The translations under genes and the position numbers were made by a program. Shown here one piece after another: positions 1 through 64,000 of a DNA stretch of 64,000 nt. How positions within the stretch are numbered: position 1 is the first letter of the stretch; each line of letters opens with the position of its first letter. Origin of the DNA: Methanococcoides vulcani (GTDB taxonomy: Archaea; Halobacteriota; Methanosarcinia; Methanosarcinales; Methanosarcinaceae). The notes under the pieces were generated by a model. That model did no database searches. It saw only the letters and a program-made list of their open reading frames with translations, and was not told the DNA's origin. The DNA lies in the NCBI RefSeq assembly GCF_900111645.1, contig NZ_FOHQ01000008.1:1-64000 (forward strand), read 5' to 3'.

Positions 1-1
1 T

Positions 2-889
2 GTGATAAGAGACCTTGGAAATTCATTTACATTTAAGAATGAAGGTATTGACATTACTTACATCAACATCTCAACAGATCTTAATGTGGGGGATGTAAAG
101 GCAATAGTCGAATCTCTCAAATCGACCTCTTCAATGATATCAACTTCGGCAGAAGGCAGGGTGTATAAGAACATCAATATCTGGGTCGGTGATGATGCAC
201 TTAAAAACAGGCTGACAACTTCTGATGTGGGATTCAGAGTGAACCGTACCTGGCTTGAAGATAACGGGGTTTCTGAATATTCTGTAAAACTAAGCATTTA
301 TCGCAGTGGTGACTGGCATGTTTTGAATACAGAAAAGACCGATGAGGATGATGAGTATATTTACTATGAGGCGGCTACATCAGGTGATCTATATTCACAC
401 TTTGCAGTAATTGAATATATCGAGAGTGAACCTGTTTCATTGGATGCCGGTGAAGAAGCTGTTGCTGAAGGCAGCAAGGTTCCTGAACCTATAAAGGAGA
501 AACCGGCATTGGCTTTGGAAGGGGATGCAGGTATTGTTGCAAGTGAATCAGGTGAAGGATCCTCAACTGGTTTGGGTCTGAAAATGCTATTCTTTGGAAT
601 ACCAATAATTATGTTGATATCTGCTTTATATGTTGCCGTTTCAAAAGGTTATCATATCAAAGCGAGGGACAAGGTTGCCAACTTCCTTGATGAGATAAAA
701 GTTACAGAAGAAGCTGGTTCTGAAAGTACTTCTGATGATACGAATGTGCGGGAAATATCGATTCAGGCAGCTGAAGCTGCATCTCCAGCTCAGGTAAATG
801 AAGCTCAACCAGTTGACATCGAACAAAAGATCAAGAAGTCAGAGGAATCAGGAATTCTCTCAGATGTAATTCACAAGAACAAAAAATAA
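2..889 (+). CDS. PGF-pre-PGF domain surface protein, C-terminal part (5' end outside window)
   Basis: Residues 1-140 match the PGF-pre-PGF domain found next to cell-surface anchoring in methanosarcinal proteins: the patterns TYINIST, YKNINIWVG, FRVNRTWL and YYEAATSGD are recognisable. A low-complexity acidic linker follows, then one membrane segment (about 197-215, LFFGIPIIMLISALYVA) and an 80-residue charged tail, presumably cytoplasmic. The frame is open to the window edge and the GTG at position 2 has no ribosome binding site in view, so the true start and any N-terminal ectodomain lie upstream. Family members usually display beta-sandwich or repeat domains outside the cell; the ligand is unknown. 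The 100-base gap after the stop separates it from a convergent response regulator. Confidence 0.75.
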   Translation: MIRDLGNSFTFKNEGIDITYINISTDLNVGDVKAIVESLKSTSSMISTSAEGRVYKNINIWVGDDALKNRLTTSDVGFRVNRTWLEDNGVSEYSVKLSIYRSGDWHVLNTEKTDEDDEYIYYEAATSGDLYSHFAVIEYIESEPVSLDAGEEAVAEGSKVPEPIKEKPALALEGDAGIVASESGEGSSTGLGLKMLFFGIPIIMLISALYVAVSKGYHIKARDKVANFLDEIKVTEEAGSESTSDDTNVREISIQAAEAASPAQVNEAQPVDIEQKIKKSEESGILSDVIHKNKK

Positions 890-990
890 ATTGGATATAT
901 AAACAGAAATGTACGAAATGTTTATAGTCTGTGCATCAAGCAAGCATTGATTAGCAACAATAAAAGTTACTGTCGCTATTAGATTCAAGC

Positions 991-1812
991 TTAATGTTCG
1001 GTGAAAGTACTATTTTTGTAGATAAGGTTCTCGATCCTTTTTCGATCTGAAATATCACAGAAGCTTATCAGAATACCTATCAATTTGTCGTTCTCGCCTT
1101 TAATGGGTGATCCGATGATATCGACAGGGATCCTTGTGTTGGTCTTTGTAACCAGAAGTGTCTGGCTTGCAAGTCCATAGAACATGCCTTCCCGAATTAC
1201 TTTCTCAACGGGGTCCTCAGCGGCTTTTCCTGTATCTTCACTTTCGACATAGAAGATGTCCTTTAATGGTTTTCCAAGTACATCATCCTGCTTCCAGCCG
1301 GTAAGTGCTTCTGCAAAGGGGTTCATGAACTTTATGTAACCATCTTGGTCAGTTGCGATCATTGCATCGCCGGTGTTGTTCAGTATTGCAGTGAGCCACT
1401 TCTGGCTCTCTTTTAATTTGCTTTCCATCTCATGTTTGTAAAGAGCAATTTCGATATTGGTGCGAAGTTCACTTTCCTCGAAGGGTTTGAGTATGTAACC
1501 AAAAGGTTCTGTCAACTTTGCTCTTTGCATAATGGTGTCATCAGCATAAGCCGTGATATAGACAAGAGGGATCTCGTAGTTGATATGGATATGGTTTGCA
1601 GCTTCCACACCGTCCATTCCATCCTTTAACATTATATCCATAAGAACAAGGTCCGGTAAATTCGGTTGTGAATTTTCCAGTATCTTAAGAGCTTCCCTGC
1701 CGCTGTATGCTGGAATAATGTCATAATCGTAGGATAGGTATGCGGTAAGTAATTCGACATTATCAGGTTCATCGTCGACGACAAGTATTTTGGTTCTACC
1801 ATTCTCAGCCAT
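991..1812 (-). CDS. Response regulator with C-terminal PAS sensor domain
   Basis: A receiver domain occupies residues 1-120: acidic pair D13-D14, phospho-acceptor D59 in LVLMD, T87 and K109 in ILKPF. A PAS domain follows at about 130-265 (ILNNTGDAMIATDQDG, ALTGWKQDDVLGK, and a PAC-like GILISFCDISDRKR end). There is no histidine kinase or DNA-binding output domain, so it probably receives a phosphate from a separate kinase and passes a signal by protein contact, as many single-domain or REC-PAS regulators of methanogens do. I chose ATG 1812 rather than the upstream in-frame start because AGGTG sits five bases before it and the receiver fold begins directly after. The partner kinase is not in the window. 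Confidence 0.85.
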   Translation of the reverse strand: MAENGRTKILVVDDEPDNVELLTAYLSYDYDIIPAYSGREALKILENSQPNLPDLVLMDIMLKDGMDGVEAANHIHINYEIPLVYITAYADDTIMQRAKLTEPFGYILKPFEESELRTNIEIALYKHEMESKLKESQKWLTAILNNTGDAMIATDQDGYIKFMNPFAEALTGWKQDDVLGKPLKDIFYVESEDTGKAAEDPVEKVIREGMFYGLASQTLLVTKTNTRIPVDIIGSPIKGENDKLIGILISFCDISDRKRIENLIYKNSTFTEH

Positions 1813-2004
1813 ATTAACACCTAATGGACAGGTAACGGGTTCAAATTCATTATTGGTCATGTAGAACAACACTACCACCGAATATCAGTTTTCAGGGAGC
1901 GGTTTTTGTATTTGAACCTTCTATCAGTATTGTAATGAACAATATATAATCATTACTATCATACTATTTACTTATGAATTGATACCCGTTATTGTTCTCT
2001 TTTT

Positions 2005-3315
2005 TTATCCCACAATGCTCATGTTAGCCACTTTTAGTGGTGGTGTCACGGTTCCGCCAACCTTGCGAACATCGGTTCCTGCACCTGTTATATTATTAAG
2101 CATCTCAAATATATTACCTGAAAGCATAAGTGATTTGATAGGTTTGTCTATTTTACCATCCTTTATTGTGAAAGCATTTCTGGCTTCCACTGAAAAGTCT
2201 CCTGAAATAGCATTTGCAGTATGAGCGCCGATCACCGTATTGATAAAGACGCCTTCATCAGTCTCTCCTATTACATCGCTTTGAGGATAATCTATGATCA
2301 GATTACGTGAACCTACCGAAGGTGTGGATGAATAGGAGTGACGTATACCATTTCCTGTACTGGTGGTCTTACCCTTTCCTGCGGTATAGTTATCATACAG
2401 GTAGGATCTGAAAACCCCTTTTTCGATGAGCGTTGTGCGCTGAGAAGGAGTTCCCTCTTCATCTGAGATGGATGTTTCCATTCCAGCATGAAGAGTACCA
2501 TCATCTATTATTGTTAGTTCGGATGTGGCAATGCTCTCATCGATCTTTCCTATAAGTGAAGAGCGTCCTTTCTGCACATTATCAGCATCAATGGATGGCT
2601 CGAACGTATTTCCGAGGATGTCGGAAAATGCAAATGGATGGAGTATGACATTCGTTTTTTGTGGTTCAATGGATATGCCGTTCTGTGATCTGATAGCAAG
2701 ATCTGCAGCATTTTTCCCTATATTGAATGTATCAATGTCAAGGGAGCGTGATACCTCGAAGTCATAGGCTGTAGAGATATCTCCATCTGTTGTGATGACA
2801 TCCACGAAACCGGAAACTCCTGTACCTTCATCGATCACTTCAACACCGTTTGTGTTCATTATTAGTTGTTTGCTGATCGTTGTAGAGAAACTTCCTGATG
2901 TTGTGTTGATATCTGGCACGGACAATGCACCATTGATCATTTCCCCTGTCAGGGAAATACACTCATCCAGCCCAAGTTCATCTATCTTTTTATCAAAGGT
3001 TCCTGAAACTTTCGGATATTTTGAATTTGAAGGCAATGATGTCCATTCCGGATCGCTTTCTCTCACTTTTGCAGAAGCTACAGCTACTTTTACAGCTTCA
3101 TCGATGCGTTCCACGATATTTGTGCTTGCAAAGCCGACTGCTCCATTGACAATAGTGCGAATTCCTATACCTTCACTACCCCTCTCTTTTGCAGATTCGA
3201 TCGTGTTCTTCTTTATATCTGCAGTTATGGATCGGCTGTGTATGATAAAAACTTCAGCTTCATCGGCACCAAGTTGTTCAGCTATTTTCAGTGTTTTTTC
3301 GGCAAGATCGAACAT
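2005..3315 (-). CDS. tldE: TldE/PmbA-family metalloprotease partner
   Basis: 436 residues of the PmbA/TldD family. It lacks the HExxxH zinc motif, as expected for the TldE partner, which forms a heterodimer with TldD that degrades unfolded or small modified peptides. Recognisable parts are the N-terminal AEVF...R segment and the C-terminal glycine-rich SGDFSVEARNA...GNIFEML region. ATG 3315 is preferred over the GTG nine bases upstream because GGAGGTG lies six bases before this ATG. It starts one base after the tldD stop, so the two are translationally coupled, in an operon downstream of lonB. Confidence 0.9.
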   Translation of the reverse strand: MFDLAEKTLKIAEQLGADEAEVFIIHSRSITADIKKNTIESAKERGSEGIGIRTIVNGAVGFASTNIVERIDEAVKVAVASAKVRESDPEWTSLPSNSKYPKVSGTFDKKIDELGLDECISLTGEMINGALSVPDINTTSGSFSTTISKQLIMNTNGVEVIDEGTGVSGFVDVITTDGDISTAYDFEVSRSLDIDTFNIGKNAADLAIRSQNGISIEPQKTNVILHPFAFSDILGNTFEPSIDADNVQKGRSSLIGKIDESIATSELTIIDDGTLHAGMETSISDEEGTPSQRTTLIEKGVFRSYLYDNYTAGKGKTTSTGNGIRHSYSSTPSVGSRNLIIDYPQSDVIGETDEGVFINTVIGAHTANAISGDFSVEARNAFTIKDGKIDKPIKSLMLSGNIFEMLNNITGAGTDVRKVGGTVTPPLKVANMSIVG

Positions 3316-3316
3316 C

Positions 3317-4648
3317 TCAGGCACCTCCTACAAGTGCTTTTGAAATGGATATGTGTGGTGAACCATCCGAGACCGGTGCAAGCTGACCGCCTTTACCACA
3401 TCTGCCCGAATGCATCTTAAGGTCGTTTCCGACCAGGGTGACATTATTAAGGATCTCAAGTGTTTTACCGGAAAGGGATACATCGCGAAGCAATGTGGTA
3501 ACTTCCCCATTCTCGATAAGATATCCTTTTTCGGCATTGAACTGGAATATCCCCTCACCTGTATTGACCTGGCCGCCACGTGAGCCGGTAAGGTACATTC
3601 CATCTTTGACCTCCTCCAGCATCTCGTCAAAATTGGAATTACCATTGTCAATGTAGGTATTGCTCATCCTTACGATAGGTGCAGAGTATCCCTGTGCACG
3701 ACAGTTCCCGGGTTCTCCGCCAAGAGCTGCTGCAGTTTCTCTTGAATGCAGGTATGAATTTAAAGTTCCATCTTTGATGATGGTGGTCTTTGATGATCTT
3801 ACTCCCTCGGAATCAAAGGGGTAGTACCCGTACTCATGAATAGTGGGGTCATCGATTATGCTAATAAGCGGTGATGCGATCTGTTCTCCGATGCGTCCGG
3901 CAAGTATGGAGCTTCCTTCAAGGACAAGGTCTGCTTCGGAAGCATGACCTACTGCTTCATGGGCAAAAACACCTGCAAGCTCCGGATCAAGTATCACAGG
4001 CAGTGTTCCACCTTTTGCCTGCTTTGCACCAAGTAGCTCCACGGCTGTTCTTCCTGCGGATTCTGCAAGAGCAAATACATCGTTCTTCTCAAAAAGTTCA
4101 TAGCCGGAAACTCCAAAACGACTTTCCCTGCCTACCTGGTAGGCTCCTCCTTCACTGGCCACTGCACTGATGGCGAATCCGGTCCTTATAAGATCGTATT
4201 CACAATCAATACCTTCGGAATTGATGTATTGTATTTTGACAGAAGCTTCAGAATAAACTGCAGAAGTACTGCTAATTCCATCTATCTTTGCATGACTGTC
4301 TATATCCTTCAATAACTGGACCTTATCTTCAATTGGTATATCCTTCGGGTCAATAGTGGCAACAGGTAGGTCTTTTAGCACAGGTTCTTCCATGGGCTTG
4401 AGCTCGACCTTCTCCTTTGGGGAGATGTTGTTCATCTGCTGTGCAAGCTCTGAAGCTGAACTTATGGCATCGTTAATATCAAAATTCCCTTCTGCTGTGG
4501 TAAATCCCCAGGAGCCTCCGCATAATGCGCGAACTCCGCAACCTCTGCTGTAATTTACCGAGATCTCTTCTATATTGCCATTATCAAGGACGATCGAGGT
4601 AGATGTACCATCGATCACCCTGACATCGTAAAAACAAACTTCAGACAT
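3317..4648 (-). CDS. tldD: TldD-family metalloprotease
   Basis: 443 residues, with the zinc-binding signature HEAVGH around residue 235 in the context VFAHEAVGHASEAD, characteristic of catalytic TldD subunits. With TldE it forms a cytoplasmic peptidase. The start at ATG 4648 (SEVCFYDVRV next) is preceded by AGGT and overlaps the last codons of lonB by eight bases; the longer open frame upstream is just the lonB end read in another frame. The order lonB-tldD-tldE groups ATP-dependent membrane proteolysis with a downstream peptidase, suggesting that TldDE trims Lon products (inference). Confidence 0.92.
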   Translation of the reverse strand: MSEVCFYDVRVIDGTSTSIVLDNGNIEEISVNYSRGCGVRALCGGSWGFTTAEGNFDINDAISSASELAQQMNNISPKEKVELKPMEEPVLKDLPVATIDPKDIPIEDKVQLLKDIDSHAKIDGISSTSAVYSEASVKIQYINSEGIDCEYDLIRTGFAISAVASEGGAYQVGRESRFGVSGYELFEKNDVFALAESAGRTAVELLGAKQAKGGTLPVILDPELAGVFAHEAVGHASEADLVLEGSSILAGRIGEQIASPLISIIDDPTIHEYGYYPFDSEGVRSSKTTIIKDGTLNSYLHSRETAAALGGEPGNCRAQGYSAPIVRMSNTYIDNGNSNFDEMLEEVKDGMYLTGSRGGQVNTGEGIFQFNAEKGYLIENGEVTTLLRDVSLSGKTLEILNNVTLVGNDLKMHSGRCGKGGQLAPVSDGSPHISISKALVGGA

Positions 4649-6554
4649 TATCGCTACCTGTGACCGGTTCACTTTCAGGCATCTCAATAGCATTCATCTC
4701 GGTCAGTTTCCTGAGCTTTTCAATAATACCTGCTTTATCTTCACCTACAAGGCTATGTTCGATGACCTCTGCAATTGTTGTTACAGGTATGATCTCAACC
4801 ATATCCTTATAGTTCTCCTCAATAAGCACATCGTCCTTGTTGGACTTTGGAATGATGACCTTCTTGATACCTGCCTGTGCTGCAGCTTCTATCTTGTAGG
4901 TAGCACCGCCTATTGGAAGTACATCTCCTCTGACAGAAAGGGATCCGGTCATAGCAACGGTCTGGTCGATAGGAATTTTCTCCATTGCAGATATAACGGC
5001 AGTTGCAATTGATATTGATGCACTGTCACCTTCCACACCTTCATATGTTCCCACGAACTGGATGTGAATGTCGTGATTGATCACGTTCTCTCCTGTTACG
5101 TTCTTGATGACCGCTGAAACATTCTGCACAGCTTCCTTTGCTATATCTTTCAGCATACCGGTGGCGATAACGTGTCCTTCGCCAGCAGACTGTGTCGGTG
5201 TGACCTCTGCCATGATCGGAAGCACAATCCCGGAATCTCCACCCATGACCGCAAGTCCGTTGACCCTGCCGACCGCTGCTCCGATCTTGGTAAAGAGCTG
5301 GTAGTCCTTACGCCTTTCCAGATAGCTGTCTGCGAGTTGTTGTTCAATTGAACGTGCGATCTTCTTGGCTGCAAGAACATGCCTTGCAGTTGTGACCTCC
5401 ACGTTCTCAGCGTGAGCAATGTCACCGGCGACCCTGACAAGCCCTCCCAGATCACGGAATTTAAGCGTAAGATGACCTTTTCGGCCTGCCCTTCTTCTTG
5501 CTTCCCTGATGATCTCGTTTACCGCACTTTTATCAAATTGAGGGATGTGTCCGTCGCGTGCAACCTCCTGTGCTACAAAGCGTACAACTGACTTCCTGTT
5601 CTCAATGGTGTCTTCCATGGAATCTCTCATGAAGACCTCATATCCATAACCCTTGATACGTGAGCGTAGTGCAGGATGCAGCTTTTCCATAGCATCGAGG
5701 TTACCTGCTGCCACCATGATGAAATCACATGGTACTGGCTCTGTCTTTACCAGTGCACCGGAACTGCGCTCGGACTGGCCGGTAATAGCATATTCCCTTT
5801 CCTGTAATGCTGTGAGGAGGCTTTGCTGGGATTCGATCTTCAGAGTGTTCATTTCATCGATGAAAAGTACACCCTTGTGTGATTTGTGGATATCACCGCT
5901 CTCTACCCTGTCATGAGCAGGTGTTTCAAGTCCACCTGACTGGAATGGGTCATGCCTGACATCTCCAAGAAGTGCACCAGCGTGTGTTCCTGTTGCATCG
6001 ATGTATGGTGCCTGATCTTTCTGGTAATTTGAAACGATGAGCTTTGGTATCATCAGTTCTTCTTTTGGCATGAACTGTCTTGTCAGCATAAGTATCATGA
6101 TAGCTGCAATGATACCCCATAGTAACTGACCAACATAGAAGGAATACATCACAATACCAAAGACCAGGAACATCATCATCATGTTGCGTGACTGGGCTTT
6201 CTTGCGTGATTCCATCTTATGGGCCAACACGATCTCCCTGCCTTTCCCGGCAGGCACTTGCCTGATCTTTGGGTTGTTGCTGTCCTCAATATTCGGATAT
6301 GCCATTATATCTTCAAGTTCTTCCTTTGGCAAAAGTTCAGCCATTGCCTTTGCGAGCATTGATTTTCCGGTACCCGGTGTACCTACCATCATTACATGAC
6401 GCCTTTGGCTAGCTGCTTTCTTTACAACTTCGACGGCGTGCTCCTGCCCGATGACCTGGTCGATAAGTAATTCAGGTACATCTATTGAATTTGTAGTGTT
6501 AAAATCTTCACCGAAAAGTTCGGCTTCTTCATTAGCAGTCATTTCGTAGTCCAT
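4641..6554 (-). CDS. lonB: Archaeal membrane-anchored Lon protease (LonB)
   Basis: 637 residues. An AAA+ domain has Walker A GTPGTGKS near residue 58 and Walker B LFIDEMN near 228. It is interrupted by two membrane segments at about 124-160 (FLVFGIVMYSFYVG and LLWGIIAAIMILML), the hallmark of archaeal LonB. The C-terminal protease domain has the Ser-Lys dyad: S511 in EGDSASIS and K554 in GGATYKIEAA. It degrades misfolded proteins at the inner face of the membrane using ATP. Two starts (ATG 6554 and ATG 6542) are both possible; neither has a strong ribosome binding site. First gene of a lonB-tldD-tldE operon. Confidence 0.95.
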   Translation of the reverse strand: MDYEMTANEEAELFGEDFNTTNSIDVPELLIDQVIGQEHAVEVVKKAASQRRHVMMVGTPGTGKSMLAKAMAELLPKEELEDIMAYPNIEDSNNPKIRQVPAGKGREIVLAHKMESRKKAQSRNMMMMFLVFGIVMYSFYVGQLLWGIIAAIMILMLTRQFMPKEELMIPKLIVSNYQKDQAPYIDATGTHAGALLGDVRHDPFQSGGLETPAHDRVESGDIHKSHKGVLFIDEMNTLKIESQQSLLTALQEREYAITGQSERSSGALVKTEPVPCDFIMVAAGNLDAMEKLHPALRSRIKGYGYEVFMRDSMEDTIENRKSVVRFVAQEVARDGHIPQFDKSAVNEIIREARRRAGRKGHLTLKFRDLGGLVRVAGDIAHAENVEVTTARHVLAAKKIARSIEQQLADSYLERRKDYQLFTKIGAAVGRVNGLAVMGGDSGIVLPIMAEVTPTQSAGEGHVIATGMLKDIAKEAVQNVSAVIKNVTGENVINHDIHIQFVGTYEGVEGDSASISIATAVISAMEKIPIDQTVAMTGSLSVRGDVLPIGGATYKIEAAAQAGIKKVIIPKSNKDDVLIEENYKDMVEIIPVTTIAEVIEHSLVGEDKAGIIEKLRKLTEMNAIEMPESEPVTGSDNV

Positions 6555-6953
6555 GGTTAATTCACATTTTAAACAGTATGATATGCAGGTATTTACAGGG
6601 AATATGCCAGAATGTCATTTTTTGAGAACTTTTGTTATTGTTATACTAGAGACATTCAACTAAATATATTTAACTATTTCAATCCTGTCTGAAAGCTATG
6701 GGTCGATATATTTTCAGATGGTTTGTTATACTTGATCGAAGTATTTTCTTTGTCAGAAACAATGCTAAAGCTTTTGTAGATCATGTGCATCCATAAAAGC
6801 CGTTTCACAATAAAAATGAAAGAAAAAAATGGAAAATAATAAAATTTATTAAAGAAAACTAAGAAAGAAAAAGGAGTTCTTTTCCTGTTCTATTTCTTTT
6901 TAGTTCTACTTCTTTTTAAATCACTTTTTCATTAAATTTTATTGAACTAATTA
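6555..6953. other. AT-rich intergenic region between purE and lonB
   Basis: No credible gene. It should hold the lonB promoter on the minus strand (an AT-rich TTAAATATATTTAG stretch near 6663-6676 could be the TATA box) and the end of the purE operon. Read on the minus strand, 6790-6870 contains several T runs (for example CCATTTTTTTC), which fits archaeal U-tract termination after purE. I see no strong hairpin. Confidence 0.4.
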
Positions 6954-7340
6954 TTAAATAAGGTCAAGGATCCTTATTGCAAGTTTTGCAGCATTTGCAC
7001 CGTTATCAATACCAACGCTGGCAACAGGTACTCCGGGTGGCATCTGCACAACTGATAGTAATGCGTCAAGACCGCCAAGCTTTGCACTGACAGGTACACC
7101 GATCACAGGCTTCATCGTCCTGGAAGCAATAACTCCCGGAAGTGCGGCGGATAGTCCTGCAATAGCAATGAAGACCTTTGCATCACTGTTGGCGATGTGA
7201 TCTTCAAGTTTATCAGGGTCTCTGTGTGCGGAGATAACATTTACTTCGAAGGTGTAATTTGTTTCTTCCAATACTTTCGTAACACGGTTTGCAATTGCGT
7301 GATCTGATTCTGAGCCCATTAATATTGAAATATCTACCAT
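6954..7340 (-). CDS. purE: N5-carboxyaminoimidazole ribonucleotide mutase (PurE)
   Basis: 128 residues, slightly short for PurE (about 160) but with the core motifs MGSESDH at the start, SAHRDPDKL around residue 40 and [12 protein letters not shown] around 60. The SAHR motif supplies the catalytic His of class I PurE, which interconverts N5-CAIR and CAIR in purine synthesis. GGAG lies about seven bases before ATG 7340. Last gene of the run shikimate kinase-chorismate mutase-purE, with a 12-base gap to the chorismate mutase stop. Confidence 0.9.
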
Positions 7341-7352
7341 TTTTTATCTCCA

Positions 7353-7640
7353 TCAGGGAAGGTTCCCTTCCCCGCTAAGTTCATGCTGGCGCTCAATGCT
7401 CATCCTGATAAGGATCTCAAATATCTCTTTTACGGCGCCGGAATCAAGGTTTCTTTCGGTTGCAATGTTAGTAGCCCTGTCAAGAACAACATGGTTCTGC
7501 GTATCATCATTGATAGCCCTGTGTTCCTGTCTCTTGCTCTCCAACACATCATCTGCAAGATCGGTCCGTTCCGCGATCAGTCTTATGATCTCGTGATCTA
7601 TCTTCTCGATCTTACTGCGAACTTCATTTATTGCGGTCAT
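7353..7640 (-). CDS. aroQ: AroQ-type chorismate mutase
   Basis: 95 residues, the usual size for a monofunctional all-helical AroQ chorismate mutase. The N-terminal helix ALNxVRxxIEKIDxEIIRLIAER pattern carries the active-site Arg and Lys positions, and the C-terminal helix ends in SIERQHEL. It converts chorismate to prephenate on the way to Phe and Tyr. ATG 7640 is chosen over GTG 7646 because of an upstream GGGTG. It lies 14 bases after the shikimate kinase stop, so two aromatic-pathway steps are co-transcribed. Confidence 0.9.
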   Translation of the reverse strand: MTAINEVRSKIEKIDHEIIRLIAERTDLADDVLESKRQEHRAINDDTQNHVVLDRATNIATERNLDSGAVKEIFEILIRMSIERQHELSGEGNLP

Positions 7641-7654
7641 GTTCACCCACGAAA

Positions 7655-8518
7655 TTAAAGTTTCATTGAACCTTCATTATTAATCTTGGTATTTATCACT
7701 TTTCCGGTAGTTCCACACTCTTCCCATATATTTACAAGCTCATTTGCCAGATCTTTATCCACAAGTGCAGAATATGCGGGTCCGGTGCCCGATAAGCTCA
7801 CTCCTTTCACTCCGATTCTCAGTGCTTCCATCATTATATCAGTACTGAAACCAAGTGCTCCGCAGTAGAGGAAACCGTTAAGCGTCATGGCTTTCTCATA
7901 TTCCCCTTCAAGTGCAAGCTCATATGCCATATCGATCCAGGGCGCTATAAGCTCCGAGTTCTGTACGTTTGTCTGTGAACTAAAGGCCTGCCTGTCAGGT
8001 GCAAAGATAATTACATCCATCTCTTTCTCGGTGCGTTTGATAAGTTCGTTCTTCCTGTTGTCCGCCACAACGATCCCGCCAAAAAAAGACGCACATGCAT
8101 CATCAAGAGCTCCTGTGATGGTAACGCCTGTATCCTTTGCAGCCCTTACGCCGATATGTACCGCATCCATAGGTTCCATTGTCTCACCAATGGCATCAAG
8201 AGTTGCAAGAATGGTTGCATTCGCAGCCGCACTGCTGCTTTTCAATCCGCTTGCAAGTGGCACTTCGGTACGCGTGAGGACAGTTCCTCCCATTTCAATG
8301 CCAAAATGCTCCAGAACAAGCTCAACCGACCTTTCAATAAGCGTGGTGTCCCCTTGCGGCACATTTTCAATACTTCCGGTTATAGAAGAACTGTTATTTG
8401 TAAGTTCAACATCCGCAAAGGTCTTCAGGTCAACCCCGAAAGCTGATCCTTTCCAGGTAGCAATGGCATTAATGATGGTTCCTGCACCGAGTGCATAGGC
8501 ATGTCCTGTTAGTGTCAT
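7655..8518 (-). CDS. aroK: Archaeal shikimate kinase (GHMP kinase family)
   Basis: 287 residues of the GHMP kinase fold, with the ATP-binding motif PLASGLKSSSAAANA near residue 88 and the C-terminal LSGTGPAYSAL loop. This archaeal shikimate kinase is unrelated to bacterial AroK and phosphorylates shikimate at O3. The neighbouring chorismate mutase supports the assignment. ATG 8518 directly begins the conserved start (TLTGHAYALGAGT). The window also contains a bacterial-fold kinase at 59.7 kb (see there), which makes the division of labour between the two worth checking. Confidence 0.92.
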   Translation of the reverse strand: MTLTGHAYALGAGTIINAIATWKGSAFGVDLKTFADVELTNNSSSITGSIENVPQGDTTLIERSVELVLEHFGIEMGGTVLTRTEVPLASGLKSSSAAANATILATLDAIGETMEPMDAVHIGVRAAKDTGVTITGALDDACASFFGGIVVADNRKNELIKRTEKEMDVIIFAPDRQAFSSQTNVQNSELIAPWIDMAYELALEGEYEKAMTLNGFLYCGALGFSTDIMMEALRIGVKGVSLSGTGPAYSALVDKDLANELVNIWEECGTTGKVINTKINNEGSMKL

Positions 8519-8568
8519 ATCGAATTCCCGAAAATAGAATATGGGATGTTGATATTTAAGGGTATGAC

Positions 8569-10500
8569 TTACTTCTTCAGTTCAGCAATACCCAGGAAAG
8601 CATACTTCGTTTCCAGAGGCACCCCTGTATCTAACGGGTTGATCACCTTTTTGGTAACTTCGATGTTGATATTGCCATCATCGAGCTCTGAATCCCTCAT
8701 GTAATCCATGACCAGTTTGTTGCCAAGTTCTTCTGCATAGGTCACTGCTTCCTTATAGTTGCTCATCTCATCTTTTCCAAGAGGGGAGAAGACTGAAATT
8801 GAGGTTGGTTTAAGGTTGTACTTGGATTCGCCGAAGGTTGCCCGGATGAGGATCTCTATCCTTTTGACCCCTTTTCCTGCAAGAGCGCCTACTGCATTTC
8901 CGACTTCGGCGAGTTCAGGGAGGATTATGTTTGCATCCACGAACTTCTTTATCTCTTCGGTATATGCACGTACAGGTCCTCCAAGGAGCACTACCGGGAC
9001 ATCGACCTTAAATCCTGCAAAGAAATCGCCATCGAGACCTTTTTCGATCTCTTTAGCATCCATGGTTTCCATGAGGTAGGAAAGGAGATTTAATGCCATG
9101 TTCTTTGCTACTTTTCTTTTGATCTCAAGGCAGAGGTCCTTTACCTCCATGTCTGCAAAGATGCACATTTGTTCTGCACCGATAATTGCTGCTTCTGTAT
9201 TCCATTCGTTGTAATCCCCAAGCACATGCAATACGTCGGTCGGTGTAAATCCGATGGCCTGTACAAGTCTTTTTTGTATCAGGCTGTCAAGGAGCATTGG
9301 GGAAGGCATTCTTCTGCTTTCCCAGTGTATTTCGCTGACAGAAACTGGTTCATCCCCGATCCTGTTCAGCAGTTCCTCTTCCCTTTGGGTCAGTTCGATA
9401 GGTTTCTGCTCTGTCCTCACAAAGAATTTCGTTGGCTGGATGTTCTCACCCAGTTGTGTTCTCGAAATTGATTGTCCCTGCTTCAGCTTCTTAATGATAT
9501 TCGGATGCTCTGTAGCTGCAACACACAGCGGAACAACCCTTCTCGGACCTATATTGAGCACATGGTTCATGACCCAGACATGGCTGTCACCACCCATTGC
9601 AGAGGTTTCCATCTTGATAGCTTCCACTTTTGTCTGCCAGCCACCTACAATGGCACCGGAATCAGAGATCTGAGGTAATCCGTTGACAGTCAGAGAAACA
9701 TCAGTACTTGTACCGCCCACGTCGATCACCACGCAGCTTGGTTCCTTTGACAGGTAAGCTGCACCTACAAGGCTGGCGGCAGGTCCTGTAAATATTGATT
9801 CGATAGGATGTTTAAGGGCTTCATTCATTCCCACGATGGAACCATCACATTTCAGCATCATGAGCTTTGCATCTATTCCACGGCGGTTAACCTCAGAAGC
9901 GACTGTGTTCATGAACTGGTTGGCTATTGGTAGCAGCTGGGCGTTCAGGAATGCTGTAATTCCTCTGTCGTATGCACCCAGTGACTGGGAGAGCTCGTGT
10001 CCGCAGATCACAGGCATTCCGGTAAGCTCTGTAATAAGTTCCTTTACCTTCAGTTCGTGTTCGGGGTTCCTGACGCTGAAATAAGATGAAACGGCAAATG
10101 CTGATACTTTGTTCCTTACATTCTGAACGAACTCCTCAACCGAATGAAGATCTAACGGAGCGGTCTCATTACCACCGGTACTGTGTCCGCCTTCCACAGA
10201 GATGTAATACTTGATCGCAGAATTCCTTGGGGAATCTGTTTTTCCTACAAGGATAAGTCCCACTGGGTAGCCGGTCTTTTCCAGAATTGTGTTGGTTGCC
10301 AGGGTCGTGGATACTGACACAAGTTTAACCTGTTTGAGAATAGATTGGTCAAGTCCGTCAAAAGCGTTCTGTATACCGATCAAAAGGTCAGGATAGGTTG
10401 TCCTTGCTTTTATAGAATCGACGATCTTTCCATCCGCGTCGCTGATAAGAACGGCGTCAGTGTAAGTTCCTCCTGCATCAATACCAAGACTGTATTTCAT
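8569..10500 (-). CDS. HyuA-type hydantoinase/oxoprolinase family ATPase (copy 1)
   Basis: 643 residues of the hydantoinase A / acetone carboxylase beta superfamily (ASKHA fold). The N-terminal phosphate loop GIDAGGTYTDAV and the second nucleotide loop VIDVGGTSTDVSL (around residue 265) are intact, and an adenosine-motif LLGGPV lies near 515. Family members use ATP to open or carboxylate small cyclic amides or ketones, usually with a HyuB partner. No HyuB gene is in view, so the substrate cannot be named. It is a tandem paralogue of the next gene upstream (10769-12688), with recognisable identity along the whole length but many substitutions, so this is an old duplication. Confidence 0.8.
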   Translation of the reverse strand: MKYSLGIDAGGTYTDAVLISDADGKIVDSIKARTTYPDLLIGIQNAFDGLDQSILKQVKLVSVSTTLATNTILEKTGYPVGLILVGKTDSPRNSAIKYYISVEGGHSTGGNETAPLDLHSVEEFVQNVRNKVSAFAVSSYFSVRNPEHELKVKELITELTGMPVICGHELSQSLGAYDRGITAFLNAQLLPIANQFMNTVASEVNRRGIDAKLMMLKCDGSIVGMNEALKHPIESIFTGPAASLVGAAYLSKEPSCVVIDVGGTSTDVSLTVNGLPQISDSGAIVGGWQTKVEAIKMETSAMGGDSHVWVMNHVLNIGPRRVVPLCVAATEHPNIIKKLKQGQSISRTQLGENIQPTKFFVRTEQKPIELTQREEELLNRIGDEPVSVSEIHWESRRMPSPMLLDSLIQKRLVQAIGFTPTDVLHVLGDYNEWNTEAAIIGAEQMCIFADMEVKDLCLEIKRKVAKNMALNLLSYLMETMDAKEIEKGLDGDFFAGFKVDVPVVLLGGPVRAYTEEIKKFVDANIILPELAEVGNAVGALAGKGVKRIEILIRATFGESKYNLKPTSISVFSPLGKDEMSNYKEAVTYAEELGNKLVMDYMRDSELDDGNINIEVTKKVINPLDTGVPLETKYAFLGIAELKK

Positions 10501-10681
10501 GATCTTATTCCTTTATAGTGAATTTGATTTGGTGTTTGCTTAACAGTGATCTGCTTGCCAGTATCACATAAAGCGCAGTTTCCACGTTTTAATTAATATT
10601 AGAATCGTTAATTAGAACATTAGGATATGTTACTTCCATATGAACATTCTGATTTTATTACGGATTGTAAGAAGTTCGATG

Positions 10682-10768
10682 TTACTCGAACTTGCTTGCG
10701 ATCTCTTCTTTCAGCTTGTCATAGGTTATCCAGACAAGCTGTGGACCACTTTTGATCCTTGTTAATTC
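10682..10768 (-). other. In-frame open tail after the stop of HyuA copy 2
   Basis: Immediately after the TGA of the 10769-12688 gene the same frame stays open for 28 codons to a TAA at 10682-10684. The encoded peptide has a coding-like composition (includes GPQLVWITYDKLKEE). There is no ATG, GTG or TTG in this frame, so it is not a separate gene. It could be a former C-terminal extension cut off by a nonsense change. Paralogue copy 1 has no such tail. The rest of 10501-10768 holds the promoter region of copy 1 and nothing else recognisable. Confidence 0.4.
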
Positions 10769-12688
10769 TCAGATATCTCTCTTCGGCGTCCCTATTCCCA
10801 CGAAAACAAGCTTTGTTTCCAGTGGCAGGCTATCACCAAACATTGAAATATCGTTCCTTGTTACGTCTATGCGCACATCCTCCGCATCCAGGCCGGCTTC
10901 TTTCATGTAACCGAGAACAAGTTCTCTACCATGCTGATCGGCATATTCAAGAGCTTCAGGATGGGTCATGAAGACCTTTCGTTCACCTTGCACGAACACG
11001 ATATTACTTATCTTCGATTTCTTTCTTACATTCTTTATAAGTATCTCGATCCTCTTGATACCTTTTCCTACAAGTGCTCCCACTGCATTGCCCACTTCGG
11101 AATGTTCCGGAAGTATAACATCTGCATCGATCAGTTTTCTTACATCTTCCACATAAGCACTTACAGGCCCGCCGAGGAGTACTACAGGAACGTCAAGCTT
11201 GAACCTGGTATGATAATCACCTTCAATGACCTTCCTGATCTCATCAGGATGTACATCTTCCAGAAGATAGGACATAAGGTAGATGGCCATATTCTTGGCA
11301 ACTTCATTTTTGACCTGCTGGCAGAATTCTATCTTGTTCTGATGTGTCATGCGTCCAAGTATGGTAGCAGCAGTGTTTGAAGCTTCAGCATTCCATTCAT
11401 TGTAGTCCCCGAGCACATGCAGTGCATCAGTTGGAGTAAATCCGATAGCCTGTACAAGCCTTTTCTGAATGAGCAGGTCCAGGAAGACCGGTGAGGGAAG
11501 TTTGTCCAGGAAAATGCCATTTATGGAAACGGGTTCATCTCCGATCCTGTCATAGATCTCCTGTTCAGATGCGCTCAATTCGGATGTGGGCTCCTTTCCT
11601 GAACGAATAAAGAATTTAGTGGGCTGTATATTATCGCTCAGGAGCATTTTTGAGGGCACTCTTGCCATCTTAAGCTTTTCAAGTATCGAAGGGAACTTTG
11701 TTGCAGCAACACATAGTGGGACCACCCTTCTTGGGCCTATATTTGGTTTCTGGTTCTTGATCCAGATATGGCTATCCCCGCCCATTGCAGAGGTTTCCAT
11801 GCGAATGGCCTTGACCTTTGTCTGCCAGCCGCCGACCACCGCTCCCTCATCACAGAGTTCCGGCAGTTCATTTTCTATCATGGATACATCTGTACTTGTA
11901 CCTCCGACATCAATGACCGTACAGGTCTTTGATCTGCTAAGGTAGGCTGCACCGACAAGACTTGCTGCGGGACCTGAGAAGATGGATTCAATAGGTTTTT
12001 CTTTTGCTTCATCGATACCGACCACGGAACCGTCACATTTGAGCATAAGAAGTCTTGCGTTTATGTTCCTTCTGTCCATTTCGCCGATGATCGTCTCTAT
12101 GAAATGATCTGTTATTGGGATCAGTTGTGCGTTAAGGTATGCTGTGATACCACGGTTGTAAGCACCAAGATCCTGAGAAAGCTCATGTCCGCAAACAGTT
12201 GGAAGTCCTGTCATGTCTTTGATCAGTTCCTTGATCTGGAGCTCATGTTCAGGATTGCGTATGCTGAAGTAAGATGAAACTGCAAAGGCCGAGACCTCAT
12301 CTTTGTTCTGGAGAATGAATTCCCTGACAGCTTCAATGTCCAGTTTACCTATTTCCTCTCCGCTGGGACCATGACCGCCTTCGACAACAATATAGTTCTT
12401 TATGGAATGATTTTCCGGTATTACATAATCCCCTGCCATGATAAGTGCAACAGAATAGCCGGTACCTTCAAGGATGGTGTTTGTGGAAAGTGTGGTGGAT
12501 ACGGAGACCAGTTTTATGTCCTGAAGGTAATTCTGATCCACTCCGTCAAGTGCGTTTTTTATTCCTTCCAGAAGGTTCGGGTAGGTGGTAAGCGCTTTGT
12601 TCGAGTCAATGATCTCGCCATCCGAATCCCTTATTATTACCGCATCAGTGTAAGTACCACCTGCGTCAATACCCATGCTGTATTGCAT
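10769..12688 (-). CDS. HyuA-type hydantoinase/oxoprolinase family ATPase (copy 2)
   Basis: 639 residues, the tandem paralogue of 8569-10500. Nucleotide-binding loops GIDAGGTYTDAV at residues 5-16 and VIDVGGTSTDVS near 265 are conserved, as is LLGGPV near 510. The conserved block METSAMGGDSH follows the second loop. It belongs to the ATP-dependent hydantoinase/oxoprolinase A superfamily; the reaction and substrate are unknown and no B subunit is adjacent. The 268 bases to copy 1 suggest separate promoters. The conserved loops in both copies suggest that both are functional. Confidence 0.8.
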   Translation of the reverse strand: MQYSMGIDAGGTYTDAVIIRDSDGEIIDSNKALTTYPNLLEGIKNALDGVDQNYLQDIKLVSVSTTLSTNTILEGTGYSVALIMAGDYVIPENHSIKNYIVVEGGHGPSGEEIGKLDIEAVREFILQNKDEVSAFAVSSYFSIRNPEHELQIKELIKDMTGLPTVCGHELSQDLGAYNRGITAYLNAQLIPITDHFIETIIGEMDRRNINARLLMLKCDGSVVGIDEAKEKPIESIFSGPAASLVGAAYLSRSKTCTVIDVGGTSTDVSMIENELPELCDEGAVVGGWQTKVKAIRMETSAMGGDSHIWIKNQKPNIGPRRVVPLCVAATKFPSILEKLKMARVPSKMLLSDNIQPTKFFIRSGKEPTSELSASEQEIYDRIGDEPVSINGIFLDKLPSPVFLDLLIQKRLVQAIGFTPTDALHVLGDYNEWNAEASNTAATILGRMTHQNKIEFCQQVKNEVAKNMAIYLMSYLLEDVHPDEIRKVIEGDYHTRFKLDVPVVLLGGPVSAYVEDVRKLIDADVILPEHSEVGNAVGALVGKGIKRIEILIKNVRKKSKISNIVFVQGERKVFMTHPEALEYADQHGRELVLGYMKEAGLDAEDVRIDVTRNDISMFGDSLPLETKLVFVGIGTPKRDI

Positions 12689-12854
12689 CTTTTATCACTC
12701 CTTTAACTCCAAATATCAGACTCTGCTTTGCATGAAGGATATAGCATAAAACGAATCAGGGATCTTCTCCCTAATATAGATGGTTTGGAATCGTATATAA
12801 GAGTTGTGTGAAATATGCGCAAAACCTATTCTTTAACTTATAGTTTTGGCAGGA

Positions 12855-13457
12855 TCAAAGTTCAGATTCACGAAACGTGCCTTTTACCACTATAAGTTCT
12901 TCAAAGAAGCAGTTATCACTATCACAGGTCTCAACTTTAAATCCGCAGGCTTTCATGCGTTCCTTTACCTGCTCGATACCTGTAAGTGAAGATATGAGGA
13001 TAAGCACCATTCCGTTATTGTTAAGATATTCCGGAACCTCATCAATGAAACGATTTACTGCATCCCTGCCATCAGGTCCGCCATCGAAAGCATAATTTAG
13101 CCATCCTGGAACCTTCTCATCTTCTGATGTGGGGAGGTAGGGTGGATTGAACAGGATAAGGTCGAACATAGTTCCGTGCTTAAAGCAAGTGAACATATCT
13201 GTCCTGATGACCTCGACACCGCTCGCCCTTGCACAAGTGGCAGCAATAGGGCTTATCTCAGTGGCAATAAGGTCAACATCGACGTTCTCCTGAAGGACTG
13301 CTGAAACAAAACCGGTGCCAGCTCCGACCTCAAGCACTTTCATGCCTTCCTTTGCATTATCAATGGCAACGTCAGCAAGCAAATAGGAATCCTCGGCGGG
13401 GTCGTAGACCTGCTCATCAAGGTTTATGTTTGCATTCCTGTAGGTGATCGTTACCAT
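12855..13457 (-). CDS. HemK2/Mtq2-like protein glutamine methyltransferase
   Basis: 200-residue class I SAM methyltransferase. It has the SAM loop VLEVGAGTGFVS near residue 40 and the NPPY motif (LILFNPPYLPTSEDE, near 105) that positions an amide substrate. The short length without the N-terminal PrmC helper domain matches the archaeal/eukaryal HemK2 group, which methylates the GGQ glutamine of the class I release factor. It starts five bases after the ksgA stop, so it is co-transcribed with the translation-related cluster upstream. Confidence 0.85.
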   Translation of the reverse strand: MVTITYRNANINLDEQVYDPAEDSYLLADVAIDNAKEGMKVLEVGAGTGFVSAVLQENVDVDLIATEISPIAATCARASGVEVIRTDMFTCFKHGTMFDLILFNPPYLPTSEDEKVPGWLNYAFDGGPDGRDAVNRFIDEVPEYLNNNGMVLILISSLTGIEQVKERMKACGFKVETCDSDNCFFEELIVVKGTFRESEL

Positions 13458-13462
13458 GGTCT

Positions 13463-14275
13463 TTACATCGAGTTCTTCATTCTGCAGATATGATTTGCAA
13501 TGTCGGCCAGTTCATGGGGTTCAAGGTTCTCGGCACGCTTGTTCATCTGCTCCTCTGGCAGTTCATCAACTATCTGCTTGATGTTCGGAACCTTTAGTAA
13601 ATGATTACCTTTGATAATTGCGTTCCTGAGCTTTTTACGCCTTTGAAGGAAACCGGCTGTGACAAGATTCAGGAAAAATTCGGGATCATCAACCTGAAAT
13701 GGTGATGGGCGGGGAACAACTTTGACAACGGCAGACCATACTTCCGGAGGTGGTGAGAATGCTGAAGGGGGGATCTTCATGATAATGGAGGCATCAGCAA
13801 AATAGTAGGTGTTCACTGAGAGCCTGCTGTAGTCCTCGGTATTGGCTTCTGCAACCATGCGCTGTGCGAACTCATACTGATACATCAGTACGCCCAGTTC
13901 AAAGTCATGTTCGAAGAGCTTGAATGTAATTGGCGAGGATATCGAATATGGGAGGTTTGCCACAACTTTGTTGAACTCTGGTATATCGACCTTTAGAACA
14001 TCCCCATGTATGATCTCGATCTTCTCGTTGTCGGAGAATCGGTCATGAAGGACATCAACAAGCTGGGGGTCAAGTTCTATGACTATGACCTTTCCTGCTT
14101 TTTCCAAAAGCCTTTCTGTAAGATTGCCGATACCGCCCCCGATCTCGAGCACAACGTCGTCCTCGCAGATGTTGGCCTCTTCGGTAATAGAATCAAGAAT
14201 TCGTTCGTCGATCAAAAAATGTTGGTCATGGTATCCGCCCTGGATGCCATATTTCTGAAGAAGTTTTCTTACCAA
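13463..14275 (-). CDS. rsmA: 16S rRNA dimethyladenosine transferase (KsgA/Dim1)
   Basis: 270 residues. SAM-binding loop EIGGGIGNLTERL near residue 45, acidic IELD at the end of strand 2, and the catalytic NLPYSISSP motif near 110. The C-terminal RRKKLRNAI helix is typical of the family. It dimethylates two adjacent adenosines near the 3' end of 16S rRNA. The start appears to be TTG 14275, about nine bases after AGGTG; there is no ATG nearby. It follows the DUF655 gene by 17 bases. Confidence 0.94.
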   Translation of the reverse strand: MVRKLLQKYGIQGGYHDQHFLIDERILDSITEEANICEDDVVLEIGGGIGNLTERLLEKAGKVIVIELDPQLVDVLHDRFSDNEKIEIIHGDVLKVDIPEFNKVVANLPYSISSPITFKLFEHDFELGVLMYQYEFAQRMVAEANTEDYSRLSVNTYYFADASIIMKIPPSAFSPPPEVWSAVVKVVPRPSPFQVDDPEFFLNLVTAGFLQRRKKLRNAIIKGNHLLKVPNIKQIVDELPEEQMNKRAENLEPHELADIANHICRMKNSM

Positions 14276-14292
14276 GGCGATGACACCTGTCT

Positions 14293-14889
14293 TTAATCAT
14301 TTTTTGGACGATGCATTGGTACTGTAAAGAGCCTGTATTTGATATTGTCATCTTTAAGCTCTTCAAGTATACGGTTAACAATGACCTTTTCAGGAGTATG
14401 TACTCCTCCGACACGGTCATGCAGGTCCTTCAGGTTCTTGAACTCGCCTCTCTTGCGCTCATCGATGATAGCCCACATGAGCTTCTTACCGATACCAGGC
14501 AGGAGCTCCAGCATATGCAGCCTTGTTGTTATCGGATGTGCATCGTTGAAGAATTTGACGAACTTTTCTTCCTGATGGCTGACACATTCCTCAAGTACAT
14601 GAGGCAGCTCAAGCTGTGCACCATGGCTCAGTTCCGGATAGTGTATCCTGTGCTTTACATGATCGATCTCATCTCTGTCCCCGTCACCAATGTAGACGCG
14701 GGACTGTATCTGTGGATTTGCTCCTTCTTTTGGAACAAGCTCCATAAGTACAAAGTGCTTATCACCAACTGCTTGGACCAGAGGTTTCTTCTGGTATGCC
14801 GGACGCTTGTCTGTTGTACTGCCATAAGGTAGGTAGTCAAGGACCCATGCGTAATCCTCTTTCTCAGGTGGTGTTCCCCTCTTTCTCAT
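14293..14889 (-). CDS. DUF655 family protein with helix-hairpin-helix
   Basis: 198 residues. The N-terminal half (DYAWVLDYLPYG, then RVYIGDGDRDEIDHVK) is the DUF655 signature, and a helix-hairpin-helix near 130-150 (MLELLPGIGKKLMWAI) suggests nucleic-acid binding. ATG 14889 is preceded by GGGAGGAT at ideal spacing; the longer upstream frame is not needed. This gene is routinely found between rpoF and ksgA in Euryarchaeota, as here. The function is not established; a role in RNA or ribosome biogenesis is inferred from context only. Confidence 0.88.
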   Translation of the reverse strand: MRKRGTPPEKEDYAWVLDYLPYGSTTDKRPAYQKKPLVQAVGDKHFVLMELVPKEGANPQIQSRVYIGDGDRDEIDHVKHRIHYPELSHGAQLELPHVLEECVSHQEEKFVKFFNDAHPITTRLHMLELLPGIGKKLMWAIIDERKRGEFKNLKDLHDRVGGVHTPEKVIVNRILEELKDDNIKYRLFTVPMHRPKND

Positions 14890-14965
14890 AGTATCCTCCC
14901 GTATGTTGTGCATCGGTGATGAAACTTACTGTCTCCATTAAAAAAAGTAAAGTATGAGATATAAA

Positions 14966-15319
14966 TTATTCCATTGACTCAAGTACTAGATTAAGCATCG
15001 TATCCAGCTCTTCTTCGGTCAAAGTGAATCTCTCTTTTGCATAAAGTGCCCTGAGCTCATCCCTGCTCTGAGGCATGATATCGGCGATATGGATTGCGAT
15101 CTCAGGTTTCATCTTCTCCAGTTCAAGAAGTTTGCCCACAAGTTCTCTGGACTTTTCGGCACTGATCTTTGCGAACATGTCTGCATGGTTTATGGCCTTG
15201 CGCAGCTCATATCCCAGTTCTTCGCCACGTTCCGTGCGCTCTTCCATTATCTCGTTAAGTATTTCCTTGACTTCGGGAACAGTCAATAACTCTTCACTCT
15301 GAACTTGTTTGACTATCAT
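14966..15319 (-). CDS. rpoF: DNA-directed RNA polymerase subunit F (Rpo4)
   Basis: 117 residues, normal for archaeal Rpo4. The N-terminal SEELLTVPEVKEIL and the C-terminal HRDC-like helical segment with LTEEELDTMLNLVLE fit the family. Rpo4 pairs with Rpo7 to form the polymerase stalk, which binds nascent RNA and helps promoter opening. It sits between ribosomal protein L21e and DUF655, the standard archaeal order. The spacer before it (15320-15472) contains two hairpins listed separately. Confidence 0.93.
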   Translation of the reverse strand: MIVKQVQSEELLTVPEVKEILNEIMEERTERGEELGYELRKAINHADMFAKISAEKSRELVGKLLELEKMKPEIAIHIADIMPQSRDELRALYAKERFTLTEEELDTMLNLVLESME

Positions 15320-15397
15320 TAAAATACACTCTTTGAAATTAAGTATAGTTTACCGTTTTGAGGGCCACACAGTTGTAGCAGACGTAATCTTTCAGAT

Positions 15398-15429
15398 AGG
15401 TGTTGATATAGATATATCTATCGACACCT
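15398..15429 (-). repeat. Imperfect palindrome in the rpl21e-rpoF spacer
   Basis: AGGTGT...ACACCT arms flank an AT-rich palindromic core (GATAGATATATCTAT) with one mismatch and a two-base bulge. It lies between the first hairpin after the L21e stop and the rpoF start, so it would form in the 5' leader of rpoF mRNA. It could be a transcript-processing or regulatory structure; no protein binding site is recognised. Confidence 0.45.
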
Positions 15430-15442
15430 GAATGTGTCAGTG

Positions 15443-15464
15443 TCCAGACTATTGCTAGTCTGGA
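15443..15464 (-). terminator. Perfect 9-bp hairpin just after rpl21e
   Basis: TCCAGACTA, a GCAA tetraloop on the transcribed strand, then TAGTCTGGA. It begins nine bases after the L21e stop codon. There is no U-run after it, so it may be a processing or mRNA-stability hairpin that separates the L21e and rpoF cistrons rather than a terminator. Confidence 0.5.
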
Positions 15465-15472
15465 GCATGAAC

Positions 15473-15769
15473 TTAGTTGTATTTCTGTGGTTTCAGGTGC
15501 TGTGGCAGGGAAATGACCTCTTTCATGGCATTTCCATCCCTGACCTGTAAAAGGTAAGCTCTTCCGCGCTGTCCAAGTACCTTACCGGTCTTTCCCTGGA
15601 ACTTTGCGTTTGGCATTCCCTTCTGTATGCTTGGGTCGATATCGATGTGGACCATCTGTCCGTCTTCGAATTCCTGAATTGCCTTGCTTACAGGAGAGAG
15701 TCCCCTTTCCCTAACAGTTTTCTTCAATTTGTACCTAGTACAGCTTCTTTCACCATGTGATGTTGGCAT
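15473..15769 (-). CDS. rpl21e: Ribosomal protein L21e
   Basis: 98 residues, standard for archaeal L21e. It starts [14 protein letters not shown] and contains the [18 protein letters not shown]3-like core. ATG 15769 follows GGAGG by six bases. The longer open frame extending upstream overlaps pus10 and is not real. It is a large-subunit protein of archaea and eukaryotes and sits 65 bases after pus10. Confidence 0.95.
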
Positions 15770-15834
15770 TATTTTCCTCCGTTGTTCAGGTCGTGGATAA
15801 GACCTATATTTGATAAATCTGATGGTTTGCCGAC

Positions 15835-17127
15835 TTAAATGTCGACGCCGATGACGTCCAGCTCGGCAACGGTAGCCTGTGTACCGATGAGCCCTGTAAG
15901 GCTTGGTACTGTCCTTCCTTCGTCGCTGGATATCAGTTCTTTGACATAGAGGCCACCCTCGCAATGAACTTCGATCATTGCATAGTCCTCGGTCAGTTCG
16001 TTAAGCTTTATGTCATGGACGGTTCGCTTACGTACCAGATCAGCCCTTCTGTGGGATACACGCTGTGGTGTTCTCTGGCCGATCTGTGCACCAATGAGAT
16101 CATTGATGGCCGATCTGAGTTTCTCCTCTGGAATTTGCTCTTTGAATGTAACTTTAAGGTTATAAACTTTATCCGCCTTTGAGCTCTTGAGAGCCTCGAT
16201 AGTGGCCTTTGGTGTAAAAGTAAGACCAATTACTTCGATCTTGCCTGCAGCACGATCATTGATCTCTTTTTCAACTTTCTTAAGGTCACATGTTCGAAGT
16301 AGTGGTTCTACAGCCTCTACAACGAAAGGTCTTCCGGTACCGAGCATCAGGGCATCGATATCCTCACGGCCTGCACCATGGAACTTCGTGTCAGTGCAGC
16401 GCAGTGCTTCGATAACAGGGTCCTTGGTAAGCTCATCAACTGATTCGGGATACTGCTTTCCGGTGAAGTTGCATGCCTCGCACCCCTTTCCCTTGCATGA
16501 CCGGCATGGCCAGCGTGTCTGCGGAATGGTTCGCACAAGTTTCCTGTACCTTCCAAGGATATAGACCGAGCGCACCTGAAGAATGACCTCTTCGTTAGCA
16601 ATGTCAAGTGTCACGAGTATGTCCGGGGTCTCAAGCTCTACATCTTTATTTGTCCGTTTTGCAATGAGCTTCCCTACTTCACGGTTAAGCTCGGACTTGA
16701 ACTGTTCTGCATGAGTAGTTTCGGACTCTGTCCAGAGTATCTCCTCGTTCTCGCTCAGGAGTCCGCTCATCTTTGTTCCCACAAGGAAAGTGGAATATTC
16801 ATAATCCTTAAGTGCGATCTCAGCTCTTTCAGCCCAATCGTCCAGCTTCTCAAAAAGTCCCAGGCATACCCAGCATTTTTCATCTTCGCCTTCCATTTTC
16901 AATGACTTGCGGGCGTTAACACTTGAGCTACTCAACTCTTCCAGTATCTCCTTGTCGCCTTCATCCTTGTTCAGGCGGTCGCCTTCCATAGCTAGTGAGA
17001 GCTTTACGGCACGTCCTCTTTCATCATTGGTCAATCCGGTGGAGAGCTTTGCGAACTGTCTTCCCATACAGTGGTCACATATGGGTCCTTCCTGGATGAT
17101 CTTCTTTGCAGTATCGAGTATGTTCAC
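15835..17127 (-). CDS. pus10: tRNA pseudouridine synthase Pus10
   Basis: 430 residues. The N-terminal THUMP-like/zinc region has two Cys pairs (CDHC near residue 17 and CWVC near 85). The catalytic domain contains the [21 protein letters not shown] motif with the nucleophilic Asp, and an additional CRSC...CEAC pair near 210-216. It makes pseudouridine 54 and 55 in archaeal tRNA. It starts with GTG 17127 after AAGGA. The next gene upstream is TrmY, which methylates pseudouridine 54, so product and consumer are adjacent. Confidence 0.93.
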
Positions 17128-17157
17128 CTGGTCACTTCCTTCTTCCTGTTCCTTATA

Positions 17158-17766
17158 TTATTGGACCTTTCCTGCAATTGTCCTGTCGATCTCATTGTTG
17201 ATCAGTATTATACAGTGGTCTGCATGTAGTGGTATTGGGCCAAGGGAGATATTCTGTGCTCCCTGTTCATTTATCATTTGTTCTTCCTCTTCAGTGACGC
17301 CCATATGGTCACCGAGAATGAACACAGCATTGTCGGTAAGGTCGGAAACTTCGCGTATATCTTCACCATCTTCATGTAAGTAGATAAACCTGCGTCCTGC
17401 TTCCCTGAACTCGGACAGGAGGGTGTCAAGGCCACCCCTTCTCATGAAAACTCCGGGTGTAGAGCGTATTTCCCATTCTCCTGCTGTTTTCTGGAGTGCT
17501 TTCTTGATAAGTGAACCTGCACTTCTCTCATCCGGGTTCAGGTATCTGATATGCTCTCCGTCAAAACGGACTATCTTTCCGGGATCCGGTTCTCCAAGCA
17601 GTACCAGATGAACCTGAACATCCCTTCTCAGATCATGGGATAAGAACAATGATGAGTTTATGCATCTGCAAAGGATATCCATGCGACCGGCTGCTCCGGG
17701 CATGTCATTGAGGGAAAAGTCGCCTGTTGTCAAAGCTTTATGGGCAATTATCACAAAATCTCGCAT
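17158..17766 (-). CDS. trmY: tRNA (pseudouridine54-N1)-methyltransferase TrmY
   Basis: 202 residues of the SPOUT class. The C-terminal knot segment is visible (VFILGDHMGVTEEEE followed by ISLGPIPLHADHCIILINNEID). TrmY converts the pseudouridine made by Pus10 at tRNA position 54 to N1-methylpseudouridine. Only 30 bases separate it from pus10, supporting co-transcription of the two sequential T-loop modification enzymes. Confidence 0.92.
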   Translation of the reverse strand: MRDFVIIAHKALTTGDFSLNDMPGAAGRMDILCRCINSSLFLSHDLRRDVQVHLVLLGEPDPGKIVRFDGEHIRYLNPDERSAGSLIKKALQKTAGEWEIRSTPGVFMRRGGLDTLLSEFREAGRRFIYLHEDGEDIREVSDLTDNAVFILGDHMGVTEEEEQMINEQGAQNISLGPIPLHADHCIILINNEIDRTIAGKVQ

Positions 17767-18004
17767 ATTTTAGTATCCTGTCTTGTTTTTTGGTGATAAC
17801 CATGTTTTATTAGATTAAATATATCCTTAGATAACACAAATACTTTTTTTATTTAGTTAATGTGTATTCCGGAATGGTTCTTAATAAGGAATATAGGATA
17901 AAAACATATCTACTCTGATCAACATTACTGGCTGGAAATTGCTGACAATTAACATCTATTGAAAGCCTTCATTGTGATGAACAACAAATAAAAAAAGAAG
18001 GCGA

Positions 18005-19027
18005 TCATCTCACCCTGTTAACGATACCCCTGAACAGGCGACCAAGTATATCAGAACCTGTTATGACAATCTTTTCAGGATCGTCATCATTCCAGTAAAG
18101 TATAAGGTCATTATCTATGACATCATCTTCAGAGTCCACAGGATAGACCTTCAGCTTATGAAGCACATCCCCTATTTTTTCCTTAGGGCTTTTTACGATT
18201 ATCGGAGCATGGCAATATCGTAATGGATAGAATGGTTTTTTGTAGATGGCATCCCTTATGAACGACGTAGAATCTATTGCTACGACCGGATGGTCGTTCT
18301 CATCTACCGCTATTATCCATTTCTTGGCAGGTCTTGCGATCTTCTGAAGCAATTCTTCAAACTCCGGCGTCCCGATCTCCGGAAAGATCGGTCGGTTGTT
18401 ATATGTATCAATTTCTATTATGGAATTCTGGTCTATGAGGGAACCTTCCTGCTTTATGCTAAGATCATCCAGTGAAAGGAAATTAAGAGCACCAAGTCCT
18501 TCCATCTTATCGATGTCACTTGCATCTGCTCTGATATGCTTCTGTAGCATTATCCTCAGGGATGTCTCTTTGAAATACTCAAGTTTCTCTGTACCGAGCC
18601 ATCTGTCAAGGATCATTGCAGAAGGCTTTGTGAAAGGATACAACAGTATTATGTACAATTTGACAAGAGGTGTTAAGGAAGCACCCATCTTTAAGGCATT
18701 TCTTGTGAAATATGCCTGAGGCATTATTTCTCCGAAACAGGTGATGAATACTGTAGAGAATATGAACGCAGAGCTACCTATCATAACTGAATCTGTTAAA
18801 AGGGTCAGAAGTACGTTGACACCTACATTACCCCATAATAAGGTAGAAAGGAGCAAATGCGGATCACTTCTTAGTTTTAAGACCTTCTTTGCATGTATGT
18901 TGTTAGCTTCGGCCTCTATCTCAAGCCTGAGGCGGCTCAGACCAAAAAGACCAATGGTCAGTCCGGAAAAGATCGCTGATTGGGTAAGACAAAGAACAAT
19001 AAGTAACCAGATGATGATATCATTCAT
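18005..19027 (-). CDS. CNNM/DUF21 transmembrane protein
   Basis: 340 residues. The first 150 form the DUF21 (CNNM) membrane domain with about four segments; the motif SGLTIGLFGLSRLRLEIEAEAN is typical, and GEIMPQAYFTR matches the conserved GE.iPk family signature. The C-terminal half resembles degenerate CBS-pair cytosolic domains. Relatives (CorB, CNNM) move or regulate Mg2+ or other divalent cations. The 238-base spacer to trmY has no recognisable feature. Confidence 0.75.
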   Translation of the reverse strand: MNDIIIWLLIVLCLTQSAIFSGLTIGLFGLSRLRLEIEAEANNIHAKKVLKLRSDPHLLLSTLLWGNVGVNVLLTLLTDSVMIGSSAFIFSTVFITCFGEIMPQAYFTRNALKMGASLTPLVKLYIILLYPFTKPSAMILDRWLGTEKLEYFKETSLRIMLQKHIRADASDIDKMEGLGALNFLSLDDLSIKQEGSLIDQNSIIEIDTYNNRPIFPEIGTPEFEELLQKIARPAKKWIIAVDENDHPVVAIDSTSFIRDAIYKKPFYPLRYCHAPIIVKSPKEKIGDVLHKLKVYPVDSEDDVIDNDLILYWNDDDPEKIVITGSDILGRLFRGIVNRVR

Positions 19028-19262
19028 GATTTACTGTTTCACTCCAGGTAAGAAACATTATTAAACATAATACGGGGGCACAAAATAAAACAATTTCTGT
19101 CTTCAAATTTATGCTCTATTAGATCGGAATGGATATCTGATCAGTTTCTTTAAAACAGTTCTTTATAGTTATAGTAATTCATACCTCTGAAATATGGGAT
19201 AAAGAGGAATTAAGCTCTTCACCCGCATCATGTACAAAATTATAATCGAGAATAGGTGTGTT

Positions 19263-19763
19263 TCACTGCTCGACTACTTCTCCCTTTACAAAGAGCATTC
19301 TGTCGCCGTTCTCTCCAACACCTAGGACAAGCTGATCATTTTCCATTGAGACGGTTGTTACATTGCTCAATAAGGAAAGATACTGGTTATCCAACGAGTC
19401 CGGACCACAGTATGCAAGCGTTATTGGTCCTGGTGCTAATGTCAGATCATTTCCTTCCAGTGTGTAGCCTCCTGTTCCAAGGTTGCAGTCTGCCTTAATG
19501 GAGTATGTCCCGTCTGACTTCAAAACAAGTGTGTAGTTTTCCGGATCAGGGACTACAGACTGGCTGGCTGGAAGTGTTTCAATTAGTCCTGACCATTGCC
19601 ATTCGATGTCAATGATCTCGTCAAGGGATACGATATTTTCTTCGTCCTGTTCGGTCTCAACAATGTCGTTCTTATTATCAGTTTCAGTACAACCCACTGC
19701 GATCAGGGTACAGGTAAGTACGGCAAAGATAATGAAAATGGATAATAATTTTTGTGCATTCAT
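19263..19763 (-). CDS. META-domain lipoprotein
   Basis: 166 residues with a lipoprotein signal (residues 1-25, ending IAVGC) and a Glu/Asp-rich spacer. A META (HslJ-like) domain follows: W...L, YTLVLKSDGTYSIKADCN, a glycine-rich turn, and LTLAPGPITLAYC. META domains occur in secreted stress-related proteins; no catalytic function is assigned. AGGAGG lies nine bases before ATG 19763. Flanking spacers (19028-19262 and 19764-20028) contain nothing I recognise. Confidence 0.8.
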   Translation of the reverse strand: MNAQKLLSIFIIFAVLTCTLIAVGCTETDNKNDIVETEQDEENIVSLDEIIDIEWQWSGLIETLPASQSVVPDPENYTLVLKSDGTYSIKADCNLGTGGYTLEGNDLTLAPGPITLAYCGPDSLDNQYLSLLSNVTTVSMENDQLVLGVGENGDRMLFVKGEVVEQ

Positions 19764-20028
19764 AATTTGATAACCTCCTGGTTCTCTAAATGTAAATATG
19801 TCGAGTTCCTATTTATCGATTACTTAAGCTACAGTTCAATTTGAAGTCTTCAGGTATTGATTTTTATATCTGTGGGATGTTTTGTGGACATCGGTGAAAA
19901 GTGCTCCTCCAAAGTAATAGCAAAATTTCCATCTACAGATATCTTATGAATTTAGAAAATATTCTACATATTGAAAATTTGATCAAACTCCAGCTATTCG
20001 AATGTATGGAGCGTTTCAACATTATAAT

Positions 20029-21360
20029 TTAATCTGCAGTGTACTCAATTGTAATGCTGTTTTCTAGAAGCTGTTCACATCTTGCTTTTACTTCGACGAT
20101 ACCAGCTGATTCAGAAGCTGTTAATAGCGCTGTGGTAGAAGAATGACCTTTTTTGATACGGACAGGTGATTCCAGATCCCCACTGCTGGTTTCCAGTTCG
20201 ATCGTTACATCTTCTGGTACTGGTATGTAAATGCCATTCTGATCTTTAATGCTGATCGTGATCACTGATGTTGATCTGCCGTCAGCAGGAATTCCTGGTG
20301 GATCAGCTGTCAATTCCAGATCGATCTTTGGTATCTTTTTGAGGTTGCAGTGAACAGGTGTTGTTCTATTTGTGAGAACATCAGCTTCTTTTCTACATTC
20401 GAAATAGCCGAATTTAGTAAAATCAATATGGTGTTTTCCCACCGGGATCTCAAACATTGTTGCAGGCGATAGTCCTGTATAGATCCCATCAAGGTGGATC
20501 AGGGACGATTCCGGATCAGAGGTTGCATGGATCGATCCGGTCTCCTCCTTTTTCATTTTTTCCTTGTTCTTTTTTCTTAGCTTCAATATTCCTAAAGCAG
20601 TGGCAATGAACAGAACTGCTGTGATCAATATCAATTCCCATGAAATGCCATCGTAGCGTTCGTTCTCGTGTTCAAAGTAAACTTCCATGGTAAGCTCTTC
20701 AGACCAGGTTCCGGTATTGTCCTGTACTGAAAAGTGGTATATTCCTTCTGTAACTTCATCAGGATCAAGTACAAAGTAGCAGCTACTGCCGGACGAGAAC
20801 AGGCTTTCGCCTACAGGAAGTGTCCAGCGGCATTGAACAATTTCACCATCCTCATCGGTACCATATCCTTCAAGGACAACAGTATTTCCTTTAATGACCG
20901 TAGTTGTATCACTTTCAATATGTGCAGCAGGTGGAATGTTTCCATCGCTGGGTTGTATCACACTCATTTCGGGATATTCAAGATAGATGTATCCTTTTCC
21001 ATCTCCATTGCCACTTATGACCGAGATCTTCCATATTGTGCCCCTGGAGATCTCTTCCTCAGAAACGGTATAGCTCAAAGTCAGCACTTCATTTGATCTG
21101 CCCCATATTTCCTTCTTTAACTCACCGGTTGGGATGAACTCCAGTCTTATCACAAGTTCCTGGATATTCCCGTCCAGAAAAGTTTCAGAATATATCATCC
21201 CCGTTTCATCGACTTCGAATTCGATCACATGGGGATTTTCAGGATCGATGGCGATCTGTTCTTCGAAGGAGGCTGCACTTGCACTGGCTGAAAAAGCTAC
21301 AATCACAATGAATGCAAGAAATATGTGTATTTTTTTGACTCCCAATCCCATTTCCCCCAT
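20029..21360 (-). CDS. Membrane protein with PKD-like, PEGA and invasin-type Ig domains
   Basis: 443 residues. A signal peptide (about 9-29) is followed by a beta-rich ectodomain with a PKD-like unit (PPAAHIESDTTTVIKGNTVVLEG...DEDGEI, 140-230). A membrane segment at about 240-260 follows (WELILITAVLFIATALGIL), then a PEGA domain (SIHATSDPESSLIHLDGIYTG, 280-330) and a Big1/invasin-like Ig domain (LTADPPGIPADGRSTSVITI, 345-440). PEGA after the membrane segment is unusual because these domains are normally extracellular, so the topology may be the reverse of this reading or contain two membrane segments. The function is probably cell-surface attachment or sensing (inference). Confidence 0.7.
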   Translation of the reverse strand: MGEMGLGVKKIHIFLAFIVIVAFSASASAASFEEQIAIDPENPHVIEFEVDETGMIYSETFLDGNIQELVIRLEFIPTGELKKEIWGRSNEVLTLSYTVSEEEISRGTIWKISVISGNGDGKGYIYLEYPEMSVIQPSDGNIPPAAHIESDTTTVIKGNTVVLEGYGTDEDGEIVQCRWTLPVGESLFSSGSSCYFVLDPDEVTEGIYHFSVQDNTGTWSEELTMEVYFEHENERYDGISWELILITAVLFIATALGILKLRKKNKEKMKKEETGSIHATSDPESSLIHLDGIYTGLSPATMFEIPVGKHHIDFTKFGYFECRKEADVLTNRTTPVHCNLKKIPKIDLELTADPPGIPADGRSTSVITISIKDQNGIYIPVPEDVTIELETSSGDLESPVRIKKGHSSTTALLTASESAGIVEVKARCEQLLENSITIEYTAD

Positions 21361-21868
21361 CTGTGCTATTTCAGATTTTCAACATTGGCTTCTATTTAGT
21401 TGATCCTATCAGGCGGAAGGCAGGATCACTTCCAGCAATTTGGATCCTGTGCGAACAGGTCTCCTGTGAATGCAGAGGCAGCAGCCCGACATCTGCCCTG
21501 GCAATGTCACAGATGATAGTAGAAGATATACCCTTTTTACATTCCCCGTATTTTTATTTTCCCTCTTTATATTTCAACTTATTGGTGACGTCTGCCATTG
21601 GTTTTAGTATTTATTATATTGGATTTATTATACTCGTTTATAATTAGTATTCTTTTTTCCATCCATTGGAGCATCTTCTAAATAGTTAATTTCTTTATAT
21701 TGTGTTCTTTTTAGCTATTTGAAACTCTAATATATTGCAATATTTCAGCATGCTTGAACTGTAACACTTATATGATGCCTACAATACGTTTATTTGCTTT
21801 TAAATGCAATATTTCTGCAGAGGGGACTTTCCGGATTGAGGATGTTGTCCCATAGAGGAGTACTAATA
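21361..21868. other. Intergenic region, possible decayed ORF
   Basis: Divergent promoters for the PEGA gene (minus) and the TIGR00266 gene (plus) should be here; the TIGR00266 side is AT-rich. On the minus strand, about 21385-21545 keeps one frame open for roughly 50 codons (with a Cys-containing peptide, ...CDIARADVGLLPLHS...) that ends just before the PEGA gene. It has no start codon, so I treat it as a possible remnant only. Confidence 0.3.
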
Positions 21869-22648
21869 ATGGCAGATGAGATCGATTATAAGATTCATGG
21901 AAATGAGATGCAGCTGGTGGAGATCGGCCTTGATAAAGGAGAAACAGTAAGAGCCGAGGCCGGAGCGATGATGTTCATGGGAGATGGCATTAAGATGGAG
22001 ACCTCTACAGGCGGTGGGATCCTGAAAGGCCTTAAAAGAGCATTCTCCGGTGAGAGCTTCTTCATAACTTCATTTACCCAGACCGGAAACGGAAAGGGAA
22101 GTGTTGCTTTCGGTGCTCCGTATCCGGGAAAGATCGTGCCTATAGATCTCACAGAAGAAGGTGGCAGCTTCCTCTGCCAGAAGGACTCTTTCCTTTGTGC
22201 TGCTGATGGTATCGATATTTCGATAGCTTTCTCCAAGAGGATCGGAGCCGGTCTTTTCGGTGGGGAAGGTTTCATTCTCCAGAGGCTTCACGGTGATGGC
22301 CTTGCATTCGTCCATGCTGGCGGTACTATACTGAAAAAGGAGCTTGCACCGGGAGAGACCCTGAGGGTTGATACAGGATGCCTGGTGGCATTCTCTGAAA
22401 GCATCGACTACGACATCCAGTTCGTGGGCGGTTTCAAGAACGCGCTTTTCGGAGGCGAGGGTATGGTACTGGCAACGGTCAAGGGACCGGGTAAAGTGTA
22501 TCTCCAGAGCCTGCCGTTCTCACGCCTTGCTGACAGGATCGCTGCAGCCATCGGTTCCGGGGAATCAAACAGAGGCGAACGAGGCGGCATATCCGGAATC
22601 GGTGAAGGTGCACTCGGTGGCATCCTTGGAGGCGACCGGAAGTTCTAA
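21869..22648 (+). CDS. TIGR00266 / AIM24 family protein
   Basis: 259 residues. The pattern [22 protein letters not shown], then [17 protein letters not shown] and [14 protein letters not shown], is diagnostic for the TIGR00266 (AIM24-like) beta-barrel family. The C-terminus is glycine-rich. AGAGGAG lies eight bases before ATG 21869, so the 25-residue longer frame upstream is rejected. The biochemical role is unknown; the mitochondrial homologue AIM24 affects membrane organisation. The next gene, a phosphoesterase, follows by 23 bases and is probably co-transcribed. Confidence 0.88.
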
Positions 22649-22671
22649 CGGTCTTTTTCGAGGTGTGAAAA

Positions 22672-23304
22672 ATGAGGATACTTGCCCTTGCGGATGTACA
22701 TGGAGATCCTTCCCATATCGATGGCCTGCTGGAGAAGGCAGGTGAGATCGATCTTACGGTGATCAGCGGGGACCTGACCCAGTTCGGTCCTGCCAGTGAA
22801 GCTGAGAAATTGCTTTCGATGTTCGATGTCCCTGTCCTTGCAGTCCCCGGGAACTGTGACCCGGAAGAGATCATGGAAGCTATCGATTCATCGGATGCGG
22901 TGAACCTGCATAATGCTGTGAAGAAGATAGACGACTTTACGTTCATAGGAATGGGCGGTTCCTGCCCAACCCCGTTCAACACCCCCTTCGAGCTTGAGGA
23001 GGATGAGATCGAAAAAACCCTTGAGCCACTTTTTGCAGATGCTGACGGCACTGTTGTGCTGGTCTCTCACACACCTCCCAGAGGTTTGCTGGATGATGTG
23101 TCCGGTGAGAATGTGGGAAGCACAGCCGTGGCAAAGTTCTTTGATCGTGCAAAGCTTGTGATCTGTGCGCATATCCATGAGGCAAGGGGATTCGCCAGAT
23201 CCGGCGATACTTTCCTTGTAAATCCCGGCATGGCAGCACAGGGATATGGTGCTTTGATCGAGCTGGATCACGATAATGTAAGCGTGGTCTTCCTCGAGGA
23301 CTGA
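22672..23304 (+). CDS. Calcineurin-like metallophosphoesterase
   Basis: 210 residues with all the metal-binding motifs of the family in order: DVH near residue 8, GDLTQFG near 33, GNCD near 60, VSHTPPRG near 130 and CAHIHEARG near 165. It hydrolyses phosphate esters with a dinuclear metal centre; the natural substrate cannot be told. GAGGTG precedes ATG 22672. It converges on the metallo-beta-lactamase-fold gene, with a hairpin between them. Confidence 0.88.
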   Translation: MRILALADVHGDPSHIDGLLEKAGEIDLTVISGDLTQFGPASEAEKLLSMFDVPVLAVPGNCDPEEIMEAIDSSDAVNLHNAVKKIDDFTFIGMGGSCPTPFNTPFELEEDEIEKTLEPLFADADGTVVLVSHTPPRGLLDDVSGENVGSTAVAKFFDRAKLVICAHIHEARGFARSGDTFLVNPGMAAQGYGALIELDHDNVSVVFLED

Positions 23305-23335
23305 GCTTAACAAGTTCGACCAGCTTCAATAGATC

Positions 23336-23359
23336 GATCGGGTCCTATCGGACTCGATC
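23336..23359. terminator. Bidirectional hairpin between convergent genes
   Basis: GATCGGGTCC, loop TATC, GGACTCGATC: a 10-bp stem with one G-U pair. It overlaps the stop codon of the minus-strand hydrolase and lies 31 bases after the phosphoesterase stop, a suitable place to separate convergent transcripts. No strong T-run is present. Confidence 0.45.
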
Positions 23360-24104
23360 AGATCTCAACAACCATGAGGTCGGAGGGTATGTGAACCTCC
23401 CCCTCGAACTCTTCTTTCAGGTATTCAAGAGCTTCTTCCTCATGACCCTGCATGTGAGGATAAAGGTGTGTAAGATATACTGCCCTGATGCCTGTATCTT
23501 TAATGTAAGGCCTCAACATGTCAGGCGTGGTGTGATTCGTCATTTCAAAGTCCAGCGGGAACGAGCATTCGTGGATAAGCATATCGCAACCCTGTGCCAT
23601 TTCCATGATGTCATCACAAGGCTCAGTGTCCCCGGAATAGACCACGATCTGGCCGTCATACCGAACCTGATACGCCAATGAGGGCACACTGTGGATCCCG
23701 GCGGCACATTTCACATCGCACGTATCGGTAAGCCTGAATTCTTCCCCCGGTGATACTTCAACGACATTGATGCTGACCTTTTCCTTCATGTATGGATAGA
23801 TGTCCATGAGCCTGTCAAGCCACTCCCGCGTACCTGCCGGACCATAGATGATGGCATCGAACTTATCACACAGCCAGTTTGCCTTGAGCAGACACATCAC
23901 ATCAGCCACATGGTCCAGGTGTAGATGTGAAAGCACAATGGTATCGATGTCCGTATGCTTGTTCCCGCTTTCGAATATACGGTTCAGGATACCTCCCCCG
24001 CAGTCGAACAGGACCTTCTTCTCACCGATCTCCATAAGGAGTCCTGATTGCACCCTGCCCTTCTGTGGTATCGCCACACCGGTTCCAAGAAATGTTATCT
24101 TCAT
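23358..24104 (-). CDS. Metallo-beta-lactamase-fold hydrolase (RNase Z-like)
   Basis: 248 residues. Zinc ligands HLHLDH (SHLHLDHVAD, near residue 62), Asp in YSGDTEPCDD (about 160), and His in YLTHLYPHM (about 215) follow the RNase Z / ElaC-like arrangement. The substrate-binding exosite arm of true tRNase Z is not obvious, so it is best called an RNase Z-like MBL hydrolase. It is divergent from the tRNA-Leu gene 80 bases away. Confidence 0.85.
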   Translation of the reverse strand: MKITFLGTGVAIPQKGRVQSGLLMEIGEKKVLFDCGGGILNRIFESGNKHTDIDTIVLSHLHLDHVADVMCLLKANWLCDKFDAIIYGPAGTREWLDRLMDIYPYMKEKVSINVVEVSPGEEFRLTDTCDVKCAAGIHSVPSLAYQVRYDGQIVVYSGDTEPCDDIMEMAQGCDMLIHECSFPLDFEMTNHTTPDMLRPYIKDTGIRAVYLTHLYPHMQGHEEEALEYLKEEFEGEVHIPSDLMVVEI

Positions 24105-24184
24105 GCTTCATTAGAATAAGGCTTAAGTAACTTAACTTTAATTATGGGATGTTCAACGGCACAAGGCGACCGTTCTATTTCTAT

Positions 24185-24269
24185 GCGGGGGTCGCCCAGC
24201 TAGGTCAAAGGCGCCAGACTTAAGATCTGGTATCGAAGGATTTCGAGGGTTCGAATCCCTCCCCCCGCA
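24185..24269 (+). tRNA. tRNA-Leu (anticodon UAA)
   Basis: Complete cloverleaf. Acceptor GCGGGGG pairs with CCCCCGC. The anticodon stem CCAGA/TCTGG encloses the loop CTTAAGA with TAA at 24221-24223. There is a long class II variable arm, and the T arm is GAGGG-TTCGAAT-CCCTC. The discriminator A fits Leu; CCA is not encoded and there is no intron. An AT-rich TTTAATTAT at about 24137 may be the TATA box. It marks the left edge of the accessory region 24.3-49.8 kb. Confidence 0.95.
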
Positions 24270-24372
24270 CTTGTTTTTCGGGATATATACAAAGAAAAAT
24301 ATGGCAACGGGGTTTTGCGATTGATTCGCACAACCACTAGTTCCAAAATATCACCCTTAAAATTATTTTGTC

Positions 24373-24456
24373 CCATCCTTCTAGCCTCTCCCTCACATTA
24401 GCATTTAATGTAAATGGCTTGTCACTCTTGGCATTCTGCTTCATGTAATGCAAAGT
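24373..24456 (-). pseudogene. Cas1-like C-terminal fragment, copy A
   Basis: About 28 codons in one frame match the other dispersed copies: TLHYMKQNAKSDKPFTLN then a short RERLEGW end. Synonymous differences from other copies show it descends from a translated gene. It begins only about 100 bases downstream of tRNA-Leu and has no start codon; the upstream part is lost. The rest of 24270-24550 is AT-rich and shows nothing else. Confidence 0.55.
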
Positions 24457-24550
24457 GTGACAAGCAGCTCTTGTATTTTGTAAAAACTTGAGGTTCGAAT
24501 TATTATAGAATATTATATTATATTATATTATTATCGAGATACTCAAATAA

Positions 24551-24558
24551 TTATATAT
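24551..24558 (+). promoter_or_regulatory. Probable TATA box of the cohesin/PKD lipoprotein gene
   Basis: TTATATAT lies 49 bases before the putative start at 24600 and 29-36 bases before the AAGGAGGGTG ribosome binding site (24585-24594). This would give a short leader. Based on sequence and spacing only. Confidence 0.4.
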
Positions 24559-24599
24559 GGTTATAAACCTACAACCTCTCAGATAAGGAGGGTGTATCC

Positions 24600-25928
24600 A
24601 TCAAACTCATTACAATAATCGCTATATTTTTACTTCTGCTTGGTCTTGGTTGTTCCAATTCAACTGCAGCAGACGTAGCACTTAAATCATCAACTCAAAT
24701 CGTCACAACCGGTGAAAGCTTCACTGTAGATGTTTTTATAACACCAGATACTGCAATTGCAGGATTACAGTTCGATCTCGAATTTGACAGCTCAAAAATA
24801 CAGATAGATAGCGTATCTGAAGGAAGACTCTTAAGCCAAAATGGAATTTCAACATTTTTCAACGACGGAAACATAGACAACAATGCCGGAATACTTTCAG
24901 GTGTTTTCGGATCGGCAATTGGTCCTTCAAGCGTCTTAGAGCCTGAGTCATTTGCAAGCATCACAATGAGTGTAAAAGAGCAGGCTACAAGCACATCAAC
25001 AATATTTCTGAAAAACGTGATCATAAGTGACCCATCAGGAAATCCCATAGATGTCCAGATCACAGATCTAACTCTGACTATTAATGAAGTCCCTGTAGCA
25101 GTTATCAATAGCCCCTCTGAGGTTAATGAAGGTGATCTGGTACCCTTTAGTGCCTCAGGTTCCTATGATTCCGATGGTGTTGAACTGACATCATATGAAT
25201 GGGACTTTAGTGACGGAACGACAGCTTCCGGCTCGGAAGTCACACATGTTTATGCAACCAACGGCATCTATATAGTAACATTGACGGTCACCGATAATGA
25301 GGGCACATCTACATCTGACACTCTTATAGTAACGGTAAACAATGTTGCACCAGTTGTGGATGCAGGAACAGACCAGACCGCTAACATGGGTGAAGAAGTT
25401 GTTTTTTCAGGAAGCTTTGATGATCCTGGATCCTTCGATACTCACATAATTTTATGGGACTTCGGAGATGGTGAAACTGTAGAAGGTACATTAACACCTG
25501 CTCACACTTATGCTGGTAGTGGCGTTTACAACTTGATTTTGACTATAACCGATAATGACGGTGCATCTACATCAGATACCGCAACGGTAACAGTATCTGA
25601 CACCAATGCCATTTCGATTGACAGCATCAGCATGTCAATGGTGGAAAATTACAAATTCTGGAAGTGGACCCGGATACACGCCACAGCAGAGGTAAAGATT
25701 GTTGATGCCACTGGCAGTCCGATTAATGGTGCAACGGTCTCCGGCCAATGGAGCGGTGCGACCAGCGACAGTGATTCTGGAGTAACTGGCAGTAATGGAA
25801 AGGTCACTTTAGACTCCAAGAATGTGTGGGGATCTGAACCAAGAACATTCACCTTTACAGTGAACGATGTTTCCCATACAATCCAATGGGACGGTGAGAC
25901 AAAATCCGGCACAATAACGTATCAATGA
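24600..25928 (+). CDS. Lipoprotein with cohesin-like and two PKD domains, apparent ATC start
   Basis: 442 residues if translation begins at ATC 24600. The frame gives a textbook lipoprotein signal (KLITIIAIFLLLLGLGC), then a cohesin-type beta domain (about 25-150, TGESFTVDVFITPD...AGLQFDLEFD). Two PKD domains follow (about 165-245 and 255-335, with YEWDFSDGT and ILWDFGDGE), then a C-terminal Ig-like domain. A perfect AAGGAGG is centred eight bases before ATC, exactly where ATG should be. The first in-frame ATG is at 24966 and would lose the signal and cohesin domain. Either AUC is used or an ATG has mutated. It is probably surface-located; cohesin domains bind dockerins, none of which is in the window. 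Confidence 0.75.
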   Translation: MKLITIIAIFLLLLGLGCSNSTAADVALKSSTQIVTTGESFTVDVFITPDTAIAGLQFDLEFDSSKIQIDSVSEGRLLSQNGISTFFNDGNIDNNAGILSGVFGSAIGPSSVLEPESFASITMSVKEQATSTSTIFLKNVIISDPSGNPIDVQITDLTLTINEVPVAVINSPSEVNEGDLVPFSASGSYDSDGVELTSYEWDFSDGTTASGSEVTHVYATNGIYIVTLTVTDNEGTSTSDTLIVTVNNVAPVVDAGTDQTANMGEEVVFSGSFDDPGSFDTHIILWDFGDGETVEGTLTPAHTYAGSGVYNLILTITDNDGASTSDTATVTVSDTNAISIDSISMSMVENYKFWKWTRIHATAEVKIVDATGSPINGATVSGQWSGATSDSDSGVTGSNGKVTLDSKNVWGSEPRTFTFTVNDVSHTIQWDGETKSGTITYQ

Positions 25929-25944
25929 GAGCATTTGTACTCAT

Positions 25945-25973
25945 GAGGAGAAAGGAGTAATCTCCTCTTTTTT
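25945..25973 (+). terminator. Hairpin plus T-run terminator
   Basis: GAGGAGA, a nine-base loop, TCTCCTC, then six T. It lies 17 bases after the stop of the cohesin/PKD gene. This is the clearest intrinsic terminator in the window. Confidence 0.75.
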
Positions 25974-26166
25974 ATTAATTTAAAGTACTCATTGCTCCCA
26001 TCACGATTTGATTTGAAAGTCAAATCTTCTTCCTTTGTTTTTTCTTTTCAAATAAGCCAAAGCACTTCTATGCATGATTTCAATTTCTGTTTTTGTGCAC
26101 AGTATAACCATACACAACTTCAAATACCGCGTTTTGTGCTTCCGACAAAATCACTCCTAATTTACT

Positions 26167-26300
26167 CCACGTCTCCAACCTCTCCCCCACATGCGAATTG
26201 AGAGTAAACGGCTCATCACTCCTGGCATTCTGCTCCATGTAATGGAGAGTATCCTTAGAGGATCCCATTTTCTTCCTATAGTGCTCCACACTAAGAAAGT
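26167..26300 (-). pseudogene. Cas1-like C-terminal fragment, copy C
   Basis: About 44 codons homologous to the family: RKKMGSSKDTLHYMEQNA followed by a DEPFTLNSHV segment and ERLETW. It differs from copy A at many synonymous sites. A short open frame runs through it but begins with unrelated residues and has no ribosome binding site, so I call it a remnant. The rest of 25974-26439 is AT-rich without other features. Confidence 0.55.
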
Positions 26301-26439
26301 ATAACATCTCACTACCCGATGGAACGTGGAGGAGGATAATAAACGCCATCTAAAACTGTTCAAACCAGAACACATCAAAAAGAAAAAGGCCAAATATTAT
26401 GCAAAACAATCTTTCAAATTATAAAGGGGGACGAAAATA

Positions 26440-26859
26440 ATGGAATTAAATAAACTTACACCAAACTTAATGGTTGATGATGTAAACAAGACAGTTGGAT
26501 TCTATAAAGATGTTCTTGGATTTGAATTTGTTATGGCTGTGCCAAAGGATAGCCAAGAAGTTCTAATGGAAATGCCAAAAGACAAGCAACTGATTTATGC
26601 ATTAATGAAAAGTGGCGATGTGCAACTGATGTTTCAGGCAAAAGATAGCCTTTCTGAAGATATTCCTGTATTTAAAGATAGGGGGATTGGCGCATCATTA
26701 ACACTTTATATTGAAGTGGATAATGTTAAAGAGCTATCTGAGGCACTGGAAGAAAAAGTTGAAATCGTCAAAGAATTGCATACAACATTTTACGGGATGC
26801 AGGAGTTTTATATCAAAGATTGTAATGGTTATGTTTTGGGATTTGCGGAGAGTCTTTGA
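26440..26859 (+). CDS. VOC (glyoxalase/bleomycin-resistance-like) protein
   Basis: 139 residues of the vicinal-oxygen-chelate fold: two beta-alpha-beta-beta-beta modules, beginning LTPNLMVDDVNKTVGFYKDVLGFE and ending with FYIKDCNGYVLGFAE. A conserved metal-ligand Glu is plausible at the end (GFAES); the first-module ligand is less clear. Relatives are glyoxalase-type, dioxygenase or antibiotic-binding proteins; the substrate is unknown. AAAGGGGGA precedes ATG 26440. It sits alone between Cas1-like fragment C and the HhH gene. Confidence 0.82.
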   Translation: MELNKLTPNLMVDDVNKTVGFYKDVLGFEFVMAVPKDSQEVLMEMPKDKQLIYALMKSGDVQLMFQAKDSLSEDIPVFKDRGIGASLTLYIEVDNVKELSEALEEKVEIVKELHTTFYGMQEFYIKDCNGYVLGFAESL

Positions 26860-26889
26860 TATTAATAATTTCTCGTTAATTTTTGAACA

Positions 26890-27153
26890 ATGACTCTATC
26901 GAAACCAGATGATCTTGAACGGATTCCGGGTGTTGGGAGCAAGATAGCTCAGGAGCTACGGGGTCTGGGCATTCATTCAATTGAGGATTTGAAGGGAAAG
27001 AATCCCGAGGAGCTTTACTTCAAGCTTTCCACCCGAAAAGGAACGTATGTCGATAGATGCGTACTCTATGTATTTCGCTGTGCTGTGTACTATGCTTCAA
27101 ACAAGGACCATGATCCTGAACTATTGAAATGGTGGAACTGGAAGGATGTATGA
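26890..27153 (+). CDS. Helix-hairpin-helix small protein (Cdd1-like)
   Basis: 87 residues, the length of the 'pathogenicity locus' Cdd1 family. It carries one helix-hairpin-helix (LERIPGVGSKIAQELRGLGI, 9-28) and the family-typical tail DRCVLYVFRCAVYYAS...WWNWKD. Helix-hairpin-helix proteins bind nucleic acid nonspecifically; the function is unknown. It follows the VOC gene by 30 bases on the same strand, so the two may share a transcript. Confidence 0.82.
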   Translation: MTLSKPDDLERIPGVGSKIAQELRGLGIHSIEDLKGKNPEELYFKLSTRKGTYVDRCVLYVFRCAVYYASNKDHDPELLKWWNWKDV

Positions 27154-27171
27154 AATCTCTTGCAGCTTTCA

Positions 27172-27384
27172 CCAGTGCATGGACATTTTCAGAAGGAGCA
27201 TTCGTTGGACATTCACATCTAATTCCTGTTCATCAATATTGTTAGCTTACTTGCCAATGTAAACAACTCCATTAGCATGAACACACTTCCTCCCAAGAAC
27301 TCCAATCTCACCATCGAACTCATGCTCAGTATGTTCCACATAATGCATAATTGTCCTGCCACACCTTTTTATCAAGGTTCTGTC
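27172..27384 (-). pseudogene. Decayed gene fragment D (paired with fragment F at 44.3 kb)
   Basis: In one frame: RTLIKRCGRTIMHYVEHTEH, a GEIGVLGRK segment and a VVYIGK end with a TAA, after which the same frame continues ANNIDEQELDVNVQRM to TGA. It resembles fragment F at 44298-44396 (RCPIMQYRKHPKHKFSGEVG, then ILERK). The TAA probably replaces GAA. I do not recognise the family. It is on the same strand as the Cas1-like fragments and may come from the same mobile element. Confidence 0.45.
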
Positions 27385-27447
27385 TATTATTTTATTGGAG
27401 TATATCTCGTATCATCCTACAGAGTTATTAAAAATATGGAGTGAAGC

Positions 27448-28842
27448 ATGAAGGTCGCATATTTATTAACATGGACACTGGTCTTACTTTTTGTCCTGAT
27501 AACACAAAATGGTGCAGCATCCGAGCATGATTCGGATAGTTGCTTGGACTGTCACACCTCTATAGGCAAGTTTCCGGCGATAATAGATGACTGGAAGAAC
27601 AGTAAACATGCAGAATATGGTGTGTCATGTGGGGACTGTCACATTGCTGATCCTGCTGACCCCGATGCCACGGCGCACATGGGATCTTACATCTCGCCTG
27701 TGGTATCAGCAAGTGATTGTGGATCCTGTCATGTCGCAGAGTTCGAAGAGAACACTCGGAGTTTGCATGCTCTTGGTGCCAAATACTATGAACTGGATTT
27801 TGACAATGAGGGATTACCATATCTTGAAAGCAAAATAGCAGTTGATGGAGAGACAATTGTAAACCATGATGCTACGGTTAACGGCTGTCAGGCATGCCAT
27901 GGTACTAACATGACCGGAAAGAGTACAGATGACCCCAGCGTATGGCCAAATAATGGGATTGGTAGAATAAATCCGGATGGCAGCCTTGGATCGTGTGCCT
28001 CCTGTCACACACGTCATCTATTCTCAGTGGAAGAAGCACGAAAACCTGAGTCGTGTGAACAATGCCATCTCGGACCGGACCATCCCCAAGCCGAAATATT
28101 CTTTGAATCGAAGCATGGAAGCATCTATAATACCGAAGGCGATGAATGGAACTGGGATTATGAGGAATGGGTGGCTGGAGAGGATTATAGGACACCTACC
28201 TGTGCTGTCTGTCATATGTCGGGAACAGATGAACTAGATCCTACTCATGATGTGAGTTCACGTCTTTCATGGGAACTTGAGACTCCGATATCCAGACGTA
28301 CTGACAACACAGCAAATGTACTTGGAACCTCCATCAGCGATGGGTCTACGTGGCAGGAAAAGCGTGATCGAATGTATTCAGTGTGTGAACAGTGCCACTC
28401 AGATGACTGGATTGCAAACTACTACGAAAATGCAGATACTGCTGTCGAGTTATATAACAGGAAATACACAGATTCAAAATTGATCGTTGAAGAGCTGAGA
28501 GAAGAAGGATTACTGACCGAGCAGGACTTTGATGAGCCGATCGAATTCAAAATATATGAGATGTGGCATCATGAGGGTAGGCGTGCAAGAATGGGGGCAT
28601 TCATGCTAGGTCCGGATTTTGTCCAGTGGCATGGTTTCTATGAGCTCCTGAAGGATAAAGCTGAACTTGAAGAAATGGCAGAACAGATCAGGCTCAATGC
28701 CGAACTAGAGTCCCAGCTTGGAACTGAAGGAACTTCTACAGGAAACGATGTGGATACTTCCAGCTTGCCAGGATTCAAGGCTCTGTTTGCAATTGCATGC
28801 ATATTTGGTGCCGTATTCGTATCTTTAAGAAAGAGAGGTTGA
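27448..28842 (+). CDS. Octaheme cytochrome c, hydroxylamine oxidoreductase-like, PGF-CTERM anchored
   Basis: 464 residues with a signal peptide (1-24) and exactly eight CxxCH heme sites (CLDCH, CGDCH, CGSCH, CQACH, CASCH, CEQCH, CAVCH, CEQCH). Spacing and the region YEMWHHEGRRARMGAF...FVQWHGFYELLK match the octaheme HAO/hydroxylamine-reductase family. The C-terminus has LPGF, a hydrophobic segment (ALFAIACIFGAVFVSL) and RKRG: a PGF-CTERM sorting signal for archaeosortase and S-layer or lipid anchoring. It should act outside the cell in nitrite/hydroxylamine chemistry or electron transfer. Whether the catalytic heme has the HAO cross-linking Tyr must be tested by alignment. Cytochrome maturation genes are not in the window. 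Confidence 0.88.
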   Translation: MKVAYLLTWTLVLLFVLITQNGAASEHDSDSCLDCHTSIGKFPAIIDDWKNSKHAEYGVSCGDCHIADPADPDATAHMGSYISPVVSASDCGSCHVAEFEENTRSLHALGAKYYELDFDNEGLPYLESKIAVDGETIVNHDATVNGCQACHGTNMTGKSTDDPSVWPNNGIGRINPDGSLGSCASCHTRHLFSVEEARKPESCEQCHLGPDHPQAEIFFESKHGSIYNTEGDEWNWDYEEWVAGEDYRTPTCAVCHMSGTDELDPTHDVSSRLSWELETPISRRTDNTANVLGTSISDGSTWQEKRDRMYSVCEQCHSDDWIANYYENADTAVELYNRKYTDSKLIVEELREEGLLTEQDFDEPIEFKIYEMWHHEGRRARMGAFMLGPDFVQWHGFYELLKDKAELEEMAEQIRLNAELESQLGTEGTSTGNDVDTSSLPGFKALFAIACIFGAVFVSLRKRG

Positions 28843-28926
28843 TGCCTTATCACTAAATAGCTCTGTAGAAAGCCTACTATTATTAAAATTTATAATTATA
28901 ACCGAGGATTTCTGCGGAGTATTTTT

Positions 28927-29163
28927 TTATTCATGTTTGTTCCTAATGTCCATACCTTTTCTTATTGCTTCATTAAAGGCCTGTGTACAGCATTTTCCAG
29001 TAGAGTTCTCGACCTTGCATTGTGATCAAATCTTTCCGTTGATTGAGACAATGATATCTTTCATGTTGTCAAGTCTCTTATTGACCACAGTCTCAATTAC
29101 CTGATCTTCAATTATGTTATTGCAACCGCTTAAAAAAAGTAACCTCAAGCTTAGGATGAACAT
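28927..29163 (-). pseudogene. Small Cys-containing lipoprotein gene with an in-frame TGA
   Basis: From ATG 29163 the frame encodes MFILSLRLLFLSGC (a lipobox-type signal) and 30 more residues, then TGA at 29026-29028, then 32 further residues with three cysteines (SQCKVENSTGKCC...) to TAA at 28927. Both sides of the TGA have protein-like composition. It lies 25 bases after the 29189-30871 gene on the same strand. It may be a nonsense-mutated gene or a recoded codon; Sec is not known in this lineage. I recognise no family. Confidence 0.5.
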
Positions 29164-29188
29164 AAAAAAAGATTAGAAGGATTGTTTA

Positions 29189-30871
29189 TCAATCCTTCCT
29201 TCTGTAAATAACATACCCTGCCAGCAGCCCACCGATTGCCAGCAGCCCACCGATTGCTGGAAGCATGCTGGATCCTGAAGTTGCTTCAACTTCTTCCTGT
29301 GATTCATGGGTTTCTTCAACAACTTCTTCTTCGGAAGATTCCTCATCAGGAACTACTACGGTTGCATTATTGGTAGCATCTGAACCGGAAGCTGTATTCT
29401 CTTCCTCCTCTTCAGTTTCTTCCTGAATTGGTATGATTTCCGCAGTGCCAGCGCCTCCAGAGGAACCGCCTCCAGTGCCAACATTATTGACAGTGATACT
29501 AATTATCTCCGAATCATTCAGGATACCATCGGAAACAGTAAAGTTAACCGAATAAACTCCAGACTGGGAATCGGAAGGTGTCCACGAAAATGCACCTGTA
29601 CTGTCATTCAATGTAGCACCTGTTGGAAGATTGTCGGAAGTATAGATGAGAATGTCGCCGGAGTTAACATCATTGGCAGTGACCGTGAAGGTTAGTGGGT
29701 TATTCTCATTAACACTTTTATCACCGATTGGGGACAGCACAGGAGCGTAGTTTTCGTTTACCTTAACAAGCCACATGTCATTATCTGCACCAGTCTCTGC
29801 GGTACCGGCTACAATATACCCGTCGGAGGTCTGCTGGACAGAATATGCATAATCATGATTACCGCCGTCAAAGGTAATATTCCAGTCCTCGGAACCTGTG
29901 GAGTCGGTCTTAACAAGCCACATGTCCCGATTTGCCTCATTCTCTGTGTAACCGGCTACAATATACCCGTCGTCGGAGGTCTGCTGGACAGAATATGCCC
30001 CATCATCTTCAACGCCGCCGTCAAAGGTAACATTCCAGACCTCGGAACCTGTGGAGTCGGTCTTAACAAGCCACATGTCCCGATCTGCGCTATTGTTTGT
30101 GTAACCGGTCACAATATACCCGTCGTCGGAGGTTTGCTGGACAGAATATGAATAATCATCATAACCGCCGTCAAAGGTAACATTCCAGACCTCGGAACCT
30201 GTGGAGTCGGTCTTAACAAGCCATATGTCATAACTTGTACCACTATATGTGGTACCGGCTACAATATACCCGTCGTCGGAGGTTTGCTGGACAGATCTTG
30301 CATAATCATCATCACCGCCGTCAAAGGTAACATTCCAGTCCTCGGAACCTGTGGAGTCGGTCTTAACAAGTAATATGTCCCAATCTGCGCTACTATTTGT
30401 GTAACCGGTCACAATATACCCGTCGTCAGAGGTCTGCTGGAGAGAAGTTGCATAATCAGAAGATCCACTATCAAAGGTAACATTCCAGACCTCGGAACCG
30501 GTGAGATTTGTCTTAACAAGCCACATGTCCCGATCTGCGCCAGTCTCTGTGGTACCGGCTACAATATACCCGTCTAAGGTCTGCTGGACAGAATATATAA
30601 TATCGTCATCAGTAACGCCGCAGTTAAAGGTAACATTCCAGACCTCGGAACCTGTGGAGTCGGTCTTAACAAGCCACATGTCATTATTTGCGCTATTATT
30701 TGTGTAACCGGCTACAATATATCCGTCGGAGGTCTGCTGGACAGAATTTGCTATATCATCATTACCGGCATCAAAGATAACATTCCAATCCTCAACAACT
30801 CCCTCGGCGGCTGAAGCTCCCGTGGTCACTAACGTTAAAAGTACTACTAAAATCATTACATATATTTTCAT
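29189..30871 (-). CDS. Repeat-rich surface protein with Ig-like domain
   Basis: 560 residues with a signal peptide (1-22). Seven tandem repeats of about 50 residues follow, each of the form WNVTFDGG...DDYAYSVQQTSDDGYIVAG, then DMWLVKTDSTGSE. A cadherin/He_PIG-like Ig domain is at about 375-465 (YAPVLSPIGDKSVNENNPLTF). Then come an acidic linker and a C-terminal membrane anchor (LLAIGGLLAGYVIYRRKD). The repeats form a beta-propeller in related proteins. The roughly 150-bp DNA repeats are almost identical in places, so copy number may vary. ATG 30871 follows GGGGG; the longer frame from TTG 30892 is not needed. The function is probably cell-surface adhesion (inference). Confidence 0.82.
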   Translation of the reverse strand: MKIYVMILVVLLTLVTTGASAAEGVVEDWNVIFDAGNDDIANSVQQTSDGYIVAGYTNNSANNDMWLVKTDSTGSEVWNVTFNCGVTDDDIIYSVQQTLDGYIVAGTTETGADRDMWLVKTNLTGSEVWNVTFDSGSSDYATSLQQTSDDGYIVTGYTNSSADWDILLVKTDSTGSEDWNVTFDGGDDDYARSVQQTSDDGYIVAGTTYSGTSYDIWLVKTDSTGSEVWNVTFDGGYDDYSYSVQQTSDDGYIVTGYTNNSADRDMWLVKTDSTGSEVWNVTFDGGVEDDGAYSVQQTSDDGYIVAGYTENEANRDMWLVKTDSTGSEDWNITFDGGNHDYAYSVQQTSDGYIVAGTAETGADNDMWLVKVNENYAPVLSPIGDKSVNENNPLTFTVTANDVNSGDILIYTSDNLPTGATLNDSTGAFSWTPSDSQSGVYSVNFTVSDGILNDSEIISITVNNVGTGGGSSGGAGTAEIIPIQEETEEEEENTASGSDATNNATVVVPDEESSEEEVVEETHESQEEVEATSGSSMLPAIGGLLAIGGLLAGYVIYRRKD

Positions 30872-31090
30872 TTGAATAATTCCCCCAAACAAATATCTTC
30901 GTTTATTTTATTTAAGTATTGGTGTTAGCATATATTGGTCAATCGCAGGATATCGGTAACAGATTTTTGCAGCACGAAAATATGGGAGAAAATCATGGAT
31001 TGATGCAATAGAGGGATAATCAGCAAATCAGCGTCTGCTTCAAATCTATGAATTCAGTTTCAAACCTTAAAAAATGGGAAAGTAAAATGG

Positions 31091-31954
31091 TTAGACTCTA
31101 ATCAGCCCAAGCAAACCCAAAGTATAGAACAATAATAACAAAAGTGCGGCAGTTGCCTCTCTTTTTGTCCATTCTTTCTCTCCGTTTACAAGTCCTTTCA
31201 ATGCGGATATGTAACTTATGAGTTGATCATTTTCATGATATTTTGCTTTCCTTGCTTCTTTTACCTCGGCGATCGACAGGCATATCCAAAGAAGGAATAC
31301 GTATCCTGCCATCAGGGAAAGTAATGAAAAATCCGGATGTGACCATGTTCCAAGTGTTTCTCCTGCAATTTCATTAAGGACTGTGAAGAATCCTGTAAAG
31401 TAGGCAAGTCTTAACAGGTTGAAATTTCTAAACAGCATAAATGAAATTATGAATTTAATAGATATGATTAGAGGATTCTTTGTCAGATCAAAGAATGTGT
31501 AGTCTGCCAGTATAAGCAGAACAAAACTTAAGATGACAAAATGATCTGTAAAATGGAACCATTTCGATCTTGAATATTGTTTTTCGAATATCTTCCAGAG
31601 ATTGTAAGATGACCAGAATATTGTTCCATACCCGGGCAATATCCAGATCGGAACATTTCCTATTGCACCATTGAGGTATGTGAAATATCCGTATTGTACG
31701 CCCAATAATTCATTTATGAACCCAAAAACGGATGCTATCACAAGGAACGTTTTTCCTTCGATCTTGCTGTTCTTCCAAAAAATGATCCATAATACAGAGA
31801 GTATAATTGCAGGAGCAAATTCATCTTTTGTCCGGATATAATATGCAAGAATGCCAAGTATTGTAAAAAGCATGAACAGACAAAAGTATAATGGAGTATT
31901 GACAAGTATTCTGCTTTTGTTTTCAATATATCTCAGGGGGACTAATCCATTCAT
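31091..31954 (-). CDS. Polytopic membrane protein of unknown function
   Basis: 287 residues with about eight hydrophobic segments. The block NELLGVQYGYFTYLNGAIGNVPIWILPGYG is split by charged residues and resembles the E-G-x-G-Y-x-Y...P pattern of CruF/carotenoid-biosynthesis-like or DUF422-type membrane proteins, but I cannot assign it. AAGGAG lies nine bases before ATG 31954. No neighbouring carotenoid gene supports a function. Confidence 0.65.
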   Translation of the reverse strand: MNGLVPLRYIENKSRILVNTPLYFCLFMLFTILGILAYYIRTKDEFAPAIILSVLWIIFWKNSKIEGKTFLVIASVFGFINELLGVQYGYFTYLNGAIGNVPIWILPGYGTIFWSSYNLWKIFEKQYSRSKWFHFTDHFVILSFVLLILADYTFFDLTKNPLIISIKFIISFMLFRNFNLLRLAYFTGFFTVLNEIAGETLGTWSHPDFSLLSLMAGYVFLLWICLSIAEVKEARKAKYHENDQLISYISALKGLVNGEKEWTKREATAALLLLLFYTLGLLGLIRV

Positions 31955-32110
31955 AAACAGAACTCCTTGATCTTACACCAATGTTCATTTCATTTTTTGT
32001 TCAAATAATAATTTTAACAAGTTGAAATAGATCATCTGTTAATGTTTCTAATTATGTTGTGCCTTTAAAGGTGATTGGAGGGAGCGTCAGGCATATCGAT
32101 AGCTATCTCC

Positions 32111-32194
32111 CCAATTTACCAGCCTTTATCTCACATGAGCGTTGAAAGCAAATGGCTTATCACTAATGGTATTCTGCTTCATGCAATGTAACAC
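32111..32194 (-). pseudogene. Cas1-like C-terminal fragment, copy E
   Basis: About 28 codons: LHCMKQNTISDKPFAFNAHV, then an in-frame TAA, then a W-containing end in the same frame. It is shorter and more decayed than copy B, with the same orientation. Together with copy B it flanks the single zinc-ribbon gene 32216-32485. Confidence 0.5.
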
Positions 32195-32215
32195 TAATAA
32201 AGTAAAATTTAAGAA

Positions 32216-32485
32216 TTACTTCCATCTCTTTAATTTTGGAATATTCTGTTGGCTCAGTTTTTTTGCTTCTTCCAGAGGCATAATTCCATATTCATCCATT
32301 GCTTTGGAACATAGGTCGATCATTTCTTCCAAAGTAATGTCAGGTTGTGTGAATTCGCCATTCTGGTAGCAATAATTGCAATATTCTTCACTCTTTGACC
32401 TATCGACATTAGTTCCAAAATCTTCGTCCTTCCCAAAAGGCATTCCACAACTCTGGCAAAAGACCATACCTTCCAGTTCTTCCAT
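32216..32485 (-). CDS. Small zinc-ribbon protein
   Basis: 89 residues with CQSCGMPF near the start and CNYCYQNGEF near residue 36: two CxxC pairs that would bind one zinc. It belongs to the 'putative zinc ribbon' type (PF12674-like) found in many archaea and bacteria. The helical second half (LEEMIDLCSKAMDEYG) has no known function. Copies E and B of the Cas1-like fragment lie on either side, within 25 and 100 bases. Confidence 0.8.
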   Translation of the reverse strand: MEELEGMVFCQSCGMPFGKDEDFGTNVDRSKSEEYCNYCYQNGEFTQPDITLEEMIDLCSKAMDEYGIMPLEEAKKLSQQNIPKLKRWK

Positions 32486-32582
32486 ATCCGTGTTTTACCC
32501 CTACTCCATTAGTTAAGTACCCATTTTATCATTGTACAGCAGACTATATCAATTCGACTGTAGAAAAATATGATACTTGGTC

Positions 32583-32946
32583 TTAACAACACCCTCTCCA
32601 ATTCTCCAAACGCTTCTGGACATGAGCATTGAGAGTAAATGGCTTATCACGAATGGCATTCTGCTTCATGTAATGCAAAGTACCCCTTAGAAAATCTCAT
32701 CTTCTTGCATTCAGCATAGGGCATATCAAGGATCTTCTTCCTCAACAGATCGAAATCATCCCTTTCACTCACATAAACAGGTTTCATGAACTCAACAACT
32801 TTCCTTTTCCCACCAAGATGATGGTTTAACTCTCTTGCCTTCAACAATAAAACAGACCTCCAAGAACTATTCTTCTCTCTATACTCGACCTTGCGGTTCA
32901 TCATAGAATTAAATTCATCAGTAACTTCCCTTGCTTCTGTTGGTCT
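32583..32946 (-). pseudogene. Cas1-like C-terminal fragment, copy B (best preserved)
   Basis: About 120 codons. One open segment has VTDEFNSMMNRKVEY, then WRSVLLLKARELNHHL, GKRKVVEFMKPVYV, then LRKKILDMPYAECKKMRFSK. A single extra G in a G-run (about 32688) shifts the frame, and the next frame continues TLHYMKQNAIRDKPFTLNAHV and a short W-containing end to TAA. The YR.KN...S.LLLKAREL...L.GKRK...F pattern matches the Cas1 C-terminal catalytic/helical region (for example Archaeoglobus Cas1). The last 45 residues are a C-terminal extension. There is no start; an in-frame TAA lies just upstream. Confidence 0.6.
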
Positions 32947-33067
32947 TTACCTCAATGAAAAGCTTTCAGTCCTCACAAAATACCCTGATACCATCGACCC
33001 ATATAGCTCAGAAAAATGATGAGAGGTTTTTTATACACATAAAATCCTAAATATATTGGGGGTTTAA

Positions 33068-33979
33068 ATGCTCAGGTTGAGATTCCACGGCAGGGGTGGC
33101 CAGGGAGCAAAGGTTGCCAGCAGAGTACTCGGGACAGCCGCATTTCTGGACGGATACAATGCTCAGGATTTCCCATTGTATGGGGCTGAGAAAAGGGGGG
33201 CACCGATCACTGCCTTTACCCGCATATCCAGAGAGAACATCATGGAGCGGGGCGTAATATCAGAGCCGGATATTGTAATAGTTATGGACGAAACCCTCCT
33301 GTCAGATCCTCAGGCTATGCCGTTGTCAGGACTTAAAAAGGGTGGAATCATTTTTGTCAACACTCCCAATAGTCCTCTGGAAACCAAGGAAAGGTACAAT
33401 ATTGCAGATCATGTGATAACACTGGATATAACAAAGATCAGCCTTGATATGATCGGAAACCCCGTCCTCAGCGGCCTTGCAGCTGCTGTTGCCTCCAGGA
33501 TCGTCGGTATTGGAGAGGATGCTTTTAGGGGTGCCGTGGAAAAGGAGCTATCCGGGATCATATCGGACAGGGAGCTTTTAGTAAAAAATACAGAGGCTGC
33601 CCTTTATTGTTACAATGCCATCATGCCTGTCCAGATAAAAACTGCTGAGAGCATCCGGGAAGGGGAGAATGTTATCACCATACCTTTCGAAATTGCTCTT
33701 GTATCCAGTCCTGCCATAAATGCTACCGGCAATACCCCTTTGCGAAGAACGGGAAACTGGCGAGTATTCAGACCTGTCTGGGATTATGAAGTCTGCACCA
33801 GGTGCATGACCTGTGTTGCCAGGTGTCCTGATGGTTGTATCCATGTAAATGAAGACGGATATCCATACGCGGATTACGACAATTGTAAGGGATGTCTGAT
33901 ATGCGTAGAGGAATGTCCGGCAAAGGCCATCAATAAAGTGCGGGAGATGCATTCCCGCTCCGGAGAGGGGGATCGATAA
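33068..33979 (+). CDS. 2-oxoacid:ferredoxin oxidoreductase, fused gamma-delta subunit
   Basis: 303 residues. The N-terminal gamma domain (1-180: FHGRGGQGAKVASRVLG, LYGAEKRGAP) is fused to a delta-type ferredoxin domain (about 235-300) with two 4Fe-4S motifs, CTRCMTCVARCP and CKGCLICVEECP. GGGGGT precedes ATG 33068. The stop overlaps the alpha start (TAATG), so the three subunit genes are coupled. The delta domain passes electrons between TPP chemistry and ferredoxin. In methanogens such enzymes run mostly in the reductive carboxylation direction. Confidence 0.9.
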   Translation: MLRLRFHGRGGQGAKVASRVLGTAAFLDGYNAQDFPLYGAEKRGAPITAFTRISRENIMERGVISEPDIVIVMDETLLSDPQAMPLSGLKKGGIIFVNTPNSPLETKERYNIADHVITLDITKISLDMIGNPVLSGLAAAVASRIVGIGEDAFRGAVEKELSGIISDRELLVKNTEAALYCYNAIMPVQIKTAESIREGENVITIPFEIALVSSPAINATGNTPLRRTGNWRVFRPVWDYEVCTRCMTCVARCPDGCIHVNEDGYPYADYDNCKGCLICVEECPAKAINKVREMHSRSGEGDR

Positions 33980-35199
33980 TGGGAAAAGAGATGCTTACCG
34001 GTAACGGTGCCGCTGCCTGGGGAGTTCGGCTGGCAGAAGTGGATTATATTCCGGCCTATCCTATAACTCCCCAGACGGAGATCATCGAGACAATAGCAAA
34101 GTGGATATCCGAAGGGTCTATGGATGCGAGTTTTGTCACCATGGACTCGGAACATTCCATGGTTACGGCAGCAGGTGCTGCTTCAGCCACAGGGGTCAGG
34201 GTCTTCACAACCACATCCAGCCAGGGGCTGTTGTATGGTTTTGAGATGCTCTATACAGTGGCAGGATGGCGGGTCCCTCTGGTGATGGTCAATGTATCGA
34301 GGGGATTGTCCTCACCGATCACCCTGGGACCTGACCATAACGATATTCTGGCACTCAGGGATACGGGATTCTTACAGATACATTGCGAGACCTGCCAGGA
34401 GGTACTTGATTCGATCCTGATGGCGTACAAACTGGCAGAGGATGAACGGGTGCTCTTGCCGGTCATGGTGAACATGGACGGTTTTTACCTCTCATTTACC
34501 AGAGAAAACGTGGAGATCCCGGATGTAGGGACGGTCAGAAGTTTCCTGTCGGAATACCAGCCGGAACATGCCTTTTTCAAGGCAGGTCAGCCCATGGCCC
34601 AGGGAGTGGCGGTCCTTGGCGGAGAGTTCTATTCCTATTTCAAATACCAGATGCATCTTGCAAGTCAGAATGCACTGGATGTCTACAAGGAGGTGTGCGG
34701 TGAATTCGAAAAGAAATTTGACAGGAAATACGGCACCATTGAAGAATATATGCTGGAAGATGCCGAATATGTCCTTGTCATGACAAACTCTTTTTCCACC
34801 CTTGGGAAAGCTGCCGTGAAAAGAGCACGAGAGAAAGGGATCAAGGCAGGGTTATTGAGGCTGAGGGTCCTGAGACCATTTCCGGACCCTGATATAAAGA
34901 ATGCATTGAAAGGGAAAAAGGCTGTGGCTGTCATAGACCAGAACATCAGCGTAGGCAAGGGAGGGATCATCTATTCAGAGATAGGCGGTTGCCTGTTCAA
35001 TGAGAAAAACAGGCCCCTTTTGCTCTCTTTCATTGGAGGGCTTGGGGGGAAAAACATCAGTCAGGAAGAATTCGAGTTTATCTTTGACAAAATTGTCAGT
35101 GCAGTGGATACGGAAATTGTAGAGCCTCCTTATCTCTTGTATACGGAAAATGAGTGGAAAGATATGACAAAATTGAAAGAGACCGCAGGGAAGGAATAA
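33979..35199 (+). CDS. 2-oxoacid:ferredoxin oxidoreductase, alpha subunit
   Basis: 406 residues. The signature AYPITPQTEIIE near residue 27, DSEHSM near 55, and the second domain ending KVSVGKGGIIYSE-like (QNISVGKGGIIYSEI) are those of the pyruvate/2-oxoacid ferredoxin oxidoreductase alpha chain. It starts on the stop of the gamma-delta gene. It forms the catalytic core with the beta subunit. Which 2-oxoacid (pyruvate, branched-chain or aryl) is used cannot be told from motifs; the neighbouring acyl-CoA synthetase and amino-acid dehydrogenase suggest a non-acetyl acyl-CoA. Confidence 0.9.
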   Translation: MGKEMLTGNGAAAWGVRLAEVDYIPAYPITPQTEIIETIAKWISEGSMDASFVTMDSEHSMVTAAGAASATGVRVFTTTSSQGLLYGFEMLYTVAGWRVPLVMVNVSRGLSSPITLGPDHNDILALRDTGFLQIHCETCQEVLDSILMAYKLAEDERVLLPVMVNMDGFYLSFTRENVEIPDVGTVRSFLSEYQPEHAFFKAGQPMAQGVAVLGGEFYSYFKYQMHLASQNALDVYKEVCGEFEKKFDRKYGTIEEYMLEDAEYVLVMTNSFSTLGKAAVKRAREKGIKAGLLRLRVLRPFPDPDIKNALKGKKAVAVIDQNISVGKGGIIYSEIGGCLFNEKNRPLLLSFIGGLGGKNISQEEFEFIFDKIVSAVDTEIVEPPYLLYTENEWKDMTKLKETAGKE

Positions 35200-35203
35200 A
35201 GAT

Positions 35204-36139
35204 ATGGATACAGCAACCATCAGATCCATAAGGGAGCTACCAGCCGAAGAGAACATGTTACCAGGAACTCCTGCATGTGCAGGTTGTGGTGGTCTCCTTA
35301 CACTGAGGCATTGCCTGAAGGCACTGGGGGAAAAGATCGTTATCGTAAATGCTGCAGGCTGTTTTACCCTCCTTTCCATATATCCATTCACACCATTCAA
35401 GAATTCCTGGCTTTATACGGCAATGGCCTGTGCACCTGCCGGAGCCCAGGGGGTTCGGGATGCTCTGGATATATTGATCAAAAAGGGAAAAATAGAACCG
35501 GAAGAGGATCTGAAGGTGGTTGTGCTGACCGGTGACGGTTCTGCATACGATATGGCTCTCTCGTCCACATCCGGGGCCATTTATCGCAACCTGGATTTCT
35601 ATTATATCTGTTATGATAACGAGGCGTATGGGAATACCGGATTCCAGCACTCAGGGGCGACACCCTTTGCGTCAAGGACAGCAACAACCCCGCCCGGAAG
35701 GACGAGACCAGTTGGCTCACAGCTTCAAAAGAAGAACCTGTTTGATATCTGGAACAGTCACAGACCGCCCTACCTTGCAACCATCTCACCGGCCTATCCT
35801 GTTGACCTGATGAACAAGTTCAGAAAAGCCGAACAATTTAAAGGTCCAAAACTTTTCATATCCCATACCCCCTGCCCCCCCGGATGGGGATTTGATCCAT
35901 CCAACTCCGTCAGACTTGCAAAGTTGTCAGTTGAGACAGGGCTCTGGCCATTAAAAGAATCTGTTCATGGTAAGGTGGAACATACATTTGTCCCAAAGAA
36001 ATTCAAGCCTGTGGAAGATTACCTGAAAGAGCAGGAAAAATTCGCCCATCTTTTCAAACCGGTAAGGCAGGAGGATACCCTGAAAAGTATGCAGGAGATG
36101 GTGAATGGGTACTGGAGACGATATAAGCTTCTTCCTTAA
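35204..36139 (+). CDS. 2-oxoacid:ferredoxin oxidoreductase, beta subunit
   Basis: 311 residues. A 4Fe-4S-type CAGCGG at the start and the TPP/Mg motif GDGSAYDMA...NLDFYYICYDNEAYGNTG near 110-150 identify the beta chain. It carries thiamine diphosphate. GGAAGGA precedes ATG 35204, four bases after the alpha stop. It completes the gamma-delta/alpha/beta operon, which converges on the dehydrogenase gene. Confidence 0.9.
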   Translation: MDTATIRSIRELPAEENMLPGTPACAGCGGLLTLRHCLKALGEKIVIVNAAGCFTLLSIYPFTPFKNSWLYTAMACAPAGAQGVRDALDILIKKGKIEPEEDLKVVVLTGDGSAYDMALSSTSGAIYRNLDFYYICYDNEAYGNTGFQHSGATPFASRTATTPPGRTRPVGSQLQKKNLFDIWNSHRPPYLATISPAYPVDLMNKFRKAEQFKGPKLFISHTPCPPGWGFDPSNSVRLAKLSVETGLWPLKESVHGKVEHTFVPKKFKPVEDYLKEQEKFAHLFKPVRQEDTLKSMQEMVNGYWRRYKLLP

Positions 36140-36210
36140 CACCATATCCATAGCCATTGTCGGGGCATGAGCTTCTCCAACGATAGGGAAACGGTCATCC
36201 CATTTAGTCA

Positions 36211-37449
36211 TTATACGAACCCCGGAGCTGACGAGAACAGGGACCATCGTCTATAACCCATAGCTTTGCGGATCCTCGTCAGAGCAAGATCCACAGCGGC
36301 TTCCCTGGGAAGTATACCTTTGCTTGTCGATTCCTTCAGCATAATTCTGGTATTAATACGCACTTTCGCTTCTATGGCCTGAAGTACTGCACATTCACTG
36401 GATCCTTCATACTCCATGGCAGCGCAGATCACCCCGCCTGCATTGGCAATGAAATCCGGAACACATAGGATCCCTTTTTCGTGAAGGTATTCCTCAGCTC
36501 CAGGGGTGATGGGTATGTTGGCACCTTCAACCACAAGCTTTGTTCTCAGGCGATGAACATTATCCTCATTCAGAACATCAGGGCGGGCTGCCGGGATCCA
36601 GATGTCACAATCAATGTCTATAACCGCATCACGCTCAAGCCTCTCCCCTTCAGGATGATTGACCACACTTCCTCCGGCTTCCTTCAACGTGATCAATGCA
36701 TCAACATCAAGCCCTTCAGGGTTGTATATGGTGCCCAGGGAATCCGCCACTGCCACCAGTACGGCCCCATTTTCCGTAAGGAAGCGGGCTGCATTCTTAC
36801 CCACTGCACCAAATCCCTGAACTACAATTCGAGCCCCTTCCAGTTTGAAGTCACAGAATTCCAGGGCAACTTCCGTGGCATGCCTGAGACCCCACCCGGT
36901 AGCCCCTATCTCGTCTAAGGGGATTCCACCGATCACCCTGGGCAATCCTGCTGCCCTGCCGATCTCATCCTTCACACAGGCCATGCAATCCTCATCCGTA
37001 CCCATGTCCGGGGCAAAGATGTACTCCTTAATTTCTCTCAGTGAGGAAGCCAGTGCCCTCATAAGTTCAATCTTTTTTTCAGGTGCCATCTTCGGGTCAC
37101 CATAGACAACAACCTTTCCCCCGCCATAGGGAAGACCTGCGGCTGCATTCTTCAGTGTCATAGCCCTTGCAAGACGAAAACACTCCTCTGTGCTAACATC
37201 AGGAGCCATGCGTACCCCTCCAATAGAAGGCCCGGCTGCCACATTATCCACCACCAACACCGCCTTCAGTCCAACAGACGGTTCATATATATGGATGATC
37301 TTGCTCGGTCCAAGCTCATCCGCAAATCGAAAGATATCTTCCGTATCAACCCCTCCCTTAAAAGTCTCCTGATTCACAAGATTACAGGACATTATATTGT
37401 ATTTTCTCTCTCCTGAATAATAATATTTGCCGATCGACCGCCTTTCCAT
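36211..37449 (-). CDS. Glu/Leu/Phe/Val-type amino-acid dehydrogenase
   Basis: 412 residues. The N-terminal domain has AMTLKNAAAGLPYGGGK with the catalytic Lys near 110, and APDMGTDED. The NAD(P) domain has VQGFGAVGKNAARFL near 210. The GGGK...D pattern is closer to branched-chain/aromatic dehydrogenases than to hexameric GDH, so it probably interconverts a 2-oxoacid with a hydrophobic amino acid or Glu. Two starts are possible (37449 or ATG 37392); the N-terminal conservation does not decide. It follows the acyl-CoA synthetase gene by seven bases. Confidence 0.85.
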   Translation of the reverse strand: MERRSIGKYYYSGERKYNIMSCNLVNQETFKGGVDTEDIFRFADELGPSKIIHIYEPSVGLKAVLVVDNVAAGPSIGGVRMAPDVSTEECFRLARAMTLKNAAAGLPYGGGKVVVYGDPKMAPEKKIELMRALASSLREIKEYIFAPDMGTDEDCMACVKDEIGRAAGLPRVIGGIPLDEIGATGWGLRHATEVALEFCDFKLEGARIVVQGFGAVGKNAARFLTENGAVLVAVADSLGTIYNPEGLDVDALITLKEAGGSVVNHPEGERLERDAVIDIDCDIWIPAARPDVLNEDNVHRLRTKLVVEGANIPITPGAEEYLHEKGILCVPDFIANAGGVICAAMEYEGSSECAVLQAIEAKVRINTRIMLKESTSKGILPREAAVDLALTRIRKAMGYRRWSLFSSAPGFV

Positions 37450-37456
37450 CTTTATT

Positions 37457-39130
37457 TTAATCCGCTCTTTCCCACAGGCCCCTTTCCTTTAGCTTTTCGA
37501 TCACATCCCTTTTTGTCTCGAACTCGGTGGTCCTGAGTTCTCTGCGCTTGATCTTGCCACTGATGGTCTTTGGAAGTTCCCTGACAAACTCGACCTCCCT
37601 TGGATACTTATATGGAGCGGTCACCTCTTTGACATGCTGCTGGATATCCTTAATAAGTTCTTCAGATGGCTCGTACCCCTTCCTCAGGACTACAAAAACC
37701 TTAACAACCTCCCCTCTTATCGGGTCCGGACTCGGGATCATAGCAGATTCAAGGACTGCCTCATGCGAATCTACTGCACTTTCAACCTCAAATGGACCGA
37801 TCCTGTACCCCGAGCTTATACAGACATCATCAGCCCTTGATTCAAACCATATATATCCGGCTTCATCCATCATTGCAAGGTCACCGGTCAAATACCAGTT
37901 TCCAACGAAGCATTCAGCCGTTTTTTCCGGTTTGTTGTGATATCCTTTGAAAAGCATCGGATGATCCCTTGCGACAGCAATTGTTCCTTTTTCGCCTGAG
38001 GGTAACTTTTCACCTGTCTCTGGATCGACAATTGCCCCCTCGACCCCGGGTGTAAACCTGCCCATGGAACCTGGTTTTATCTCCATTCCGGGCAAATTGC
38101 AGGCGATGACACAAGTTTCCGTTTGTCCGTACCCCTCTCGCACAGATACCCCGAACTTTTCGTCGAAGAACTTAATGATGCCTGGTGTGCAGGGCTCCCC
38201 GGCAGTTAAAATAACCTTCAGGTCCTTCAGATCGTATCTCTGGTCCGCATCTTCGATCGTTGCCATGGCCCTGAGTTCCGTTGGGGTCAGACATGCCCTG
38301 TTTATCTTCCATCTATCAAGCAGCTCAAACCATTTTTCAGGTTCAAATCTACCTGAGTAATGGAAGTTGGTAGCCCCTGCATCTAAAACAGCTCCGAATG
38401 GTCCCCAATACCATTTTGCCCATCCGGGTTCTGTTGTAGCCCAGCATAGCTCGTCTGATTGAGTATTCCACCAATAATATCTATTCAGCCTGTCGAAGCA
38501 GTACATCAATGAATGGGTATGCGATACTCCCTTTGGTGCACCCGTAGTCCCGGAGGTGTAGTTGATGGCTAAAGGGTCACTTGCGGTAAGTGATGCGATC
38601 CTCAGATCTCTCGACGCAGAATAAATTTCCTGTTGATAATCTCTCCATCCTTCCCTCTGACCTGAAAAGAAAAGGTTGATAACCGGGATTTTGTCTTTTA
38701 TTGCATCTACCTCATCAGCAACTGCCGGATCATCTGTTATCAAAGCCTTTACTCCGGCATCCAGTATCCTATATTCTATATCTTTACCCCTGAGCATAAT
38801 TGTACCGGGAACGACAACGCCACCTATAGCCCAGATACCGATACTTACAGCATAAACATCCGTTCTCCTAGGAAGTATTACCAGAACCCGATCACCTTTA
38901 TGGATGCCTGAACCCTGAAGGACATTTCCAAACCTCATGGCATTGTCCCATACCTCCCAGTATGCTGCTTTCTCAATCATTCCGTCCGGATGCTCGGTAA
39001 TTGCCATCAACTTTGTTCTATCCTTTGCCCATCCCCTTATGATATCAACAAAATTGTAATCTTCAGGAATATCCCAATTGAGCTTCCTTCTCTCCTCTTC
39101 ATAGTCGAATGCTGCTTTTTCCTTCCCCAT
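37457..39130 (-). CDS. AMP-forming acyl-CoA synthetase
   Basis: 557 residues of the ANL superfamily. Motifs: NYTSGTTGAPKGVSHTHS near residue 195, GYGQTETCV near 335, WYLTGDLAMMDEAGYIWFESR near 430, and the C-terminal Lys motif PKTISGKIKRREL near 530. The W...GRVG-like region matches medium-chain or acetyl/propionyl-type synthetases. It activates a carboxylic acid to its CoA ester with ATP. It is co-transcribed with the dehydrogenase (seven-base gap). GGGGAT lies before ATG 39130. Confidence 0.88.
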   Translation of the reverse strand: MGKEKAAFDYEEERRKLNWDIPEDYNFVDIIRGWAKDRTKLMAITEHPDGMIEKAAYWEVWDNAMRFGNVLQGSGIHKGDRVLVILPRRTDVYAVSIGIWAIGGVVVPGTIMLRGKDIEYRILDAGVKALITDDPAVADEVDAIKDKIPVINLFFSGQREGWRDYQQEIYSASRDLRIASLTASDPLAINYTSGTTGAPKGVSHTHSLMYCFDRLNRYYWWNTQSDELCWATTEPGWAKWYWGPFGAVLDAGATNFHYSGRFEPEKWFELLDRWKINRACLTPTELRAMATIEDADQRYDLKDLKVILTAGEPCTPGIIKFFDEKFGVSVREGYGQTETCVIACNLPGMEIKPGSMGRFTPGVEGAIVDPETGEKLPSGEKGTIAVARDHPMLFKGYHNKPEKTAECFVGNWYLTGDLAMMDEAGYIWFESRADDVCISSGYRIGPFEVESAVDSHEAVLESAMIPSPDPIRGEVVKVFVVLRKGYEPSEELIKDIQQHVKEVTAPYKYPREVEFVRELPKTISGKIKRRELRTTEFETKRDVIEKLKERGLWERAD

Positions 39131-39190
39131 TTAATTATCCCCTTTTGATGGATATGCTCATCCAAAATATGAATTCCCATCTTTCTTTTC

Positions 39191-39706
39191 TTATTCTCTG
39201 CCTTGCCGGAATCTCGCGGCAATCCTATCAGGCAGATCGTCCCGATCAACCTCATCAACCGTCAGGACCTCGAACTCCTCCCTTATCCTCTGCGCCAGCG
39301 GATGTTTGCTCGATCTATGAAGTACAGCAAGTATCGGCCTGTCCGAATCAAGAATCTCCTCCACAGCCCGGACGAAGTTCTCCGACTTGAGTTCCATGGG
39401 TCCGACTTCATCCATAACCACAAGATCACAACCAAGGGCATGCCTGATCGCCTCTGCACCTATGCCGTCAAGGTCTTCAAGGTTCACATGATATTTCCCC
39501 AGCTTCGGGCCGGTGCATTTGACATGGCTTAGGATACCTTTCCTGCCTGTATCTATATCCTCTATCGAAAACCCCTGGCGTTTGCCGTCCACACGCATCT
39601 CTGCGGCCCGGATGCCACAGGCTTTTAGATCAAGTTTCTCCACAACCCTTGTCACTACCGTTGATTTCCCCACGCCGGGCTTTCCTGTCACCGCTATTCG
39701 AAGCAT
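39191..39706 (-). CDS. Nucleoside-triphosphatase (THEP1 family)
   Basis: 171 residues. Walker A TGKPGVGKST at residues 7-16 and Walker B VVMDEVGPMEL near 95 define the THEP1/COG1618 NTPases, which hydrolyse NTPs and are conserved in archaea and in animals (cancer-related NTPase). GGAGGGA precedes ATG 39706. It is upstream of the acyl-CoA synthetase on the same strand with a 60-base gap. Confidence 0.88.
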   Translation of the reverse strand: MLRIAVTGKPGVGKSTVVTRVVEKLDLKACGIRAAEMRVDGKRQGFSIEDIDTGRKGILSHVKCTGPKLGKYHVNLEDLDGIGAEAIRHALGCDLVVMDEVGPMELKSENFVRAVEEILDSDRPILAVLHRSSKHPLAQRIREEFEVLTVDEVDRDDLPDRIAARFRQGRE

Positions 39707-39860
39707 CTGGAATCCCTCCCATATAGAAAAGATGGATCGAGTGGTATTTAAGTTGAATTGGTATCGATCTTCGTTAATATAAGGATGAACCCATGGGTCC
39801 TAAACTGGTCGTAACTTTTGAGATCAGGGATGAAAAAGCATACAAAGCTAAACCAGTGGT

Positions 39861-41042
39861 TCATTCAAACCTGAACCTGGAAATAGCCAGTCCAAAGAAA
39901 AGAATAGTCATAAGAAGCAGTACCCCTACTTCTTTCAATATCCCGGCAAGTCCCAGGTCAAAATACAGCAGATCATAGAAACCATCCATTGCCCAGGCAG
40001 TGATGGTAAGATGAGCCAGATCCTGCATGAACTGGGGCATGATGAACAGCGGCCACCAGGAACCGCCCATGGCAGACATTATTAACACGATCATAGTAGA
40101 TACCGAATCTGCCTGATCCTTGGTTGTCACAAATACTGCCACCAGCAGACCGAGTCCTGTGCTAGTCAGCGTGATAGCAGAGATCAGTACTATCAGAGCC
40201 ACCACGCTGCTTCCCAGGTTCAGGTCAAAGACCACGTGTCCAAAGATCAGCAGGACCGTAAGCTGCACGAATCCCCTGAAAAATGTACTGGCAATCTTGC
40301 CTCCGATGATCTCCGGTTTGCTGATAGGAGCAGTGACCAGTCGTCGAAATGTCCCGGATTCCCGTTCCTTTAACAGACTGGCCGACCCTACTCCAATGGT
40401 TGTGAACAGAAGGAACATGATAGCAAATCCAGGTACATACTGTGTAAATGGTGAGAAATCCTCCAGACGGGTGGAGGTGCTCTCTGTGACCACCTGCACA
40501 GGAGGAGGTTGAGTGAACTGGTCTGCCACATCCACGACCTCGTATATCTGCTCTTTATTATATACCGGAACTCCATAAGCAGCCACCGTCTTAACCACCA
40601 CCACGTTGGTAGACAACCTGCTGGCATAACCTTCCACGATCTTCTCCACAACCGTGTTCGCATCCTTCTCGGTAGGGTCAGTGATGATCAATAGTTCGCT
40701 ATTCTGCCCTCCCATCACGGACTCTGTGAAACCCTGTGGAATGATAATCAATCTGCCGTATTCCTGGTTCCTGATCCTTTCCCTGGCTGCAAACTCATTG
40801 GATTCCATATCCACATCCAGTATATCGATCTCTTCCAGAAACTCCACAAATCCTTTTGAGATCTCGCCATTGTCCAGATCCACCACCAGTACATCAATCC
40901 CGATGTCCTGACTGAACGAACCACTCAGTGCCAGCCCTGTCACCGATATTACGAATATGGGCATAATGAACATCAGAAGAAGGGCATTGCGGTCCCGCAT
41001 AAGGATCTTCAGGTCCTTGGCAGCAATGATATGGAACTTCAT
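39861..41042 (-). CDS. ABC-2 type exporter permease
   Basis: 393 residues. The first membrane segment (about 18-40, LLLMFIMPIFVISVTGLAL) is followed by a large extracytoplasmic domain (about 45-210). Four or five membrane segments follow in 215-390, including the LKERESGTFRRLVTAPIS loop typical of ABC-2 export permeases (YhgE/DrrB/NatB type). It begins four bases after the ATPase stop. It probably exports a lipid, toxin or surface component with the adjacent ATPase. Confidence 0.86.
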   Translation of the reverse strand: MKFHIIAAKDLKILMRDRNALLLMFIMPIFVISVTGLALSGSFSQDIGIDVLVVDLDNGEISKGFVEFLEEIDILDVDMESNEFAARERIRNQEYGRLIIIPQGFTESVMGGQNSELLIITDPTEKDANTVVEKIVEGYASRLSTNVVVVKTVAAYGVPVYNKEQIYEVVDVADQFTQPPPVQVVTESTSTRLEDFSPFTQYVPGFAIMFLLFTTIGVGSASLLKERESGTFRRLVTAPISKPEIIGGKIASTFFRGFVQLTVLLIFGHVVFDLNLGSSVVALIVLISAITLTSTGLGLLVAVFVTTKDQADSVSTMIVLIMSAMGGSWWPLFIMPQFMQDLAHLTITAWAMDGFYDLLYFDLGLAGILKEVGVLLLMTILFFGLAISRFRFE

Positions 41043-41046
41043 GACT

Positions 41047-41991
41047 TTACCTCCTCAATCTAGTACCTGTCAGGTGGAGGAACAGGGTCTCAAGGTCTGG
41101 TTCTTTTATCTGGATGGACTCCACCTTTGTACCTGAAGCTATCAGTATATCGATTATGCCTGCCAGTGATTCCCTGCCCCGGACCAGTCCAATGGTCATG
41201 CTACCGCCATCCACAGCCACCTTTTGAACTTTATCGATCTGCTGTATGGTATCCGCGGCTTCTGGTGGAAGCTCTTTTGACGTCACCTGAATGATATCGC
41301 TCTCACCTACCAGCTTCAGCAAACCTTGCAGGGTATCCAGGGCAACGAGCTTTCCTTTATCCATAATGGCAATGCGATGGCACAGTTTCTCCGCATCTTC
41401 CATCTGGTGGGTGGTTAACAGTACAGTCGTCCCCTGCCGGTTAAGATCACGGATGGTATCATAGATCCGCTTACGGCTCTGGGGATCAACACCGGTAGAC
41501 GGTTCATCCAGAAACAGTATCCTGGGGTTGTGCAGCAGTGCAACAGCAATGTTTATCCTGCGTTTCATACCCCCCGAGTAACCTTCCAGCCTGTCGTCTG
41601 CCCTATCCGTAAGGCCCACCATATCCAGCAATTCTTCTATCCTGTCTTTCATTGCTTTTCCGGACAGACCGTATATTTTTGCATAGAATGCAAGGTTTTC
41701 CCTGGCTGTTAATGTGTAATACAGGCTGATCTCCTGAGGCACAACACCAATGATCTTTTTAATGTCAGTAGCATTTTTTTCCACATCAAACCCGTCGATG
41801 GTAACCCTGCCTGCAGTTGGCTCCAGCAGGCAGCACAGGATAGATATGATGGTGGACTTTCCTGCACCATTGGGACCCAGCAGCCCAAAGATCTCACCTC
41901 TTTTGATATCAAAAGAAACGCCTTCTACAGCCATAAATCCATCATATTGTTTGCTCAGATCTTCCACGGTGATGATGGCGTCATCAGTCAT
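41047..41991 (-). CDS. ABC transporter ATP-binding protein
   Basis: 314 residues. Walker A GLLGPNGAGKST near 38-49, Q-loop VVPQE, signature YSGGMKRR near 140, Walker B ILFLDEPSTGVDP near 158 and H-loop TTHQMEDAE near 193. The 80-residue C-terminal extension is typical of DrrA/CcmA-type exporter ATPases. Its start overlaps the end of the upstream COG1361 gene by eight bases, so the whole operon is coupled. Confidence 0.93.
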   Translation of the reverse strand: MTDDAIITVEDLSKQYDGFMAVEGVSFDIKRGEIFGLLGPNGAGKSTIISILCCLLEPTAGRVTIDGFDVEKNATDIKKIIGVVPQEISLYYTLTARENLAFYAKIYGLSGKAMKDRIEELLDMVGLTDRADDRLEGYSGGMKRRINIAVALLHNPRILFLDEPSTGVDPQSRKRIYDTIRDLNRQGTTVLLTTHQMEDAEKLCHRIAIMDKGKLVALDTLQGLLKLVGESDIIQVTSKELPPEAADTIQQIDKVQKVAVDGGSMTIGLVRGRESLAGIIDILIASGTKVESIQIKEPDLETLFLHLTGTRLRR

Positions 41992-43030
41992 TGCTACCCC
42001 TGCCTTTACGCTGTTTCATATAGCCATATGCCAAAGCTACCAGTATCAGCAAACCTCCACCCAGCAGGAAAGGGTTCTGGTATATTGCACCCCTGTCTTC
42101 AGGCTCCCCAACCTGTGCGGGCACATAGATGGTATCAGAGACTTTTGTTTTACCCTCGTGATCTTCATATTCGATCTCGGCTTTAATGGAATATGTCTTG
42201 GCAGTGGCATCCGGGTCCACGTCGATATTGAACATAGCCTGAACCTCATCGCCGGGATCCACATCTCCCAGGAAAGCCGTATAATCTGTACTGCTTAAGG
42301 GATCTGAGAGCCTCAACCTGGCAGTAGCCCTGGAAGCCGTCTCCTCACCTGTATTCGTGAATGTCATGCGGAGGATGCCAGAACTTCCAGGCAGCAGTTC
42401 GCTATCCACTTCAATGACCTCAAAATCTGCCTGTTCCCTGATGATAATGAAAACATTATGGCTTTCATTCACTTCCTGATACAATATGTTTCGGTCTATC
42501 TGGTTGCTGGTCACATCTCCCTCCACCTGTACATCTTTCTGGAACTGGTAGGTAAGGTTTACTTCCAGAGGATACGTGCCTGCGGTCGCACCCTCCCATA
42601 CTTTGATCTCGAACTGTATGGGCTGGGATACCTGACCCGAAACCAGGGTGCCTGCACTCTGTGGCGGTGTCTTTATATCCAGCGGTGCATCCTTTGCCGA
42701 CAGGGATGCCATCACCCCAACAGCCGTAGTGACATCATATTCCATGTCCTGTTCTATCGTTGATAATGCGATCTCATTGGCATCTTCTGGCTCGTTTTCA
42801 GATTCAAATCCAAGGATTTTGCCCTGGTTCATGATCTGTATGAGTGCAGCGGAGGATTCACCCCTATCGTATTCAGGGCTGCCCGCGATGCTCACCACCA
42901 TTTCAGGACTGCCGTGGACGGTAAAATAATCATCATTGAATGTCCATATATTTGGAGGGACAGACTCGCCATGTGCCTGAACTGCAGACAGCGTCAAAAA
43001 AAGTATTACAAGTGCCAATAGTCGTTTCAT
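41984..43030 (-). CDS. COG1361-type exported protein (ABC operon partner 1)
   Basis: 348 residues with a signal peptide (1-20), an ectodomain of two beta-sandwich regions, and a C-terminal membrane anchor (LLGGGLLILVALAYGY). The second region contains a CARDB/NEW3-like unit (SGILRMTFTNTGEETASRA). COG1361 proteins are S-layer-related in archaea. It overlaps the ATPase gene and follows paralogue 2 by 60 bases. It may act as an extracytoplasmic accessory or substrate receptor of the exporter (inference). Confidence 0.78.
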   Translation of the reverse strand: MKRLLALVILFLTLSAVQAHGESVPPNIWTFNDDYFTVHGSPEMVVSIAGSPEYDRGESSAALIQIMNQGKILGFESENEPEDANEIALSTIEQDMEYDVTTAVGVMASLSAKDAPLDIKTPPQSAGTLVSGQVSQPIQFEIKVWEGATAGTYPLEVNLTYQFQKDVQVEGDVTSNQIDRNILYQEVNESHNVFIIIREQADFEVIEVDSELLPGSSGILRMTFTNTGEETASRATARLRLSDPLSSTDYTAFLGDVDPGDEVQAMFNIDVDPDATAKTYSIKAEIEYEDHEGKTKVSDTIYVPAQVGEPEDRGAIYQNPFLLGGGLLILVALAYGYMKQRKGRGSND

Positions 43031-43090
43031 AACTGTACCCCATGTACAATTTTCATCTGGTCATATATAAAATAACCTTAAGCGAAAATT

Positions 43091-44122
43091 TCAACTATTA
43101 CTTTCCTTACCTCGTTTAACGTGGAGATAAACACCAGCAACACCCGCTATTATTATAGCAAGCAGGTATCCAACTGATATCATACTTTCATCCGTTTCCT
43201 CCACTGTTGCCGACACTTTCATTACATCAGATATCCGGGTATCACCGCGTCCGTCCTTGTATTCTACCTCAGTCTCGATCCCATAAGTTTTGGGCAGTGC
43301 ATCGCTGTCCACTTCTATACTGTACTGCGCCTGATACGAGTCGCCGGGTTCAAGTGTGCCCAGAAATGCCTGATCATCGGTGGTGCTGAATGGATCTGAC
43401 ACTATTATTCTGGCCACGGCATCCTCAGCCACCACATCTCCCACATTCCTGTATGTGACGTAAAAGAGGCATTCTTCATCTGGTATCAGCTGGGATTTGA
43501 CACTCTCAACGATAAAATCAGCTTTGGGCTTCACTTCAATATGGATAGGTAGTGTCTGGTTCTTCATGACATACCAATAATCGATTCTCTGGTTTGGATA
43601 ACCATCAACTTTAACATCACTCTGGTATTGATAGGTCAGATTTAATCTGAGCTCATATGTTCCAGAAGGGGCATTCTTGAAGATCTCGATGTCGAATTCC
43701 ATTGGTTGTGCTATCTCGCCGCTCCTAAGATATTCTACCTGCTGAGGATCGCTGAAAACTCTCACCGGTGCTTCATCTTCATTTTTGAGGGCACCATGGA
43801 TATTTACTGCTGTAGTAATATCGTATTCAAGATCCAGTTCTGTGCTGGCATCCACAGACTCATTTGGTCCTACTGGTTTATTTTCAGTCTCAAAGGTACC
43901 TGTCTGACCGTTATTTATCAACCGGACGAATATCCTGGATGTCTCCCCACTTTCAAATTCAAGATTTCCCATCACAGAACCCGAGAGCTGTGGCTCCCCG
44001 GAAACATCATAATAATCATCCAAGAGTTCATCAATGTTGGGAGGAATGATCTCAGCATTAACATTAGAGGTTGCTACAAATAGTAGAAACACCCCAAACA
44101 ACACCAATATCTTTTTCCGCAT
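43091..44122 (-). CDS. COG1361-type exported protein (ABC operon partner 2)
   Basis: 343 residues, a paralogue of the previous gene with the same layout: signal peptide, a first domain with QLSGSVMGNLEFESGE, a CARDB-like unit (ECLFYVTYRNVGDVVAEDA), and a C-terminal membrane helix (ISVGYLLAIIIAGVAGVYL). ATG 44122 is chosen because GGAGGG lies 11 bases upstream; ATG 44131 is too close to it. First gene of the four-gene exporter operon. Fragment F lies just upstream. Confidence 0.78.
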   Translation of the reverse strand: MRKKILVLFGVFLLFVATSNVNAEIIPPNIDELLDDYYDVSGEPQLSGSVMGNLEFESGETSRIFVRLINNGQTGTFETENKPVGPNESVDASTELDLEYDITTAVNIHGALKNEDEAPVRVFSDPQQVEYLRSGEIAQPMEFDIEIFKNAPSGTYELRLNLTYQYQSDVKVDGYPNQRIDYWYVMKNQTLPIHIEVKPKADFIVESVKSQLIPDEECLFYVTYRNVGDVVAEDAVARIIVSDPFSTTDDQAFLGTLEPGDSYQAQYSIEVDSDALPKTYGIETEVEYKDGRGDTRISDVMKVSATVEETDESMISVGYLLAIIIAGVAGVYLHVKRGKESNS

Positions 44123-44297
44123 ACGTTCCATACCCTCCTTCATTTTTGGACTTTGTAGTACGCTATAATGTAATTTATAACCTAACTTTTACGACTCAAA
44201 ATAAATATAAGTGCTCCTAATAACAATAATAGATTGACGAAATAAAGTAAGATTTCTTCTGTCAGAATTTAAGTTTTGAGATTTGATTGCAATTAAT

Positions 44298-44396
44298 TTT
44301 ACGAATTCGGTTTATAAGCTTTCTCTCAAGAATCCCAACCTCTCCACTAAACTTATGCTTAGGATGTTTCCTGTACTGCATAATTGGGCAACGGCG
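44298..44396 (-). pseudogene. Decayed gene fragment F (homologous to fragment D)
   Basis: One frame gives RRCPIMQYRKHPKHKFSGEV followed by GILERKLI, matching fragment D residue for residue around IM.Y.[EK]H..H[EK]F.GE[IV]G[VI]L.RK. It is on the same strand as D and the Cas1-like copies. No start or complete frame. The rest of 44144-44425 is AT-rich and empty. Confidence 0.4.
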
Positions 44397-44425
44397 TTTA
44401 CAACTCATTTGCATAACCAAATTCT

Positions 44426-45079
44426 TTAAATGTTCCATCCAAGTGTTAAAATAATTTTGGACATCAGGGAGAAGACTGCTGCCGGGACGGCAATAAGCAG
44501 ATTCCTTATTGACACCACATTCGATGAGACGATGTTTTTGATAGCCATCATTTCGTTGCCATATGAAATACCGATAGTGTCAGCAGAAGTTTGAATGTTC
44601 CTGATGGGAACGGAAACTATTGCATAGGGGATATACAGCATTGGAATGATGACCACGATATGAATAGCAGCATATACGAACATGAGCAATCCGACAACAA
44701 GGAGTAATGGCAGTTCCAGAAGATAGAATGGATTAAATTGTGTCTTTCGTGGCTCTAGCATTTCAGCCAATGACGAAAATAAGATCGCTAAGAATACGAA
44801 GTTCCCTCTGGTGAATTCATACAGATTCGGAGAGGTCATATCCCGGACAATATTCTCAAGATCCCTGGAATTCTTCAAAATTCCCGTCTGCGTCAGGAAA
44901 CCGAAAACAAATGTGTAAAAAGCTATAAACTCTAAAAGCAGTTCCGCCTTTATCTGCCATGTTCCCTGTCCCTGTACAAAGAATATCCAGATATTCAATG
45001 CTAAGAGTCCGATGAATATCGATATAAATGCCAATTTATAGGAGAGTGTCGATTGTGCAGATGTTTCCTGAGTCCCCAT
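44426..45079 (-). CDS. Membrane protein of unknown function
   Basis: 217 residues with five hydrophobic segments: LAFISIFIGLLALNIWIFF, LLEFIAFYTFVFGFL, FVFLAILFSSLAEML, LLLVVGLLMFVYAAIHIVV and the C-terminal LLIAVPAAVFSLMSKIIL. I do not recognise a family. ATG 45079 is preferred over the longer frame because GGGAT precedes it and the upstream residues are atypical. Confidence 0.6.
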   Translation of the reverse strand: MGTQETSAQSTLSYKLAFISIFIGLLALNIWIFFVQGQGTWQIKAELLLEFIAFYTFVFGFLTQTGILKNSRDLENIVRDMTSPNLYEFTRGNFVFLAILFSSLAEMLEPRKTQFNPFYLLELPLLLVVGLLMFVYAAIHIVVIIPMLYIPYAIVSVPIRNIQTSADTIGISYGNEMMAIKNIVSSNVVSIRNLLIAVPAAVFSLMSKIILTLGWNI

Positions 45080-45119
45080 GATAATCCCACAATAATCGTA
45101 TTTGTGGTGCATATTATTT

Positions 45120-45640
45120 AATCTTCAGCCTTTTGAAATAGCTCTATAGAAATCCTATGGCTTAACTGTAAATAACCATCTGATAATCTAATAATAAGAA
45201 GCCCCTTGTGGGTCAGGTCATGAAGAAAACAAAGGGTGTGCAGATGCACGTCAGGCCCATGAGTTGCTTATTGCTGCTCTTAAAGACTAAGACCATCGAT
45301 CTTGTCCTTTTTACTTTTCTTTTAAGTTTTTCAATTTCTTTTTTGTTATCAGATTGTATATCAAAACCAATTAGTAGTTTTAAAACATATACTCTATTAC
45401 CGTATCATAAATGGTACGGTGTGGCAGTGAATCAGAAGGTAGAACGCCATTGGGCATAAAAACCCATGACCTTTCAAGGTTTGATTGGCATTTGTAAATC
45501 CTTTAGGTCGACCTGAGATGGGGAGAACATCGGGGTAAGGGTCGCCCAGTGAGATGTCGCCCAATAAAGTCGACAAATCGATCCCTGATCACTGCTATCA
45601 AATTACTTTTTTATTGTTTATTTTCGATTAGCTTTGGCTT
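45120..45640. other. Intergenic stretch with small inverted repeats, no credible gene
   Basis: An 83-codon open frame at 45208-45459 has a poor composition and no ribosome binding site, so I leave it out. ACCGTA...TACGGT (about 45400-45422) is a six-base stem with a ten-base loop, and ACCTTTCAAGGT near 45472 and GTCGAC at about 45510 and 45576 are small palindromes. Nothing identifies an IS element. Confidence 0.35.
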
Positions 45641-45644
45641 TATT

Positions 45645-45667
45645 TTTGCTTCATGTAATGTAAAACA
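45645..45667 (-). repeat. Very short Cas1-like relic, copy G
   Basis: About 23 bases (encoding VLHYMKQ in the family frame) match the core of the dispersed Cas1-like fragments, followed by a stop. It is too short to be certain alone, but its orientation and its position before the 45725 lipoprotein gene fit the pattern of the other copies. Confidence 0.35.
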
Positions 45668-45724
45668 CTACAGGCAGTGCTACTACTTGTGTTGTGCCTG
45701 ACATATTTAATGAGGAGACCATTT

Positions 45725-46297
45725 ATGAATTATAAATATATTTCATGCTTGATACTTATTTCTAGTATTTTGATCAGCGGTTGTGTGACGCTTACATATG
45801 ATACTAAAGTTGATAGAAATGGAGGAATCGTAGAGCATACTATGGTCATAGAAACCAGCTCATATGTATATGCACTAATGAATGAGGAAACACAGATCAG
45901 AGACATTGTGGTTTCTGAAGGTGGAGAATATAGTGAAGTCTGGGATGGAGATAATGTACAGATGATCATTAGTGGACTTATTCCCCCAAACATCTATACA
46001 GAAACAGATGGAGATCATCTTATATACCGACACACGATAACCGACAACTTCACGACCGATTATTCAGAATACGGGGCTGCCGCCATAGATGTACATTATT
46101 ATTTGGAGATGCCAGGTGAAATTGTTGAATCTAATGCAAACGTAGTTGATGGAAATAAGGCAGAATGGCACATGGTAGGTAGCACTCAGCCTGAAGATAT
46201 TTATGCCAGGTGCGAGCTTCCTTTAATTCCGGGATTTGAAATTCTAAGTTCTATTCTAGCGATCTTAGCTATAGCATTTTTCTTTAGAAAGGAATAA
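45725..46297 (+). CDS. Lipoprotein with C-terminal PGF-CTERM-like anchor
   Basis: 190 residues. Lipoprotein signal NYKYISCLILISSILISGC at the start; a beta-rich middle (TYDTKVDRNGGIVEHTMVIE); and a C-terminus IPGFEILSSILAILAIAFFF followed by RKE, a PGF-CTERM-type sorting tail. Having both a lipobox and a PGF tail is unusual. ATG 45725 follows GAGGAG with good spacing; the longer upstream frame is rejected. The function is unknown. Short relic G and copy H of the Cas1-like family flank it. Confidence 0.72.
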   Translation: MNYKYISCLILISSILISGCVTLTYDTKVDRNGGIVEHTMVIETSSYVYALMNEETQIRDIVVSEGGEYSEVWDGDNVQMIISGLIPPNIYTETDGDHLIYRHTITDNFTTDYSEYGAAAIDVHYYLEMPGEIVESNANVVDGNKAEWHMVGSTQPEDIYARCELPLIPGFEILSSILAILAIAFFFRKE

Positions 46298-46372
46298 AAT
46301 TCCCTTCTCATTTTTTAATTTAAAAGCTTCATTATTCCGGTTTTTTAGCTTCTTTCAGATTACCATTGGGCA

Positions 46373-46530
46373 TAAACGGCTTATCATTTCTGACATTCCT
46401 GCTTCATGTAATGCAAAGTACCCTTAGAGAACCTTATTTTCTTCCATTCAGCCTTTTTCGTGTACTCAACTTTTCCATTCATCACAGAATTAAACTTAGC
46501 AGTAACTTTCCTTACTCCAGCAGTTCTAAA
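46373..46530 (-). pseudogene. Cas1-like C-terminal fragment, copy H (internal deletion)
   Basis: The frame gives RKVTAKFNSVMNGKVEY and then jumps directly to AEWKKIRFSKGTLHYMKQ, whereas copy B has about 50 more residues between these two blocks. An extra base then shifts the frame; the other frame continues NVRNDKPFMPNG. So this copy has lost an internal segment and its end. It abuts the yggS stop region (46538). Confidence 0.55.
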
Positions 46531-46537
46531 CCAAATT

Positions 46538-47188
46538 TTAGTATATTCTGTTCCCGAATATTGCAGAACCAACACGCACCATCGTAGCCCCTTCTTCGAT
46601 GGCGATCATGTAGTCATTGGACATTCCCATTGATAGTTCCTGGATATCGATGTTATCCTGATCTACCTGTTTCATCTCATCAAAAAGTGCTTTCATCTTC
46701 TTGAAATATGAACGTGTTTGCTCAGGGGACACAAAGGGAGGTATGCACATGAGTCCTTTCACATGAACATTTTTGAGTGAATGGATCTGTGTTATCACCT
46801 GTCCTATTTCATCTGATCCAAAGCCGAATTTCTGTGGCTCGTTGCCAATGTTGACCTGAAGGAAGACCTTCTGGACCTTGTCAATGGCTTCGGCTTTCCT
46901 ATCAATATCCTGTATTAACTTCAAGGAGTCAACTGACTGGATCACATCAAAGTGCTGAACGGCTTTTTTAACCTTGTTTGTCTGTAAATGTCCTATTAGG
47001 TGCCTTTCACAGGGCAGGATCTCATCACATTTATCCTCGAATTCCTGAACTCTGTTCTCCCCTATGATGGTGGCTCCGGCTTTGATGGATTCGTTGATCC
47101 TCTCAGGGTCGATCGTCTTGGTGACGGAGACAAGTTTTGTCCTTCCAAGTTCTTTAAGGATCATCTTTACATTTTCATCGACTGTCAT
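46538..47188 (-). CDS. YggS/PLPBP-family pyridoxal-phosphate homeostasis protein
   Basis: 216 residues of the single-domain alanine-racemase-like PLP-binding family. The PLP Lys is in LVSVTKT near residue 23; GENRVQEF, HLIGHLQTNK, SVDSLKL and the C-terminal ELSMGMSNDY...VRVGSAIFG are all conserved. It buffers free PLP in the cytoplasm and has no catalytic activity of its own. It lies between Cas1-like copy H and the intron-split copy I/J. Confidence 0.9.
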   Translation of the reverse strand: MTVDENVKMILKELGRTKLVSVTKTIDPERINESIKAGATIIGENRVQEFEDKCDEILPCERHLIGHLQTNKVKKAVQHFDVIQSVDSLKLIQDIDRKAEAIDKVQKVFLQVNIGNEPQKFGFGSDEIGQVITQIHSLKNVHVKGLMCIPPFVSPEQTRSYFKKMKALFDEMKQVDQDNIDIQELSMGMSNDYMIAIEEGATMVRVGSAIFGNRIY

Positions 47189-47311
47189 TCATGTTCCCAA
47201 TACGATTTTTATTCAAGATATGATGCATTTAAATGGTTCCAATGATGGGCTATATGGATTAAGTGCAATGAATTTTATATAAAACGTTCGTTTGGTTCTA
47301 CGGTTTGCTTC

Positions 47312-47345
47312 ATGTAATGCAACGTACCTTTAGAGGACCCTATTT
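47312..47345 (-). pseudogene. Cas1-like fragment, copy I (3' exon of the intron-split copy)
   Basis: Encodes a partial codon plus ...GSSKGTLHYMKQ in the family frame. It lies immediately downstream of the group II intron. Joining it to J at 49698 restores AEWKKIGSSKGTLHYMKQ, which matches the intron-free copies B and H. The end of the family (KPFTLN...) is missing. Confidence 0.55.
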
Positions 47346-47386
47346 GTCGGCTAAGTCAGAGGGATTACTCCCTCTTTCTCGCCTAA

Positions 47387-47420
47387 GAACTGTACATGAG
47401 ACTTTTACCTCATACAGCTC
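47387..47420 (-). ncRNA. Group II intron domain V
   Basis: 34 nucleotides, the canonical length: an AGC catalytic triad near the 5' side (GAGCTGTATG), a central bulge, a terminal loop around GTAAAA, and the pairing strand CTCATGTACAGTTC. It lies ten bases after the stop of the intron ORF. Domain VI follows at about 47352-47385. Confidence 0.8.
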
Positions 47421-47429
47421 AAGCATCTC

Positions 47430-49152
47430 TTAACCTTTACAGGCAACAGTTATTGTTTTTGGATTAGTAGCATGATGTTGTCTATGACAGTGAACATGCA
47501 CGTAAGCTAAGTTTGACACAATGTAATCTTTATGATTTCCATTCTTGTGATGTAGAGGTCTTTCTTCTGCATCAGCACTAATGTCAATCGGTAGATTACA
47601 AATGTGGCATTTGCCTTTTTGATTAATCCAAACTTTCTTAAACATTCCAGATAATTTTCTAGCACCTTGATTGAACTTGCGTTCAACAAAGTATTCTTTG
47701 TCAGTATAAGGGTTTTTGTCCAGAGATAGTTTTGTATGTCTAACTATCCTTTTGTCTGATAATAATTTAAGTTGGTTTCTTGTTGTTGAAAATACCCATT
47801 TCCTCGTTCCTTTGGGATGCCAATATTTATCAACTATCCAAGTTCTTGATCTCATGGGGTGTCTTCTCTTAGCCCATTTCCAAAGTATGTTCCATAATTT
47901 GTAATCTATTAAGTGGAATGTTTCTTTGGAAACCACTCCTTGATGATAATTTGACCATCCAGTAATGATTGGGTTAAGGGTGTCTATTAAAACTTCTTGT
48001 GTCCACGTTTTTCCATCCTTAATAGTATTACTGATTTTCTCAGTTACTTTCTGAATGTTTTTCTTAGACGGTTTTATAAGAAGTTTCCCTTTGTATTTTC
48101 TAAAATTCCAGCCTAAAAAGTCAAAACCATCATCAATATGGGTAATTAAAGTCTTTTCATCAGACAGTTCCAGACCTTTGTTTGTTAGGAAATTTTTCAA
48201 TCAATCCTTTAACTTCTTCTGCTATTTCCTTTGTATTTGCAGTAACAATGAAATCATCCGCATATCTCACAAAATTTACTTTGTGTTTATTGCTTTGATG
48301 TGCTGTTATTCTTCCACTTTTACCTCGATGGTATTTATCAACCAATAAACTTTCAATTCCATCTAAGGTTATGTTAGCCAATATTGGTGATATAATACCG
48401 CCTTGTGGTGTTCCTGCTTTTGTTGGAAATAGAGTTCGGTCAAAGACAAATCCTGCTTTAAGGAATTGTTTAAGAATTGATTTATCCATTAGGATGTTGT
48501 CAAGTAACCATTGATGACTAATGTTGTCAAAACAACCTTTAATGTCTCCTTCCAGTATCCATTGAGCAGAATTATTTCGACATGTGCATCCGAAGATTTG
48601 TTCACATGCATCATGAGTACTTCTGGATTTTCTAAATCCAAAAGAACGTTTGTCTGCTGTTTCTTCTGCAATTGGGTTTAATGCCAATGCATAAAGTGAC
48701 TGCATAGCTCTGTCATGCATGGTTGGAATGCCTAAAGGTCGTTTCTTATCTTTCCCATATTTCTCAATAAAGACTCTTTTTAATGGTTTTGCCTTGTATT
48801 TCTTATCAGTTAATCCAAGTACAGCTTTCATCTTAGAGACAGGTGTATTCCACAATTCTCCATCGATTCCTGCTGTTCTTTTACCCTTATTCTGAATTAC
48901 CTTTCTGACAGCTAACAGTTTAGCGTAGTGAGAATGGGTTAGCAAATAACTTAGTCTTTTAACTAAATTCCAATTTCCTTTAATAACTGCTTTCGTAATC
49001 CTGACTTGTATTCTATTAACATGTGATTCAACAGTATTCCAATTAATGTTGTTCCAGTTGGACATGTCTGTAAGTTTCTCATCATTTAATTCGGCATAAC
49101 CACTAAGGGCTTCTGTTTCATTATTTGGTGTATTTGAATATCTTACATTCAT
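47430..49152 (-). pseudogene. ltrA: Group II intron reverse transcriptase/maturase/HNH protein, frameshifted
   Basis: The reading frame is split. The 5' part (to about 48185) holds RT motifs KKRPLGIPTMHDR, FGFRKSRSTHDA, LEGDIKGCFDNI, AGTPQGGIISPILANI and catalytic FVRYADDFIV. The 3' part (from about 48190) continues with FLTNKGLELS, the maturase X domain (NPIITGWSNYHQG) and an HNH nuclease (CHICNLPIDI...HHKNGNHKDY...CHRQHH). One extra base in AAAAATTTCC near 48188 separates them. It is inactive unless frameshifting or a sequencing error is involved. ATG 49152 follows AAGGT. Intact length would be about 570 residues. Confidence 0.82.
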
Positions 49153-49697
49153 AGTTATACCTTCATTCTTACGTTTCGATACCATAGAGTAAGTCTGCAT
49201 CCTTTCGGATCAGGGCAAATTCTGAACCCCTATACATACCATTACAGTCTGTCATTCGCTTTCTACTCCTTTCCTTTACCCTCTATGTCATTGTCCTTCC
49301 TTACGGAATTCCTACCCCGAAGGGAACATATAGGGCTTACCAAGTTCTATAACATGAATAATTGTGAATACCTTAGAAGCCATCTATAAACCGAGAACCA
49401 TTCGTCCATTTCCCATTATGTGGAAGAAGCCATAATGGTCTGATTCTATACCTTTTGGTTCAAGCGTGTCAATCTATTTTTCGCTTGTTGCTGATTACGG
49501 TTCTTACAATGGTTCAACTTTCGTTTCTTCATAGTATTCTTATCCTAACAGATTGTTTAGGTTAGATTCCCAAACTTCTCCATATTGTCCTATGAGCTTC
49601 ACACCCTGACGTTACCATCAACGCATGTCATAGTAGGATTATCCCAAATGGAAGGGACAGCGTTTCCGCAATTCATGGTTTAACTTTCTTGTCGCAC

Positions 49698-49790
49698 TCT
49701 TCCATTCAGCATAAGGCATGTCAATGATCTTTTTTCATCAACAGATCATAAATATCTCATTTCAACTGAGATAATGAAATGCAGGATCAT
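49698..49790 (-). pseudogene. Cas1-like fragment, copy J (5' exon of the intron-split copy)
   Basis: Just upstream of the intron. DLLMKK and then, after an extra A in an A-run, IIDMPYAEWK, corresponding to DLLRKKILDMPYAEC in copy B. Nucleotide similarity to copy B extends further upstream to about 49790. The intron cuts after the first base of the codon following ...EWK. The rest of 49791-50052 is AT-rich and shows no gene. Confidence 0.55.
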
Positions 49791-50052
49791 GGGTCTGCTC
49801 CACTGTTGTTCAGCAAATTTCAGATAGCTTTGAAATATGGATCTGATCATTTTTGTTCTTACTTTTTACTTTTGAACTCGCTAAGAGAAAGCTCATATCA
49901 AAAAGAATATATAGCTAATTGTGCAAATCTTTTGCCAGGTTTGGGAGTGCTGAAATAAAATTCTCTTACCGAGATCAGCCGCAAGCCAGGGGTTTAGGCT
50001 GAAATTAACTGAATAGAAGAAATGTAAGTGAATAAAAGGGGAGTATTAAGAA

Positions 50053-50322
50053 ATGTTGTTTATGGACATAGTTACGTGGGACCCGAAGGACAGTGACAAG
50101 GTAGAAGAACGTTATGAGAATTGGGAATATCCGGAAGGAATAAAAGTTGTCAGTGAGTGGCTTGATCTCACAAGCTGTCGTTATTTTGTTGTGTATGATG
50201 CTGAGAATACTGAAGCTTATGCTGCTTCCATTCTTCCATGGAGGGATATATGCCTGCACGAAAGCTTCCCTGTAATGGAAGCAAGAGAGCTAATGAAATT
50301 CACAGCAGAGCGCATGGGATGA
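50053..50322 (+). CDS. DUF3303 family protein
   Basis: 89 residues, the usual size. The start MLFMDIVTWDPKDSDKVEER and the middle VSEWLDLTSCRYFVVYDAEN match the DUF3303 pattern, a ferredoxin-like fold related to stress-response dimers. GGGGAG lies nine bases before ATG 50053. The function is unknown. No clear operon partner. Confidence 0.82.
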   Translation: MLFMDIVTWDPKDSDKVEERYENWEYPEGIKVVSEWLDLTSCRYFVVYDAENTEAYAASILPWRDICLHESFPVMEARELMKFTAERMG

Positions 50323-50505
50323 TCATACAATAATTTGATAAACCAAAGCTTTCCTGACTTATCATCTATTTTCTTATTTTTCTTTTTTAATTCTGGCACC
50401 ATTAAATGTTCTGCTATTTTTCTTCTATAATGGATGGGGTTTCTTTTTAATAAGAGAAAATATAGATATCCCTATAATAAAAAATCTGTTCGTGGGGGAC
50501 AAGAT

Positions 50506-51076
50506 ATGAATAATAGATCGAAGAGCTTACTGCATGTTCTTTTCATTTCTTTAGTAGCTTTGTCTTTGTCTGTGACAGTTGCTTCTGCAGAAGTGAGCAC
50601 TGTATTGTATGATGGAAATGCCCTTGATTTTGCAACTCCACCGGATGTTGTAGCCTATGCCAATACTGTGCATGTTACACCTCCATCCGAGTTCCAGATC
50701 GCAACAAGTGGTTCGATCTGGCGATATCATCAGTGGATCGCGTTGATGAATCAGGGTAACTGGGTCGAAGCAGAGACAACAGTTGAAACGACCACAGTAG
50801 GTGTCCAGTTCTGGGGTGAGCACTGCCGATTGACTCCGGATCAAGATCGAGTTCCATCCTGCCGATGGATCCAATTATCCGTAGGACATGACGTTCAAAT
50901 TTGAAATGACATATCTCCAGACGAGTTATCAGATTCCGGATGTCTTCTGCTACCTATGGAAGGGTGCCGATGTGCTGCTCCAGCCGGTAGATTTCCAGTA
51001 TTTCCGAGTCCGGTTGCTCAATTCCGATATTTGCCCACGGCTCCAGCGAGATGTCTTCCGGATTTGTGGTATTTGA
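50506..51076 (+). pseudogene. Decayed secreted protein gene (frameshift, TGA and TAG)
   Basis: From ATG 50506 (GGGGGA upstream) the frame gives a signal peptide (LLHVLFISLVALSLSVTVASA) and a beta-rich secreted domain to TTVGVQFWGE. After about 50826 the protein-like sequence moves to another frame: STAD, TGA, LRIKIEFHPADGSNYP, TAG, DMTFKFEMTYLQTSYQIPDV, ending at 51076. The frame change plus the TGA argue for decay. The TAG could be pyrrolysine in this lineage, but the surrounding damage makes that unlikely. The family is not recognised. Confidence 0.55.
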
Positions 51077-51095
51077 TGAATTCATCATCAACTTC

Positions 51096-52121
51096 TTATT
51101 TCCCGGTAAATTCCCGGTATTTTCTGGCACTTTGTGTCATTCCTTTGTACTTTTTCTTCTCAAGTCTTTTTAGGCCAAGCTCGGCTTTTTCGGACTGGAA
51201 GACAAGTTCATCGGTCAATTTGTGATAACTGGCCAGCCTTTCCTGTGTGATGAGTCCTTGCTGTACTGCATTCCGGACAGCACAATGAGGTTCATCATGA
51301 TGTGTACAGTTCTTGAACCTGCAATTGTGAGCCAGATCTGTAATATCCGAAAATGTTCTTTCAATTCCGTCAGAACTGTCCCCAAGCTGGATCTTCCGAA
51401 TTCCAGGATTGTCAATGAATATCCCGCCGTTTGGAAGAAGGAACAATTGCCTCACTGTGGTTATGTGTCTCCCCTTATCATCATCTTCCCGGACACCCAT
51501 GGTCTTCTGGATGGTTTCACCAAAAAAAGTGTTGATCAGTGTGGATTTGCCGACTCCGGATGAACCGATAAGTGCTACCGTTTCATCAGGGTTGATGTAA
51601 GGAAGAAGTGCATCCAGTCCGTTCTTTGAAAGGGCGCTGATAGTAATAACAGGGACATCGCCTGCAATGTCCTGTGTTTCTTTTATTACCTGTGCCGTAT
51701 CATCAACAAGATCGATCTTATTTACCAGAATAACAGGCTTTGCACCGGATGAATACACAATAGTAAGGTACCTCTCAAGTCTTCGCAGGTTTTGATCTTT
51801 TCCTACTGCTGTAACAATGAAAATCGTATCAATATTTGCAGCGATAACCTGTTCTTCACTGCCATCTCCCGGAGAACCTCTTGCAAGACAGGTCTTTCGG
51901 GGAAGTATATCTACGATGGTATATGAGTTCAATTCAGTCTGGTCCAGCAGAACAACAAAATCCCCGACAACCGGCTGTTTGCCGATCCGGCGCATAGCAC
52001 CTGATATCGCTGCCTGGATCATGGCACCCGGAATGAGAATCTCGCAGACAGTCTTATGCTGGGCTGCAACTCTTCCTGCTATGTATGGACCTTTGTAAGC
52101 AGAAAATGCATCTTCAAGCAT
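51096..52121 (-). CDS. rsgA: Ribosome small subunit-dependent GTPase RsgA (bacterial type)
   Basis: 341 residues. OB domain (about 12-80), then a circularly permuted GTPase: G4 NKIDLVDD, G1 [11 protein letters not shown]3 DNPGIRK. A C-terminal zinc-binding region follows ([16 protein letters not shown]). RsgA assists late 30S maturation in bacteria; in archaea it is sporadic and probably acquired. In-frame sequence upstream of ATG 52121 ([15 protein letters not shown]) resembles the N-terminus of relatives but has no ATG, GTG or TTG, so the true start is uncertain and may be non-canonical. Confidence 0.9.
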
Positions 52122-52348
52122 GTCGTCCCAGCCGGGAATTAAATCCGGAAGATCTGGATGGGCTTGTTCAGGTATTTTGGATTCCGATCGCTTGTCTATT
52201 AGAAGTAATTATAATTTTATCATGAATAGGTCTTTTGATTGTGTTTGGACGTGCTACTGCTTTTTGTCAGTTTCATGGCCTTTATATTCATCTATATCTG
52301 GATTTTTGGTATCATAAACTAATTGTAGCTACACGTTAATTACTTTTT

Positions 52349-53197
52349 ATGGAAAAGTTCAGGGGCGTGGTTGTACAAACTATTAAAAAGTGGAACGCTG
52401 ACGACGGAATATCTTTCAGTGCAGCTCTCTCATTCTATTTAATACTCAGTCTTCCTTCCTTGCTTTTGTTTTCATTATCCATTGGTGGAATGTTCCTGAA
52501 AGTGGAACGACTTCAAGCAACAATTATCGAGTATATTTCACCTTTTGCAGATGAAGAAATCATAAACTCATTGAACCTGCTTTTCCAGCAATTACCTGAA
52601 ACAAGTTCCCTTACCTTTGGATTGATGATCAGTTTCTTACTTTTCCTTTGGAGTGCCGGCAACATCTTTTTGCATTTCCAGAAAACGATCAATAAGATGT
52701 GGGGAGTTTTAGAGTATAAAAAAGGATTTGTTCGAAGAATTTTTAATAAACGTATTTCTTCATTTGTTGCGGTTTTTATATTTAGCTTGTTACTGATCAT
52801 GAGCATTCTTGCCGAGATATTTTTAGTAGTAATCTCAAAAATACTTACGACCATTATTCCATTTTCTCTGGATATTATCCAATATGCTTCTTCTATCGCA
52901 AACGTCTTCGTACTTACAGTCCTTTTTATCTATCTTTACAAGACACTTCCTGAAAAGAAAATCGACATCAAGTATATTGCTATAGGTTCATTTCTTACTG
53001 TTTTTTTCATTACCATTGGCAAATATCTTTTTAGCTTATATTTTTCATATAGCAATTTAACGACGGTCTATACACAAATTGGGGCTTTTCTTGCGATTTT
53101 TATGTGGTTGTATTATTCTTCTATTATCGTAACACTAATGGCCGAATTTATCAAAATCTATTCAGATATTGAACACCAGATTGTTGGGGATAAATGA
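52349..53197 (+). CDS. YihY/BrkB family membrane protein
   Basis: 282 residues with six membrane segments. The family signatures are GISFSAALSFYLILSLPSLLL, FLLFLWSAGNIFLHFQKTINKMW, and the last conserved block TVYTQIGAFLAIFMWLYYSSIIVTLMAEFI. The function is not established; it was once annotated as RNase BN. No ribosome binding site is visible before ATG 52349, so it may be leaderless. Confidence 0.88.
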   Translation: MEKFRGVVVQTIKKWNADDGISFSAALSFYLILSLPSLLLFSLSIGGMFLKVERLQATIIEYISPFADEEIINSLNLLFQQLPETSSLTFGLMISFLLFLWSAGNIFLHFQKTINKMWGVLEYKKGFVRRIFNKRISSFVAVFIFSLLLIMSILAEIFLVVISKILTTIIPFSLDIIQYASSIANVFVLTVLFIYLYKTLPEKKIDIKYIAIGSFLTVFFITIGKYLFSLYFSYSNLTTVYTQIGAFLAIFMWLYYSSIIVTLMAEFIKIYSDIEHQIVGDK

Positions 53198-53464
53198 TAC
53201 TTTTGTACCTGTCCAATTATTTATTCAATAATAATTGGGATATAGCCATACACCTTCACCCCCTGATCAACTGAGTTCAAAATGTCACATGTTATTCCTC
53301 TAAAGAACCTGCACAGAACACCTAAATAAATTGGATGGATATCTACATGAAGAATGTTTTACAAAATAGGGATTGAATTTCCCGGGTTTTTGTAAAGAGA
53401 TTGAATATGCATATACCCTTCATGTGGCAAAAACGAAGATGTTAATATGCTAATATAATGTGGT

Positions 53465-54910
53465 GTGATCGGTTTGAGATATAATGTAGTTCTGGGCGTA
53501 CTGGGTTCTATCCTCTGGCTGCTTGCCGCATTTATGGTTGTTCCATTGTTTGTAGCTTTTTATTATGATGAACCGCTTTTTACTTTTGGTTTCCCTCTGA
53601 TCATCACAGTACTTGTTGCTTTCGTTTTTTCATTGTTCTTCACAAAAGTAGAAGAGGAATGGAATATGAAGGAAGGTTTTTTTATTGTGGCATCGGGCTG
53701 GCTTATTGCTGCAATTATCTATTCATTACCCTATATGCTTGAAGGCGTACCTCCGCTAAATGCCTTATTTGAATCCATGTCCGGGGTAACGGCTACCGGG
53801 GCCACAGCGCTTAGCGATATTGAGAGTCATAGCAGAAGCCTGCTCTTCTGGAGAGGTATGACCCAGTGGCTTGGTGGTATGGGAATTATCATGCTGTTCA
53901 TTGCTATCCTGCCAAAACTCGGCATTGCAGGCCGCCAGATGTTCCGTGCGGAGGTTCCGGGTCTTCACGAAGAACAACTGCGACCGAGGATCAGGGAGAC
54001 TGCCAAGATCTTGTGGCTCGTTTACATCACGTTGTCAGTTGCAGAAGTGATCGTCCTGGACCTTGCAGGATTATCCTTTTATGATTCCATCACCCATACA
54101 TTCACATCCATCTCATGTTCCGGTTTTTCCCCTTATTCAGACAGCATAGCAGCCTTTAATGATCCTCTGGTAGAGGGTATTTTCATCGTTTTCATGTTCC
54201 TTGGAGGAGCAAACTTTGCCCTTCATTACAAAACAATATTCTCAGATCGAAAAAGCCTGATAAAGGACCAGGAATTCAAGTTCTACTTCGCTATAATTGC
54301 GATAGCGACCGTTGTTCTTGCCTATATGCTCTTCACTACCCGGGTTTATTCACTTGCTGATGCTTTCAGGTACAGTAGTTTCCAGGTCATTTCCATCCTT
54401 ACAACAACCGGTTATGCAACAGCGGATTTCAATCTCTGGCCGGACTCCTCAAGATTCATCCTCTTTCTGCTGATGTTCATCGGAGGTTGTGCAGGTTCCA
54501 CTTCAGGCGGTGTGAAAGTAGTGCGTGTACTTCTTCTGCTAAAGTACGCACAGAATGTACTTTTCAAGGTACTTCACCCAAAAGCCATCAGACATGTCCG
54601 CTTTAACGGCAAGACAGTTCCTGAAGATGTTATCCATTCCATCGTATCCTTCATGGTAATATATTTCATGATCTTCGTTGCCAGCTCGACCATGCTCTCA
54701 CTGATGGGAATGGATTTCGTTACTTCCCTGAGTGCTTCCATTGCGACCCTTGGTAATGTTGGTCCCGGTCTCGGTCTTGTAGGCCCGATGGCCAGTTTTG
54801 ATTCCATCCCGGACCTTGGCAAGCTGCTCCTCACTGCCAATATGTGGATCGGAAGGCTTGAGGTGTTTACAGTCATGGTAATACTGACGCCGGCTTTCTG
54901 GAGGCGGTGA
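53465..54910 (+). CDS. trkH: TrkH-type potassium transporter
   Basis: 481 residues with about ten membrane segments. The four selectivity-filter half-repeats include ESMSGVTATGATAL, SISCSGFSPYSDS, ILTTTGYATADF and GGCAGSTSGGVKVVR. It moves K+ (or Na+) into the cell and normally needs a cytoplasmic TrkA gating subunit, which is not in the window. GTG 53465 is the first usable start; the next is TTG 53474. The spacer 53198-53464 has nothing recognised. Confidence 0.92.
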   Translation: MIGLRYNVVLGVLGSILWLLAAFMVVPLFVAFYYDEPLFTFGFPLIITVLVAFVFSLFFTKVEEEWNMKEGFFIVASGWLIAAIIYSLPYMLEGVPPLNALFESMSGVTATGATALSDIESHSRSLLFWRGMTQWLGGMGIIMLFIAILPKLGIAGRQMFRAEVPGLHEEQLRPRIRETAKILWLVYITLSVAEVIVLDLAGLSFYDSITHTFTSISCSGFSPYSDSIAAFNDPLVEGIFIVFMFLGGANFALHYKTIFSDRKSLIKDQEFKFYFAIIAIATVVLAYMLFTTRVYSLADAFRYSSFQVISILTTTGYATADFNLWPDSSRFILFLLMFIGGCAGSTSGGVKVVRVLLLLKYAQNVLFKVLHPKAIRHVRFNGKTVPEDVIHSIVSFMVIYFMIFVASSTMLSLMGMDFVTSLSASIATLGNVGPGLGLVGPMASFDSIPDLGKLLLTANMWIGRLEVFTVMVILTPAFWRR

Positions 54911-54953
54911 GAAGGATGGGAGTTGGTGTATCCTGGTAATTTTGAGTGGTTTG

Positions 54954-54979
54954 AATCTTGCCCTTTGCAAAGCAAGATT
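54954..54979. terminator. Hairpin between convergent trkH and 55019 gene
   Basis: AATCTTGC, a ten-base interval, GCAAGATT: an eight-base perfect stem located 40 bases after each of the two convergent stops. An A-run (T-run on the minus strand) precedes it in the minus orientation. It may act in both directions. Confidence 0.45.
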
Positions 54980-55018
54980 AAAAATGCTAAAAAGAGTTCG
55001 TGCTCTGTTCAGACAAAG

Positions 55019-55603
55019 TTAGATATTCCCTATAAGTTCTTTTATTGAACTCAAAAATCGCTTCAAGCGAGAGTCTTCTTCACTGTTATAGCCACAGAAC
55101 TTAGCATCATAATAGTGATTGATATATTTCTCTACTGAATCTTTAAATTTCTCTGTTTCTTCATCAGTAAGAGGAAGGCATGAAAAACAAAAATCCTCTT
55201 TTTGAATGGAACGTTCTCCGTATTTCTCTAATAGGCACACAGCATCAGTTCCAATGAAACTATTGTCTACTAAACTATATCCGGGAAGTTCTCCAATAAT
55301 TCTTTTTAATTTTTTACAATTATAGACACGGAGAGAATCCAGGAACTCATCATAAATAAGACTAATATCTCGTATGTCATCATCTTGTTTGCTATCAAAG
55401 AAACGCCAATCATCTCCGGCTTTTTCACTCCTGCCCCCCTCTATAACTTGAGGTGCATAACAGCTAAGCTCTTCAGGAGAAATTACGAGTTTATTTCCCT
55501 TTTTAGCAAAATAACCTTCCTTAGTAATGTAGTTGTCTGATCTGGAAACATACTTTCCGATCACTACTACTTCATTTTCAAACGGGTCTTTATTTTCAAA
55601 CAT
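55019..55603 (-). CDS. Hypothetical protein
   Basis: 194 residues, soluble and charged, with no signal peptide or membrane segment. Cys-containing segments (CFSCLPLTDEE, VYNCKKLKRIIG) could bind a metal but give no family. The composition is coding-like and AT-rich. ATG 55603 has no ribosome binding site, suggesting a leaderless transcript. It is isolated between trkH and the decayed DUF2834 gene. Confidence 0.55.
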   Translation of the reverse strand: MFENKDPFENEVVVIGKYVSRSDNYITKEGYFAKKGNKLVISPEELSCYAPQVIEGGRSEKAGDDWRFFDSKQDDDIRDISLIYDEFLDSLRVYNCKKLKRIIGELPGYSLVDNSFIGTDAVCLLEKYGERSIQKEDFCFSCLPLTDEETEKFKDSVEKYINHYYDAKFCGYNSEEDSRLKRFLSSIKELIGNI

Positions 55604-55807
55604 ACTATTATTTATTTCTATGAATTATAATAGTATATACCTTTTGGTTTTACATTATATCAATTCTCTTCCGGTACAAGGAAGGAATAATCTGAAAGCA
55701 GGTTATACCTAAAATAACCTGCAGTTAAGTGAAATTCATAAATACTATCTCTTCAGAATATTATTGTTGAACAAAATGAACTAATTTTGTGAAACAGGGG
55801 GAAGATT

Positions 55808-56130
55808 GTGAAACTTCGCAACATCGATCTGATCTGATGTGTCCTTGGAGCAGCTTTGCCATATTCTCAGTTCATACAATTCATTTTATCTTATGGGATT
55901 GATATCCAACTACTCTTCCAGCAACTATTCGCCAACTATATCAGTAGCTTCTTTGCGCTGGATGTAGTTGTTCCTGCAATTGTTCTGGTCGTATTCATAT
56001 TTGCTGAAGGGAAACGTCTGGGAATGCAAAACCTCTGGTTGCCACTGGTTGCAACATTTACAGTGGGGTTTCATTGGGTTTGCCTTTATTCCTTTATCTA
56101 AGGGACATGCATCTGGAGAATGCTTCATGA
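55808..56130 (+). pseudogene. DUF2834 membrane protein gene with TGA and frameshift
   Basis: GTG 55808 follows GGGGGAAG. The frame gives MKLRNIDLI, TGA (55835-55837), then CVLGAALPYSQFIQFILSY, and QQLFANYISSFFALDVVVPA with VFIFAEGKRLGMQNLWLPL, the DUF2834 core. After VATFTVG one missing G in a G-run changes the frame, and the normal family end SLGLPLFLYLRDMHLE is read in another frame to TGA 56130. The first stop replaces a residue that is normally Leu. Two lesions make it a pseudogene unless the assembly is wrong here. Confidence 0.65.
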
Positions 56131-56275
56131 TGTTGGATTTCTCTAAATTTTATTTTGTTAGTGTTTAGTATAAAATCCTCTTAGAAGACATCTAATTGGT
56201 TGCAGCTTATTGATGTGATATCGTTTAGCGGATCAAGCTTAAGATTCGGATCTTACTTTTTACAGCATTCAAAAG

Positions 56276-56992
56276 TCATATTTGCAACCTTGCCTTTTTG
56301 ACCACAACTTCTGCTAAGACCTGTGAAGGATCTATCAATGGAACAGGTACTTCCTCTTTAATTGAAATCAATGAAAGTTCAGTGCAACCAAGTATTATAG
56401 CTTCTGCTCCCTCTTTGATCAGCACTTCAATTACTTCTAAAATACCATCCCGTGCATTTCCTTCTGTGTATCCTGCCTTTATCCCTTCTTCTCCATAAAT
56501 CGAATTCATGACTTTTTCCTGTAATTCTTCATCTGGAGTTATTATTTCGATCCCATCTATTGCGTCATGATACAATTTGGTCTTTAGTGTGCCGGTAGTG
56601 GCCAATAACCCTATTTTTTTGATATCCGGAAATACTTTATGAATGTGCGATGCAGTTTCTGAGATCATATTTATTATGGGGATCTCTGTACTATTTTGTA
56701 GTTCAGAATAAAAGTAGTGCATAGTATTGCATGGTATTGCGATGATCTCTGCACCAGCATTTTCTAGAGTATAGATCGATCTTGTTGCTTCCTCTACGGG
56801 GCTTATGCCCATTCCAAGGATTGCCTGTGTACGGTCTGGTATATTTGGGTTATTATCGATGATGATCCTTAAATGGTCCTGATCATTTTTGGCGGGAGTA
56901 TTTTTGATAACCTTTAAGAAAAAACGTGCAGTTGATTCAGATCCCACACCCCCTAAAATACCAACCGTTTTATCACGTGCTTTGACTTTCAT
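56276..56992 (-). CDS. Aspartate/glutamate racemase family protein
   Basis: 238 residues. Both catalytic cysteines are present in conserved settings: IPCNTMHYF near residue 85 and LGCTELSLI near 202, with the N-terminal GILGGVGSESTARFF. It interconverts D- and L-aspartate or a similar acidic amino acid by two-base catalysis. GGGAGC precedes ATG 56992. No obvious pathway partner. Confidence 0.9.
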   Translation of the reverse strand: MKVKARDKTVGILGGVGSESTARFFLKVIKNTPAKNDQDHLRIIIDNNPNIPDRTQAILGMGISPVEEATRSIYTLENAGAEIIAIPCNTMHYFYSELQNSTEIPIINMISETASHIHKVFPDIKKIGLLATTGTLKTKLYHDAIDGIEIITPDEELQEKVMNSIYGEEGIKAGYTEGNARDGILEVIEVLIKEGAEAIILGCTELSLISIKEEVPVPLIDPSQVLAEVVVKKARLQI

Positions 56993-57228
56993 TCAATTGC
57001 TCCCAAAACTTCCCTATTTGCAAGATCTTCCCCTCTATCCCCATTTTTATTGCTAAATTAAGTATCTTTATTTTGATAGAGCTATTATCATAAATCAATT
57101 TTGTATTTTTATTCATATGCCAAAGAAATTTCATCATCTCAAATCTGATATTAGCAAACTTATTTTTGGAATAAAGACAACTATTCTTTGTTAATTTATA
57201 TTAGCAAGGGGATATGAAGGTGTAAAAT

Positions 57229-57681
57229 GTGCTTACATTAAAAGATTCCATAACAATAAACCGACCACCAGAAGTTATTTTTGGATGGTTCTCTCATTTC
57301 ACAGAAAATTACACATCGTGGCATCAGGATCATGTAGTTGCAAAATTGATCAGGGGGGGGAATTTTGAGAAGGGGTCGATTCTTTACGCCGAGGAATATC
57401 TCGACGGTAAAGTGGAAAAATTAAGTTTTGAAATAACCAAATTCACAAAAGGTGAATTGATAGAATACAAGCTCCTGTTCCCACATTCAATTATTTGTCC
57501 CCGGGGGTCCTTTTCCATAAAACCTCTAAATGGTGAAGGAAGTGTATTCACCGCTACACTTTCTTTTCGGTTTGGATGGTTATTTTCAAAAATTGCTAAA
57601 AAAAGAGTTGATGCTATCAGGACACATATGAGAGAAGAGGGAGAAAACCTTAAAGACCTATTGGAAAATTCAAGCTATTAA
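57229..57681 (+). CDS. SRPBCC-fold (START-like) protein
   Basis: 150 residues. Starts with SITINRPPEVIFGWFSHF, the first strand and helix of the polyketide cyclase/START fold, and ends with a long helix (RVDAIRTHMREEGENLKDLLE). Such proteins bind hydrophobic ligands in a cavity; the ligand is unknown. AAGGTG precedes the GTG start. The AT-rich spacer 56993-57228 contains its promoter region only. Confidence 0.72.
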   Translation: MLTLKDSITINRPPEVIFGWFSHFTENYTSWHQDHVVAKLIRGGNFEKGSILYAEEYLDGKVEKLSFEITKFTKGELIEYKLLFPHSIICPRGSFSIKPLNGEGSVFTATLSFRFGWLFSKIAKKRVDAIRTHMREEGENLKDLLENSSY

Positions 57682-58085
57682 TTCCCTTTAATAGCCCAAG
57701 TTCTTATTAAGAAATTACGTTAAACGAAAGGATTATCTTAAATTAATAAATAATTGAATTTGCTCACATCTAATGATCTATAGTAGCTTCCTTCGATCCA
57801 ATCCTTTGCTTTTAGATCAAAATCCAGTACAGAGTACCTTTTAGGTGTGAGCTAATATCCAGATCCATTCGTTTTACCAGGGCTTATCCATCACTTTTAT
57901 ATCATTCCATTCAAGCGAAACTTCAGGATAGGAATGAATGTATTTTTGGCAATGTGTCCCCTCATCATAGAGATACGTCCGTATGCTGGCCTTACGATCT
58001 TCTTTTTTAGAGCAGCATTCGGAAATACTTCTTCAGGAACTTTTTCAAGCCAATGGGAGAGCGCCTTCTGTCCTCCATTTTCGAT
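57682..58085. other. Region with a possible frameshifted small gene on the minus strand
   Basis: On the minus strand, downstream of the MFS gene, 58070-57890 encodes MEDRRRSPIGLKKFLKKYFR... and then in another frame ...KKEDRKASIRTYLYDEGTH, VSLEWNDIKVMDKPW and a stop. The change of frame falls at an A-run (about 58006). It may be a decayed small gene of about 75 residues. It is not homologous to anything I recognise. The rest of the interval is AT-rich and empty. Confidence 0.3.
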
Positions 58086-59192
58086 TTATTTTCCATTCAG
58101 GAGCACAGTTGCACCGAATAGTAATGCAGTCGCTATAAATATCGTCTCGATATCAAAACCCCCTGTAAACACTCCTGCTATCAGGGGCATCAATGCCAGT
58201 CCGGCATAGATGCAGGTATTGTAAATACCCATTGCCATTCCATGATCGATCTTCATGGTCGTGATAGCCAGTGGAAGTCCAAGCAGCATGATCCCTGATC
58301 CAAGACCTATTACAGTAAATCCTGCCATAGGGAAATATATGGTTGCAAGGATTCCTAATGTTGTTATAAAGATCCCTTTTTTTATCAGCTCATCATAGCT
58401 AAAATTAAAACGTGCTATTGTGATCGATGAGATCATGGTTGATAGATATAATAGTGAGATTGCTATCCCCAGTTCGGTCTTTGTCAGAAAGTCGCTGCTA
58501 TACTCCGGATAAAGGGATACGAGCACACCACTTGTTCCTGCAAGCAGGAACGAAATGGTCCATATACTGAGTGAACTCTTGCTTGTAACGAATGAGAGAT
58601 AGGATCTTGCTGACATTGAGCCCGTTCTTGGTACATTTCCTTTTTCCTGTTTTCCGGAAGGACAGGTCATATGATAGAATGCGAAAACGAGAGTGAAGGC
58701 GGTTAGTATAACAAACAGGTATATTCCATATTTGATGCTGATATCCGCAAGATAGCCGGTGACTGCGACACCAGCAGCAAGCCCTCCATTGATCAGAAAG
58801 TTGAATTCTCCTATGTATCGCATCTTTTTTGTGAACAGTGCTAACCTTGAAAATGCAGCAGGGAAGAACGCACCACATGATGCTCCCTCAATAAAGCGTG
58901 CCAGCACGAGGACCATGAAATCATCTGTGACGGCTATAGCAATTCCTGATGTGAATGAAAGTATCAATCCAAGTACTACAAATTTCATGCTGCAAAATCT
59001 GTCACTGAGAATTCCGAATGGGAGCATGGTGAAAAGTGCACCCAGGAAGAAAGATGAATATAACAGGCTTGTTGAGGTAACAACTGTTGTCTGGCCGGTG
59101 GCAGCAAGCTCAGGCAGTATAGGTATAACTGCATTTGAAAGTCCCATTATTACAAAAGCGGAAGAATAGAGTAAGAACCTTTCATGATCCAT
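58086..59192 (-). CDS. MFS transporter
   Basis: 368 residues with about 11 membrane segments and the loop-2 motif GILSDRFCSMK between helices 2 and 3. The short length and helix distribution fit the drug or small-molecule carriers of the MFS. ATG 59192 begins before the first helix (YSSAFVIMGLSNAVIPIL). The substrate is unknown. AGAGGAAT lies 12 bases upstream. Confidence 0.85.
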   Translation of the reverse strand: MDHERFLLYSSAFVIMGLSNAVIPILPELAATGQTTVVTSTSLLYSSFFLGALFTMLPFGILSDRFCSMKFVVLGLILSFTSGIAIAVTDDFMVLVLARFIEGASCGAFFPAAFSRLALFTKKMRYIGEFNFLINGGLAAGVAVTGYLADISIKYGIYLFVILTAFTLVFAFYHMTCPSGKQEKGNVPRTGSMSARSYLSFVTSKSSLSIWTISFLLAGTSGVLVSLYPEYSSDFLTKTELGIAISLLYLSTMISSITIARFNFSYDELIKKGIFITTLGILATIYFPMAGFTVIGLGSGIMLLGLPLAITTMKIDHGMAMGIYNTCIYAGLALMPLIAGVFTGGFDIETIFIATALLFGATVLLNGK

Positions 59193-59356
59193 GATAGTGT
59201 CTGTTATTCCTCTGGAAGTTAGATAAGCTTTTACATCCTGACAAGGATTTTAAAAGAGCGATATTTCTGGTCAGGCTCCCGGCCGGATACACATATAGCA
59301 TCAACTAAGACCGTATAGCAATTCATTTTTTCATTAGAATGCCAATTGAATTCTTT

Positions 59357-59596
59357 TTAGCGTAAGATGTCATATCTTTTGTTGAAAACATATGATTTAA
59401 TTATGGAGACCATGCCACTTTTGTGCTTAATTATATAATCTCCGGCTTTTCCATTCAGTGTTCCTTTAGGAGTTCTTACGCTAAAATCAGTGTCCATGCG
59501 TAATGCATGACCTATTGGTGTCTGTATTTTCGGCCCATTTGTAGACAGGTTTCCATACAGACTTCCCTTTAACTGATCCACTTTGGATTCTCCCAT
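59357..59596 (-). CDS. Small hypothetical protein
   Basis: 79 residues, no signal or membrane segment. The C-terminal pattern FSVRTPKGTLNGKAGDYIIK followed by SG...IIKSYVFNKRYD is reminiscent of small GDY(I/L)-type proteins that have a beta-barrel fold, often near phage genes, but I cannot name a family. No ribosome binding site (ATG is preceded by an AT-rich leader). Coding potential is moderate. Confidence 0.5.
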   Translation of the reverse strand: MGESKVDQLKGSLYGNLSTNGPKIQTPIGHALRMDTDFSVRTPKGTLNGKAGDYIIKHKSGMVSIIKSYVFNKRYDILR

Positions 59597-59740
59597 ATAT
59601 AAGGGGAGATTTTTAGGATATAAACGTAACTAAGTATTTGTTTATATTTATAAATATATATTTACAATTCCATTTATTATTTATGAAAATTATTTATTCG
59701 ATCCGGATAATCTTTGAGAAAACTACAAATGAGAAAAAAT

Positions 59741-60250
59741 ATGAACATCACGCTTATCGGAATGTCAGGTGTGGGCAAGACCACAATTGGGAAGTTGCTT
59801 TCAAAGAAACTGGGTTATGGTTTTGTTGATGTCGACGATCTCATTAAGAAAAGGATAGGTACGAGCCTGCAATCATTCATTGACAATTCCGGAGATGCTG
59901 CCTTTCTTGAACTGGAGGAACAGGTTGTTCTTGATCTTGAACCATTGGAAAGTTGCATCATTGCAACAGGAGGTAGTATGATCTATTCTGAAGTTGCCAT
60001 GGAGCATCTGAGGTCTATCTCAACTGTTGTTTATCTGGATGCTCCGTTTGGACGGATAGCTCGCAGGATCGAACCCTCTAAAAGAGGAGTTGTAGGTTTA
60101 AAGGAAAAAAGCCTGAAAGAGCTATATCATGAGCGCAAGGTACTATATGAAAAATACCTGGATGTTCACATTAAAATAGAAAAAGGTGAAAGGAAAAGTG
60201 CCATTGCAGATAGGATCATTGCTATCTGCTTCGAGATAAATGGCAGTTGA
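59741..60250 (+). CDS. Shikimate-kinase-fold small-molecule kinase with altered active site
   Basis: 169 residues with the P-loop GMSGVGKTT (residues 7-15), the FVDVDDLI acid pair (matching Asp34 of E. coli AroK), and ERKVLYEKY (Arg136 equivalent). However, the second shikimate-binding arginine (Arg58, FR in AroK) is Leu in AAFLELEE, and the GGG loop is ATGGSM. Because the window also has the archaeal GHMP shikimate kinase, this enzyme may phosphorylate another substrate (inference). ATG 59741 chosen; the nine-residue longer frame is not conserved-looking. No strong ribosome binding site. Confidence 0.8.
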   Translation: MNITLIGMSGVGKTTIGKLLSKKLGYGFVDVDDLIKKRIGTSLQSFIDNSGDAAFLELEEQVVLDLEPLESCIIATGGSMIYSEVAMEHLRSISTVVYLDAPFGRIARRIEPSKRGVVGLKEKSLKELYHERKVLYEKYLDVHIKIEKGERKSAIADRIIAICFEINGS

Positions 60251-60278
60251 TCTGCTTACTCGTTCTTTACGTTGAACA

Positions 60279-61640
60279 TTAGTTCGTAAGTGCCTGTATA
60301 GGTGCAGGTATCCTTCCACCGCGCCCTATAAATTCCTCGGAACTGAATTCAGAGACGGCCATAACAGGTGCGCGTCCCAGAAGTCCACCGTACTCCACGT
60401 TGTCACCAACCTTTTTTCCTGGTGCAGGTATTAAACGCACAGCAGTTGTCTTCTTGTTGATCATGCCGATGGCCATCTCGTCTGCAATGATGGCAGAGAT
60501 CGTGGATGCCGTTGTATCACCGGGAATGGCTATCATATCCAGTCCTACAGAGCAAACACTTGTCATAGCTTCGAGCTTTTCAAGGCTCAACGCACCGATC
60601 TCAACTGCATGTATCATGCCAGCATCTTCACTTACCGGAATAAATGCACCGCTTAAGCCTCCGACATAGGAGGATGCCATTGATCCACCTTTTTTCACGG
60701 CGTCATTGAGAAGTGCAAGAGCTGCTGTGGTCCCATGGGTCCCGCAGTTCTGGAGTCCCATTGCTTCAAGGATAGCAGCTACACTGTCACCGATCTCAGG
60801 TGTTGGTGCCAGGGACAGGTCCACAACGCCGAACTCAACATTGAGGCGACGGGAAACTTCCCTTCCGACCATCTCTCCCATCCTTGTGATCTTAAAAGCT
60901 GTTTTCTTGATCGCTTCTGATATTTCCCCAAGGTCAGGGTCCTTAAGTTCCCTGATGGTGGAGTTCACGACTCCCGGACCGCTGACACCGACGTTGATCA
61001 CACAATCAGGTTCACCTATACCGTGGAATGCGCCAGCCATGAACGGATTATCTTCCGGTGCATTGGCAAAGACAACGAGTTTTGCACATCCTATTCCATC
61101 ATCATCCTTTGTTGCTTCAGCTGTCTTTTTGATGATCTTTCCCATCATTGCCACCGCGTCCATATTGATGCCTGCTTTTGTGGTAGCTACGTTGATGGAT
61201 GAACAGACCTTCTTTGTACTTGCAAGTGCCTGCGGAAGGGAATTGATAAGTTTTATGTCTCCGGGAGTTGCTCCTTTATGCACAAGAGCAGTGAAACCGC
61301 CAATAAAATCAATTCCCACATCTTCTGCTGCACGATCAAGTGTCTTTGCAATGGACACATAATCATCCGTATCACAGCTTTCGGCAACGATAGCGATCGG
61401 GGTTACAGCTATACGCTTATTGATAATGGGGATGCCATAGAGATTCTGTATCTCTTCTGTAGTCCTGACAAGATTCTTTGCATAACTGGTGATCTTCTCA
61501 TAGATCCTTTCATTGAGCACATCGATATCATTGTGACAGCAACCACGAAGGTTGATACCCATTGTAACGGTCCTGATATCGAGGTTCTCCGCTTTGATCA
61601 TCTGGATGGTTTCCAGTATCTCTTCTGGATGGACAAGCAT
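60279..61640 (-). CDS. UPF0210/DUF711 family protein (PFL-like fold)
   Basis: 453 residues, the family's normal length. Conserved stretches are [19 protein letters not shown] near 25-43, [13 protein letters not shown] near 120, and [20 protein letters not shown] near 310. It has a glycyl-radical-like barrel fold without a known reaction. AAGGAGGAT precedes ATG 61640, 15 bases after the ACT-domain gene stop; the pair is conserved in many prokaryotes. Confidence 0.92.
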
Positions 61641-61654
61641 GAAATATCCTCCTT

Positions 61655-61933
61655 TTAGATCCTGTGCATGAAGCGGAATGCATCTTCGTGCTGGACACGT
61701 ACTTCCACCCCAAGTTTTTCTCCTTCATCAGACATTGCTTTCTGGAATGCTTTGAGATCGAACTTCTCATCTTTCACACCTGCCAGCATTATCATGGTGA
61801 ACAGGTCTTCCATAATGGTCTGGCTGATGTCAACAATGTTTACATTGAAATCTGCCATCACCTTTGTGATATTAGCAACAATACCTATCTTGTCGATACC
61901 GATAACAGTGATTATGAAGCGGGTTGAGGTCAT
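61655..61933 (-). CDS. ACT-domain protein (UPF0237)
   Basis: 92 residues. One ACT domain starting [21 protein letters not shown] and a second half typical of UPF0237 regulators, which sense small ligands, often amino acids. It forms a tight operon with the UPF0210 gene, the normal arrangement. AAGGAT lies before ATG 61933. It probably regulates or binds the neighbour (inference). Confidence 0.92.
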
Positions 61934-62135
61934 TTCTCTATCCTTCTTTAAATGATTAGTTGAATGTGATGCTGAGCTATACTATGTGATGGATTATAGC
62001 TCTTTACCTTCTGTAAAGAAAATAGTCCGGGAAAACAAAAATATCAAATTGATCCAGGGATTCAAATTGAAATGTGAATAAGTGTGAAGAAAAGGGTGAA
62101 TATTGCGGAAAATACCGCATATCCACAAAAGCACA

Positions 62136-62582
62136 TTATTGCTCTGTTATGCCGAAGTTCATCACTTCGCCATTCTCATCGGTAATGGTCATAGCCCCAT
62201 CGATGATCGTCATTTTTGATTTGACATTTCCAGATGCATCATAACTGGTCCAGATAACCATGTCTCCTTCTTCTGACCACAGGTATTCCATCTTTGCAAT
62301 ATCTTCAACAACAGGATCTATCTCGACTACTGCTTTGCACAATGTTACTCCGTCAATAACCTCAGTTCCGACGATCTCCATTGACATGCTTTCACCGGTT
62401 TGTGGGTTCACTGCATCCCAAGTAGTTCCTACAGGACACCACTGTCCTTCAGCATCTTCCGGTGTTGTGAGAGTAACTTCCACATCATCGTCAGTGTAGG
62501 TCGTTGTCTCAGTATCATTGCCAGCACATCCTGCAGCTACCATAGTGATAGCGATCAATAATATCAACCACATTTTGTTCAT
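62136..62582 (-). CDS. Small lipoprotein of unknown function
   Basis: 148 residues. Lipobox signal LILLIAITMVAAGC with the modified Cys at residue 19, an Asp/Thr-rich spacer, then a beta-rich domain with two Cys (QWCPVGTTWDAVN and VTLCKAVVEID) that could form a disulphide. The repeated strands ending in ITDENGEVMNF fit a membrane-attached sensor or binding domain; the family is not recognised. GAGGACT precedes ATG 62582. Confidence 0.7.
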   Translation of the reverse strand: MNKMWLILLIAITMVAAGCAGNDTETTTYTDDDVEVTLTTPEDAEGQWCPVGTTWDAVNPQTGESMSMEIVGTEVIDGVTLCKAVVEIDPVVEDIAKMEYLWSEEGDMVIWTSYDASGNVKSKMTIIDGAMTITDENGEVMNFGITEQ

Positions 62583-62678
62583 GATAAGTCCTCATTAAAA
62601 TTTCGGTTTGTTAGGATTTAAGCATATCGAGGGCTAATGCCATCTTATTTTAGAGATATTAAAATAAAATGGAATGAG

Positions 62679-62701
62679 TAGGTGTTTCCGGGAAACGCCT
62701 A
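62679..62701 (-). terminator. Hairpin terminator of the exchanger gene
   Basis: TAGGTGTTTCC and GGAAACGCCTA arms form about ten base pairs with a short loop and one G-U pair, beginning four bases after the stop of the 62706 gene. The minus-strand sequence after it (CATTCCATTTTATTTTAA) is U-rich. Confidence 0.55.
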
Positions 62702-62705
62702 TATT

Positions 62706-63653
62706 TCAATTATAGAATATGAAAAGACCTGCAAGATAGGCAAAGTATGTGATCAGGATCACACCGCCTTCCCACCTGTCAAGCCGTTTTCTTGTTATTC
62801 CAAAGATGACCAGCATCAACATGATGAGGATCATGACCGGGAAGTCGTAGCTAATGGACTGATCGAGAATAGGAAGTGTGCGGATCTGTGAGGAAAATCC
62901 CAGTATCATGGCAATGTCCATTGTGTTGGCTCCAAGGATGTTGCCTATGGAGAGGTCCTGATGTCCTTTTAATGTTGCAGAAACAGCAGTTATAAGCTCC
63001 GGCAGCGATGTTCCAAGGGCTACAAGTGTCAGGCCGATGATCATTTCAGGGATCCCCAGCCAGTATGCGATCTCAGTTCCGGTGTCTACAAGTACGCGAC
63101 TGCCGATAACCACACAGGCTGAGCCGAGTATGAAATAAAAGATTTCAGATTTCATTTCTTTCAGGGATAGCTTTTCCCGCTTCTTTTCAGATCCATTGAA
63201 TATTGCAGATTGGAGGCGGTAGTTGTAGTAAAGGAAGCCTACGAAAATAGCAAGCAGTATCAGACCATCAATTGATGTCAGATTGCCATCCAGTGTTAAA
63301 GCTATAAGAGTGAGTCCTGAAAAGAGCATGATGGCACCTTTATGGAGGAATGCTCCATCTTCCATGGGTATTGCCTTGATCGTTATGACCAATCCAAGTG
63401 CCAGACCGATGTTACAGATAGCTGAGCCCACTGCATTTCCTATGGTGAGATCGGTGTGACCAATATATGCAGCTATTGCAGAAACGGTGAACTCGGGTGC
63501 AGTTGTGGCAAAGCTTACAATTGTGGCGCCTATAATGATCTTTGGGAGGCCGCTTTTTGTTGAAATGGATACTGCGGATTCGATGAACCAATCCGCTCCT
63601 TTAGTAATCAGAATGAGGCCTAACAGGAAAAGCAATAAAGTCGACATCACCAT
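62706..63653 (-). CDS. Na+/Ca2+ exchanger family (CaCA) membrane protein
   Basis: 315 residues with two homologous halves, each carrying an alpha-repeat: GATIVSFATTAPEFTVSAIA near residue 42 and GLTLVALGTSLPELITAVSA near 205. The acidic Glu in each (APE, LPE) binds the cation. About ten membrane segments. It exports Ca2+ in exchange for Na+ or H+. GGGTAG precedes the start; ATG 63653 or ATG 63647 are both possible. The hairpin after the stop suggests it ends a transcript. Confidence 0.9.
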   Translation of the reverse strand: MVMSTLLLFLLGLILITKGADWFIESAVSISTKSGLPKIIIGATIVSFATTAPEFTVSAIAAYIGHTDLTIGNAVGSAICNIGLALGLVITIKAIPMEDGAFLHKGAIMLFSGLTLIALTLDGNLTSIDGLILLAIFVGFLYYNYRLQSAIFNGSEKKREKLSLKEMKSEIFYFILGSACVVIGSRVLVDTGTEIAYWLGIPEMIIGLTLVALGTSLPELITAVSATLKGHQDLSIGNILGANTMDIAMILGFSSQIRTLPILDQSISYDFPVMILIMLMLVIFGITRKRLDRWEGGVILITYFAYLAGLFIFYN

Positions 63654-63694
63654 GGTCTACCCTATAGCTTTCCATTACATTTAAACTGAATGTC

Positions 63695-64000
63695 TCAGTC
63701 CTCGCTGGTGATAACAAGTACAGGTCCTACATCTGCTGCAATTATCCAGCGTGTGAGACTGCCAAGCGGATCTCTCCTCAGGGACTCGGATCCCATGACC
63801 GTAAGGTCCACATCTTTTTCTTCTGCGATCCTGATAAGGTCGCCACCGATATCCTCGCTGCTGAGAACGATCTTTTCAGTTGGTATCCCTGCTTTTTTAG
63901 CTTCGTTTATTGCATATTCCATATTAGCTTCGATGTTCTCTTTGACAACTGCCAGCATCTTCTCGGAGAGCTCTTTTGGAAAGATGGATTCAAGTTCCTT
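63695..64000 (-). CDS. Universal stress protein, C-terminal part (5' end outside window)
   Basis: 102 residues are visible and the frame is open to the window edge. The C-terminal half of a UspA domain is clear: IVLSSEDIGGDLIRIAEEKD, VDLTVMGSESLRRDPLGSLTRWIIA, and VGPVLVIT. The G-S-[ES]...GS-[LV]-T pattern contributes to nucleotide binding in ATP-binding Usp proteins. The start and the N-terminal half lie upstream of position 64000. Confidence 0.85.
   Translation of the reverse strand, partial: KELESIFPKELSEKMLAVVKENIEANMEYAINEAKKAGIPTEKIVLSSEDIGGDLIRIAEEKDVDLTVMGSESLRRDPLGSLTRWIIAADVGPVLVITSED

Follow-up and report, generated by a model that had tools for sequence, protein, structure and literature searches.

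A conserved AUC or AUU codon as the probable translation start of a cohesin-domain gene in Methanococcoides

The gene studied here raises a basic question, namely where its translation begins. The window analysed is a stretch of 64,000 nucleotides (contig C14, positions 1-64000) from a 2.31-Mb, 15-contig genome (G000) of Methanococcoides, referred to below as genus g1. On its + strand, a reading frame stays open from 24567, directly after a TAA, to a stop codon at 25926-25928. Counted from an ATC at 24600-24602, the inferred start codon, it forms a 442-codon gene (24600-25928, + strand), in which no in-frame ATG, GTG or TTG occurs from the upstream stop to codon 122. The first in-frame ATG (24966-24968, + strand) is codon 123 and lies inside the cohesin domain, which confirms, for the frame 24567-25928, the claim of an earlier note on this DNA that no canonical start precedes 24966. 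The window contains 50 non-overlapping frames, read from stop to stop, that reach 150 codons or more. All except this gene have a canonical start by codon 80, the next latest first one falling at codon 31. This uniqueness argues that the late canonical start of the gene is more than chance.

A Shine-Dalgarno (SD) sequence, AAGGAGG (24585-24591, + strand), stands ahead of the ATC and is complementary to the 3′ end of the 16S rRNA of the same genome, GGATCACCTCCT. The earlier note recognized this motif but described it as centred eight bases upstream; its centre lies 12 nt upstream of ATC, and the gap between its last base and the codon is 8 nt. Farther upstream is a TATA-like promoter element, AATAATTATATATGG (24545-24560, + strand), from whose position a transcription start near 24580 can be inferred. 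From ATC on, the gene encodes IKLITIIAIFLLLLGLGCSNSTAAD..., with a signal peptide, a cohesin domain (PF00963, 46.9 bits against a Pfam cut-off of 24.1; 4e-12), two PKD domains (two PKD_4 stretches in Pfam) and a C-terminal region without confident assignment. Cohesin-domain surface proteins with variable partner domains have been described in ANME relatives (PMC9012536), and the window protein resembles them in its Pfam cohesin domain. The complete lipoprotein signal and cohesin domain proposed in the earlier note are thus borne out for the cohesin domain and in part for the lipoprotein signal, as 11 of the 12 copies of the gene retain the codon-18 cysteine (serine in G004) but the residues before it do not form a classic lipobox. 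An ordinary signal-peptidase site (STAA/D) is a possible alternative.

A profile of the N-terminal part of the gene, searched over 111 genomes of the family, yielded 12 copies in 10 genomes of two genera, g1 and g4 (at a guess, Methanolobus), with copies accepted at E <= 6.2e-64 and the next match at 2.5e-48. This permitted the check proposed in the earlier note, whether orthologues have ATG at codon 24600. In the alignment, the position holds ATC in nine copies (G000, G004, G009 on C67, G002 on C3, G003, G013, G083, G092 and G093) and ATT in three (G002 on C1, G008 and G009 on C18), while ATG, GTG and TTG are absent from all 12. The ATT copies form one clade in the tree (support 0.98), which indicates that the C/T change at the third position was a single event and that ATT is derived. 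The TATA-like element is kept in all 12 copies (alignment of leaders), and GAGG is kept in ten, with GTGGGG in its place in G092 and G093. Because the spacer between SD and codon 1 measures 7, 8 or 9 nt in the ten copies with GAGG while codon 1 stays, the upstream sequence is not read in frame.

These comparisons bear directly on the idea, raised in the earlier note, that a G-to-C change in ATG has weakened or silenced the gene, and on the related one that the ATC is private to this strain or an error of sequencing. Although ATC is one change from ATG, and a copy of the leader before another gene does have ATG, ATC or ATT occurs in 12 of 12 copies from 10 genomes, 11 of the copies with intact frames, and this explanation is therefore rejected. 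The other reading offered there, initiation at AUC, is supported by the presence of ATC or ATT at SD distance in every copy. ATC 24600 is thus probably the real start (probability about 0.82), with initiation at AUC or AUU proceeding through the SD and the methionine initiator tRNA, and with the codon kept as a weak start.

Canonical codons elsewhere in the frame offer little common ground among the copies. Upstream of the start position, seven of the 12 copies have none in frame; an in-frame ATG lies at -17, within the TATA element, in G009a, G002a and G003, at -6 in G092 and at -5 in the broken G083 copy. In G000, G008, G009b and G013, no canonical codon is found between the upstream stop and the end of codon 104. 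The first canonical codon downstream falls, depending on the copy, at codon 13, 34, 45, 105, 107 or 123, and an in-frame TTG at codon 13 is present in G004 and G002b. This variation weighs against use of an internal start at ATG 24966 with the upstream part left untranslated. The column of codon 123 does hold ATG in several copies, but a protein starting there would have neither the signal peptide nor the greater part of the cohesin domain, and no SD is seen ahead of this ATG in the sequence, so that an internal start is hardly credible. An out-of-frame canonical start followed by a frameshift was also considered and rejected: the candidates, GTG at -8 and ATG at -41 to -44, are absent from some copies, and for most of them a stop codon follows only a few codons later.

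A different non-canonical codon could also serve as the start, in which case ATC would be codon 3 or 4. An in-frame GTA, TTA or CTA precedes ATC by two or three codons in the copies, near the ATG start of a cohesin paralogue; the ATG-started paralogues read MSSIKK against GVSIKL here. However, this triplet sits 0-2 nt behind GGAGG, and the intervening codons before ATC are free to vary (S, P, L, N), whereas conservation starts at ATC AAA. An upstream start of this kind is accordingly unlikely.

Initiation at ATC presupposes that the 5′ end of the gene is translated at all. The gene might instead be a decaying or silent cassette, untranslated in normal growth, that owes its surviving frame to recent spread or recombination. 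Over codons 1-160, dN/dS lies between 0.24 and 1.34 in 66 pairs, four of them above 1, so that the protein is either loosely constrained or undergoing diversification; one of the 12 copies (G083) is broken, stopping after codon 123, and the G004 copy lies at a different genomic place. Against this, the frame is intact in the other 11 copies, and only one nonsense change is seen in codons 2-160 where about 16.5 would be expected without selection (P ~1e-6, a crude estimate that rests on a tree totalling 1.08 substitutions per site). The SD, the TATA element and codon 1 are all kept as well, and a silent cassette is therefore judged quite improbable. The C-terminal parts vary among the copies, which carry PKD domains, other tails or a short Trp-rich end.

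Between the window and G004 (C1, ~232789), the match is confined to the promoter and gene (24521-25999) over 70 kb. Because nothing else matches there, the promoter and gene have moved as a unit; for the same reason, synteny with G004 was unusable as a background for the start codon. The gene lies between two equally oriented copies (24400-24457 and 26204-26250) of a dispersed repeat of ~57 bp, which recurs at ~30 further places in the genome; the opposite strand of the repeat encodes a peptide such as TLHYMEQNARSDEPFTLN. The frame at 26080-26349, by the repeat, has no Pfam match. A tRNA-Leu(UAA) at 24185-24270 lies upstream of the gene, as it does in G002 (C1) and G008.

The promoter itself provides a control within the same genome. 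A 138-bp copy of the promoter and leader, 77% identical, lies at G000:C10:176675-176812 and retains the TATA-like element. The open reading frame behind it, unrelated to the window gene, has ATG exactly where the window gene has ATC in the alignment. Loci of cohesin relatives were compared as well (n = 26), and in the majority an ATG stands a few codons ahead of the aligned region; four (L094, L096, L102 and L038) were not judged, and one odd locus (L105, in G072) led to a second family.

Homologues of L105 were sought in genus g4, where 25 of 27 genomes gave a match. All seven close members (G072, G095, G094, G093, G091, G026 and G092; loci L175-L181; 71-100% identity) have ATT after AAGGTGATC; in an alignment made by eye, that place is occupied by ATG (G013) or GTG (G075, G087) in homologues farther removed. 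Upstream of the ATT, four of the seven have no canonical codon, and the remaining three have an in-frame GTG, two of them also a TTG, at -3/-5, overlapping or adjoining the SD. The G092 member has an ATG at codon 4.

A third family was found by scanning the retrieved loci for frames that lack a canonical start near their beginning (524 with redundancy, 32 distinct, mostly noise). One such gene, in G004, encodes the exosome subunit Csl4 (NCBIfam NF034126, 208.9 bits against a cut-off of 90, residues 124-301 of P0001). The genome of the window has the same conserved ATT at its own Csl4 start (G000:C5:138499-138523, - strand), and all 11 genomes of genus g1 read GAGGGATTCCT-ATT-AGA-ATA-AGA at this point. 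Of the order's 185 genomes, 93 were inspected at the 5′ region of Csl4 (53 through 55 loci, together with 40 hand-picked stretches), and the start could be read in 87 through an in-frame GGG-ATN marker, the start codon being the next-but-one codon, which the search did not require. The six left out were G011 (contig edge), G164, G021 and G109 (domain motif not found by the expression used), G103 (short frame) and G124 (Ns). Among the 87, the start position holds ATT in 85 and ATC in two, 7 nt behind a GAGG-type SD. In contrast, the triplet directly ahead of it is of 17 kinds, and the isoleucine codon two places after it is ATA in 44 genomes, ATC in 18 and ATT in 16. Since the neighbouring codons drift in this way, the ATT appears to be constrained as nucleotides, as would be expected of a start codon.

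Canonical codons near the Csl4 ATT are distributed unevenly. No upstream canonical codon at all is present in 47 of the 87 loci (counted by hand), and a TGA stands directly before the GGG in 42, of which 19 have no ATG at -1/-2. In 23 loci, from genus g7 (probably Methanosarcina) and G024, an ATG lies directly ahead of the ATT. One g7 genome, G122, has AAG in its place, which indicates that this ATG can be lost. Five Methanococcoides genomes and G013 have an AT-rich stretch directly before the SD (GAGGG); this could be a TATA box that puts the mRNA start downstream of the ATT, and the same five Methanococcoides genomes have an ATG 13 codons downstream of the ATT. The exact Csl4 pattern occurs in 41 of 392 genomes of the phylum, and among the matches listed all belong to the order of the window genome; a looser pattern finds matches in 164 of the order's 185 genomes, some of these matches being other than Csl4.

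How common such starts are is indicated by a scan of the window and a 400-kb sample of the genome, which covered 410 frames of 100 codons or more. Forty of these frames reach codon 26 without a canonical start, and in six of the 40 an SD-like motif precedes ATH. Two of the six, the window gene and Csl4, were checked across relatives, and both are conserved. Since so few frames in the scan combine an SD with ATH, conserved AUC/AUU starts would constitute a small class and not a general rule. The other four late-start frames with SD and ATH are L279:10277-10663 (-), L267:6904-7632, L268:13142-13768 and L279:8617-9144. An ATT at 60679 (+) was considered as a further case and set aside, as it looks by eye like an antisense frame.

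Starts of this type have well-described bacterial counterparts. In E. coli, infC is autoregulated through its product IF3, a factor that archaea are not known to use, and pcnB is, like Csl4, part of RNA 3′-end metabolism. These two are given as the only E. coli chromosomal genes with AUU starts in the part of the source available (PMC9410913), and they are comparable to the genes described here as chromosomal genes with such a start, although bacterial. Streptomyces sigR starts with GTC in 32 of 34 species and with GTT in two, behind a strong conserved ribosome-binding site, with experimental support and with the protein kept low (PMC5472188). It shares with the window gene a conserved non-canonical start and a strong ribosome-binding site but, on the available portion of that account, differs in its GUC codon, IF3 repression and coupling to an antisigma factor. 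In Staphylococcus, cvfC1 (AUU) and ccpN and infC (AUA) have conserved starts behind an extended SD, with ribosome profiling and lower yield (PMC13009471); the likeness lies in the conserved non-canonical start with SD, while those genes are bacterial and their starts experimentally proven.

For archaea, a review names AUG, GUG and UUG as start codons (PMC7531240), and in ribosome profiling of M. mazei, small ORFs missing from the annotation start with ATG, TTG, GTG and CTG (PMC11456600), both as far as the accessible text extends. The closest precedent found is ribosomal protein L12ae of Staphylothermus marinus, which lacks a valid start and for which alignment points to ATC (PMC2678158). It resembles the window gene as an archaeal ATC start recognized by alignment but, in the portion consulted, concerns one gene in one genome and gives no account of whether the ATC is conserved. 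Thus AUU/AUC-type starts are known in bacteria (infC, pcnB, sigR, cvfC1), and for archaea one inferred single-genome case was found. A literature search covering archaeal non-canonical starts, Methanococcoides and Methanosarcina, and Csl4, to which subscription papers were mostly inaccessible, brought up no description of AUC/AUU starts conserved among methanogens.

If the ATC is the start, initiation may be pictured as follows. The strong SD (AAGGAGG, 8-nt spacer) would place the 30S subunit on AUC, and the initiator Met-tRNA would read AUC or AUU with a third-position mismatch, so that the protein would still begin with methionine. Selection would keep the weak codon in Methanococcoides and its sister genus, and its simplest purpose would be to hold translation of the cohesin-PKD surface protein low and sensitive to aIF1, which proofreads the start codon. 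The factor aIF1 has been reported to destabilize complexes on non-AUG mRNA in vitro (PMC6237735). The window gene would then be one of a small set of genes in the order with conserved AUC/AUU starts, of which Csl4 is the most widespread. It is tentatively suggested, on sequence grounds, that AUU/AUC starts form a standing regulatory class in the order (order-wide for Csl4, and in the cohesin proteins) whose translation depends on aIF1 or initiator tRNA, as a counterpart of IF3 with infC and pcnB, with Csl4 possibly acting in an RNA-decay feedback loop; this broader proposal is more doubtful than not.

If this picture holds, archaea keep AUU/AUC starts by selection and not merely by accident, and such starts work with an aIF1/aIF2 machinery unlike the bacterial one in which they are understood. 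Genus g7, with its ATG beside the Csl4 ATT, and its relatives with ATT alone would offer a ready test system. Furthermore, gene callers restricted to ATG, GTG and TTG would truncate or drop these proteins; for Csl4, they would miss the N-terminal basic region, IRIRNRKKTTRR, an extension that falls outside the NCBIfam model.

Two other ways of accommodating such a start were tried and rejected. A hairpin sequestering the SD by pairing with TCC/CCT before the codon gives stems of only 3-4 bp in single folds, and its register shifts among copies. A second initiator tRNA with anticodon GAU was sought among the 48 places in the genome that match RF00005; the typed loci, which leave out two long (109-nt) matches, gave one Ile-GAU and three CAU tRNAs. 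Four contigs of the genome (C7, C8, C10 and C13) each begin with a tRNA-Cys within their first 130 bases, and the assembly seems to be broken at a repeated tRNA-Cys region.

Follow-up and report, generated by a model that had tools for sequence, protein, structure and literature searches.

In Methanococcoides vulcani, a gene within the 64,000-nucleotide stretch of DNA analysed here (the window) encodes a protein with the octaheme architecture of the hydroxylamine oxidoreductase (HAO) family together with export and anchoring signals. A little-studied branch of this family is present in a methane-making archaeon. We hold with moderate confidence, from sequence comparisons, that the protein would be a reductive enzyme anchored through archaeosortase A (ArtA), with nitrite, hydroxylamine or NO as substrate, and that it would serve to detoxify these compounds or to dispose of electrons.

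Octaheme architecture and surface location

The eight CxxCH sites counted in the initial annotation were confirmed in the open reading frame (Table 1); 20,000 shuffles of its residues gave a mean of 0.03 and a maximum of 2 such sites, and a scan of the 464 aa found no further C..C motif. The protein matched the Pfam model Multi-haem_cyto (PF13447) with an E-value of 1.8e-35 and 123 bits, against a curated cut-off of 21.9, and its top NCBIfam model was hydrazine dehydrogenase, with a score far under the cut-off of that model. A sequence search of the PDB placed IhOCC (4qo5) first (6e-46), followed by HAO, HAO-like and HDH chains, and the family-profile search gave 7e-82 for IhOCC. All eight hemes pair one to one, and in the same order, with the hemes of HAO in the alignment. 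The similarity to HAO that had been placed in a C-terminal core is thus real but wider than that, since most of the chain and all eight hemes align. An AF2 model built from a 21-row alignment (mean pLDDT 64, pTM 0.51) retrieved with Foldseek HAO-family chains alone under E 0.001, with IhOCC at the top, at TM-scores of about 0.3, and the support for the fold is therefore modest; as the model is too weak for more, heme ligands were taken from the alignment and the model served for the fold match alone.

Table 1. Positions of the octaheme gene, its heme sites and other features in the window
Feature	Position	Strand	Basis
Octaheme cytochrome c, HAO/OCC family, 464 aa	27448..28842	+	ORF, CxxCH count, PF13447, PDB matches, alignment
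Sec-type signal peptide, N-terminal, residues about 1-25	27448..27522	+	hydrophobic residues 1-22; helix in AF2 model
Heme 1 site CLDCH, C32-H36	27541..27555	+	CxxCH motif
Heme 2 site CGDCH, C61-H65	27628..27642	+	CxxCH motif
Heme 3 site CGSCH, C91-H95	27718..27732	+	CxxCH motif
Heme 4 site CQACH, C147-H151; counterpart of HAO P460/catalytic heme	27886..27900	+	alignment
Heme 5 site CASCH, C183-H187; then TRH (H190)	27994..28008	+	motif, alignment
Heme 6 site CEQCH, C203-H207	28054..28068	+	CxxCH motif
Heme 7 site CAVCH, C252-H256	28201..28215	+	CxxCH motif
Heme 8 site CEQCH, C313-H317	28384..28398	+	CxxCH motif
D211-H212, counterpart of NeHAO Asp267-His268 at catalytic heme	28078..28083	+	alignments
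Subfamily signature WHHEGRRARMGAFMLGPDFVQWHGFY, residues 373-398: Met386 for conserved HAO His, Gln393 for Tyr467	28564..28641	+	alignments
Putative archaeosortase A signal, residues 441-464: PGF-CTERM-like tail made of PGF, a hydrophobic helix and RKR	28768..28839	+	TIGR04126 score, ArtA in genome
tRNA-Leu, edge of variable region holding the gene	24185..24270	+	

A PGF-CTERM tail had also been proposed. The tail, LPGFKALFAIACIFGAVFVSLRKRG, is of the PGF type and archaeosortase A is encoded in the same genome (286 bits), but the TIGR04126 score of 12.7 bits lies under the curated cut-off of 24.5, a value to which the homologue of Methanolobus profundi comes close (24.0 bits). From these signals, the octaheme protein is probably anchored at the cell surface. 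The genome also contains CcmF-like and CcmC-like genes (the names CcmF, CcmC and, below, rnf are based on PF01578 matches, sizes and gene order). The CcmC-like gene (G000:C5:619096-619659, L070), which is needed for cytochrome c maturation, is interrupted in frame by a single TAG codon, which might be translated as pyrrolysine.

Active site and heme ligands

The residue numbers and roles of the NeHAO active site, with Tyr467 as the cross-linking residue, serve here as the reference. PDB sequences were rebuilt from printed alignments, the stretches used covering 362/362 residues of NeHAO and 371/371 of kustc1061, and were aligned with the octaheme protein by two MAFFT methods; a larger alignment adds Archaeoglobaceae-type homologues. 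In both MAFFT alignments, the column of Tyr467 holds Gln393, and no row of the subfamily has a Tyr in it, the Archaeoglobaceae-type members having His; Tyr398 of the octaheme protein is near that column, at a distance of five residues. The Asp-His pair D211-H212 is found in every row of the subfamily and also in kustc0457 (reducing complex 6h5l); IhOCC and the second copy carried by one genome (G207, L090) have Asp-Val in its place. The comparison with NeHAO suggested in the initial annotation thus has a divided outcome, as the heme-crosslinking Tyr is missing and the catalytic Asp-His is kept; the outcome that would have spoken against that annotation, with the catalytic residues lost from every relative, is not seen, Asp-His being invariant in the subfamily. 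On these alignments, the octaheme protein is not a classical NeHAO-type HAO, being without the Tyr467 cross-link.

NeHAO has a His eight residues ahead of Tyr467, which kustc1061, kustc0457 and the ANME/Methanoperedens proteins share; across the whole subfamily and IhOCC, this position is Met (Met386). This replacement suggests that one low-spin heme may be His/Met-ligated via Met386. Further candidate distal ligands in the alignment are His54, 77, 107, 190, 223 and 267; together with Met386, these six His make seven candidate distal ligands and would leave heme 4 without one, a count that is compatible with an open, five-coordinate heme 4. Glu278 stands opposite Tyr334 of NeHAO, a residue close to the active site, in both alignments, in a column that is unstable for other rows. 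His107 was considered as specific to the clade and dropped, because it aligns with PSH of NeHAO and GSH of kustc1061 in the two-MAFFT alignment; the larger alignment shifts the NeHAO and kustc0457 rows at this position.

Position within the family

A tree that included PDB references was divided by a branch with 100/100 support: on one side were the window clade, its bacterial homologues and IhOCC, on the other NeHAO, the kustc proteins and the ANME/Methanoperedens HAO. Given the very long branch of IhOCC, its position within the clade is not firm. The clade contains Methanosarcinaceae, ANME, Archaeoglobaceae-type archaea, Planctomycetota, Omnitrophota and others, and in this tree the subfamily joins the archaeal IhOCC to a broad set of bacterial octahemes. 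The assignment to an octaheme family of hydroxylamine/nitrite enzymes is thus upheld as regards the HAO family, but the protein is not of the NeHAO type and groups with the Ignicoccus IhOCC (tree, Gln393). A previous study (PMC12758564) grouped Ignicoccus islandicus and Ferroglobus with the anammox HAO5A and inferred a reductive function for most HAOs outside anammox bacteria.

IhOCC of Ignicoccus hospitalis is the best match in both sequence and fold, and it shares the Met at the position of Met386 and, between hemes 4 and 5, a stretch resembling WPNxGIGRxNPDG. In IhOCC, however, the positions of His212, His107 and His54 hold Val, Lys and Met, respectively, and the WHH-GRR motif is absent; a gene of IhOCC's own type is the second copy in G207 mentioned above. 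The octaheme protein therefore matches the broad IhOCC clade and not the narrow IhOCC type (Asp-Val, without WHH-GRR). The reducing HAO-like complex kustc0457/0458 of Kuenenia resembles it in the HAO fold, the missing Tyr cross-link and Asp-His, but keeps the conserved His of AxH, belongs to a different clade and is a two-protein complex according to the PDB title. NeHAO and kustc1061 (1fgj, 4fas, 4n4j) share the order of the eight hemes, Asp-His and most candidate distal His, but have the Tyr467 cross-link and are oxidative. Octaheme HAO-like proteins of Methanoperedens and ANME also have no Tyr at the cross-link column, and many have PGF-like tails; they differ by their place outside the window clade (100/100), by His at the Met386 position and by the absence of WHH-GRR. 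Proteins of this ANME/Methanoperedens type at L058-L068 and L030-L037 fall into clades of their own, in which the Tyr column is occupied by His or Gln.

MmcA and the octaheme tetrathionate reductase (OTR; PMC11024163) are likewise multiheme c-type cytochromes of Methanosarcinaceae but represent another family. In the genome of the window, the sole match to TIGR04315 (MmcA/OTR) is an MmcA-like gene at another locus (C5), upstream of rnf-like genes, and the octaheme gene is unmatched; the distinction from MmcA drawn in the initial annotation is thus borne out. A further multiheme cytochrome of 376 aa carries nine CxxCH (G000:C12, L051 6144-7271), and this nonaheme locus alone was returned by a genome search for a close-spaced CxxCH pattern. 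ONR of the Thioalkalivibrio type was excluded, the catalytic heme being bound by CxxCH and not by CXXCK, and ONR chains matching over only about 80-105 profile positions rather than at full length. Kletzin et al. (PMC4429474) listed 11 archaeal hits in an HAO cluster, with a main text that does not name the genera considered here, and a search of one literature collection found no paper on this octaheme subfamily in methanogens.

Gene neighbours in relatives

The gene neighbourhoods were compared by eye, with scans of some of the neighbours, and the counts below are descriptive. In L096, whose octaheme protein has 59% identity, the gene is followed after 2 bp by one for a 786-aa Tat-signal molybdopterin protein, for which the best models are those of NapA (702.7 bits, under the cut-off of 904). 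In five Archaeoglobaceae-type loci (L089, L093, L094, L097, L098), the octaheme precedes a tetraheme protein (154-155 aa), an NrfC-like Fe-S protein, called in 4/5 loci and not in L097, and an NrfD-like protein; judged from gene order, the octaheme occupies the NrfA position in these operons. Hcp and ferredoxin are nearby in Bathyarchaeota MAGs (L005-L007), Hcp adjoins the octaheme in a Sumerlaeota MAG, Rieske and cytochrome b genes lie upstream and Hcp downstream in L013, and a Rieske gene lies downstream in L016. In a Methanosarcinales MAG (L003), a rubrerythrin-like protein, a flavodiiron protein and CooS precede the octaheme; CooS also precedes it in L075, and an ANME/Methanoperedens-type HAO (L076) directly follows CooS. 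At the Methanosarcinaceae loci examined, the octaheme is an orphan, as none of the adjacent genes was recognised as an N-oxide gene, and none of these partners was found beside the Planctomycetota copies examined. NrfD was not found in the five Methanosarcinaceae carriers searched, which include the genome of the window. This genome has two Hcp genes; genome-wide co-occurrence with Hcp was rejected as evidence, since Hcp is near-universal in the family and its co-occurrence is therefore uninformative.

Divergent genes for BlaI/PAS-domain regulators, possibly redox or gas sensors, lie beside the octaheme at L089 8839-9483 and L096 8956-9603, and homologues occur in L091 and L092. In another genome (G142), a second 8-heme protein with matches to MtrC/MtrF-like domains is encoded about 3.7 kb from the octaheme (L071 13391-14683).

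Proposed function and alternatives

The absence of the Tyr cross-link favours a reduction (of nitrite, hydroxylamine or NO) over an oxidation. In the scheme that we favour, an exported octaheme c-type cytochrome would be matured outside the membrane by the Ccm system of the genome and held at the cell surface by archaeosortase A. Electrons would enter via the seven low-spin hemes and pass to heme 4, which, with an open distal side and D211-H212, would reduce a small nitrogen oxide, most likely nitrite and possibly hydroxylamine or NO. The donor might be methanophenazine-linked or a multiheme carrier; no NrfD was found in the genome. In a methylotrophic methanogen, such an enzyme would guard the cell surface against nitrite, NO or hydroxylamine, or serve as a minor electron sink, with the two cytoplasmic Hcp as a possible second line. 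We infer the direction of the reaction, the substrate, the open heme 4, the donor and the physiological role; Gln393 in place of Tyr467, the kept Asp-His and the reductase-type operons of relatives suggest this reading. The N-oxide activity considered in the initial annotation is thus plausible in its chemistry and is refined here towards reduction, without the Tyr cross-link.

PMC12758564 (citing Ferousi 2021) and PMC8940962 report HAOs without the Tyr as reductive. In the proposed reverse-HURM pathway, a reductive HAO without Tyr and Hcp take nitrite through hydroxylamine to ammonium (PMC8940962), and an epsilon-HAO adjoins Nap in Caldithrix (PMC5317091). By analogy, the octaheme protein would fit a surface reductase of the reverse-HURM or Nap-linked kind. 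As a counterpoint, the association with CooS, seen also as cooS-hao clusters in Methanoperedens (PMC13079737), could mean a role unrelated to nitrogen.

That the protein is a non-catalytic conduit, which passes electrons to Fe(III), humics or partner cells as MmcA does, seems rather unlikely. Multihemes of Methanosarcinaceae are known as conduits (PMC11024163), and the surface-anchoring signals, the several relatives in the Archaeoglobaceae-type family, which includes metal-respiring genera, and the MtrC-domain-like gene close to the octaheme in a Methanolobus-type genome would all suit this role; a wire, however, does not obviously need a catalytic Asp-His that stays the same in every subfamily member, across two domains of life, and the genome already has an MmcA-like gene and a nonaheme cytochrome. 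We consider it unlikely that heme 4 reduces another small substrate, such as sulfite, polysulfide/tetrathionate, peroxide or a CO-linked acceptor. The NapA-like, Hcp and flavodiiron neighbours argue against this, as do the reductive HAO homologues described in PMC8940962 and PMC12758564, which act on N-oxides. In favour of it are CooS, which lies immediately upstream of the octaheme in two archaeal lineages within the clade and also adjoins the separate HAO type of Methanoperedens, and an Fe-S subunit in the Archaeoglobaceae-type operons that matches TtrB and DsrO better than NrfC. An oxidising dehydrogenase of hydroxylamine or hydrazine, of the NeHAO/HDH kind, would agree with eight hemes in an HAO-family fold but is very improbable, as no subfamily member has Tyr in the cross-link column and the tree sets the octaheme apart from NeHAO and kustc1061.

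If the reductive reading is true, Methanococcoides/Methanolobus-type methanogens would have, in a transferable surface reductase, a direct tie between methane production and N-oxide chemistry; nitrogen oxides are described as known inhibitors of methanogenesis in PMC8276178. More tentatively, a widespread, undescribed subfamily of reductive octahemes (WHH-GRR, Met for the HAO His, Asp-His) might supply methylotrophic methanogens with a transferable surface enzyme for the reduction of nitrite, NO or hydroxylamine, possibly as far as ammonium, in N-oxide detoxification or even respiration. The reading is testable, since the gene is carried by the isolate Methanolobus profundi and by a congener that we take to be Methanococcoides burtonii.

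Distribution and lateral transfer

Homologues were found in Methanolobus profundi (76%), ANME-2, Methanosarcinales and Bathyarchaeota MAGs, Planctomycetota, Omnitrophota, Lentisphaerota and others. The gene is present in 5/11 genomes of the window's genus (its own included), in three genomes of genus g4 (one as a relic), in one of g8 and in family f9, which we take to be Archaeoglobaceae; a PF13447 search of the window's own genome found no second copy. The window copy groups with those of Methanolobus profundi and G142 (support 100/99), and a tree in which the five genus members were forced into one clade was rejected (AU p 0.0012). The location in an accessory island proposed in the initial annotation is confirmed by the tRNA-Leu at the edge of the region and by the spacing of its flanks, whose matches are about 31 kb apart in congener G001 against about 9 kb in the window; an att duplication of the tRNA-Leu was searched for in the window and not found. 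In four congeners, the gene adjoins a PP-loop (DPH6-like) gene, three of these loci extending as far as the pyruvate kinase side, and only about 74 bp separate these PP-loop/pyruvate kinase flanks in congener G009. In the genome of the window, the same flanks are at another place without the gene, and the octaheme lies on the tRNA-Leu side of the variable region. The relic of genus g4 (G013; L048 8214-8981 and upstream) has the start of the gene joined to its C-terminal part; the deletion has removed about six heme sites and disrupted the reading frame. The tree, the shifted locations, the empty flanks and the relic indicate that the gene has been gained, moved and lost. An acquisition, raised earlier as a possibility, agrees with a tree at odds with vertical descent, and the window gene was probably acquired laterally.

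On either side of the octaheme, the window encodes a Delta-60-repeat/Ig surface protein (29189-30892, minus strand) and a PKD-domain protein (24966-25928, plus strand). Farther along, at 47430-49200 on the minus strand, two overlapping ORFs look like pieces of a single group II intron reverse transcriptase/maturase that has apparently undergone a frameshift.
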